From positions 1 to 37,493 of the forward strand of contig QHRA01000204.1 of the NCBI GenBank assembly GCA_003221295.1: a stretch of 37,493 nucleotides of DNA. Direction: 5' to 3'. The stretch is from Verrucomicrobiota bacterium. GTDB lineage: Bacteria > Verrucomicrobiota > Verrucomicrobiia > Chthoniobacterales > UBA10450. The position numbers were made by a program, and so were the translations under genes. Below are positions 1-37,493 of this stretch, piece after piece (positions within the stretch are counted from its first letter, which is position 1; each line of letters begins with the position of its first letter). A model generated the notes under the pieces. The model was not told the DNA's origin and searched no databases. It saw only the letters and a program-made list of their open reading frames with translations.

Positions 1-1912
1 CGCGCTCGGCAAGATCGAATTCGAGACTGTAAGCGCCGGGGAAATTCCAAGTCGGACTGGTGACGGGAATACGGATCTCCTGGTACATTGCCCAGACATC
101 GCGGTTCACCCGGAAGCCTTGCCCATCGACCGAGCCAATCGATTGAAACGTTGTGTTGAGCGGGTCACGAGTGCGCGTAAATCTCGGTGCGTCGTACTCA
201 CCGCCCAGAGCAAAGGAAAGAGGTCCGGCCGGAAGATTGAAGATGTCGCCGTTAAGAGTGGCATAATACAGCGGCAACTCCACTTCACCCGTGTTCTGCA
301 GGTTGACGTAAACACGTCCCCTGGCCACCTTGCTGTTCCTACTGAATTGCCCACCGAAGGCGTTAAATGCCGTGGCCGGATCCGTGTCCAGAAGCGCGTC
401 GCGCAGTCCAGGCTGGCTGACCTCGCCAACGGAGATGTCCGTGCCCTCATTCCGGGAATAGCGGAAACCCGTTTCCCAGTTCCAGGTCTTGAAGTAGTCG
501 CCAAACTCGCCCATCTGCCCCCTAAGGCCGACATCGAAGAGGCTGTCGTTGTAAGTGAATTTTTCACTTCGCGGACCAGTGTCATTAATCCCGCGGAAGC
601 GAACACCCGTGGTCATCGCGACCGGAACGCCGTTGACGACCAATGTCGTATCGCCAACCGTGAAAGGATTGAACGCGTTCTGGATCGGCACGCTGATGCC
701 ATTGGGACTAAAGAACGCATTTGTGCCCGGACTTTTGAATGGATCGGGCGTAAATGGCACCGCCGCCAGCGACGCATCAAAATATGACCGGGCATACTTA
801 AAGTCCGCAAAGACGGTCAGGTACTTGTCACACAAATCGCGCGTGAACGAGGCGTAGTAGGCTTGCCGATCCCCCGGCGGAAGTGCTGGCGTAAAAGCGG
901 CAAAGTTAAACCCATAGTAATTGCCGCCACCTTCAAAGCCGGGAAGAAGGCCTTGACCCGGAGTGGGGTTAATGGGGGGGGGGCCAAAAGGCTTGACGTA
1001 AAATGGCGAAGTTGCTTTGTTTAGAGCTGAATGCGGTGGCGGCGAGTTCGCGCTGAAGAACAGAGTCGGTACTAGCCGAAAGCCTGTAAAACCTCCAATG
1101 CGGCCCGGCTCGTTGCCGCTGCGGTTGTCAAATCCGCCAAAGGGTACTTGAAAGCCATTAGCGGAAAGGTTGCGGTCTCGGCTAAAGAGACCGTTAAGAC
1201 GCTCCCAGAAATCGGCAATGACCACAATGTCAGTCTTATCATCGCCCGTGCCGGCTTTGATCCATGCCTCCCACTCGCCCATCTCGTTGGACGCTCCCGC
1301 GTTAGTGTTTCCGTAAGTGCCCCCAATCTCCAAACCACGGAATTTGTGGACCAGGAAGAAGTTGGCCACGCCTGAGATAGCGTCCGAGCCATAAACGGCC
1401 GAGGCGCCGTCCTTGAGAATGTCGAGGTGATCAATCATCGGGAAGGGAATCAGGTTGATGTCCACGCCTCCGCTGGTCCCGGCGACGCCAAGTGAACCAG
1501 TGGCGACACGCTTTCCATCGACGAGCACCAGGGTTTCCTTGGGCAATAAGCCGCGCAGATTCAACTGCACAGTGCCGTCACCGCCATTCCCGATGTTCGT
1601 GTTGAGGGTACCGCCCGCCTCCTGCGGTATAATGGTTTGCAGGTCGGTGGAGTTGCGGACGCCCAGCTTTGCAATGTCTTCCACGCGGTATGTGTCCACC
1701 GGATTTGGCCCGGTTTCTTCCGCAGTCGGAATGTTCGAACCGGTGACGATAACGCGCTCGGCCGTGGCTTCGGCGGCAGCCGGTGCCGCTGGTGCCGCGA
1801 GCTGAGCGAAGGCGTTCCCTACAAAAAGAAGAGGAAATCCGACGCTGGCAACAAGAGCAAGACGAAGGAATCTCACCTGAGATTGTACATTTTTCACAGT
1901 TGGTTTCTCCAT
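1..1912 (-). CDS. TonB-dependent outer-membrane receptor, N-terminal part (runs off the window)
   Basis: The frame is open on the minus strand from the ATG at 1912 to the window edge, about 637 codons. Residues 1-39 look like a signal peptide: a basic start, then a hydrophobic core ending GNAFAQ. An Ala/Pro-rich linker follows, then a plug domain (about residues 50-200) with TGSNIP, a VEDIAKLG segment resembling the usual D-I-x-x-L element, LNLRGLLPKETLVLVDGKR and ILKDGASAVYGSDAISGVAN. The remainder has the aromatic, alternating pattern of a beta-barrel. Family role: TonB/ExbBD-powered uptake of large ligands across the outer membrane; the ligand cannot be told from sequence. No N-terminal carboxypeptidase-like domain and no SusD neighbour is visible. 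An in-frame ATG at 1939 is an alternative start, and neither start has a Shine-Dalgarno sequence. A 10-base G/C run at 974-983 lies in the reading frame. The C-terminal barrel and stop are outside the window. Confidence 0.93.
   Translation of the reverse strand, partial: MEKPTVKNVQSQVRFLRLALVASVGFPLLFVGNAFAQLAAPAAPAAAEATAERVIVTGSNIPTAEETGPNPVDTYRVEDIAKLGVRNSTDLQTIIPQEAGGTLNTNIGNGGDGTVQLNLRGLLPKETLVLVDGKRVATGSLGVAGTSGGVDINLIPFPMIDHLDILKDGASAVYGSDAISGVANFFLVHKFRGLEIGGTYGNTNAGASNEMGEWEAWIKAGTGDDKTDIVVIADFWERLNGLFSRDRNLSANGFQVPFGGFDNRSGNEPGRIGGFTGFRLVPTLFFSANSPPPHSALNKATSPFYVKPFGPPPINPTPGQGLLPGFEGGGNYYGFNFAAFTPALPPGDRQAYYASFTRDLCDKYLTVFADFKYARSYFDASLAAVPFTPDPFKSPGTNAFFSPNGISVPIQNAFNPFTVGDTTLVVNGVPVAMTTGVRFRGINDTGPRSEKFTYNDSLFDVGLRGQMGEFGDYFKTWNWETGFRYSRNEGTDISVGEVSQPGLRDALLDTDPATAFNAFGGQFSRNSKVARGRVYVNLQNTGEVELPLYYATLNGDIFNLPAGPLSFALGGEYDAPRFTRTRDPLNTTFQSIGSVDGQGFRVNRDVWAMYQEIRIPVTSPTWNFPGAYSLEFDLAER
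974..983. repeat. G(10)/C(10) homopolymer inside the TonB receptor gene
   Basis: Ten consecutive G on the plus strand, read as ten C in the receptor gene at about codon 310, giving Gly-Pro-Pro-Pro. The frame is open as given. Adding one C puts TAA two codons after the tract (CAT TAA). Removing one C leads to TGA roughly 55 codons later. Tracts of this length in surface-protein genes are a known substrate for slipped-strand phase variation, but the same feature is also a common sequencing-error site. Confidence 0.9.
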
Positions 1913-1939
1913 GGTTTGGTTAGGTTTGCGGTTAGGCAT

Positions 1940-2641
1940 TATCGATATTTGGAAGGCTGACAAGCTTTTTTTTTAACTTTTTGAAAATATTTTTGAACGG
2001 GCGATGGCCTTTGATGTCTTAGTTTGGTTCGAGTGACCGGGTTTTGAAGCAGTTGCCTAGCCAAAAATCAAAAAATCGTCAAACCGTTTTTTGCCCACCA
2101 CACCGATGGTCGCTAGCGAGGACAGGTGCTCGCATTGGCTAATGCATGTATGTGTTTAGCACCAACGGCGCTTGCTCATTGGAAGCCTGGGGCATCGCCC
2201 CAGGACTTTAGATTGGATCGTTAAACAGCGCTGAAGGCGCGACTCAAGGCACAGGATTGAATCGCGCTTTCAGCGCTGGGGTTTGGTATCGCACGAATTC
2301 CTGGGCGTTGCCCCAGGGTAAGGATGATACAGCGCCGTTGGCGCTAAACACCTACTAATCCAATGCGGATGGACGATCGACAGTCGATATCCATTGTGAA
2401 CAGGGTCGCGCACCGGAAGGCGCGAATAAGAGTGCGTTCGACGTGGGAGCCGCACGCACCTGACGCGCGTGGTGAGTGCTTCTCGAATAAAGTCGAAAAA
2501 ACAGCCGCGCCAAAATATTCCCAAAATCCAACCACAAAGCGCGATTTATTTCGCGAGCGCAACAAGACACGATCCGCGCACGAATTCTCACTGCTTCCAG
2601 CGAAGGTTGACTTTTATGACAACGGTCGATTGGCCCGCGTC
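1940..2641. other. Gene-free region of about 700 bp upstream of the TonB receptor
   Basis: No convincing gene is present. A T(9) run at 1966-1974 (A(9) on the receptor's coding strand) lies 27 bases upstream of the alternative ATG at 1939, in very AT-rich DNA where the receptor promoter should be; I could not fix -35/-10 boxes. The nested hairpin at 2153-2350 is listed separately. From 2351 to 2641 I see only short open frames without recognisable protein character; the longest plus-strand frame there continues antisense into the methyltransferase gene. Confidence 0.6.
2153..2350. repeat. Nested palindromic element (REP/MITE-like), about 200 bp
   Basis: Three sets of inverted arms are nested about a common centre. 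Outer arms: 2153-2172 and 2331-2350, 20 bp with one mismatch. Middle arms: about 2178-2210 and 2298-2330, each carrying its own small hairpin; the left one is a perfect 8-bp stem (CCTGGGGC at 2186-2193 with GCCCCAGG at 2197-2204), the right one is imperfect at 2300-2318. Inner arms: 2226-2247 and 2257-2278, 22 bp with two mismatches and a 9-base loop. The whole element can fold as one long hairpin. The layout resembles REP clusters moved by RAYT transposases or a non-autonomous MITE. No transposase gene is in the window. Confidence 0.75.
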
Positions 2642-3340
2642 TTAGAAGCGCAGTCCTTTGTCGAAAAGGATCCGCTCGCGCTCGACGTGGGCGCCTCGGC
2701 TCACGAAAAAATCGCGCAACTCGGGTTTGTAGTACTCGCCGCCGGACGACGGGTTAAGCCCGAAAAAAAGTTTGCCGCCGGGCCTGAGGTGTTGCTGCAA
2801 ATCGCGCAGAAGAAAATCCCATTCCGCCGGCCCCCAGAGTCGTTGCGTCGCTTGATCGATATTAAAACTAACGGAGAAGGCCGTGATCCAATCGAATTTT
2901 TGTTCGATATGGGGTAGCAGCTCGAAGGCTTTAATCGTCCAAATGACGCGTTGCACTCCGAAAAGATCGAGCAATTCTGGGTAAAGAGGCACCCGGGCGG
3001 TGTCCAAGCCCAGCACGGAATGGCCGAGCGTTTTCAGGATAAACAGAAAAAATCCGCCGCCGCAGCCGAGATCGAGCACGTGTTTTGGCCGGGAGCGATG
3101 GAGTTTTAAATCTTGGATACGTTCGCGATTCAGGCGCAGCCAGGGGTCGATGTTGGCGTACTTGGCGTATCCTGCGGGTGAGCCGGCGTAGCGCTGCTGG
3201 ATTTCACGCAACTGTCGTTGATCGATATCTGCGCGCAGCGGCCCAAGTGGAAGGCGAAAAATGTAGCGTTGTGCCCTGCGCCATCCCCGCCTGTATGCCA
3301 CCGGCTGGGTCAGTTTCGACAATTTACCTCGAAGCTTCAT
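2642..3340 (-). CDS. Class I SAM-dependent methyltransferase
   Basis: A 232-residue protein with a Rossmann-type SAM-binding motif, VLDLGCGGGFFLF (about residues 88-100), followed by an acidic strand end at GLDTAR. Late in the protein come LRPGGKLFFGLNP, the typical post-motif III strand, and a C-terminal segment on the far side of the core. The first 60 residues are basic (KLRGKLSK, RRGWRRAQRY), suggesting contact with membrane or nucleic acid before the fold starts. The substrate cannot be told. It lies downstream, on the same strand, of the glycosyltransferase block but is separated from it by a terminator-like hairpin and a dispersed repeat, so it may have its own promoter. A weak AGG lies about 10 bases before the ATG at 3340. 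Confidence 0.85.
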   Translation of the reverse strand: MKLRGKLSKLTQPVAYRRGWRRAQRYIFRLPLGPLRADIDQRQLREIQQRYAGSPAGYAKYANIDPWLRLNRERIQDLKLHRSRPKHVLDLGCGGGFFLFILKTLGHSVLGLDTARVPLYPELLDLFGVQRVIWTIKAFELLPHIEQKFDWITAFSVSFNIDQATQRLWGPAEWDFLLRDLQQHLRPGGKLFFGLNPSSGGEYYKPELRDFFVSRGAHVERERILFDKGLRF

Positions 3341-3464
3341 TTCAGAACCTGTGCGAGACGCCAGAACGTCCAGCGAGTTAACACCATTGCTATCCTGGAA
3401 TTTGTGTCTGCGTGATAACCAATCGCGAAATTCCTCATTCTGAGTTGTCGTCCCGCAACAAGTT

Positions 3465-3538
3465 TGTCATCCCAAGCGAAGGATCTCTATTTGTTTGAGG
3501 AGAATAGTCAGAAATGTCTCGACGGCGCTCGACATGAC
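3465..3538. repeat. Dispersed palindromic repeat, copy A (most diverged)
   Basis: Begins TGTCATCCCAAGCGAAGGAT and ends CTCGACATGACA. The ends are inverted copies of each other (TGTCAT/ATGACA), with a related but diverged GAGCG-type arm inside. This is the same family as the repeats at 30772-30854 and 36330-36414. It lies between the glycosyltransferase block and the methyltransferase gene, directly after a terminator-like hairpin. Confidence 0.7.
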
Positions 3539-3574
3539 AAAGCTCGAAATGGCACCGTTTGCCATTTGTGAGCT
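3539..3574 (-). terminator. Terminator-like hairpin after the membrane glycosyltransferase operon
   Basis: Read on the minus strand, AGCTC then AAATGGCA (3574-3560) pairs with TGCCATTT then GAGCT (3554-3541) around a 5-base loop, with a 2-base against 1-base bulge between the two stem parts. The transcript then continues CTTTGTC, a short U-poor tail. The hairpin begins at the TAA stop of the 3574-5091 gene. The stem is strong but the U tract is weak, so termination is probable rather than certain. Confidence 0.5.
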
Positions 3575-5091
3575 TACTGAGCCTTGTTGAAATGAAAGAG
3601 ATTGTAGTGACTGGAGAATGCGGGCCAACTAAGAATGATTTCCGAAACGACGATGAAGAGCACGATTCCTCCAAACAACATTACCCGCAGCGGCAATCGA
3701 CGGATTGGAGAAAGCAGCGCATCGATCGTTTGGGCATAAAACAAAAAAAAGGGAACAGCAGCAGCAGACAGTAATCTTCCAGACGTAAAGTACGGATGTT
3801 CCCGGGAAGGATAAACGCATTCTCCGTAGTCGAATGAAATTGATAGAAGGACAGTGGAAACGACCAGAACAGCAAAACTCAACAGGGCCAGCCAAAGATT
3901 GCTTCGTTGCCGCAGGTTAATTTGTGTATCGCGCCGCACAAGAGTGGTCACAGTGAACCCGATTGCAGCAGTCGAAGAGACCCAGTAGAAGACATCGCTC
4001 AGGTGCGAGACCAGGCGGCGACCATGCCAGAGTAGTTCGCCGCGCCAAAAGCTCGCCACCAACTCTGGCCAGAACTCTTTCAATCCCCGAAAGCTGAAAA
4101 TCGGATGCGGCAGCCAACTAGTAATCGGCTTACGCGTCCATCCGAGAAACTCAATCTTTGCGGCTGTAGCAGTTAAATCTCCGAATGTCTGAACGTTCCA
4201 AACAAACCAGAGAGCTATCGGCAGCGTGACGGAAAACATCAACAGACTCAGCGAGCCAATGATAGCCGGCAGCCTTCTCGTGCGAGCGAGCTGTCGCACC
4301 TTGAAGGTCGCCGCTCCGAGGGCAACAGCCAGCAAAGGCACATTTCCAAATTTCACCAGACAAGTAGCTGCGAGCGCCAGCCCCAGCAAAACCGCGAGGT
4401 ATAGCGTTGGTTGCTCAGCCTGCAAAAATTTGATCAAGGCGACAAAAGCCACTCCGAAACAGAGCGGGGACAGCACATCGCTTTGTATTGAGTAGAAAGC
4501 GGTCTGCGGCCAAACAGCCAGCAATAGCGGAACGCTTAGACGCATGAATTGCCGATCAGGAAAGACCAATTTTGCGGCAACAAAGCCCACCCAGACGAGA
4601 GCCGCGGCGACGAACATGTTCAAAAAGCGAACCCAATACAACAACCAGCCGCCCGTAATTCCAGAGACACGGCCAAGATTTAGCCACAAACCTGCGAGAG
4701 CGTAATAAAGTGGCGGTTCCCCTGATTCGTGATTTTGATTAGATCGCCACCAATCCGAGTTCCTCTTTACGACGTCGTCGCGCTGCTCAGCGGGCAACAT
4801 CCAGTTTGGCGGCGGAAAATCCTTCGTCTCGAACTGCTGCGGAGCCATGAAGAACTCCGGCGTACCGTACAAAGAGATGTAATATGCGGATTCGGAAGAA
4901 TACTGACCCAAATCGCGCGGCACGTGACCCCGCGCGTATTTCATCACTAAATCTACGTGTGCCTGCTCATCGACGTTGTTGAAAAACGGAAACGCGGCCG
5001 AAAATATGAAGACGCGGAGGGCGCCTATCGCGCAAAGCAGCAAGATCACCTTTCGCTCATATAGTATTGCAAATCGGAGCGGAGCCTTCAT
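3574..5091 (-). CDS. Polytopic membrane protein, DUF2142/GT-C-like glycosyltransferase
   Basis: 505 residues with about ten hydrophobic segments. Just after the first membrane segment is NNVDEQAHVDLVMKYARGHV, a luminal acidic loop of the type that holds the catalytic Asp/Glu of GT-C enzymes. Near the end, the loop with EHPYFTSGRLL leading into a membrane segment resembles the DUF2142 pattern. Likely role: transfer of sugar from a polyprenyl-phosphate donor on the periplasmic face, or a related envelope glycan step. The start overlaps the end of the upstream gene by four bases (ATGA), indicating translational coupling. The pair plus the GT2 at 6834-7523 fits donor synthesis followed by membrane transfer. 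Donor and acceptor are unknown. Confidence 0.75.
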   Translation of the reverse strand: MKAPLRFAILYERKVILLLCAIGALRVFIFSAAFPFFNNVDEQAHVDLVMKYARGHVPRDLGQYSSESAYYISLYGTPEFFMAPQQFETKDFPPPNWMLPAEQRDDVVKRNSDWWRSNQNHESGEPPLYYALAGLWLNLGRVSGITGGWLLYWVRFLNMFVAAALVWVGFVAAKLVFPDRQFMRLSVPLLLAVWPQTAFYSIQSDVLSPLCFGVAFVALIKFLQAEQPTLYLAVLLGLALAATCLVKFGNVPLLAVALGAATFKVRQLARTRRLPAIIGSLSLLMFSVTLPIALWFVWNVQTFGDLTATAAKIEFLGWTRKPITSWLPHPIFSFRGLKEFWPELVASFWRGELLWHGRRLVSHLSDVFYWVSSTAAIGFTVTTLVRRDTQINLRQRSNLWLALLSFAVLVVSTVLLSISFDYGECVYPSREHPYFTSGRLLSAAAVPFFLFYAQTIDALLSPIRRLPLRVMLFGGIVLFIVVSEIILSWPAFSSHYNLFHFNKAQ

Positions 5092-6656
5092 CGAGGTTTC
5101 GCCTCGATTACCGCAAGCTTCCCGTATTCGCTGATCAAGGGCGCGGCACCTGTCACTTGCAGAAATCGCTTCTCAAGCGGCTGGCGAAAAGGCGAATCCC
5201 TCTCAATTACAATCGCAAAATGCCCCTCAGGGTCCGGTTCCCCCCAGGGAATTGCCTCCGGGTAAACCCGATGTTGAAAACCAAAAATCGTGTCGGAGAC
5301 GGCGAATGCTTCACTGCATTCGAACAGCAACGGATAAACAAAAGAAAGAGTGGTCCACACGCCGGTCACCCGGTCTTGGAGCAGATAATTCCTGACGCCT
5401 TCGAGGTCGGCACCGGGAATCCGCGTCATGCAATAGTCCTCTCCCTGATCACAGAGCGTTAACGTTTCGATTTGATTGTGGCGCGCCGTATCGATCGTCA
5501 GTGCGCTTCCCGTAATCACGGCAGCGGCGAAGACCCCGGCTCCGCCCAAGCGAACCAGCGCTTTGGAACAAGCGAAACAACGCTCCAGCAGCCGGCCAGT
5601 GAGGGCTGCAAAAAAGAAACAACCGGCCAGGAAATAGCCGGGGACACGGAAGGGCGCAGTGACGTACGGAACAAAGCACGCCAACGTTAGCAAAAGCAGG
5701 AGGAGGTCCCGTTCTTCGTTACTACGTGCGAAACCGCCACGAATCGCCACCAGAATTTTGGAGGGCGATCGAATGAACGGCCAGACCGCAACGCCTGACG
5801 CGAGCAAGGCGATCGTGTAAAATACAAACCCCAGAGCAGGCTTCTCTGGATAATACCAAAGGACGGTATCGGCTCCAAAGAACTTTGGCATCTCGGTTAA
5901 GAAAATTTGCGAGAGCTCACCGGGGTGAAAGAGGAGTGCAAGTCCGCCGCCAGCAGTTTTCCCCAGCACGGCGTTCCAGTTGGCAAAATGATGGGTGAGA
6001 TTGAATGCAATGGCCGGCGCATAGCCGATGATGAAACCAGCAAGCGCGACCAGCGCGTTATTGAACGATACGTTTCTACGCATCAAAAGGAGAACCCATA
6101 GCACCACGTTAAACGCGATTCCCAACTCCAAACCCCAGATGCTTAAACCTGAAACGGCGCCGAACAAAAGAAATGGCAACCACCTTCGGTTCGGGGTCGA
6201 TTGGATCGATAAGAAGAGAATCGTCAGCAGCGGAATGGAAAGGAAATACCAGGAATAACCTCTCGTTTGGAAGTGCCACTTGAGAAGTGATGGAGTGAGG
6301 GCAAACACAATCGTGGCCAAAACGGCTGTGCGCTCGTCATAAAGCATCTGGCACATCCGATAAAATAGAAAAAGGCAGAGCAACGACAGCACGACGATGC
6401 AACTCTTCAACGCAATGACACCGACTCCGAAGAATGCGAACGCAATCGCGGCCAGATAAGCTTCCCAAGCAGCGCCTGCATTGTAGGGCTGACCGTACAT
6501 GTAGAAGGGGAAATAGCGCCCTTCCAAAATGTGTTTACCCATCAGGCCGATGATCGCCTCGTCGCTGTGCACATGAGTTTGCGATGCCAACAGAATCGTA
6601 AAGCGCGCTGCCGCGATAATAATAAGCAGCCCAATGAACAATGCGTGCCGGCGCAT
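5088..6656 (-). CDS. GT-C fold membrane glycosyltransferase (PMT/ArnT-like)
   Basis: 522 residues. After the first membrane helix comes HVHSDEAIIGLMGKHILEGR, with the Asp-Glu pair expected in the first periplasmic loop of PMT/ArnT-type GT-C enzymes, then PFYMYGQPYNAG, typical of bacterial PMT_2-like proteins. About ten further hydrophobic segments follow, then a soluble C-terminal domain of roughly 120 residues (LTIDTARHN onward). The family uses dolichyl- or polyprenyl-phosphate sugars. It is translationally coupled to the 3574-5091 gene by ATGA. The GT2 upstream is the sort of enzyme that makes such donors. Specific substrate unknown. Confidence 0.8.
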   Translation of the reverse strand: MRRHALFIGLLIIIAAARFTILLASQTHVHSDEAIIGLMGKHILEGRYFPFYMYGQPYNAGAAWEAYLAAIAFAFFGVGVIALKSCIVVLSLLCLFLFYRMCQMLYDERTAVLATIVFALTPSLLKWHFQTRGYSWYFLSIPLLTILFLSIQSTPNRRWLPFLLFGAVSGLSIWGLELGIAFNVVLWVLLLMRRNVSFNNALVALAGFIIGYAPAIAFNLTHHFANWNAVLGKTAGGGLALLFHPGELSQIFLTEMPKFFGADTVLWYYPEKPALGFVFYTIALLASGVAVWPFIRSPSKILVAIRGGFARSNEERDLLLLLLTLACFVPYVTAPFRVPGYFLAGCFFFAALTGRLLERCFACSKALVRLGGAGVFAAAVITGSALTIDTARHNQIETLTLCDQGEDYCMTRIPGADLEGVRNYLLQDRVTGVWTTLSFVYPLLFECSEAFAVSDTIFGFQHRVYPEAIPWGEPDPEGHFAIVIERDSPFRQPLEKRFLQVTGAAPLISEYGKLAVIEAKPR

Positions 6657-6833
6657 CAGAGATTGGTTCTCACTTCACCGGCGCGATCATGGCACAGGAC
6701 CAGAAGATCGACAATCGACACGATCCCCGTTTTACCCGCTGAAGCCGCGCGGCTTTCTCCATGGCTGCCGTTCGAGCGGCGACTGCTTCGGTTAAATCAG
6801 AATGTCTTCGCTTTGCTTCGCGCGTTGAACACG

Positions 6834-7523
6834 TTAGCGTCGGCAACTGTACTTTATTATGGCGTGCAGCGCTCGAAAGCCATCGCGCCATCCAATTTTT
6901 TTGCCCTCTTCGTAAGTGCGACCATAGTAGGAAATTCCCACTTCGAAGATCCTACACCCGAGCTTTGCGACCTTCGCGACAATTTCAGGCTCAACGCTAA
7001 AGCTATCCTCTTCTAGCTGAATCGATTTGATAAGAGGAGCTTTGAAGGCTTTGTAGCCGGTCTGCATGTCCGTCAGATTAAGGTTAGTGAACATGTTGGA
7101 AAGCAGGGTCAAAAACTTGTTGCCGACCATATGCCAGAAAAAAAGGACGCGATGCGGTCGGCCGCCCATGAACCGTGAGCCGAAAACCACGTCCGCTTTG
7201 TCTGACATGAGAGGCTCCAAAAGCGCCGGGTAATCTTCGGGGCTGTATTCAAGGTCCGCGTCCTGCACGAGAATGATATCACCTGTCGCGGCCGCAAAAC
7301 CGCTGCGCAAAGCCGCTCCCTTGCCCCGATTGACTTGATGATAAATGATGCGGTCCACCATCTGGGAAACCTTCTCTTCCAGCACAGCCCGCGTCCCGTC
7401 TTGCGAGAAATCGTCAACTATAATGATCTCCCTACTGCTGATTGCCGCTGAGCGAACTGCCTCGACAATTTTTTCGATCGTAGGTTTCTCATTATAACAG
7501 GGAATAACGATTGAGACTTTCAT
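6834..7523 (-). CDS. Family 2 glycosyltransferase, dolichol-phosphate mannose synthase-like
   Basis: 229 residues from the ATG at 7523 ([12 protein letters not shown]). The frame runs open to 7586, but the extra 21 residues lack family character. Motifs: [40 protein letters not shown], the metal-binding DAD in [25 protein letters not shown] and [10 protein letters not shown]. These match the DPM1/GtrB group of GT2 enzymes that transfer a nucleotide-activated sugar to polyprenyl phosphate on the cytoplasmic side. No C-terminal membrane helices are present, so this is the soluble type. A GAAAGAG lies directly before the ATG. It probably supplies the donor for the two GT-C-like proteins encoded downstream, after a 177-bp gap without another gene. 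Confidence 0.9.
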
Positions 7524-7606
7524 CTCTTTCAGCGTGAGTTCAGTCCTGCGCCGCGCGATTCTCGCTGAGTTGCAATTTCCGCGCAAGAGCGGCTTTCTTC
7601 ACTGAA

Positions 7607-10492
7607 TCACCACGGTGGATGAAATCCGAAGTCGTTCTTCAATTTCCCCCAAAGCCAATCAACGAACGACTCTTTCCTGATTGAGCCTGCGTTGGCGGCA
7701 GCGAGCGCTTCCGCTTTTTCCACGCTGCCGTTTAAGCAGTAAAGGTAGGTAAGCAGGAACGTGTCGTTGAGACTAAACACGGCGCGGTCTTTCTCGCTCT
7801 CCAGCAGGCGAATTGCTCCCTCGATATCCCGGCGCGCCAGCGCTCCCGCAATTAAGTCTGGCATGGTTTCGAGCGGAGGCGTTTGCGACTCCTTCGCCAC
7901 TCGCTCGGCAATGGCGAGCCGAAATCCATCGCTCCCCAGCACCTCCAACACTGGCATTCGCAAATGGGAGTGGCGCAGGTAAAGATCCAGTTCGGCCAGT
8001 TTGTTGCTTCCAATTGTTTCCGAGAGATATCGCGTCTGGCGGACAATAAAGAATGATTCCAGCGACTTGTTCAGCGTCTCAGGCCAAATCGCGCTAATTA
8101 AGGGAGATCGAAGAAAACGTTGAACCGCTGAGGGCGCCTCGAGGTATATCAAGGCAAAGCGGTGATTCGCTGCGTCATCCCAAGGCTCATCCGTCAGCCG
8201 CTTGGGATAGATGTCGGTCAAGGGCGCGACGCCCTGTGTGATCCGATCGATCTCTTCGCCGTCCATCACGAAAAGCGCGCCCAATTGTTGAGGAACCTCA
8301 ACGCCGATTCCTCTCAAATCTGCGCCAGTATCCGGATTGCTCCATAACTGCCGAAGTTCCTCTTCCTCCACTTTACGCCCCGGACCCTTGATGCCCATCA
8401 TGATCCATTCTTGATCGCCGCTCGCCCAGAGAGACGCGTTTGCGAATACATTATGAAACGCACGTAGGATTGCTTTCGCTTCTTCGACTTTCAGCTGGTT
8501 AATCGGCAGCCAAAAGGTGGCAATTCCGCCTTGCTTCAAGCGACTGTTCATAAGCGAAAAAAATTCCTCCGTGTAGAGATTGACCGCCCCCGCTACTTTC
8601 GGCGGGGGCGGTTCTCCAGAAATGATGTCGTACTGCCGCGGACTTGCTTGAAGGAAGAAGCGGCCATCCTGAATGAAGGTAGTCACCCGAGGATCGCGCA
8701 GCGGGTTCGAGTAATTGATACCCGAATAGAAATCAGCGAGCTGGAGCACTTCTTTCGAAATTTCCACGACATCCATTCTTTTAACGTGCAACCCGCGAAG
8801 AAACGCGTCGGCGGTTACGCCACACCCATAGCAGATCAAGAGCACGTCTTCTGATTCGGGACGGAAAGCCAGCGGGAGATAGGCAAACAATCTCATGTAG
8901 CGCTGATTGCGCGGATTTGTGGCCGACATGGAAAATGCATTCGTCAAAAGCCGGTAGTAGTACGGTTCGCCAAAAAGATCGCGCCGCAGCAGTTGCAATG
9001 TGTCGGAGGCGCCCTCCACCTTTTTCACGACATGTGCGAGCAACCGGCCCTGGTCGTCCGTTTCGTAAGGACGGCTCGCATGTGCGAAATGCATCTCAGC
9101 GCGATGGTGCGGAAAGATTGCGAAAAAGAGAATCAGCGCTGCACAGAGTCCAGTGGTGACCAAGCCGATTGGTCGCCGAAGCGACCAAGTTGAACGTTCA
9201 CACACCAGGATGGCGAGCAGAGCGTAGCCCGCAGCACATAAAATCAGGCTCCATTGGTAGCCGATACTCGGCAACAACAGGAAACTGGCGAGCAGCGGAC
9301 CAGCAGCCGCGCCGGTCGTATTAAACAACGTGGTAATCCCTGTGCTGTTCATACGGTCTTCGACGCTGGCTTGAACACCTGCAACGATCGATGGAAACAA
9401 AATCCCCGACAGAAACGCGACTGGGAACATTAAGGCGATGGAGAGGAACCCAATCTGCCGCCAGGAGACGTCGAATACTCCTGCGCGCGTTTGAACCACT
9501 TCCCCTGGAAAGAACAAATATGAAGAAAGCGTCGCTATCGCGGCCAGCAGCAGCAGGACTGGAAGCAATTGATTCAGTCGCGCCGAGCGGCGGTGAATCG
9601 CGCCAGCCACAATGCTGCCCAGCCCGATCCCAGCCAGGACAACCGCGAGCATAACCGCGAAAGCGGTTGAAGACGAAGGAACATACAATCGCAAAAATCG
9701 AAACCAAACCACCTCAAGGCAAAGAACGATGGCGCCCGTCCCGAAGCTCACCAAAAGCAGACGCCAAGGCGGCCGATAGCTGACATCCAAGCGCAGCGGC
9801 ACTGCTCGCTCCGGAATCAACGCGGCGGTATCGCCATCACGTTTGGATACCAACAATGCGATGGCGGCGGCGATGCAACTCGCCAAACCCGCGGCCAAGC
9901 CCGTGCCGCGAAGTCCAAACGCCTCAATAAAATAAGCTTCACCAACGACCGCTCCTGCTACCGCGCCTAACGTGTTCGATCCATAAAGAAAACCGATCGC
10001 TCGCCCGAAATTTGCGCGCCGCAAAATCGGATCTTCCACCAATACCGGCAGTGTCAGGCCCATCGCCGTTGTCGGTATCAACAGAATAAGGAATGACAGG
10101 ACAAAACGCAATCCAATGAGCGTCGGCTGATAATTCCACAGCATTTGCCAAACGGGCCGCATCAACTCGCCCAGAAGCGGAAGGCCGAAGACAATTGTGC
10201 AACCAAAGAAGGCCACGGCCAGCTCCAGTACCGCGTAAAGATGCAACGGCCGCCACCGCCGAAATCTCGACGATGCTGCGATGGCATTGCCCAACGCCAG
10301 ACCCGCCATAAAGCTGGAAAGAATCAATGCAGCGGCCCAAACCGAATTTCCAACGCTTAAACCGCTCAGTCGGAGCCACAACGTCTCGAAAATGAGTGAG
10401 CCGATTCCCGACAGAAAGAGAATACCTGCTAAAATCGCAACGCGCACCGTCGCATATAAATGCGGCGGTCGGTGCAGACGACCATCTAACAT
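7607..10492 (-). CDS. Fused membrane protein / spermidine-synthase-like domain protein
   Basis: 961 residues. Residues 1-480 hold about twelve to fourteen hydrophobic segments in two similar halves (SLIFETLWLRLSG, GRAIGFLYGSNTLGAV, then VVWFRFLRLYVPS), resembling the MFS-like part of MFS/spermidine synthase fusions. A Rossmann domain follows: LLICYGCGVTADAF near 554, VVEISKEV, DGRFFLQ near 605, YDIISGEPPPP at about 620-630, then NLYTEEFF. Where spermidine synthases have an Asp in YD-x-I-x-x-D this protein has SGEPPPP, so aminopropyl transfer is doubtful. The last 250 residues are helical, ending in TPR-like segments. Function unknown. A broken paralogue lies at 14233-15600. Confidence 0.85.
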   Translation of the reverse strand: MLDGRLHRPPHLYATVRVAILAGILFLSGIGSLIFETLWLRLSGLSVGNSVWAAALILSSFMAGLALGNAIAASSRFRRWRPLHLYAVLELAVAFFGCTIVFGLPLLGELMRPVWQMLWNYQPTLIGLRFVLSFLILLIPTTAMGLTLPVLVEDPILRRANFGRAIGFLYGSNTLGAVAGAVVGEAYFIEAFGLRGTGLAAGLASCIAAAIALLVSKRDGDTAALIPERAVPLRLDVSYRPPWRLLLVSFGTGAIVLCLEVVWFRFLRLYVPSSSTAFAVMLAVVLAGIGLGSIVAGAIHRRSARLNQLLPVLLLLAAIATLSSYLFFPGEVVQTRAGVFDVSWRQIGFLSIALMFPVAFLSGILFPSIVAGVQASVEDRMNSTGITTLFNTTGAAAGPLLASFLLLPSIGYQWSLILCAAGYALLAILVCERSTWSLRRPIGLVTTGLCAALILFFAIFPHHRAEMHFAHASRPYETDDQGRLLAHVVKKVEGASDTLQLLRRDLFGEPYYYRLLTNAFSMSATNPRNQRYMRLFAYLPLAFRPESEDVLLICYGCGVTADAFLRGLHVKRMDVVEISKEVLQLADFYSGINYSNPLRDPRVTTFIQDGRFFLQASPRQYDIISGEPPPPKVAGAVNLYTEEFFSLMNSRLKQGGIATFWLPINQLKVEEAKAILRAFHNVFANASLWASGDQEWIMMGIKGPGRKVEEEELRQLWSNPDTGADLRGIGVEVPQQLGALFVMDGEEIDRITQGVAPLTDIYPKRLTDEPWDDAANHRFALIYLEAPSAVQRFLRSPLISAIWPETLNKSLESFFIVRQTRYLSETIGSNKLAELDLYLRHSHLRMPVLEVLGSDGFRLAIAERVAKESQTPPLETMPDLIAGALARRDIEGAIRLLESEKDRAVFSLNDTFLLTYLYCLNGSVEKAEALAAANAGSIRKESFVDWLWGKLKNDFGFHPPW

Positions 10493-10721
10493 TTAATCAT
10501 GAGCACAGTTATTATTGGCTCAGCTAATATATTTGGCGGAAAAAAAGGAATCTTCCCATCTTGGCAGCTCTGGTCCGCTCCATTGTGCGTGCGACGAAAT
10601 TCGAGAATATTCCAGTGCGCGCAAATCGCAACGCCGGTCCCAACCTGCCGACTGCCCAGGCACTGACGGCTCTCGCTTTTTCTTGACCGAAAACAAGCGC
10701 GCCGACAAGTAGCCGACACCG

Positions 10722-11981
10722 ATGGCCGCCGCAATCGTGCAACCGCCTCCGGCGCTCCTCGCGCCGTTCGCGATTTTGCTCATCACTATTGCAATTTTTC
10801 CGCTCGTCCTGAAGCAGCATTGGGAACGGCATTACCAAAAATTGTGTGCGCTCCTGGCCGCGACCACCTGCGGCTATTACTTCTTCGCCCTCCACGGTGC
10901 GGCTCGGGTTCAGCATGCCGCCGGCGAATATGTAAGTTTCATTGTCGTTGTCGGCGCATTCTTTGTCGTGGCCGGGGCCATCCATTTGCACATTCCGCGA
11001 TCCGCCTCACCGCTGGCAAATGTCACGTTCCTGTTCGGCGGAAGCCTGCTGGCAAATTTTATCGGCACCATCGGCGCATCGATGCTCCTGCTCCGCCCCT
11101 TTCTGCACATGAACCGCGGCCGTGGCACGGCCATGCACGTCGCGTTTTTCATCTTCACCGTCGGCAATCTCGGCGGTGCGCTCCTGCCTGTCGGTCCCCC
11201 ACTTTTTCTCGGTTACATTAAAGGTGTGCCGTTTTTATGGGCGGCGCTCCATTGCTGGCCACAATGGCTCACCGCGACCGGGGTGCTGCTCGTCATCTTT
11301 TTTGTGGCAGACACGATTGCCTGCTCGAGAAGCCGTGTCGCGGAGACGCCCTCCACTCATTTTCATTGCTACGGAAAATGGAATTTCGGCGCACTTCTCG
11401 CGCTCCTGCTCATTCTCGTTTTTGTTCCCAATGGCGTACGCGAACTGTTGATGCTCATGGTTGCCGTGGTTTCATATTTTCTCACCCCGCAACGCGTCTT
11501 TGAAGCCAATGAGTTCAGCTGGCGGCCACTCATCGAAGTTGCCTGGATTTTTCTCGGCATCTTTGGCACCATGATTCCAGTGCTCGATTACGTCGAAATC
11601 CACGCGACCGGTTTCCATCTCGCCAGCGACGCCCGTTTTTATTGGGGCACCGGTCTGCTTTCTGGCGTGCTCGATAATGCGCCCACTTATCTTACCTTCC
11701 TCACCGCCGCCCTTAGTCTCGATCATCTCGACATCAATCATCTTCCCGATGTCGCACAATTTGCGGCGGGCCATGGAAGCCGCCTCGCCGCCATTTCTCT
11801 TGCAGCGACCTTATTTGGCGGCCTCACCTACATCGGGAACAGTCCGAATCTGCTTGTCCGCGCGATCGCGGAATCGCGTCATGTGCCGGCGCCGGGATTT
11901 CTCGCCTATACTATTAAGTACGCCCTCCCCATTCTGGTTCCGGTTTTGGCACTGGTCGGCCTCATTTTCTTCCGTGGCTGA
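10722..11981 (+). CDS. Sodium:proton antiporter / CitMHS_2-type transporter
   Basis: 419 residues with about eleven hydrophobic segments. Diagnostic stretches are GGSLLANFIGTIGASMLLLR followed by PFLHMN, the repeat-like GNLGGALLPVGPPLFLGY, and in the second half SGVLDNAPTYLTFL and GGLTYIGNSPNLLVRAI. The two halves form the inverted-repeat layout of the ion transporter superfamily, with Asn-Ala-Pro and Gly-Asn-Ser-Pro hairpins at the transport site. The closest family I recognise is the putative citrate/Na+:H+ antiporter group PF16980. The ion or substrate is uncertain. It is the first gene of a plus-strand run with riboflavin synthase 42 bases downstream, and is divergent from the 961-residue fusion gene with 229 bp between them. 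Confidence 0.82.
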   Translation: MAAAIVQPPPALLAPFAILLITIAIFPLVLKQHWERHYQKLCALLAATTCGYYFFALHGAARVQHAAGEYVSFIVVVGAFFVVAGAIHLHIPRSASPLANVTFLFGGSLLANFIGTIGASMLLLRPFLHMNRGRGTAMHVAFFIFTVGNLGGALLPVGPPLFLGYIKGVPFLWAALHCWPQWLTATGVLLVIFFVADTIACSRSRVAETPSTHFHCYGKWNFGALLALLLILVFVPNGVRELLMLMVAVVSYFLTPQRVFEANEFSWRPLIEVAWIFLGIFGTMIPVLDYVEIHATGFHLASDARFYWGTGLLSGVLDNAPTYLTFLTAALSLDHLDINHLPDVAQFAAGHGSRLAAISLAATLFGGLTYIGNSPNLLVRAIAESRHVPAPGFLAYTIKYALPILVPVLALVGLIFFRG

Positions 11982-12023
11982 TTATTTGCGCACCGGAGCG
12001 TGTCGCCTGACTATGACGCTCCA

Positions 12024-12665
12024 ATGTTTACCGGACTGATTGAGGAAACTGGACGCGTGCTCTGGATTCGGGCGACCGATCGCGGAACGCAGTTGCAGCT
12101 ATCAGCTCCGCGCATTGCCGGCACTATCCATACCGGAGATAGCATTTCCGTAAACGGCTGCTGCCTTACCGTGGCATCACATCGACACGAAGAAATCGTG
12201 TTCGATCTTCTGGAGGAAACAATGGCGCGCACCAACCTCGGCGCGCTCAAGCGCGACAGCGCCGTTAATCTCGAGCGCGCTCTCGCCGCCAATGCACGTC
12301 TGGGAGGACATTTCGTGCAGGGTCACATCGATTGCACTGCCAGTATCATCGCTTTTGCGGAATCGGATTCTCGTGTTGAGATCGCGTTGCCGGAAGATCG
12401 CGCGCTCTATGTGGCAGAAAAGGGATCAATCGCAGTCGACGGGATCAGCTTAACCATTGCAGAAGTGAAGCCCACCAGCTTTGTCACTTGGATCATCCCG
12501 CATACGCGTCGTTCCACCAACTTGAAAAATGCGCAGTCGGGCGACTTAGTAAATCTCGAGTTCGATATTCTGGCCAAATATGTCGAGCGAATGGTGGCCG
12601 CGGCGGCGGGCGGAATGTCACTTCGCACCCAGTCCGCTGAGGACCGCGGGAATGGTGCGCCGTAG
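12024..12665 (+). CDS. ribE: Riboflavin synthase, alpha subunit
   Basis: Converts two 6,7-dimethyl-8-ribityllumazine molecules into riboflavin and 5-amino-6-ribitylamino-uracil. It shows the two tandem lumazine-binding domains: the first begins MFTGLIEETG and carries SVNGCCLTV; the second carries GHFVQGHIDC and AVDGISLTI, followed by IPHTRRSTNL. I chose the ATG at 12024 because MFTGLIEE is the conserved N-terminus; the frame is open further up, from about 12000. At 213 residues it is slightly longer than the catalytic fold needs. The last 15 residues (from SLRTQ) are encoded by DNA that, on the other strand, carries the end of a sugar-transferase remnant, so the tail looks acquired. Confidence 0.95.
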   Translation: MFTGLIEETGRVLWIRATDRGTQLQLSAPRIAGTIHTGDSISVNGCCLTVASHRHEEIVFDLLEETMARTNLGALKRDSAVNLERALAANARLGGHFVQGHIDCTASIIAFAESDSRVEIALPEDRALYVAEKGSIAVDGISLTIAEVKPTSFVTWIIPHTRRSTNLKNAQSGDLVNLEFDILAKYVERMVAAAAGGMSLRTQSAEDRGNGAP

Positions 12666-12722
12666 AATCTTTAGATCGATCATGTTGGCGAGGTTGAAGC
12701 AGAAGGTGCCGTATAATCCCAG
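12618..12722 (-). pseudogene. Remnant of a polyprenyl-phosphate sugar transferase C-terminus
   Basis: On the minus strand the frame ending at the TGA (12620-12618) reads IDLKILRRTIPAVLSGLGAK. This closely resembles the C-terminal end of WcaJ/PssY-type bacterial sugar transferases, which finish with LDxKIL...TIPxVL..GxGA. Only about 34 residues are recognisable, and upstream sequence in the same frame has no sugar-transferase character, so the gene is lost. It overlaps the 3' end of ribE on the opposite strand. The match is by eye and the stretch is short. Confidence 0.4.
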
Positions 12723-12815
12723 CACAGGCGCATTGCTAGCAAAAGCGCGTCGATCAGCTACTGCAGCTGCGTGTTCAGTTCCTGTTTCCGCGCAAGGATA
12801 GGACAATTATAGATT

Positions 12816-13481
12816 ATGAGCGCGCATCACAGGGCCAAAATTCCGGATTGCGCTCTGGTTGGCGTGATCGCCTCAATCGATGAATTGCGTCTTGCAACAA
12901 GAATGCGCGCACCGCCGGACTTGTTTGAATTGCGGCTCGATCATCTGCCGAACTTGCGCGAATCGCAACTGTTGAAGCTCCGTCGGCCCCTCATCATCAC
13001 CGCGCGGCACCCGGCCGAAGGGGGCAAGAAATTGCGGACTGGTCGGTGCGATCTACTCCTGAAATTTCTCCTCCAGGCAAAATTCGTCGATATTGAATTG
13101 CGTTCATTGCGCGAGTTGCGCGAAGTGTGGGACCAAGCGCGCCGCCTGGGTGTTGGTCGAATTTGTTCCTTTCACGATTTCGAAGGCACGCCTCAACCTG
13201 CTGTTCTGCACAAAAAAATGCTCTGCGCCCGCAAAGCGGACGCAGACGTTTTCAAGGTTGTCACCCGAGCTGATACCCTTCGCGATTTGCTTACTTTGTT
13301 CGAATTTTTGTGGAGCGAGCTTTCGTCGATGCGCCTGTGTGCAATGGCAATGGGGAAATTCGGGCCAATCTCGCGCCTGTTTTTTCGCGAGGCCGGTTCG
13401 TTCTTTATTTACGCTCCGCTTCGCCATCCGCTCCATCACGGGCAACTCACCTTCCGGCAACTCCGCGGCCAACACGATTAA
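12816..13481 (+). CDS. aroD: Type I 3-dehydroquinate dehydratase
   Basis: Third step of the shikimate pathway: 3-dehydroquinate to 3-dehydroshikimate through a Schiff base. 221 residues. Family landmarks in order: DLFELRLDHL (substrate-binding Glu and Arg), IITARHPAEGG, FVDIELRS, ICSFHDFEGTP with the catalytic His at about 120, VFKVVTRADT with the Schiff-base Lys at about 147, then LCAMAMGKFGPISRLF and PLHHGQLTFRQL. All expected catalytic residues are present. The length is slightly under the usual 230-250 residues. It sits in a plus-strand run after ribE, with the 12666-12815 gap holding only the upstream part of the sugar-transferase remnant region. No Shine-Dalgarno sequence precedes the ATG. 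Confidence 0.92.
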   Translation: MSAHHRAKIPDCALVGVIASIDELRLATRMRAPPDLFELRLDHLPNLRESQLLKLRRPLIITARHPAEGGKKLRTGRCDLLLKFLLQAKFVDIELRSLRELREVWDQARRLGVGRICSFHDFEGTPQPAVLHKKMLCARKADADVFKVVTRADTLRDLLTLFEFLWSELSSMRLCAMAMGKFGPISRLFFREAGSFFIYAPLRHPLHHGQLTFRQLRGQHD

Positions 13482-13552
13482 AATCCGGCGGCCGTGCGAA
13501 TTCGTTACGGAGGCAAATTTGGCGCGGATTTTGCCTCTTTTGATTCGACTGA

Positions 13553-14182
13553 ATGAAAGAGGTGGCAATTCTACCAGAACAGGCGCCGGTGATGCCATTG
13601 CCGGGCGCGGTCCTTTTTCCGCACGCACTGCTCCCGCTTTACATCTTCGAGCTGCGCTATCGCGAAATGCTCGCGCACGCCCTCGCGCAGGAGCGAATGT
13701 TTTGTGTTGCGCTCCTCCGGCCGGAGAGCGCGCAATGGAAAAGCGAAGACGACTTTTTCGATATCGGAACGATTGGACTAATCCGCGCCTGCGTCGGTCG
13801 TGGCGAGGGCACTTCCAATTTGATTTTACAAGGTCTGCAACGCGTGCGCTTCGCCGATTTTGTCCAATTGGATCCATTTCCAATCGCCGAGCTCGAAACA
13901 CTTCGATCCGATAACGAAACGACAGTCGAAACCGATGCCCTCGGCGCCAAGGTCCTGGAGCTTTACGCTCGCTTTAAGACCCTTGGGCGGCAGTTGCCGA
14001 CAAAAATCGATCGATATGTCACCGATATGACTGATCTGGCGATGCTGGCCGACCTGATGGCCTCGACTTTCATCGACGATCCCGTGCGCCGTCAGCAAGT
14101 CCTCGAAGAGCTAGACTTGAATGCGCGGCTGCGTCTCGTCATTCAATATCTGCGCGACGAAACCGGCAACGCCGCGGCGTAA
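13553..14182 (+). CDS. LON substrate-binding-domain protein (stand-alone)
   Basis: 209 residues comprising only the N-terminal domain of Lon protease. It begins with VMPLPGAVLFPHALLPLYIF, the typical first strand and loop of the family, followed by ELRYREMLAHAL, IGTIGLIRACV, NLILQGLQRVRF and a helical C-terminal half ending LRLVIQYL. There is no AAA+ or Ser-Lys protease domain, so it cannot be a protease. The family is thought to bind proteins or act as an adaptor, but its exact role is unsettled. It follows aroD by 71 bases on the same strand. Confidence 0.9.
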   Translation: MKEVAILPEQAPVMPLPGAVLFPHALLPLYIFELRYREMLAHALAQERMFCVALLRPESAQWKSEDDFFDIGTIGLIRACVGRGEGTSNLILQGLQRVRFADFVQLDPFPIAELETLRSDNETTVETDALGAKVLELYARFKTLGRQLPTKIDRYVTDMTDLAMLADLMASTFIDDPVRRQQVLEELDLNARLRLVIQYLRDETGNAAA

Positions 14183-14232
14183 TTAACTGCCGCGGTTGCG
14201 ATGCCCGGGGCGGCACTGCACCTTTCGAGCTC

Positions 14233-15600
14233 GTGCGCGTTGCCCTTGTCTCGCTCATTCTTTTTCTCTCCGGATGACGGCCCCTAGCGTGTTAAAACCA
14301 TAGAAGGCGGTGATGACGCGAGCGAATTGCAGCCATTGTCCGAGCAGGGAAGTCCAAATACCAGCGTCTGGACGCGACGTACAAACGCATGAAGCGGAAC
14401 CAGATTACTCGCGATCCGCGTCTCAAGCATCTCGATTTGGTCGATATTTCGAAGGAAGTTTTCGATCTCGCCGGTTCATACTCCGGCATCGAATACTCAA
14501 ATCCGCTGCGCGATCCTCGCGTCACCACGTTTGTCCAGGACGGCCGCTTCTTCCTCCAAGCCAGCCCGGATCGCTACGACATTATCACCGGTGAACCGCC
14601 ACCGTTGAAGGTAGCCGGCACGGTCAATCTCTACACACAACAGTTTTTCGAACTCATGCACGACCGCCTCAAGGATGGTGGTATTGCCACGTTTTGGTTG
14701 CCCATCTCCCAACTGACGACAGACGAAACGAAAGCAATCCTGCGCGCCTTTCACAATGTCTTCCCGAGTGCGTCGGTTTGGGCGACGTGCGATTTGGAAT
14801 GGATTATGATGGGAAGCAAAGGTCCATTTCAACAGCCGGATACAGCAGTTGGCTCGCTCATTCTGGAGCGAAGGGAAGACGCGCTCAGACTTTGGCCGGA
14901 TCGGTATTGAGTCGCCCGAACAAATCTCCGGCTTATTTGTGATGGATAGCGAAGAAATCATTCGGATCACGGAAGGCGTCGAGCCGTTGAGCGATTTTTA
15001 TCCCAAACGTTTGACCGACACACATCCCGACCTGAAAGCCGCATACCAGTTTGGCCGCAATTATTTCGACAGCTCCGCGGCGCTTCGTCGTTTTCTTTCC
15101 TCCTCTTTTATCAAAGAAACCTGGCCTCAGGAATGGCGAAAGTCCCTCGATCTTTTCTTTCTTGTTCGCGAAACGTGATTTATCTCGGAGATGTCGGGCA
15201 GCAACTGGTTGGCCGATCTCGATCTTTATCTACGCCACACCCGGCTGCGAACGCCGGTTTTGGCTGTTCAGAATAGCGATGAGTTTCGTCTCACCTTCGC
15301 TGAGAACTTCGCGGCGCGGTCGGGTTCCGTGCCGCCAGAAGCATCGCCTGATCTGATAGCAGGGCGCTGGCCCGACGCGAATCTCCCGCAGCTATTCAAC
15401 TACTCAAGGCGGAGAAGGACCGCGGCTTCTCAAATATCAATGACTTCTTCCTGCTCCTCTACCTCTACTGTTTGAATGGAAGCGTCGAAAAAGCGGAGGC
15501 GCTTGCGCCTGCGCAAGCAAGCTCCATCCAAAAAGATTGGTTTGTTGATTGGCTCTGGGGCGAACTGCAAGCCCAGTTCGGATTTCACCCGCCAGGCTGA
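14233..15600 (+). pseudogene. Rearranged, frameshifted copy of the MFS/spermidine-synthase-like fusion gene
   Basis: A broken paralogue of the 7607-10492 gene. Plus-strand 14233-14274 encodes VRVALVSLILFLSG then a stop, matching VRVAILAGILFLSG near the N-terminus of the intact protein. The next ~125 bp are inverted: minus-strand frames read VIWFRFMRLYVAS (intact: VVWFRFLRLYVPS) and FYGFNTLGAV (intact: FLYGSNTLGAV), in the opposite order. From about 14418 the plus strand resumes with LVDISKEVF and SNPLRDPRVTTF and follows the C-terminal half closely. Disabling changes: a frameshift near 14850-14880, TGA at 15176-15178 where the intact gene has Arg, and a frameshift near 15370-15390. The last frame ends FGFHPPG at 15600, like FGFHPPW in the intact protein. 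Confidence 0.88.
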
Positions 15601-15607
15601 ATCCGAG

Positions 15608-16678
15608 TCAATTCCCCACTCTGGCATATTCCTCCATCAAATATCGATCGGTCATGCCGGCGATGTAATCGCACACCGTTCGATGCAACCCTTCGCTCTC
15701 GATCCGTCGAGCCGCCGCATCTCCAAGCCGGCTTGGATCGAGCAGGTAACTTTCGAAAACTTTTCGCAACATCTCGCACGCGCGTTTGTTTACCTCCGCC
15801 ACCCGCGGGTGGTAATAAACATTCTGATACAAAAATTTCCGGAGTGCGCGATTGGCCTCTGCCAGATCGTCACCATATCGAATGAGGACAGGCTGATTCC
15901 GGACGTCGTCTTGTGATTGAACTTTCGCCGATGTGATTTGCTCCGCGCTGGTCACGATCACGTCCCGCACCTGACGATCAATGACGTCGCGAATGATGAG
16001 CTTGTGTAGATCCGGCTCGCGCAGGTCGGGATAACGTGCGCGCACGGAATCGGCTGCTACTTTCCAGACATCGACTTCTTCAAGCTGCGCGAAATTAAGA
16101 ACGTCGAAATCGATCGCGTCATCGAGGTCGTGACTATAGTAGGTAATTTCATCGGCCAAATCCGCGATCTGGGCTTCGAGTGAGCTCACTTGCGTTTTGT
16201 CCAATCCTTCCCGCACTTCGAGGGTCAGGTTCAAGCCCGGAAATTTCGGATACGGGTTCTCGAGCAACTCCACGACGCGCAAACTTTGGCGGTTGTGCTC
16301 GAACCCGCCGTGCTCGCGCATACATTCCGCCAGCATTTCTTCGCCGGAATGGCCGAAAGGCGAGTGGCCGAGATCGTGCGCGAGAGCGATGGCCTCAGCC
16401 AGGTCCTCATTCAAACGCAACGCCCGCGCGATCGTGCGACTAATTGAGGCGACCTCGATCGTGTGAGTTAATCGCGTGCGCAAATGGTCGCCGGTGCCGT
16501 TGAGGAAAACCTGGGTTTTGTATTCCAAACGACGAAAGGCCCGTGAATGAATGATGCGGGCGCGATCGCGTTGAAATTCGGTGCGATAAGCGTGACGCGG
16601 CTCGGGAAATTGTCGGCCCTGCGATTGGCCTGACTTTTGGGCAAAGGGCGCGAGCAAACGCCCTTCGTCCGCTTCCAT
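15608..16678 (-). CDS. dgt: Deoxyguanosinetriphosphate triphosphohydrolase-like HD protein
   Basis: Cleaves dNTPs, classically dGTP, to deoxynucleoside and tripolyphosphate. 356 residues from the ATG at 16678. N-terminal signature: YRTEFQRDRARIIHSRAFRR then LEYKTQVF, and HLRTRLTHTIEVASISRTIA. The HD metal site is HDLGHSPFGHSGEE, and the Asp-bearing ADEITYYSHDLDDAID helix follows. The C-terminal region (CEMLRKVF, YIAGMTDRY) is typical. The frame stays open to 16936, but that part overlaps the next gene out of frame. A TTG at 16705 overlapping the upstream TGA (TTGA) is a plausible coupled start adding nine residues; ATG was preferred only because it is ATG. It ends eight bases from the pseudogene, convergently. 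Confidence 0.92.
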   Translation of the reverse strand: MEADEGRLLAPFAQKSGQSQGRQFPEPRHAYRTEFQRDRARIIHSRAFRRLEYKTQVFLNGTGDHLRTRLTHTIEVASISRTIARALRLNEDLAEAIALAHDLGHSPFGHSGEEMLAECMREHGGFEHNRQSLRVVELLENPYPKFPGLNLTLEVREGLDKTQVSSLEAQIADLADEITYYSHDLDDAIDFDVLNFAQLEEVDVWKVAADSVRARYPDLREPDLHKLIIRDVIDRQVRDVIVTSAEQITSAKVQSQDDVRNQPVLIRYGDDLAEANRALRKFLYQNVYYHPRVAEVNKRACEMLRKVFESYLLDPSRLGDAAARRIESEGLHRTVCDYIAGMTDRYLMEEYARVGN

Positions 16679-16701
16679 TTCCTGGCGCGTTTTGTATTCG
16701 T

Positions 16702-17022
16702 TCAATCGCGATCGAGTTTTTCGCTCAAGATTTTTCGGGCGGCACGGTCTTGCGCCCGCAGCATCAGTAAATCGAAAAGGGCGAGAAGAAGTGCGGTCAA
16801 AGTCAACCAGGCACAGGCCACCCAAAAGAGAACGAACCAGCCCGGATGTTCGCGCGCTGAGAGCAATGGTTGAAGAAAAGTGGTGCCGGAAAAGAGCATG
16901 AGCATTGCAATCACGAGCGTGATGAACATCACCCACCGTCGCGTCGATTGATCGCGAATCACTCCGCGGGCCGAGTGAATGGCGAAGGAGACGATTCTTA
17001 ACCGGGCTGGTTCCTCCGCCAT
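16702..17022 (-). CDS. Small two-helix membrane protein, unknown function
   Basis: 106 residues from the ATG at 17022 (MAEEPARLRI); an ATG nine bases further up is also possible. Two strong hydrophobic segments, WVMFITLVIAMLMLFSGTTF and WFVLFWVACAWLTLTALLLA, are separated by a short loop. A charged C-terminal helix (MLRAQDRAARKILSEKL) follows. I do not recognise the family. It is followed immediately by dgt with a possible TTGA overlap, so the two are probably cotranscribed and perhaps coupled. The start is divergent from the O-methyltransferase at 17090 across only 67 bp, so the two promoters must lie back to back. Confidence 0.7.
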   Translation of the reverse strand: MAEEPARLRIVSFAIHSARGVIRDQSTRRWVMFITLVIAMLMLFSGTTFLQPLLSAREHPGWFVLFWVACAWLTLTALLLALFDLLMLRAQDRAARKILSEKLDRD

Positions 17023-17089
17023 CGATTGCATTTTGCCTTTTGCTTCGAAGTGCGCAATCGGTGTTTCAACCTATCGTCGGAAATTTCCA

Positions 17090-18106
17090 ATGGCGAAAAT
17101 CGAAGAACCCAAGGTCACTCCAGAGCGTTTGATGCAGTTTGGCTTTGCCTACGCGCCGCCGTTGATCATCAGCGCGGCGGTGGCGAACAAGGTTTTCGAT
17201 ACCCTCGCGAGGGGAGCGAAGAACATTGAAGAAGTGAGCCGGCAAACTGGAGCATCGGTTCGAGGTTTGCGCGCGATTATAAACGCGCTCGTCGGCCTCG
17301 AATTGCTCAAGAAAAACGGCGATAAATATGCGCTCACGCCGGAGAGCGAAGCCTTTCTCGTCAGCAACAAACCCGGCACCCTCGCCGGATTTTTCAGCAT
17401 GAACCGGGTTCGCCTGATGCAGCAGTGGATGAAACTGGATGAAATCGTTCGCACGGGGCGGCCGGCGGAAGCGCGAAATCAGGAGGGACCCGGCACAGAG
17501 TTTTTCAGCGAGCTGGTCGAGAACATCATTCCAATGAGTTACGGCAGCGCGCAGGCGCTGGCCGACCATCTGAAACTCGCCGACGCGACAAACGAAGTGC
17601 CCGTTCTCGATCTCGGCTCGGGCTCGGGAATTTGGGGAATTGTCCTGGCGCAAAAATCGCCGCGCGTGCAAGTGACGGCGGTCGATTGGGCCGGCATGAT
17701 TCCAACAACCAAACGCATCACGCAAAAATTTGGCGTGAGAAACCGTTTCAAATTTATCGAAGGTGACTTGCTGGACGCTGATTTCGGCGAAGGCTACGAC
17801 CTCGCCACCCTCGGTCACATTCTGCACAGCGAAGGCGAAGACCGTAGCCGTAAGCTGCTGAAGAAAACAGCCAACGCGCTCAAGCCCGGCGGCACCATTG
17901 CCATCGGCGAATGGCTGGTCAACGATGAACGGACCGAGCCGCTGAATGGTTTGATGTTCGCCGTCAACATGCTGGTCAACACCGAAAGCGGCGACACTTT
18001 TTCCTTTAACGAGATCAAGCGCTGGCTGGAAGAAGCGGGATTTAAAAATGCGCGCACGCTTGAAGCGCCCGGGCCATCACCGCTCGTGCTGGCGACGAAA
18101 TCGTAA
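17090..18106 (+). CDS. O-methyltransferase with dimerisation/winged-helix domain
   Basis: 338 residues from ATG 17090 (MAKIEEPKVTP). An in-frame start further upstream would add 37 residues that overlap the divergent gene and lack family character. Residues 1-110 form the winged-helix dimerisation domain of plant- and CrtF-like O-methyltransferases (NIEEVSRQTGASVRGLRAII, LLKKNGDKYALT). The SAM-binding core begins VPVLDLGSGSGIWGIVLAQ, then VTAVDW, FIEGDLLDADFG, ATLGHILHSEGEDRSRKLL and LKPGGTIAIGEW. The HILHSEGED stretch corresponds to the helix carrying the catalytic His-Asp/Glu in this family. Substrate unknown; relatives act on carotenoid, polyketide or quinone-like hydroxyls. Confidence 0.87.
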   Translation: MAKIEEPKVTPERLMQFGFAYAPPLIISAAVANKVFDTLARGAKNIEEVSRQTGASVRGLRAIINALVGLELLKKNGDKYALTPESEAFLVSNKPGTLAGFFSMNRVRLMQQWMKLDEIVRTGRPAEARNQEGPGTEFFSELVENIIPMSYGSAQALADHLKLADATNEVPVLDLGSGSGIWGIVLAQKSPRVQVTAVDWAGMIPTTKRITQKFGVRNRFKFIEGDLLDADFGEGYDLATLGHILHSEGEDRSRKLLKKTANALKPGGTIAIGEWLVNDERTEPLNGLMFAVNMLVNTESGDTFSFNEIKRWLEEAGFKNARTLEAPGPSPLVLATKS

Positions 18107-18108
18107 TT

Positions 18109-18141
18109 GCGTAGCGATGAATCGCCTTCTCACCGCTACGC
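18109..18141. terminator. Inverted repeat just after the O-methyltransferase stop
   Basis: A perfect 8-bp stem, GCGTAGCG (18109-18116) with CGCTACGC (18134-18141), around a 17-base loop, starts two bases after the TAA. No U tract follows, so termination is uncertain. It could equally be a processing or pause hairpin ahead of the YkvA-like gene at 18165. Confidence 0.3.
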
Positions 18142-18164
18142 CGAGCTGATTTGATAACACCGGA

Positions 18165-18641
18165 ATGAGAAAGGCAAAGGCAAAAACCAAAGCGCTAAAA
18201 AAGAAATCATCGCCCAAAACAAGACGGAAACTGGAGATCGATTCCACGCTCAAGGCGCGACTCGAAGCGGAGTTTGCGCAGGCAGTCAGAAGCGCGAAGG
18301 CGTACGTCGACGATCCGCTACGACTGCGCGGCCTCTTTGAGGATGCAGCCGAGGCGGCGACGTCACTGCCGACGGACTCGTTCGGAGACACCTGGCCATA
18401 CTTTCAGACGATGCTGCGTTTGATCCGCGCCTACTACCGAGGCGAATATCACGAAGTCACGGAAAGCACACTCGTCATCCTCATCGCGGCCGTCATCTAC
18501 GTCGTTAGTCCCCTTGACGTGATCCCCGACGCCATCCCCGCAATCGGTTTTCTCGACGACGCCACCGTCGTCGCCCTGGCGGTGCAACAAGCACGGCAAG
18601 ATTTGGATGATTTCATGCTTTGGGAAATAACGGCGTCGTAG
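18165..18641 (+). CDS. YkvA family (DUF1232) small membrane protein
   Basis: 158 residues. The first 25 are very basic (RKAKAKTKALKKKSSPK), then a helical region, then the DUF1232 core: TLVILIAAVIYVVSPLDVIP, AIPAIGFLDDATVVALAV. The SPLDVIPD...GFLDD pattern is diagnostic. Function of the family is unknown; members are membrane associated, with one or two hydrophobic hairpins. It lies 58 bp downstream of the O-methyltransferase on the same strand and converges on pdhC 45 bp away. Confidence 0.88.
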   Translation: MRKAKAKTKALKKKSSPKTRRKLEIDSTLKARLEAEFAQAVRSAKAYVDDPLRLRGLFEDAAEAATSLPTDSFGDTWPYFQTMLRLIRAYYRGEYHEVTESTLVILIAAVIYVVSPLDVIPDAIPAIGFLDDATVVALAVQQARQDLDDFMLWEITAS

Positions 18642-18686
18642 ACGGCGCTATCCGGAAATCAAATCCGCAGAATTTGAGGTGGAGCG

Positions 18687-20042
18687 CTAAACCAGTAGCA
18701 GCGCTGGATTTTCGAGAAGGTGGCGGAGTTCTTTGAGATAGACTGCGCCGAGCGCGCCGTCGATGACGCGATGGTCGCAGCTCATCCAGATCGACATGCG
18801 ATGACCGACGACGATCTGATCGCAGTTATCGATGACCGGCATTTTGTTGATTTTGCCGACGGCGAGAATAAAGCCTTGTGGCGGATTAATGATGGCGGAA
18901 AAACTGTCGATCCCCATGCCGCCGAGATTCGATACCGTAAAACTTCCGCCCTGAAATTCTTCCGGTTTCATTCGCTTGTTCCGGGCGCGGTTGGCCAGGT
19001 CCTTGGCCAGCTCGCTGATTTCCCGCAGCGATTTGTTCTGCGCAGCGCGGATTACCGGCGTCAGCAACCCATCGTCAATCGCGACGGCGAGGCCAAGATC
19101 AACGTCCGCATATTGCACGATGGCATCGTTATCGAATGATGCGTTCACCTTTGGAACTTTCACCGCCGCCATCACCGCTCCTTTCAAAACGAAATCGTTC
19201 ACCGTGATCTTTGATGTGTCCGTGTCTTCGCCGGCTGATTTTAATTCCGCGCGCGCTTCCATGAGTGGGCCGGCATCGATATCGATGTTGAGATAGAAAT
19301 GCGGGACCGGCGCCTTACTTTGCACAAGACGTTCGGCAATACCTTTGCGCATTCCGGAAAGATTGATTCGCGCACCTTCACCGGTCTTGATTGAAGGCGC
19401 GGGTTTCGGTTGTGCTTTGGCGTCACCGCGGTCGGCGACCGCGGCTACAGATTTCGAAGCAGCGCGCACATCGGTCTCGGTTACCCGGCCTTCCGGGCCG
19501 GTTCCTTTCACATTCGCAAGATCGACGCCGAGCTCGGCCGCGATCCGTCGCGCCACGGGCGATGCTTTCACCCGCCCTTCTTCTGCGGTTTTCTCCTCGC
19601 GCGCGGCCGCGGGCGAGGGTTTGGGACGCGACGGCGCGCGTCCCTCCATCGGCTCTTGCGGCGGCGTAGTCTCTTTTTCTTTCGCTTTCGCGGGTGTGGG
19701 TTTTTCCGTCGCCCGTTTTGGTTCTTCGGATGTCTTCGCTTCTTCTTTTTTCGGTGCTTCCGGTTTTTTCTCAGGCGCCTTTTTCTCTTCTTTTGGCGCG
19801 GCTTCACCCTCCTCGCCGATGAAGGCGATCCGTTGGCCGACTTCAACTTTGCCGCCTTCTTCCACGTAAATTTCGGTGAGCGTCCCGTCCTCGGGCGATT
19901 CCCATTCCATCGTCGCCTTGTCGGTTTCGATTTCCGCGATGACGTCGCCGGCCGAGACCTTGTCGCCTTTCTTCTTTTTCCACGCGACGAGAGTTCCCTC
20001 CGTCATCGTGTCACTCAATTTGGGCATCTGGATTTCAGGCAT
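18687..20042 (-). CDS. pdhC: Pyruvate dehydrogenase E2, dihydrolipoamide acetyltransferase
   Basis: 451 residues. Lipoyl domain at 1-80 with the lipoylated Lys at 42 in IETDKATMEWE. A Glu/Lys/Pro-rich linker follows at about 85-150. The peripheral subunit-binding domain at about 155-192 carries SPVARRIAAELGVDL and GTGPEGRVTETDV. A second linker leads to the catalytic domain at about 220-451 with GMRKGIAERL and DHRVIDGALG (His 424, Asp 428). It transfers acetyl groups to CoA and forms the complex core. One lipoyl domain only. Both linkers contain palindrome-encoded segments: MEGRAPSRPK in the first and AVADRGDAK in the second. It is the last gene of pdhA-pdhB-pdhC; lipoamide dehydrogenase is not in the window. 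The long plus-strand frame opposite the linker is a composition artefact. Confidence 0.95.
   Translation of the reverse strand: MPEIQMPKLSDTMTEGTLVAWKKKKGDKVSAGDVIAEIETDKATMEWESPEDGTLTEIYVEEGGKVEVGQRIAFIGEEGEAAPKEEKKAPEKKPEAPKKEEAKTSEEPKRATEKPTPAKAKEKETTPPQEPMEGRAPSRPKPSPAAAREEKTAEEGRVKASPVARRIAAELGVDLANVKGTGPEGRVTETDVRAASKSVAAVADRGDAKAQPKPAPSIKTGEGARINLSGMRKGIAERLVQSKAPVPHFYLNIDIDAGPLMEARAELKSAGEDTDTSKITVNDFVLKGAVMAAVKVPKVNASFDNDAIVQYADVDLGLAVAIDDGLLTPVIRAAQNKSLREISELAKDLANRARNKRMKPEEFQGGSFTVSNLGGMGIDSFSAIINPPQGFILAVGKINKMPVIDNCDQIVVGHRMSIWMSCDHRVIDGALGAVYLKELRHLLENPALLLV
19426..19444. repeat. Palindrome in the second pdhC linker
   Basis: CCGCGGTCG, one central base, CGACCGCGG: a perfect 9-bp inverted repeat. 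It encodes AVADRGDA of E2 between the subunit-binding and catalytic domains. The peptide and palindrome look like a dispersed GC-rich repeat unit rather than native linker sequence. Confidence 0.55.
19623..19644. repeat. Palindrome in the first pdhC linker
   Basis: GGGACGCG (19623-19630), a 6-base spacer, CGCGTCCC (19637-19644): a perfect 8-bp stem. Read in the E2 frame it gives the MEGRAPSRPK segment between the lipoyl and subunit-binding domains, which stands out from the surrounding Lys/Glu-rich linker. Likely a small repeat inserted in frame. Confidence 0.55.
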
Positions 20043-20060
20043 GGTGAAAATCGTTAAAGC

Positions 20061-20133
20061 GTTAAAGGGTTACAAAGTTAAAATGAAGAAGGCTCTTTCC
20101 GTTTTAACATTTTAACTTTGTAACTCTTTTAAC
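20061..20133. repeat. AT-rich inverted repeat between pdhB and pdhC
   Basis: Arms 20061-20085 and 20108-20133 are about 25 bp each with one indel and one mismatch. The inner 17 bp (GTTACAAAGTTAAAATG and its complement) are perfect, around a 22-base loop. The arms are far more AT-rich than the flanking genes and fill almost the whole pdhB-pdhC gap. In the operon transcript this makes a strong hairpin shortly after the pdhB stop and 19 bases before the pdhC ATG. It may act as an RNA processing or attenuation site or simply be an inserted palindromic repeat. Confidence 0.8.
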
Positions 20134-20138
20134 CTCTT

Positions 20139-21128
20139 TCACGCATAACAAACTTTTTTGACCGCGGCGATGAGCTTCTCCGCGTTCGGCAAAACCGCTT
20201 TCTCCAGTCGTTCGTTGTAGGGCAGGGGCACATCTTCCTGCGAAACACGCCCAATTGGAGCGTCGAGCTCGTCGAAAATATTTTTCTGAATGCGATAACA
20301 AACTTCCGCGCCCACGCCACAGAACGGCCGGTCCTGTTCTACAATCACCACCCGATGCGTTTTCGCGACGGAATCGTAAATCGCGCGTTCATCGAGTGGT
20401 TTGATTGAACGCAAATCGAGTACTTCCGCGCTGATGTCTTCGTCCTCGAGCTTCTCCGCCACTGCGAGCGCAAGTGCCACCGTTTGCGCGTAACACACAA
20501 TCGTCACGTCCGAGCCTTCGCGTTTGACCTCCGCTTCGCCCAGCGGAATGAGCAATTCCGTTTCCGCCGGCTCGACCATGCCTTTCGAGCTGTAAAGCAG
20601 TTCGGATTCAAGCACCAGTACCGGATTGTTGTCGCGCACTGCGGTTTTCAACAGGCCTTTGGCGTCGCGTGGCGTAGCCGGCGTGCAAACTTTCAGCCCC
20701 GGAACGCTGGCATACAAACATTCGGTCGCATGCGAGTGGGTCGCGCCGAGCTGATGGGCCGGACCGTTCGGTCCGCGGAACGTGATGGGGATGTTGAACT
20801 GGCCGCCGCTCATCGTCAGCATGTTGGGAGCGTTGTTCACCACCTGATCAAACGCGACGAGCGAAAAACTGAAGGTCATGAATTCGATAATCGGACGCAA
20901 TCCAACCATGGCGGCACCGACACCGAGCCCGGCAAATCCATTTTCGGAAATAGGCGTGTCGATGATTCGCTTGGGGCCGAAGCGTTCTAGCAATCCTTGC
21001 GAGACCTTGTAAGCGCCGTTGTATTCCGCCACTTCCTCGCCCATGAGAAAGACATTCGGATCGCGTGCCAATTCTTCCGCCAGCGCTTCATTCAACGCCT
21101 GTCGGTAAGTAATCTCGCGCATTTGCAT
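20139..21128 (-). CDS. pdhB: Pyruvate dehydrogenase E1 component, beta subunit
   Basis: 329 residues; ATG at 21128, with a second in-frame ATG at 21122 that would start MREITYRQAL, the usual family N-terminus. Typical E1-beta motifs: VFLMGEEVAEYNGAYKVS with the Glu contacting the thiamine cofactor, TPISENGFAGLGVGAAMVGL, PIIEFMTFSF, VNNAPNMLTMSGGQFNIPI and a C-terminal transketolase-like domain with VVIVEQDRPFCGVGAEV. Together with E1-alpha it decarboxylates pyruvate and reductively acetylates the lipoyl group of E2. It is separated from pdhA by 52 bases and from pdhC by a strong inverted repeat. Confidence 0.95.
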   Translation of the reverse strand: MQMREITYRQALNEALAEELARDPNVFLMGEEVAEYNGAYKVSQGLLERFGPKRIIDTPISENGFAGLGVGAAMVGLRPIIEFMTFSFSLVAFDQVVNNAPNMLTMSGGQFNIPITFRGPNGPAHQLGATHSHATECLYASVPGLKVCTPATPRDAKGLLKTAVRDNNPVLVLESELLYSSKGMVEPAETELLIPLGEAEVKREGSDVTIVCYAQTVALALAVAEKLEDEDISAEVLDLRSIKPLDERAIYDSVAKTHRVVIVEQDRPFCGVGAEVCYRIQKNIFDELDAPIGRVSQEDVPLPYNERLEKAVLPNAEKLIAAVKKVCYA

Positions 21129-21180
21129 ATGCGTTTAGCGGACTCGAACCCCACCGGCCGCACAGACTGGAAACCTATGC

Positions 21181-22143
21181 TCAGACGTAGGTGTAATCAT
21201 AAAGTTTCTCGAGCGGCGGTTCCTCGCTCTGCTCGGCAAATTTCACCGATTCGAGCGCGATTCGTTTCGCTTCCTTGTCCAGCTCATCGAATTTTTCGTT
21301 CGTCAATTTTCCTTCGCGCGTCAGTTGCGCGCGCAAACGCGTAATCGGGTCATCCAGACGATATTTTTCAAGTTGTTCCTTCGTTCGATAACTCGCGGGG
21401 TCAGACATGGAGTGGCCGCGATACCGATACGTGCGCACCTCGACAAACGCCGGATGCGGATCTTTGCGAATTGATTCGACCACTTCGCTCAAAGTGTCGC
21501 GGACGTGACGAAAATTCATTCCGTCCACCACGCAACCGGGAATGTCATAACCTTCGGCGCGATCGACGATTTGTTTGAGCGACGTGGAACGCTCGACCGA
21601 GGTTCCCATGGCAAAGAGATTGTTCTCGCAAATAAAAATCACCGGTAACTTGAAAAGGGCGGCGAGGTTCAACGCTTCGTGAAAGGCGCCCTGATTGATG
21701 GCGCCGTCGCCGAAAAAGCAAAGGGTAACGCGGTCTTCATTTCGATATTTGCAGGCGAAAGCGAGACCGCAGGCCAGCGGCACATGCGCACCCACGATGG
21801 CGTGTCCACCGTACATGTGATGTTCCTTGTCGAAAAAATGCATCGAACCGCCCAGCCCGCGGGAACAGCCGGTATCTTTGCCGAACAGTTCCGCCATACA
21901 GGCATTGGCGCTGGTGCCGCGGGCCAGGGCGTGGGCATGATCGCGATAGGCGGTGATGATGTAATCGTCGAATCGGATCGCCGCGATGGCACCCGCTACA
22001 ACCGCTTCTTGACCAATGTAGAGATGACAAAAACCGCCGATTTTCTGAGCTTGATATTGCTGGCTGGCGCGCTCTTCAAAACGCCGGATGAGCAACATCA
22101 ACCAGAGCATCTCGACTTCGTCGCGCTGCTCCGCTGGCTGCAT
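21181..22143 (-). CDS. pdhA: Pyruvate dehydrogenase E1 component, alpha subunit
   Basis: 320 residues. Landmarks: RRFEERASQQYQAQKIGGF, HLYIGQEAV, ITAYRDHAHALARG, SRGLGGSMHFFD, HAIVGAHVPLACGLAFA, the thiamine-diphosphate/Mg site FFGDGAINQGAFHEALN (Asp at about 146, Asn at 150), and the phosphorylation-loop-like region TYRYRGHSMSDP. Binds TPP and performs the decarboxylation step of the pyruvate dehydrogenase complex; the acyl substrate is inferred as pyruvate from the E1-alpha/E1-beta/E2 set, but a branched-chain or acetoin enzyme cannot be fully excluded from sequence. It starts five bases after the stop of the DUF6580 gene and so is very probably in the same transcript. Confidence 0.95.
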   Translation of the reverse strand: MQPAEQRDEVEMLWLMLLIRRFEERASQQYQAQKIGGFCHLYIGQEAVVAGAIAAIRFDDYIITAYRDHAHALARGTSANACMAELFGKDTGCSRGLGGSMHFFDKEHHMYGGHAIVGAHVPLACGLAFACKYRNEDRVTLCFFGDGAINQGAFHEALNLAALFKLPVIFICENNLFAMGTSVERSTSLKQIVDRAEGYDIPGCVVDGMNFRHVRDTLSEVVESIRKDPHPAFVEVRTYRYRGHSMSDPASYRTKEQLEKYRLDDPITRLRAQLTREGKLTNEKFDELDKEAKRIALESVKFAEQSEEPPLEKLYDYTYV

Positions 22144-22148
22144 GGAAA

Positions 22149-22733
22149 TCAGGCAGCGCGAGCGACCGCGACTCTTGCGCTAGCAGGTGCCGATTGAGTG
22201 CGCATCAACAGGACGAAGATGGCGGTGAAGGCGAGGTCGCTCAGGAGAGAGTTGCGGAAAAACATCCAGCTGGGGGTGGCGCCATATTGTGGCAGACCAA
22301 CGGTCAACGCCTGAATTAATCCCGCAAAATTTTTCACGTAACCGGGATCAGTCAGCCAGGAAAAGGCATTGGTGATTCCATAAAAAATCACTGAGGTGGC
22401 GAGAGATGCGGGCAACATCGTTTTCCACGAAGCACGTTTTCGCAGGGCGAAGCCGATGAGGCCGACGATCGCGAGGGCGAAATAGCGGCAAAGAATTTGC
22501 GGATCGAAAAGCGGTGCGTGGTAAGTGGCATTCAGAAGCAAATCAGAGATGAAGAGAGTGAGCAGCGGCAGCGCGAATTTGTAGCGCCGCGGGAGATAGG
22601 CGGCGCAACAAAGCGCGATGGCGGCGAGAGGGGCGAAATTCGAGAGCCAGGTCGCGGCGCCGGAATGAATGAGGAGACCTGTCATCGCCCGAAAAGCGAC
22701 GACACAAATGACGAGAAACAAAGCCGGAATCAT
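22149..22733 (-). CDS. DUF6580 family integral membrane protein
   Basis: 194 residues with five to six hydrophobic segments. The NFAPLAAIALCCAAYLPRRY motif, the acidic LTLFISDLLLNATYH segment and TNAFSWLTDPGY are characteristic of the DUF6580 putative permease family, which resembles the membrane S component of ECF vitamin transporters. Its stop is five bases before the pdhA ATG, so it looks like the first gene of the pyruvate dehydrogenase transcription unit. This raises the possibility that it supports cofactor supply (thiamine, lipoate or similar), but nothing in the sequence proves this. A 6-bp hairpin (GGACAG/CTGTCC at 22735-22740 and 22750-22755) lies immediately before the ATG and could occlude the start. 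Confidence 0.8.
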   Translation of the reverse strand: MIPALFLVICVVAFRAMTGLLIHSGAATWLSNFAPLAAIALCCAAYLPRRYKFALPLLTLFISDLLLNATYHAPLFDPQILCRYFALAIVGLIGFALRKRASWKTMLPASLATSVIFYGITNAFSWLTDPGYVKNFAGLIQALTVGLPQYGATPSWMFFRNSLLSDLAFTAIFVLLMRTQSAPASARVAVARAA

Positions 22734-22791
22734 CGGACAGCAAGTTTATCTGTCCTGCGCCAGATGCAACGCTAAACGCGCGAGGCTCCTT

Positions 22792-23040
22792 TTACTTGCT
22801 GGCGCCAGCGCGAGCGCGCGCCAGTCTGGCTTTGCGACGGATGGCGGCATTGCGATGAATAATTCCGCGCTTGGCCGCTTTATCTATCGCAGAAATGAGA
22901 GCGTTGATATCGTTCGCTGGCCCGTCCGCTTTGGCCGCGCGCTTACTCAAAGTACGAATACGACTCAAGACGCGGCGATTGCGAAGAGCTCGGCCCTCAG
23001 TCTGGCGCGCGCGCTTGGCAGCGGATTTGGTGTTGGCCAT
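22792..23040 (-). CDS. rpsT: 30S ribosomal protein S20
   Basis: 82 residues, very basic, with the family start MANTKSAAKRARQTEGRALR, then RRVLSRIRTLSKR, and IHRNAAIRRKARLARA near the C-terminus. It binds the 5' domain of 16S rRNA. The length is typical. It precedes the DUF6580/pdh unit by 58 bases and follows a terminator-like hairpin. Upstream, TATTTT ends eight bases before the ATG and might be a -10 box, which would make the leader extremely short. Confidence 0.96.
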   Translation of the reverse strand: MANTKSAAKRARQTEGRALRNRRVLSRIRTLSKRAAKADGPANDINALISAIDKAAKRGIIHRNAAIRRKARLARARAGASK

Positions 23041-23047
23041 GCGATCA

Positions 23048-23083
23048 AAAAATAGCGGGCGGGAGCGTCATGGATGCGCTCCC
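23048..23083 (-). terminator. Rho-independent terminator-like hairpin after the L,D-transpeptidase gene
   Basis: On the minus strand GGGAGCG (23083-23077) pairs with CGCTCCC (23067-23061) around a 9-base loop, followed ten bases later by TATTTTTT. It lies between the L,D-transpeptidase stop and rpsT. The U run is displaced from the stem, so efficiency is uncertain. Confidence 0.45.
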
Positions 23084-23106
23084 GTTTGTCAACCGCGCAA
23101 CCGGGA

Positions 23107-23841
23107 TCAGGCGCGCGCGTTCCGCAACCAGGCGGTCGTGTCCGATTTCTTTGCCGGCGCGACCGACGTCTTCGGAGCAAGCGGCGTCATGCTCGCTTTT
23201 TCTGCTCCTGGTTTTGACGAATCGGCGGTGAAAACGGCGTGAGTCGGAGCAGGTGCAGAAGCTGGCGCAGAAACGAGCGTTCCCTTGGCGGCGCGACTCA
23301 CCTTGGGCAAATGGTCGGGCGAGATTTGCACGATTGCGCCAATAGGCAACTGCGCATAAAGCGCAGAGACGTCGGAAGATTTCATTCGAATACAACCGTA
23401 GCTCGCCGGCCGGCCGATCGTTTTCTCCTCCGGTGTTCCGTGAATGTAAATGCCCCGGTTATAAGCGTGCGCGTTTGCAGCTTCCAACCCGCGCAGCCAG
23501 ATGATACGGGTAATGATAGGATCGCGGCCCGGCGTGTTCGGCTGCAAAATTTCGCCGGTGAACCTGCGGTTGTGGAAAACCGCGCCGGTCGGAGCGCGGT
23601 CACCGATTTTTTGAGCAACCTGAAGAGTGCCAAGCGGTGTCGCCATCGAGCCCCATCTATCGCCGAGTCCGAATTTGGAAGTAGAGATGGGATAAACTGC
23701 GGCATTGCCGCCGTTGTCGAGGAACATCAATTTTTGATCGCGCACACTAACGATGACGTTTGGCTGGATCAGCTGCGCGCGCAATGGCGTAGCCCCCGGC
23801 GCAACCACCGCAATTAGCAAGAACCAACGAAGGCGAAACAT
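23107..23841 (-). CDS. L,D-transpeptidase (YkuD domain), secreted
   Basis: 244 residues from the ATG at 23841, chosen because it directly begins a signal peptide: MFRLRWFLLIAVVAPGATPL, cleaved around RAQ. The YkuD domain spans about residues 30-170 with VSVRDQKLMFL, MATPLGTLQV and the catalytic HGTPEEKTIGRPASYGCIRM, His at about 134 and Cys at 150. The residues after about 170 are a Pro/Ala/Ser-rich tail without a fold. The family forms 3-3 peptidoglycan cross-links or attaches lipoproteins to peptidoglycan in the periplasm. It begins eight bases after the stop of a cellulose-synthase-like glycosyltransferase, suggesting a shared transcript and an envelope role. Confidence 0.92.
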   Translation of the reverse strand: MFRLRWFLLIAVVAPGATPLRAQLIQPNVIVSVRDQKLMFLDNGGNAAVYPISTSKFGLGDRWGSMATPLGTLQVAQKIGDRAPTGAVFHNRRFTGEILQPNTPGRDPIITRIIWLRGLEAANAHAYNRGIYIHGTPEEKTIGRPASYGCIRMKSSDVSALYAQLPIGAIVQISPDHLPKVSRAAKGTLVSAPASAPAPTHAVFTADSSKPGAEKASMTPLAPKTSVAPAKKSDTTAWLRNARA

Positions 23842-23849
23842 AGGTGCGT

Positions 23850-25343
23850 CTAGGCCGGGAGTGCGTCGGGCGCCCTGCCGTTGTTCCAATTGAATTTCGG
23901 TAGCCATTGTATGACGGAGCAAAATGAAACGTAAAGAAACCCAAATTGAAACATAAGCAAGAATGGGACCGAAAGAAACTGCCGGTGCTCAATCGCGTAC
24001 CAGACAAAGTAGGTAAAGTAAACGGCAAAAAACATCTCAGCCGCAGGCAATACCGACTTGAGAGGCATATAGCGGCAGTTGCGCCAGGGCTGGGCTTTGC
24101 GTTCTATCCCATATTTCGGGGTGCGGGTGAAATCTGATTTATGATTGAATACCGCTTCGAGGACGGCGCGGGCATTATTTAGCGACAAGCCGACCCCAAG
24201 GGCGAGCAGGCAGGGCAAAAGCATTATTTCCTTCATCCAAGTTCGCGGATGCAGTTCGCGCTGCGCGCAAATGTAAAAGACTGCGACCGAAACGGAAGCG
24301 GTGAGAAAGATCGGCACATCAATCAGCAGCGTTCGCACCCAGCCGGACTGCGGTCCGCCAGTCGAGGGGTGGAGCAGGACAACAAGACAAGCGAGAAGCA
24401 AATATGCGAAATTGGAAACAAGATGACCGGTCGCCTCCAGCTTGATCGGCATCGGCAACTTACTCCGCCAAATTTCCGGCAGCAGTTTTTTGCACGTCTG
24501 GATGGAGCCTTTCGTCCAACGATGTTGCTGCGACTTGAAGCCATTCATATCGACCGGCAGCTCCGCCGGGGTAACAACGTCGGGGAGGAAAACAAATTTC
24601 CAGCCGGCTAGTTGCGCGCGATAACTCAGATCCAGGTCCTCGGTCAGCGTGTCATGCTGCCAGCCGCCCGCCTCTTCAATGCACGATTTTCGCCAGAGTC
24701 CGGCCGTTCCGTTGAAATTGAAAAAACGACCGCTGCGAGAGCGAGCGGTTTGTTCGAGCACGAGATGACCGTCGAGAAACATCGCCTGCACCCGGGTGAG
24801 CAAGGAATAGCCGCGATTCAAATGGCCCCAGCGCGTTTGAATCATCCCCACCTTCGGGTCGGTAAAGAAATCGACTGTCTTGCGCAGCAAATGCGGTGGC
24901 GGAACAAAATCGGCATCGAGAATACATACGAATTCTCCGCGCGCGGTAGCCAGGCCTCGCTCCAGCGCGCCCGCTTTGAAGCCGGTGCGATCGACCCGAT
25001 GAATCAGTTCGACATCGAAACCGCGCTCACGCAATTCCGCCGCACAATCCGCGATAATCTCACGCGTGTCGTCGGTCGAATCGTCAAGCACTTGGATTTG
25101 CAGCCGATCGCGTGGGTAATCCAATTTACTGACCGAGCGCAGCAATCTCTCCACTACATAAACTTCGTTGAAGATGGGCAACTGCACGGTCACCACCGGC
25201 AATTGTTCAAATCGGCCCGCCGGCACCGGCGCGCGTTTCCGGTTCTTGAGAAAAAGGTAGATAATAAAATAGCGGTGCACGCCGTAAGCCGAGAGGCCAA
25301 CGAGCACGCTGAGGTAACAGATTGTCCAGATAAATGAAACCAT
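23850..25343 (-). CDS. Membrane family 2 glycosyltransferase, cellulose/mannan-synthase-like
   Basis: 497 residues. One N-terminal membrane helix, then the GT2 catalytic domain: VVTVQLPIFNEVYVVERLL, QVLDDSTDD, DADFVPP, the TEDLDLSYRAQLAGW acid/base motif and QQHRWTKGS (the QxxRW motif of processive enzymes). At least four membrane helices follow the catalytic domain. The arrangement matches CslA/CslC-like synthases that polymerise and export beta-linked glucan or mannan. No PilZ domain or BcsB-like partner is present. Directly before the ATG lies AAGGAGG, the only strong Shine-Dalgarno match I saw, but with one base of spacing it is too close to be ideal. Probably cotranscribed with the downstream L,D-transpeptidase. 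Confidence 0.9.
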   Translation of the reverse strand: MVSFIWTICYLSVLVGLSAYGVHRYFIIYLFLKNRKRAPVPAGRFEQLPVVTVQLPIFNEVYVVERLLRSVSKLDYPRDRLQIQVLDDSTDDTREIIADCAAELRERGFDVELIHRVDRTGFKAGALERGLATARGEFVCILDADFVPPPHLLRKTVDFFTDPKVGMIQTRWGHLNRGYSLLTRVQAMFLDGHLVLEQTARSRSGRFFNFNGTAGLWRKSCIEEAGGWQHDTLTEDLDLSYRAQLAGWKFVFLPDVVTPAELPVDMNGFKSQQHRWTKGSIQTCKKLLPEIWRSKLPMPIKLEATGHLVSNFAYLLLACLVVLLHPSTGGPQSGWVRTLLIDVPIFLTASVSVAVFYICAQRELHPRTWMKEIMLLPCLLALGVGLSLNNARAVLEAVFNHKSDFTRTPKYGIERKAQPWRNCRYMPLKSVLPAAEMFFAVYFTYFVWYAIEHRQFLSVPFLLMFQFGFLYVSFCSVIQWLPKFNWNNGRAPDALPA

Positions 25344-25567
25344 GCCTCCTTGCGTTAGGAATCCAGACTGCCTTGCCGATTACTCTGCAAGGGCGACATG
25401 ATGCCGCTTCTGGAGGTGTCGTCAAATCAAAAAAGGCGGGCTCGCTCGCGCTGACCGGCTTGAAGTTAAAAGCACACAACCATTTATCGTGTCGCGAAAG
25501 CGAAATGGCTCGTTCCTTTTGCAGGCCGGCGGCATGGGGTTCGCTTCTCGGAGAGGGAGCGATTTTG

Positions 25568-25576
25568 TGTTAAGAT
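25568..25576 (+). promoter_or_regulatory. Possible extended -10 promoter of the hybrid kinase gene
   Basis: TGT followed by TAAGAT matches the extended -10 pattern. The ATG is at 25591, so the predicted transcript would have a leader of only about eight bases. No good -35 box is seen. The remainder of the 247-bp divergent region (25344-25590) shows nothing else recognisable. Confidence 0.3.
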
Positions 25577-25590
25577 AGTCGCTACCGACG

Positions 25591-28086
25591 ATGGCAATCG
25601 GACCAGTTACGATCAAAAAAAGGGGGAGAAATCTCGAACGCTTCGACATTGTCTTGACGGTGCTGCTCGCCGGATGGGTGCCATCGATCCTGATGTTGCT
25701 GGTTTCTTACACCACGCTCAAAAAGACGCTGGAATCAAAAATTTTGCGCGACCGCCAGACCTTTGTCCAGCTGGTCGGTCATTTGGTCGATGACGATCTG
25801 GCCAGCACTGCCAGCATCGTCTCCTATTATCAAACCCTTCCCGATATGGAGCGTCTTTTTGCCGCCCCTAATTCTCAGGACACGGCTCAGCAATGGATCG
25901 CACAGAAGTTTTTCACTTATCCGCGCATTGACGGAATGTTCATGGCGGCGGCTGACGGTAAGCTTCTTGGCACTCTGCCGGCCGCGCCAAATCTACTAGG
26001 CCAGCCATTTCATCCCGATATTTGGAAAGACGGCGCCGACGCGCGGACCGACCCCTACGTTTCGCCCGTCCACCAGCGGCCAGTCGATGGCCGCATGGTC
26101 ACTGATGTCGTAGGCGCAGTGCGAACGCGCGACGGCAAAACCATCGGCTATATCGGCGCTTCTATTTTGATCGAACGGATTGGCCGACGTCTCTCCTCGA
26201 TTTCGTTTACAGACCGCACTGTCTGCCAAATTGTCGATCAGCAAGGTTTCCCGCTTTTTACCGCCGACTTCAAATCGGAGACCGAACCAAGACCCCGCGC
26301 GGAAGCGAAACTGATCTCCGATATTCAAAAGAAGCAAAGCGGCCATCTCAGTCGAGCCGGCAACATTTACTCGTTCGAGCCGCTGGAGTCGGCGCAATGG
26401 CTGGCAATCATCCGCCAACCCGAAGAGATCGCCTATGCACCGGTGCATGATTTGCTACGTAAAATCACGGTCCCGGCGGGGTGGTTGATTGCCGGCACGC
26501 TGGTCGCCGCCATTCTCGCAGGAAGATTTTATCGGCGACAGGCGGAATCCGCGCGTCGAATCGAGCGCGAAGTCAGCTTTAACCAAAAGATTTTGGCCAA
26601 CATGCCGATCGGCATCGCATTAGTTGACCCTGAAACCCACCGCTTCCTGCATGTAAACGACGCCTTTGCACAAATGGCGTTGCAGATTGGCCAGCTTCCA
26701 GCCGGCACCGACATTGGGGCCGCGACTTACGACCAGATCAAAATCGTATCGCCAACAATAATCGAGAATGTGCTCGCGACCGGCAGGCCCTATCAATTGA
26801 TCGAAGAACCGTTCCGCGATCGCACTGGCGCAACGCGTTTTTGCAATGTCAACCTTCTGCGCCTGCTCGATCCACACCAGAACATTCAGGGCGTGCTCTA
26901 CTTCGTGGAAGAAAAAACACGCGACATGACGCTGCGCAACGAGTTGCTGAGCGCGAACGCTGCCAAAGATCAATTTCTCGCGCTCCTTTCCCACGAACTA
27001 CGCAATCCCCTTTCGCCCGTCATCGCTATGGTTGCGGCATTGGAAACACACCTGGCTGATTCAGCCGAGGTGCGTCAGGCGCTCGACGTCATTCGGCGAA
27101 ATGTGGAACTGGAAGCGCGCTTGATCGACGACCTGCTCGACATTACCCGCATTGCCAAAGGAAAACTTAAGCTCAGTCTCGAACCGGTTAGCGTGCACAA
27201 CGTCTTGCAGCGCGCACTGGAAATTTGCCGTGAGGACATTTCACAAAAGGCGCTCGAGATCGAGTTGAATCTAAACGCTCATGACCATTTCGTTCAGGGC
27301 GATCCGGCGCGCTTGCAACAGGTTTTTTGGAACCTGATCAAGAACAGCGTCAAGTTTACTGAGGAGGGCGGACGAGTATCCCTTGCCACCTCAAACCCGC
27401 AGCCTGGACAAATCGAAATCGCTGTTAGCGATACCGGCATCGGGATTGAGCCGGATAAGGTCTCGAAAATTTTCACCGCCTTTGAGCAGGGCCAAAGCTC
27501 CATCACACGGAAATTTGGCGGCTTGGGGCTGGGCCTCGCCATTTCGAAGGCCATGGTCCTGGCCCACGGCGGAATCATTTCTGCCTCCAGTCCCGGCCCG
27601 AACGGCGGGGCTACCTTCAGTGTTCGCCTCGGCACAATTGCCGAGCCCGTGGTGCATGATGGCGAGTCGCCCCCAAATGGCGCCGAACCGGTGTCGAGGC
27701 CAGTTTCGGCCAACCGCCCGCCGCGCTTGCTCGTGGTGGATGACCATGAGGATACCTGCACTGGTCTGAAAATGATTTTAGAACGGCGCGGTTACGATAT
27801 CACCATCGCCTACACCGCCGATCAGGCGACTGAAAAAGCGCGTCAGGAAGATTTCGATCTATTGATCAGCGACATCGGTTTGCCCGACCGGAGCGGCTAC
27901 GAATTAATGCAGGAAATGCGTGGCCGGGGCGTGCCTGGCATTGCTCTAAGCGGTTTTGGGATGGAACACGACGTCAACCGCGCCCGTGCCGCCGGATTCT
28001 CCGAACACTTAACCAAGCCGATCAACTTCGAGCGGCTGGAGGAAGTGATCCAGCAATTGCTCGGCAACAGTGTCGAAAAGCGATAG
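25591..28086 (+). CDS. Hybrid sensor histidine kinase with receiver domain
   Basis: 831 residues. A basic N-terminus, then one membrane helix (about 20-42), an extracytoplasmic dCache-like sensor (about 45-285), a second helix (about 292-312) and a PAS domain (about 330-445). HisKA has the phosphorylated His at 468 in SHELRNPLSP. The HATPase has its N box at FWNLIKNSVKF (about 578), G1 at SDTGIGI (about 612) and G2 at GLGLGLAIS (about 645). The C-terminal receiver has RLLVVDDHED near 715 and phosphoacceptor Asp 761 in LLISDIGLPDRSG. The likely route is signal sensing at the membrane, autophosphorylation, then transfer to its own receiver. No separate response regulator or phosphotransfer protein is adjacent. 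It converges on the HU-like gene with only five bases between stops. Confidence 0.94.
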   Translation: MAIGPVTIKKRGRNLERFDIVLTVLLAGWVPSILMLLVSYTTLKKTLESKILRDRQTFVQLVGHLVDDDLASTASIVSYYQTLPDMERLFAAPNSQDTAQQWIAQKFFTYPRIDGMFMAAADGKLLGTLPAAPNLLGQPFHPDIWKDGADARTDPYVSPVHQRPVDGRMVTDVVGAVRTRDGKTIGYIGASILIERIGRRLSSISFTDRTVCQIVDQQGFPLFTADFKSETEPRPRAEAKLISDIQKKQSGHLSRAGNIYSFEPLESAQWLAIIRQPEEIAYAPVHDLLRKITVPAGWLIAGTLVAAILAGRFYRRQAESARRIEREVSFNQKILANMPIGIALVDPETHRFLHVNDAFAQMALQIGQLPAGTDIGAATYDQIKIVSPTIIENVLATGRPYQLIEEPFRDRTGATRFCNVNLLRLLDPHQNIQGVLYFVEEKTRDMTLRNELLSANAAKDQFLALLSHELRNPLSPVIAMVAALETHLADSAEVRQALDVIRRNVELEARLIDDLLDITRIAKGKLKLSLEPVSVHNVLQRALEICREDISQKALEIELNLNAHDHFVQGDPARLQQVFWNLIKNSVKFTEEGGRVSLATSNPQPGQIEIAVSDTGIGIEPDKVSKIFTAFEQGQSSITRKFGGLGLGLAISKAMVLAHGGIISASSPGPNGGATFSVRLGTIAEPVVHDGESPPNGAEPVSRPVSANRPPRLLVVDDHEDTCTGLKMILERRGYDITIAYTADQATEKARQEDFDLLISDIGLPDRSGYELMQEMRGRGVPGIALSGFGMEHDVNRARAAGFSEHLTKPINFERLEEVIQQLLGNSVEKR

Positions 28087-28091
28087 GCCGG

Positions 28092-28445
28092 TCACGCAGG
28101 AGTGGATGGAGCGTTGCTCGCGGCTTTACGCTCCGAAGCGTCCTTTAGTTCGCGCGATAACTTCTCCACCCGCTGACGCATGATTTTCCCTGGCTTGAAT
28201 TTCACCGTTGCTCGCGCCGGAATAACGAAGCTGCTCCCCGGCTCGTTCGGGTTTCGGCCAACGCGCGGTTTGGTCAAGCGTGGTTGAAAGACCCCGAAAT
28301 TTCGCAACTCCACCGCCACATTATTAGCAAGGCTATCCGTAATGTGATCCAGCGTGCGCTGGACGACATCGAAAACCTGGTGCTGGACCATGCCGGTCTG
28401 GTTGCTGATCGCCACCACAATGTCCCTTTTGGTTAACTTCGCCAT
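28092..28445 (-). CDS. HU/IHF family nucleoid protein
   Basis: 117 residues: MAKLTKRDIVVAISNQTG, the dimerisation helices, then the family signature GVFQPRLTKPRVGRNPN with the arm region and VKFKPGKIMRQRV. The DNA-binding arm is intact, including the conserved Arg-Asn-Pro. It is about 20 residues longer than standard HU, with a Lys/Glu/Ala tail after the fold. Binds and bends DNA as a dimer. HU and IHF cannot be separated with certainty by eye. A possible extended -10 box sits five bases before the ATG, which would give a leaderless transcript. Confidence 0.93.
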   Translation of the reverse strand: MAKLTKRDIVVAISNQTGMVQHQVFDVVQRTLDHITDSLANNVAVELRNFGVFQPRLTKPRVGRNPNEPGSSFVIPARATVKFKPGKIMRQRVEKLSRELKDASERKAASNAPSTPA

Positions 28446-28450
28446 ATCTT

Positions 28451-28459
28451 AATATACCA
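28451..28459 (-). promoter_or_regulatory. Possible extended -10 promoter of the HU-like gene (leaderless)
   Basis: On the minus strand TGG precedes TATATT, an extended -10 pattern. Transcription would start six to seven bases downstream, at or next to the A of the ATG (28445). No -35 match is evident. Confidence 0.3.
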
Positions 28460-28496
28460 CAAATAAATCGCGCTGGCGCTTGAATTTGCGTGGGCG

Positions 28497-28520
28497 AAGC
28501 CGAAAAATTGCGGCTTTTTT
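28497..28520 (+). terminator. Short hairpin with U tract, plus-strand orientation
   Basis: AAGCCG (28497-28502), an 8-base loop, CGGCTT (28511-28516), then TTTT. The U tract serves plus-strand transcripts, so it could stop read-through from the sensor kinase beyond the HU gene. On the minus strand it lacks a U tail after the stem. The stem is only 6 bp. Confidence 0.3.
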
Positions 28521-28572
28521 CTCGCCGCCGAGGATCGCTGGGAAAATAGGGCCAAATTTCGCGTTGGAAAGG

Positions 28573-29004
28573 CTATGCCACTGCCGGTCGGCGCCGCAGG
28601 CGACTCATAAAATGGTTGAACGTGGTCACTTCGGCAAAGGATTTCCGTCGCGACTTCAACTGTCCCTGCGCCACACCCAGCTTGGTGAAAACCCCGTTCC
28701 ATTCCACTTCCAGGCGGCGGGCATCGTCATTTGAAAGTTCGCGCACCGCGCGCAGGGAAGAACCGCGGTTCAGGACATTCATCGCCCGGCCCGACAGGTC
28801 GCTTAGCAGATTCAATTCGCGAAGAACGTGCTCGGTTTCCTGCAACAAATTCGCTCGCACTTCGGTGAATTGCCGCTCCTGTTCCACCGAAATGATCGGC
28901 TTGGCCTTGTCCAGGCCATAGGTGATGAGGTCGTGCAATTTCTTCCAGCTCTCGACCTGAAGCGAAATCAGACGCAGTTTGGTTTCGGTTTGTTTATCCT
29001 TCAT
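28573..29004 (-). CDS. Helical protein of unknown function, coupled to the DUF4388 gene
   Basis: 143 residues, almost entirely predicted helical and highly charged, with coiled-coil-like heptads over about 35-70 (VEQERQFTEVRANLLQETEH, then LRELNLL). No signal peptide or membrane segment, and I recognise no domain. Its ATG (29004) overlaps the TGA of the upstream gene by four bases (ATGA), so it is translationally coupled to the degenerate-receiver/DUF4388 protein. A partner or output protein for that regulator is a reasonable inference. Confidence 0.7.
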   Translation of the reverse strand: MKDKQTETKLRLISLQVESWKKLHDLITYGLDKAKPIISVEQERQFTEVRANLLQETEHVLRELNLLSDLSGRAMNVLNRGSSLRAVRELSNDDARRLEVEWNGVFTKLGVAQGQLKSRRKSFAEVTTFNHFMSRLRRRPAVA

Positions 29005-29741
29005 GGCATGGGCGCAACCGTGGCTGCCTCGAGGGTTTCATCGAATTTTTGCAAATTATCGAGCAGCAGATGGGCCAATGGCCGGTCGACAGATTGCTCC
29101 TGGCTGATGATCCCCTCTTCAAAATAAAAACGGCCCTGCCGCCAGCGGAAAATCTCCGCTAGGGCCCCTTCGCCTTCCAGCGTCCCGTAGGCGGCATGCC
29201 GAACCTCCCCGTGATGGAGGTAGATCTCGCTGTTGCCGCGCCCTGACTTAAAGGTGAAGCGCCCGCTGCGTTGCCCCATGCACGTCATTTGCAGAACTTC
29301 GGCCGCCGAAAATTGGTTCAAATTTCCAATCAAAGAGTGACACGGGTCGATCCCTTCCGAGGATGCGCCCGAATGACTATCGAGACCGGTGAGAAAACGC
29401 CGCACCTCGCCGCGCAACTGCTTGGTTGACGCAGCGCCCTTTGCCAGCGGGATCTGTTGTTGCTGAGCATTGCGGATTGACTCTTCCGACGGGCGCTGCC
29501 AGGGCACGCATAGAAGCTTCAATGACGGAAAATGTTGTCGGGCCACGGTGGCACTCTCGACCGCAGACTCCGGTTCTCCCTCGATGATGAAGCCATCGAA
29601 ACTCTCTGCGATCAATATTGCGACCGCTTCGGAAACCGTTCGGACAATGCAAGTCTCGGTTTCATCCGTCATGTCAAAAATCGACAGTAACCGGTCCTCG
29701 AAGACTGGATCTGGATTCAGAATCAGGACGCGGGTTTCCAC
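29001..29741 (-). CDS. Degenerate receiver plus DUF4388 domain protein
   Basis: 246 residues from a GTG start. Residues 1-115 have the strand-helix rhythm of a response-regulator receiver (METRVLILNPDPVFEDRLL, then VSEAVAILIAESFDGFIIEG), but the position expected for the phosphoacceptor Asp reads GFIIEGEP, so the site is Glu or absent. Residues about 140-235 match DUF4388 (PatA-type): LNQFSAAEVLQMTCMGQRSG, RFTFKSG, EIYLHHGEVRHAAYG, ALAEIFRWRQGRFYF. DUF4388 is found in PatA-like and other signalling proteins and is thought to mediate protein interaction. Function is unproven. Translationally coupled to the helical protein downstream. Confidence 0.8.
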   Translation of the reverse strand: METRVLILNPDPVFEDRLLSIFDMTDETETCIVRTVSEAVAILIAESFDGFIIEGEPESAVESATVARQHFPSLKLLCVPWQRPSEESIRNAQQQQIPLAKGAASTKQLRGEVRRFLTGLDSHSGASSEGIDPCHSLIGNLNQFSAAEVLQMTCMGQRSGRFTFKSGRGNSEIYLHHGEVRHAAYGTLEGEGALAEIFRWRQGRFYFEEGIISQEQSVDRPLAHLLLDNLQKFDETLEAATVAPMP

Positions 29742-29799
29742 AAAAAAGACCGAGGAAATTGCTCGTTGGAGAGCAGGAATCCTGCCTTGGCCGTGGTGG

Positions 29800-30777
29800 T
29801 TAACGTACCCAAGCCCGCTTCGGCGGCGGGGCAGGAAACGCGTCCGGCGCTACCTCATGCGCAGTGCGGAAATGAACTTTTCCGAGTTGGGAAAGCATTT
29901 GCGGCCCATGCTTTTCGACGATCGTGGCCGCGGTGCTTTTGATTTCACCTGAGACGCCGCGGCCAAGCCTCACCCCCAACTCCTTTCCCTTTCGCTCCAG
30001 CCAATCGATAAACGCTTCACGCGCCAAGATCGATGCTGCCGCGACCGCGATATCAGTTTCCGCGCGCGGCCGCTGCTCGATCCGAATTTTCCGGCCATGG
30101 CGCAACAGTGCATTTTCGATCACCCGCACATCGGCAAATTTATCGGAGAGTGATCTCGGGCAGTCCGGCTTCCGCGCCAGCAGATTCTCGATGACCCGGG
30201 CGTGTCCCCAGCCGAGCAGACTGTTGAGATTGCCGAATTTCTTATAGAGCTCATTGTAACGCGCGGGCCCGATTGCAACCACCTCGGTTCCCTCGCGCGC
30301 GATCCGCCGGATTTCTTTTGCCAACGCATGAATTCTTGCGTCCGATCCGATCCGCTTACTGTCCTGCACCCCAAGATCGAGCATTTGGCGTGCAGTATTG
30401 CGATCGACAAAGACACCCGCGATCACCAGCGGCCCGAAAAAATCGCCTTTCCCACTTTCGTCCACACCAAAGTGTGGTTCGAACATTTCCGGCGAATGCA
30501 CTTCTTCGTAGCCGAGACGGGCTTCGCCAAAAATGTCCGGTTCGAGCACGAACTTGACGAAATCCTCGACCCCGCGCCCTTGCACTAAAATCTTTGGCCC
30601 TTTCTCATAAACGGCCACGCTTAGCTTTTCCTTTTGCGCAAAAAAAATCGTGTGGGGCTTCGGCGCGAAGGTGAATCCACGCTCGCCCAGAAGTGCGCGA
30701 AGCTTTTCCGCCTGTTCAGAATTGAGCGGATGGGTGTAAGAGTTCACAAAGAGTTCTGGGTTTGAATACACTGTCAT
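29800..30777 (-). CDS. rnhC: Ribonuclease HIII
   Basis: Removes RNA from RNA-DNA hybrids. 325 residues from the ATG at 30777. The N-terminal TBP-like substrate-binding domain spans about 10-100 (LNSEQAEKLRALLGERGF), and the catalytic domain begins at FGVDESGKGDFFGPLVIAGV with the Asp-Glu pair. Later acidic residues lie in LGVQDSKRIG and ETDIAVAAASILARE. The N-terminal domain and the GKG context favour HIII over HII. The start is uncertain: the frame opens with TTG at 30813, ATG 30777 lies inside the dispersed palindromic repeat, and GTG 30747 (VNSYTHPL) just outside it fits the usual family N-terminus best. The frame overlaps mutY head to head. Confidence 0.92.
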   Translation of the reverse strand: MTVYSNPELFVNSYTHPLNSEQAEKLRALLGERGFTFAPKPHTIFFAQKEKLSVAVYEKGPKILVQGRGVEDFVKFVLEPDIFGEARLGYEEVHSPEMFEPHFGVDESGKGDFFGPLVIAGVFVDRNTARQMLDLGVQDSKRIGSDARIHALAKEIRRIAREGTEVVAIGPARYNELYKKFGNLNSLLGWGHARVIENLLARKPDCPRSLSDKFADVRVIENALLRHGRKIRIEQRPRAETDIAVAAASILAREAFIDWLERKGKELGVRLGRGVSGEIKSTAATIVEKHGPQMLSQLGKVHFRTAHEVAPDAFPAPPPKRAWVR

Positions 30778-31811
30778 CCCGAGCGAAGTCGAGGGATCCC
30801 GTCGCGCCAGCAAAAGGTAGTTCCACGGGATCCCTCGACTTGGCTCGGGATGACGGACGACCGTTTCGCCACACTCTAAATCGCTGGTTTTTGCGTAACA
30901 AACGCGATCTCCCCTGGCGCCAGAGCCGCGACCCCTATGACATCCTCGTTTCCGAAATCATGCTCCAGCAAACCCAGGCCGCCACTGTTGTCCCTTACTA
31001 TAATAGGTGGCTGCGCCGCTTCCCCACTATTCGCTCGCTTGCCGCTACGACTGAATCAGACGTTCTGCACGCCTGGCAGGGCTTGGGCTATTATGCTCGA
31101 GCCCGCAATCTCCACCGCTGCGCCAAAACGATCGTCGAGAATTTTGGCGGAAGACTTCCGAATGATCCCGGTAAGTTGAAATCGCTACCGGGTATCGGCC
31201 TTTACACTGCGAATGCCATCGCGGTTTTCGCTCTCGACAAATCCCTGCCCATCGTCGAAGCCAACACCGCTCGCGTTCTCTCCCGCCTTTTCAATATTCG
31301 CGCGCCAATCGATTCCACCTCCGGCCGACGAAAATTGTGGGAACTTTCGGCAAAGCTCGTTCCCCAAAAAAGCGCGCGCGATTTCCAAAACGCGATGATG
31401 GATCTCGGCGCCCTCATTTGCACCGCGCGCAATCCGCGCTGCCAAATTTGTCCGGTGAAAAAGTTTTGTCGCGCGCGTGATCCAGCGTCGCTTCCGCGAA
31501 AAAAAAGACGCGCCGCAATTGTTCCGCTCACTGAATTACATGGCTTGTCCATTATGGCCGGCGCGGTGCTGCTCGAGCGATGCGGCCAGCGCTGGCGGGG
31601 TATGTGGATGCTGCCAAAAGTTCCCGCGCCGCGCTCCGCGCCGATTCACACCACGCGCTTTCCATTCACACATCATCGGGTCACCCTCCAGGTCTTTCGC
31701 AGCAAAGCAGCCCGGCCCGCATCCCACCAACGCTGGTTTCCCATTCGCCGCTTGAACAAGATTCCCATTCCCTCGCCCCACCGCCGCACCCTCACGGCTC
31801 TTCTAGCTTGA
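30762..31811 (+). CDS. mutY: A/G-specific adenine glycosylase, MutY family
   Basis: Removes adenine mispaired with 8-oxoguanine. 349 residues from TTG 30762; TTG 30840 is an alternative start 26 codons later. The first 32 or so residues (SSRAKSRDP..., SLDLARDDG) are encoded by the palindromic repeat at 30772-30854. The recognised enzyme begins at RDLPWRQSRDPYDILVSEIM, which carries the catalytic Glu, followed by LQQTQ. The helix-hairpin-helix is LPGIGLYTANAIA. The iron-sulphur ligands C-x6-C-x2-C-x5-C are present (CTARNPRCQICPVKKFC). The usual catalytic Asp position (PILDGN in E. coli) reads PIVEAN, with Glu at about 166. The C-terminal 8-oxoG recognition domain is shorter than usual but retains GAVLLERCGQRWRGMWMLPK. 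Confidence 0.9.
   Translation: MNTLSSRAKSRDPVAPAKGSSTGSLDLARDDGRPFRHTLNRWFLRNKRDLPWRQSRDPYDILVSEIMLQQTQAATVVPYYNRWLRRFPTIRSLAATTESDVLHAWQGLGYYARARNLHRCAKTIVENFGGRLPNDPGKLKSLPGIGLYTANAIAVFALDKSLPIVEANTARVLSRLFNIRAPIDSTSGRRKLWELSAKLVPQKSARDFQNAMMDLGALICTARNPRCQICPVKKFCRARDPASLPRKKRRAAIVPLTELHGLSIMAGAVLLERCGQRWRGMWMLPKVPAPRSAPIHTTRFPFTHHRVTLQVFRSKAARPASHQRWFPIRRLNKIPIPSPHRRTLTALLA
30772..30854. repeat. Dispersed palindromic repeat, copy B, spanning the 5' ends of rnhC and mutY
   Basis: Begins TGTCATCCCGAGCGAAGTCG and continues through AGGGATCCCG; it ends in the complementary order with GGCTCGGGATGAC. Arms of about 30 bp flank a short variable centre. Same family as copies at 3465-3538 and 36330-36414. 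It lies where two divergent genes meet and provides coding sequence and candidate start codons on both strands. Confidence 0.88.
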
Positions 31812-31847
31812 TTGGACGTTCAACGTTTTTTCTGCCAAACCATTCTC

Positions 31848-33041
<1,194 letters not shown>

Positions 33042-33045
33042 CTTG

Positions 33046-33426
33046 TCAGGGGCGCTGCGCTTCAATTTCCTTGAGCGTCTCTTGCGCAGTCGGTTCGTTA
33101 GGCACGATTTGTAAAGTCGCGCGTAAATGCGCTTCCGCTTCGTCGAAGCGCCCGAGATGGGCCAGAAGGAGACCGAGATTGCGATGGATCGCCGGCTGGT
33201 TCGGTTCCAATTCCAGGGCTTTCTCATATTGCGCGATCGCTTCTTCGTATCGTCGTGTGGCTTCGCTTGGAATTTCGGTTGCGCTACCACTGAGGTTGTT
33301 TCCAATGATTGTTAACGCGTTCGCGAGATTTGTTCGAATCGTTGCGACCGATGCACTCTGTGCGGTGGACGCGCGCGACTCTTTCAATTCCAATGCTTTG
33401 CGATATTCCGCGATCCCCTCTTCACA
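33046..33426 (-). pseudogene. Detached C-terminal TPR part of the 33422-34762 gene
   Basis: In the frame ending at 33046, residues resembling the continuation of the upstream gene begin at about 33426 (CEEGIAEYRKALELKE). They include a clear tetratricopeptide repeat, YEEAIAQYEKALELEPNQPA then IHRNLGLLLAHLGRFDEAEA, and end LQIVPNEPTAQETLKEIEAQ. The frame has no credible start of its own. Joining it to the upstream product would leave two TPR B-helices side by side, so roughly 20 residues may be deleted as well as the frame shifted. Confidence 0.65.
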
Positions 33427-34762
33427 ACTCGACGGCACGGCGGAGATGTTCGATCGCATCGGAATACTTTCTCTGGCGAAAGAAATACTGCTCAAGTCGT
33501 GCCCGCGCCTGCCATGCGTCCGGATTTTTCGCGAGAGTATCGCGCCAAAGCGATTCTTCATCGTGAAAAACTTTGGTGCGCTGCCACGCGTATGTTCCCA
33601 TCATTCCGATCAATAGAATGGCAATCGCCGCGATCGCAGTTCTAATTTCGCCGCGCGCGCGCCTGGCAAACATCGCAACGGCCGAGCAAACAAATGCGAT
33701 CAATGAGACGTCCGCGAAATATTGGAAATGATCCGCCACGAGCGTGCCGCTGCGGAGGTAAGCCATTCGAACAAATCCAATGACGGGCAGAAGCGCGACG
33801 ATGAAATAGGCGAGGGGCAAAAAAGCGCCGCGCGTTCCACGATTTCTGCAATGCCAAGTTAGTCCGAGCAGCAAAACAAGTACGACTAGCGGAAACCATT
33901 CCCAGAGTTGCGGGGAATCAAAGCGCCACCGCGGATAGATCGCCATCAGTCGTGTCGGCAAACAGACTTTGCCGGCGTACCACCAGATCGCCAATCCAGC
34001 GTTAACGAGGCGTCGTGGGAATGAACCGATTACAACTTCTTCTTCGCCAATCCCACGATTTTGAAACCAGATTGTAATCAGGCCAAACACCACCGCCATC
34101 ACAAAGAACGGCCCGGTGCGAATCGCTTCTCGCCGAAATGATGTTGAGTCGCGATCCCGCCACCATGCGCACATTAGCAACGCGATCGGCACGAAAACCG
34201 TCTGCGTTTTTGATAGCAGCGCCAGGGCAAAGAAAAACAGCGAGGCAATATACGCTGCACGACTTTGCCGATGCTCGTTGCTTCCAACAAAAGAAAAGAT
34301 CGACAACAACGTAAAAAACATCGCGAGGACGTTTTTTAGTTCGGAAGTCCAAGCCACCGATTCCACGTGCACGGGATGAATCCCGAAGATCAGTCCGGCG
34401 AACCGTGCCCCTGGAATTTGCAACCGGTGCAAGACCAGCCACACCAGGATCGCGTCTGCGCCGTGAAGCAAAATGTTAATCGCGTGATAACCGGTCGCGT
34501 TTTCGCCAAATAAATGCCGCTCGATCCAGAACACCGTGTTGGTCATTGGAAAATAATCTGCGGTTCGCCCGCCGGACCACATCTCGATCAAACCCGAAAA
34601 CGTTCGTAACAACGGATTGGCGGTAATGAGTTGCTCGTCGTCCCAAACGAAACCTGCGCGCCACGCCGGCAGGTAAACGAGCAACACTGCGCCCACGATC
34701 ACCGCCGCTTGTGCCACCAATTGCCAGGCAGTGCGTTCATCGGGCTTCCAATCGGTTTGCAT
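33422..34762 (-). CDS. GT-C-like membrane protein with TPR tail (TMTC-like), cut short by a frameshift
   Basis: 446 residues from ATG 34762. About ten hydrophobic segments; the first loop reads FVWDDEQLITANPLL, the acidic motif of TMTC/PMT-like proteins, followed by DYFPMTNTVFWIERHLFGEN and HAINILLHGADAILVW. The soluble end begins the first TPR (NPDAWQARARLEQYFFRQRK, then YSDAIEHLRRAVEL) and stops at a TGA in mid-repeat. More TPR sequence continues in another frame at 33426-33046, so the original protein was about 570-600 residues. Relatives are proposed glycosyltransferases acting on the periplasmic face. Either the lesion is real or it is an assembly indel. The catalytic membrane part is intact. 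Confidence 0.75.
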   Translation of the reverse strand: MQTDWKPDERTAWQLVAQAAVIVGAVLLVYLPAWRAGFVWDDEQLITANPLLRTFSGLIEMWSGGRTADYFPMTNTVFWIERHLFGENATGYHAINILLHGADAILVWLVLHRLQIPGARFAGLIFGIHPVHVESVAWTSELKNVLAMFFTLLSIFSFVGSNEHRQSRAAYIASLFFFALALLSKTQTVFVPIALLMCAWWRDRDSTSFRREAIRTGPFFVMAVVFGLITIWFQNRGIGEEEVVIGSFPRRLVNAGLAIWWYAGKVCLPTRLMAIYPRWRFDSPQLWEWFPLVVLVLLLGLTWHCRNRGTRGAFLPLAYFIVALLPVIGFVRMAYLRSGTLVADHFQYFADVSLIAFVCSAVAMFARRARGEIRTAIAAIAILLIGMMGTYAWQRTKVFHDEESLWRDTLAKNPDAWQARARLEQYFFRQRKYSDAIEHLRRAVEL

Positions 34763-34836
34763 CAATCAGAAAATTAGAGAGTTCGGCCGGTTGTTTCTAT
34801 TTGTCATTTTGCAGCTCTTTGTGAAGCTAAACGACT

Positions 34837-35712
34837 GTGCGCAGCATGACTGGCTACGGCCGCGGAGAAGCCGATTGCGAGGGCATAAAACTGAGCGTGG
34901 AACTGAGCACGGTGAATCGTAAACAAAGTGAGATTGCGATTAACCTCCCGCGCGATCTCACCGAGCTTGAAGCGCGAATTCGTCAGGCGATTAACGCGCG
35001 CATTTCCCGTGGCCGCACCAATGTCCTGGTCGCGCATCATGCCAGCGCGGATGGGACGCGGCGTCTCGCTCTCGATGTTGAACTCGCGCGATCCTATCAT
35101 GACGCCATGCGCGCATTGCAAAAAAAATTGGGCGCACCCGGTCAAATCACTATCGATACGATTTTGCAGGCGCCCGGTGTGATGCGACCCCCGGAGGAAG
35201 CAATTGAGGCCGAACGCGCCTGGCCTGCGGTGGAACGCGCCCTCGAATCCGCCCTCAATCATTTGATTAAAATGCGCGAGCGCGAAGGCAGGCATCTGGC
35301 GAAAGATTTGATCCATCGCTTAAAGGCCATTCGACAATTACTGAAAGAAATTCGCGCGCTTCATCCCGCCGTGGTTAAAAAATTCCGCGCAGCCCTGACT
35401 GAACGAATTGAAAAGACCGGTTTGCCGATCAGCAAGGATGACGAGCGGCTGGCCAAGGAAATCTTCCTCTTTGCCGACCGCTCCGACATCTCGGAAGAAC
35501 TGACGCGACTGGAAAGTCACCTCGCGCAATTTGCCCATCATTTGCGCAAAGAAGAGCCGGTCGGTCGCGCGCTCGAATTCATCGTTCAGGAAATTTTTCG
35601 CGAGTTCAACACCTTGGGGGCAAAGGCGAATGACGCCGAGATCGCGCAGCGAGTAGTGGCGTGCAAGGCCGAGCTGGAGAAAATTCGCGAGCAGGTGCAA
35701 AACCTTGAGTAA
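34837..35712 (+). CDS. yicC: YicC family protein (endoribonuclease family)
   Basis: 291 residues from GTG 34837 (MRSMTGYGRGEADCEG); ATG 34846 is also possible, but the MRSMTGYGR start is normal. The N-terminal domain contains VELSTVNRKQSEIAINLPRD (usually S-x-N-x-R) and ISRGRTNVLV. The long helical middle has MREREGRHLAKDLIHRLKAI. The C-terminal DUF1732 region has DISEELTRLESHLAQF and VGRALEFIVQEIFREFNTLG, then AKANDAEI. The family is linked to RNA turnover. It sits upstream of gmk, whose start overlaps its stop, an order conserved in many bacteria. Confidence 0.94.
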   Translation: MRSMTGYGRGEADCEGIKLSVELSTVNRKQSEIAINLPRDLTELEARIRQAINARISRGRTNVLVAHHASADGTRRLALDVELARSYHDAMRALQKKLGAPGQITIDTILQAPGVMRPPEEAIEAERAWPAVERALESALNHLIKMREREGRHLAKDLIHRLKAIRQLLKEIRALHPAVVKKFRAALTERIEKTGLPISKDDERLAKEIFLFADRSDISEELTRLESHLAQFAHHLRKEEPVGRALEFIVQEIFREFNTLGAKANDAEIAQRVVACKAELEKIREQVQNLE

Positions 35713-36316
35713 CAAATTTTCGCGCTACGGAATTTTATTTGTCGTCTCCGCACCATCAGGCGCCGGTAAGACGACGTTGTGCGACGCCCTTCGCCAAACC
35801 CCCGATTTCGTCTATTCCGTTTCCTGCACCACCCGTCCGCCACGCTCAGGGGAGATCGACGGCGAAGACTACCGCTTTCTTTCCAAAGATGATTTTCTCG
35901 CGCGAGTAAAGGCGGGCGAGTTTCTCGAGCACGCCAAAGTGCACGAGCATTACTACGGCACACTGCGACAACCTTTGATCGATAATTTGAAAAAGGGCGT
36001 CGATGTTTTAATCGACATCGATACCCAGGGCGCCGCCGCCATTCGCAACTGCGGCGATCCTTTTGTGCGAGAGACATTGACTGACGTTTTCATCATGCCG
36101 CCAAATCTTGAAGAATTGCGGCGGCGCCTAACGAAACGCCGCACCGAAACGGTGCAACAAATCGAGGCACGTTTGAAAACGGCCGCGCGCGAAATGAAGC
36201 ACTGGCGCGATTACCGCTACACCATTATCAGCAAATCGATGGAGGAAGATTTGCAGAAATTTCGCCAGATCATGGGCGCGGAACGTATTTTGAGCCGGAG
36301 GTTGATTTTGCGGTGA
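35705..36316 (+). CDS. gmk: Guanylate kinase
   Basis: Phosphorylates GMP to GDP using ATP. 203 residues from a TTG start that overlaps the yicC stop by eight bases. P-loop SAPSGAGKTT at about 15-24. GMP-binding features are SVSCTTRPPRSGEIDGEDYR and FLEHAKVHEHYYGT. Later VDVLIDIDTQGAAAIR and RRRLTKRRTETVQQIEARL form the lid and core. The length and all motifs are normal. Unlike the common order gmk-rpoZ-coaBC, no omega subunit gene follows; instead a palindromic repeat occupies the 116-bp gap. Confidence 0.96.
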   Translation: MSNKFSRYGILFVVSAPSGAGKTTLCDALRQTPDFVYSVSCTTRPPRSGEIDGEDYRFLSKDDFLARVKAGEFLEHAKVHEHYYGTLRQPLIDNLKKGVDVLIDIDTQGAAAIRNCGDPFVRETLTDVFIMPPNLEELRRRLTKRRTETVQQIEARLKTAAREMKHWRDYRYTIISKSMEEDLQKFRQIMGAERILSRRLILR

Positions 36317-36329
36317 AGCGTTTTTGCCG

Positions 36330-36414
36330 GTCATCCCGAGCGAATGTCGAGGGATCCCGAGGAAGTTACCTTTAAGATTTCGCTTCGGGATCCCTCGACT
36401 TCGCTCGGGATGAC
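36330..36414. repeat. Dispersed palindromic repeat, copy C, between gmk and coaC
   Basis: Starts GTCATCCCGAGCGAATGTCG and proceeds through AGGGATCCCG; the other arm, CGGGATCCCTCGACTTCGCT followed by CGGGATGAC, is its complement over about 30 bp with one extra base in the left arm. It lies 13 bases after the gmk stop and could act as a terminator or mRNA-stabilising hairpin. Confidence 0.88.
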
Positions 36415-36432
36415 GAGATATTTCCTGTTCCC

Positions 36433-37020
36433 ATGGCAGCCAATCCAAAATCGAAAACCAGGAATCAAAAATCGATTGTACTTGGCGTGACCGGTTCGAT
36501 CGCCGCCTACAAATCAGCCGAGCTGGCCAGTTTGCTGGTGAAACAAAACCACAATGTTTTTGTCGTGATGACAAATGACGCAACCGAATTCATCACCCCG
36601 TTGACGTTCCAAACGCTTTCGAAAAATCCGGTGATGACAAGTTTCTTCGACGAGAAAGAAAATTGGCGGCCTGGTCATATCGAGCTCGCAGATAACGCCG
36701 ATTTGCTTTTGATTGCACCCGCAACTGCAAACGTCATTGCGGAACTGGCGCACGGTCTCGCCAGTCATCCCCTCACCGCCATTGCGCTGGCCACGCGCGC
36801 GCCCATTCTGATCGCGCCGGCGATGAACGGAAAAATGTGGGAGAACGCTCTGACCCAGGAGAACGTGGAGAAATTGAAATCGCGCGGGACGGAATTCATC
36901 GGTCCGGAAGCAGGCATGCTCGCCTGCGGTTACGAAGGCCTCGGCCGTCTTTGGAAAGTGGAGGACATCGCTTTCCGCGCCGAATTTCTCCTGCACCGGC
37001 ACGATCGATTGATCGCGTGA
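36433..37020 (+). CDS. coaC: Phosphopantothenoylcysteine decarboxylase (stand-alone CoaC)
   Basis: Makes 4'-phosphopantetheine in coenzyme A synthesis. 195 residues, an FMN-dependent HFCD-family flavoprotein: [17 protein letters not shown], the catalytic His at about 82 in [20 protein letters not shown], then [10 protein letters not shown], the substrate clamp PAMNGKMW and the active Cys at about 165 in [12 protein letters not shown]. The first 14 residues ([13 protein letters not shown]) are low-complexity and look derived from an AT-rich repeat next to the palindrome. In most bacteria this domain is fused to CoaB; here the stop TGA overlaps the GTG start of a separate coaB (GTGA). Confidence 0.94.
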
Positions 37021-37493
37021 AGTTTGTCATCACGGCCGGCCCGACGCGCGAGCCGATCGATCCGGTTCGTTTCCTGAGCAATCGTTCTTCGGGAAAAATG
37101 GGATATGCCATCGCGTCGGCTGCAATCGAAGCGAATCACGAAGTCGTTCTTGTTTCGGGCCCGGTAAATCTTGCCCCGCCCACCGGCGCGAAAATCGTAA
37201 GCGTGATCACGAGCGATGAAATGCACGCTGCGGTCGATGAGGCAGTGCGTGATTGCGACGTGCTGGTGATGTGCGCCGCAGTCTCGGATTACAAACCGGC
37301 GTCCGTTGCCGAACAGAAAATCAAAAAACGCGATGAGAAATTTTCGCTCGAGCTCATTCCGGCGCGCGACATTTTGAAATCGCTTCCGCGATCCCGAAAT
37401 TTTTTCGTGGTTGGCTTCGCCGCGGAAACAAATGACGTGGAAGAGCATGCTCGCGCGAAACTTGCTACAAAGAATTGCGACATGATGGTGGCA
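37017..37493 (+). CDS. coaB: Phosphopantothenate-cysteine ligase, N-terminal part (runs off the window)
   Basis: Couples 4'-phosphopantothenate to cysteine, the step before CoaC. The frame is open from GTG 37017 to the window end, 159 codons. Motifs: [20 protein letters not shown] then [32 protein letters not shown], the [20 protein letters not shown] segment with the conserved Lys residues, and VGFAAETND. These are the nucleotide and substrate sites of the CoaB domain. The GTGA overlap with coaC implies translational coupling, functionally replacing the usual fusion. The C-terminus is outside the window. Confidence 0.93.

Follow-up and report, generated by a model that had tools for sequence, protein, structure and literature searches.

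The window analysed here is a stretch of 37,493 nucleotides, which was examined together with its own metagenome-assembled genome (3 Mb); the near relatives with named records belong to the Chthoniobacterales (Verrucomicrobiota). All sequences used are metagenome assemblies, and compared loci are designated by L-numbers. The window contains the divergently oriented genes rnhC and mutY, with a palindromic repeat, F1, in the interval between them (Table 1). The identity of the first gene product was supported by a match to the equivalog profile TIGR00716 (215.5 bits; cut-off 161.2). The second matched TIGR01084 (292.6 bits; cut-off 286.5), PF00730, and PF10576, and has kept the HhH-GPD core and the Fe-S motif.

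Table 1. Features of the rnhC–mutY region and the second F1 copy in the window.
Feature	Position	Strand	Basis and remarks
rnhC (RNase HIII), 315 residues	29800..30747	-	TIGR00716; start GTG 30747-30745
Stretch between rnhC start and F1	30748..30772	.	25 bp
Candidate mutY start TTG upstream of F1	30762..30764	+	Shared with L168; equivalent TTG in L107
F1 palindrome, two CGTC-REP-like units in inverted orientation	30773..30854	.	82 bp; arms, dispersed copies, hairpin
F1 left arm GTCATCCCGAGCGAAGTCGAGGGATCCCGT	30773..30802	+	30 nt
F1 right arm	30825..30854	-	30 nt; TTC to TTG relative to family consensus
Candidate mutY start TTG in F1 right arm	30840..30842	+	Private to the window genome; TTT in L168 and L107
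mutY conserved core (F-R-x-x-L-x-x-W-F ... RDLPWR) to stop	30864..31811	+	Profile, alignment of relatives
Second F1 copy (copy A)	36330..36414	-	18 bp before CoaBC-like gene start at 36433

The original prediction of a dispersed palindromic repeat exactly between the two genes was borne out by the 82-bp inverted repeat and its many copies. The arms of F1 are 97% complementary and separated by a 22-nt spacer. Its palindrome score is 50, compared with best scores of 24–34 when the full 37-kb window was shuffled five times, and the RNA hairpin predicted from it has a free energy of about -64 kcal/mol. The outer ends bear the tags GTCAT (left) and ATGAC (right). Since the complement of the tag is ATGAC, a full F1 copy has an outward ATG at both ends. 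Among 25 strictly defined full copies, GTCAT was kept on the left in 21 and ATGAC on the right in 21. The stem variants covary between lineages (ATCCC/GGGAT, ATTCC/GGAAT, ATTTC/GAAAT, and ACCCC/GGGGT).

At least about 40 dispersed F1 copies are present in the genome to which the window belongs. An F1 query against this genome produced 80 matches, with both strands of a palindrome counted separately; arm hits with no more than three mismatches numbered 164, versus one for a reversed control pattern. F1 was found in 36 of 58 relatives, 35 of these 36 belonging to the same taxonomic family, and, outside this family, occurs patchily in the phylum, in 12 of 288 genomes. The copies showed no sign of a preference for divergent intervals: 13 were located in divergent, 49 in tandem, and 19 in convergent intervals, the background being 42, 165, and 48, respectively, in stretches chosen for holding copies. 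The only Rfam matches of the repeat, those of microRNAs to a long hairpin, stayed below threshold and were taken as chance, and the repeat sequence or its peptides were not found in any paper in a literature search. The left arm of F1 in L107 (G009:C25) contains an insert with GCCAGTCCGGCTCG, which is also present in an F1 copy of the window genome (L010, upstream of position 1501); this common insert suggests conversion between copies or a shared variant.

F1 resembles, as an inverted pair, the CGTC-tagged REP superfamily (Di Nocera et al., 2013; PMC3733652). Common to both are a GTC tag followed by AT at the stem start, arms arranged as inverted pairs, and dispersal; a search for the Y1_Tnp family made no dedicated transposase of F1 evident. 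The window copy begins with TGTC, in agreement with the [C/T]GTC tag, and F1 agrees with these often dimeric, inverted REPs in its dispersal as inverted pairs. The inner stem of the F1 arm, however, folds into 5 + 2 bp with mismatches and a loop of 4, as compared to 8–9 bp starting with AT and a loop of 4–5 in CGTC-tagged REPs. Verrucomicrobia are absent from the five phyla for which CGTC repeats were listed (PMC3733652). We regard F1 as selfish, REP-like dispersed DNA.

GTAG REP/RAYT systems have in common with the window genome the short dispersed palindromes and the presence of RAYT-like (Y1_Tnp) genes. Y1_Tnp was the sole transposase family searched, and seven such genes (L030–L036) were revealed. 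One F1 copy is located about 100 bp from one of them. None of the seven loci has F1 as its own flanking repeat, and mobilisation of F1 by these RAYTs was rejected. The assignment of F1 to the RAYT-mobilised GTAG REPs was also rejected: F1 has neither a GTAG end nor RAYT flanking, and the RAYT-like genes of this genome carry other repeats. Several of these genes lie between inverted repeats of a kind of their own, unrelated to F1. As for MITE features, F1 has inverted ends, and visual inspection of 26 copies showed no obvious target duplication.

Palindromes that enter protein-coding frames, N-termini included, are known from Rickettsia, where two of the palindromic elements, RPE-4 and RPE-6, are CGTC repeats (PMC3733652). 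These elements differ from F1 in host bacteria and sequence and are inserted inside many ORFs, whereas F1 lies at the start of one gene, in a divergent interval. REPs have also been reported in genes for DNA replication and repair, including uvrA, recBCD, dnaE2, and that for DNA polymerase I, and two Xanthomonas species carry different REPs at about the same recB site (PMC3733652). The window shares with these cases a REP within a DNA-repair gene; it differs in that the main text of that paper does not mention mutY, nor does the paper describe palindromes being exchanged along with the starts of the two neighbouring genes. The occurrence of REPs in repair genes is known already, while recurrent swapping at the rnhC–mutY interval was not found in the searched literature, nor was any paper treating mutY and rnhC together.

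F1 had been predicted to have taken over the 5' ends of both genes. For rnhC, this did not hold. The start GTG at 30747 is 26 nt outside F1, and the codon preceding NSYTHP is ATG, GTG, or TTG in all 41 loci of one Chthoniobacterales family (window included) in which rnhC and mutY are less than 500 bp apart, with or without F1. The predicted TTG (30813) and ATG (30777) do exist in the rnhC frame inside F1 but are, judging from this conservation, mechanical ORF extensions. L108 has 1 nt less between the rnhC start codon and the repeat, which puts the ATG of the repeat out of frame. On the basis of the conserved start-codon position and this indel, an rnhC start inside F1 was rejected for the window. 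In some relatives with another palindrome type (F2, see below), the rnhC start is a TTG directly at the palindrome edge; a palindrome may supply the rnhC start there, but not in the window.

For mutY, the predicted takeover stood. Its frame runs through the repeat, and the longest ORFs of rnhC and mutY overlap by 52 nt, as had been noted. Only 9 nt, i.e. the three non-start codons GGA CGA CCG, separate the end of F1 from the conserved MutY core. Translation must therefore begin within the palindrome (TTG 30840) or just before it (TTG 30762), and either TTG is a candidate. Both had been placed at or inside the repeat; this is correct for TTG 30840, an in-frame codon that stems from the TTC-to-TTG difference from the F1 family consensus, while the in-frame TTG 30762 lies 11 nt outside. 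A start at the latter codon would give MutY about 34 extra residues, mostly encoded by the repeat. In two genus-mates with the same copy, L107 and L168 (the latter with an interval 97% identical to that of the window), the sole in-frame ATG/GTG/TTG is the TTG upstream of the repeat. A conserved non-repeat N-terminus was found in the relatives for RnhC but not for MutY, whose first residues are not conserved. Replacement of the native intergenic region, another part of the prediction, is apparent on the mutY side and less clear on the rnhC side.

The dN/dS values of mutY relative to the genus-mates L168, L107, L108, and L109 are about 0.27–0.37, indicating purifying selection. Because of this, and since the Fe-S and HhH motifs are kept, mutY is very probably translated, possibly at a low level given the strength of the hairpin predicted in its transcript. 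One alternative is that the repeat is 5'-UTR only and that mutY translation begins beyond it, at a rare or internal codon, the N-terminal takeover being an ORF artefact. Many REPs at ORF N-termini may indeed be extragenic, with translation starting downstream (Di Nocera et al., 2013). For mutY we regard this as improbable: the next in-frame TTG, which reads TTA in L107, falls within the conserved first helix, and a start there would delete some of the core sequence alignable to solved MutY structures. PDB structures of MutY align from residues just before the conserved core.

Palindromes of other relatives plausibly supply the mutY start. In L119 and L124, the terminal ATG of the REP is located 6 codons before the MutY core, and in five of six loci with the F3 palindrome (see below) a GTG at the palindrome edge is located 7 codons before it. 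MutY N-termini as annotated in these genomes may derive from repeats or be misplaced. A more far-reaching proposal, in which starts or a shared promoter come from the insertion and the expression of RNase HIII and MutY is thereby coupled, appears very unlikely for the window. The outward ATG codons at the F1 ends and a weak promoter-like match agree with it. This single match, however, is on the plus strand at 30743–30772, outside F1, and directed at mutY only; neither a shared promoter nor linked expression is supported. No promoter-like site was detected within the repeat, its mutY-facing ATG is out of frame in the window, and the conserved rnhC start is outside it.

In about 37 of the 41 loci, the interval is occupied by one of three unrelated palindrome types. 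Assignment by motif and by eye, with some loci holding degenerate palindromes, gave 24 loci with F2, 7 with F1, 6 with F3, and 4 with none or a degenerate remnant only. F2 has the motif (AACGTCC)n ... (GGACGTT)n and F3 the motif CCACAGATTAACACAGATG...; very few other copies of F3, a palindrome of putative mobility, occur elsewhere. L112, L114, and L141 are palindrome-free, with intervals of 46–69 bp, and a half copy persists in L108. Outside the family, most intervals are without a strong palindrome. A fourth, unrelated type (GATTTCTGATTTTCG ... AAATCCAAAATCC) is present in the same interval of L154 and L155 (Chthoniobacter, outside the family).

Strong palindromes (score of 32 or more, within 200 bp upstream of the gene) were detected in the genomes of this family upstream of rnhC (12/28) and mutY (14/29), compared with dgt (1/27) and trpB (0/19). 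In the gene-call control on the same loci, they were present in 11 of 28 rnhC–mutY intervals versus 1 of 23 divergent, 9 of 111 tandem, and 1 of 34 convergent intervals. Against these controls, two single genes and one gene-call analysis, the rnhC–mutY interval appears as a palindrome hot spot in this family.

The palindrome labels require 12 changes on the RnhC tree (at least 4 for F1) and 13 on the MutY tree (at least 3 for F1; L148 was too short and was left out); these are not insertion counts, as exchange can carry palindromes between lineages. An exchange of the whole rnhC or mutY gene was rejected as an explanation for the swaps: the main F1 swaps are placed alike on both trees.

The clearest pair is L118 (F2) and L119 (variant F1b). 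In a BLAST comparison, their identity is 98.2% as far as a point 55 bp inside rnhC and 96.0% from 36 bp inside mutY onwards, with nothing aligned between. Over the first 60 columns, identity is 0.58 in rnhC and 0.67 in mutY, versus 0.92–1.0 in the segments beyond. A single block of about 215 bp, comprising the palindrome and the first ~50 bp of both genes, thus sets the two apart and looks like the product of a cassette exchange. L296 has the same palindrome as L119, and the flanks of L118 are 92–98% identical to those of L119 and L296. The L118 block resembles L135 and L147 from another group, and the stretch AGCAACGCGCGAAGCTTTGTTGCCTG is identical to L135; no exact donor was found among the compared loci. 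A k-mer assembly chimera is an unlikely source of the block because the native and foreign sequences have few identical bases at the left boundary.

In close relatives differing in palindrome type, the first ~50–60 bp of both genes usually differ too. Block replacement is sharp in L118/L119 only; the pairs window/L109 and L147/L148 are consistent with it but noisier. Pairs with a full copy of variant F1a in common (window/L107 and window/L168) have no 5' identity drop, while the drop is present in window/L109 and window/L108. L108 consists of an F1a left arm joined to an L109-like right side. In L148, F1b lies between F2-type remnants and looks like a true insertion.

Taken together, these sequence comparisons make it probable that F1 is a selfish REP-like palindrome which has displaced the mutY start, in an interval where palindromes have been replaced repeatedly, in at least one case as a short block that includes the starts of both genes. 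Rare insertions, such as that in L148, would bring palindromes into the interval, and short cassettes would then be exchanged between species through recombination within the conserved 5' ends of the coding regions. MutY would tolerate the replacement owing to its non-conserved first residues and the outward ATG codons of REP ends. Breaks at the hairpin perhaps provoke the exchange; palindromes are described as double-strand-break hotspots from bacteria to humans in PMC4245961. That such breaks are repaired with DNA of related species, with the 5' ends of two repair genes acting as a swappable cassette and unrelated palindrome families competing for one site, is a possibility that we put forward tentatively.

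The main rival is a hairpin kept by selection, as a 5'-UTR attenuator, an insulator, or a cruciform between divergent genes; any palindrome would serve, hence the interchange of unrelated families. The high occupancy relative to the controls and the presence of unrelated families in the same place agree with such a sequence-independent function. So does the better match between the two arms of the same F2 interval than across species (23.7 vs 18.7; own arm better in 71% of comparisons), although palindrome-correcting mutation or conversion would be expected to produce the same pattern. The existence of palindrome-free species and the survival of half copies speak against it, and we consider it unlikely. 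Similarly doubtful is a neutral, permissive site, where one old ancestral palindrome persisted while decaying and new insertions occurred now and then, with neither cassette exchange nor function. It is compatible with the wide distribution of F2 in the family and the variable first residues of MutY. However, sisters carry unrelated palindromes, the gene ends change along with them, and a block as sharp as that of L118/L119 is not expected from simple decay.

The displacement of the mutY start by a selfish palindrome, which we prefer, belongs to a natural series: unrelated palindromes at one orthologous site in dozens of species, including a near-identical before-and-after pair. This series allows the entry, exit, and inter-genome movement of REP-like palindromes to be tested, along with the way a repair gene copes when its start codon and first residues are replaced again and again. 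Should recombination provoked by the hairpin be the cause, palindrome fragility would be tied to gene exchange in wild bacteria.

Several other features were observed. Identity between mutY of the window and those of L168, L108, and L109 falls from ~0.8–0.97 to ~0.5 after roughly 700 bp, and the C-terminal part therefore evolves much faster. At the position of the catalytic Asp of MutY, which lies in the motif VDGN of the solved Bacillus-type enzyme, all family members in which the motif could be located have Glu (VEAN/IEAN), and the outgroup members have Asp. The top palindrome score in the window belongs to an inverted repeat at 2148–2355, with 53-nt arms that are 79% complementary and 102 nt apart. 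Finally, the regions 8382–8773 and 14434–14825 share an inverted similarity of 392 nt (73%) and perhaps represent two related genes in opposite orientation.
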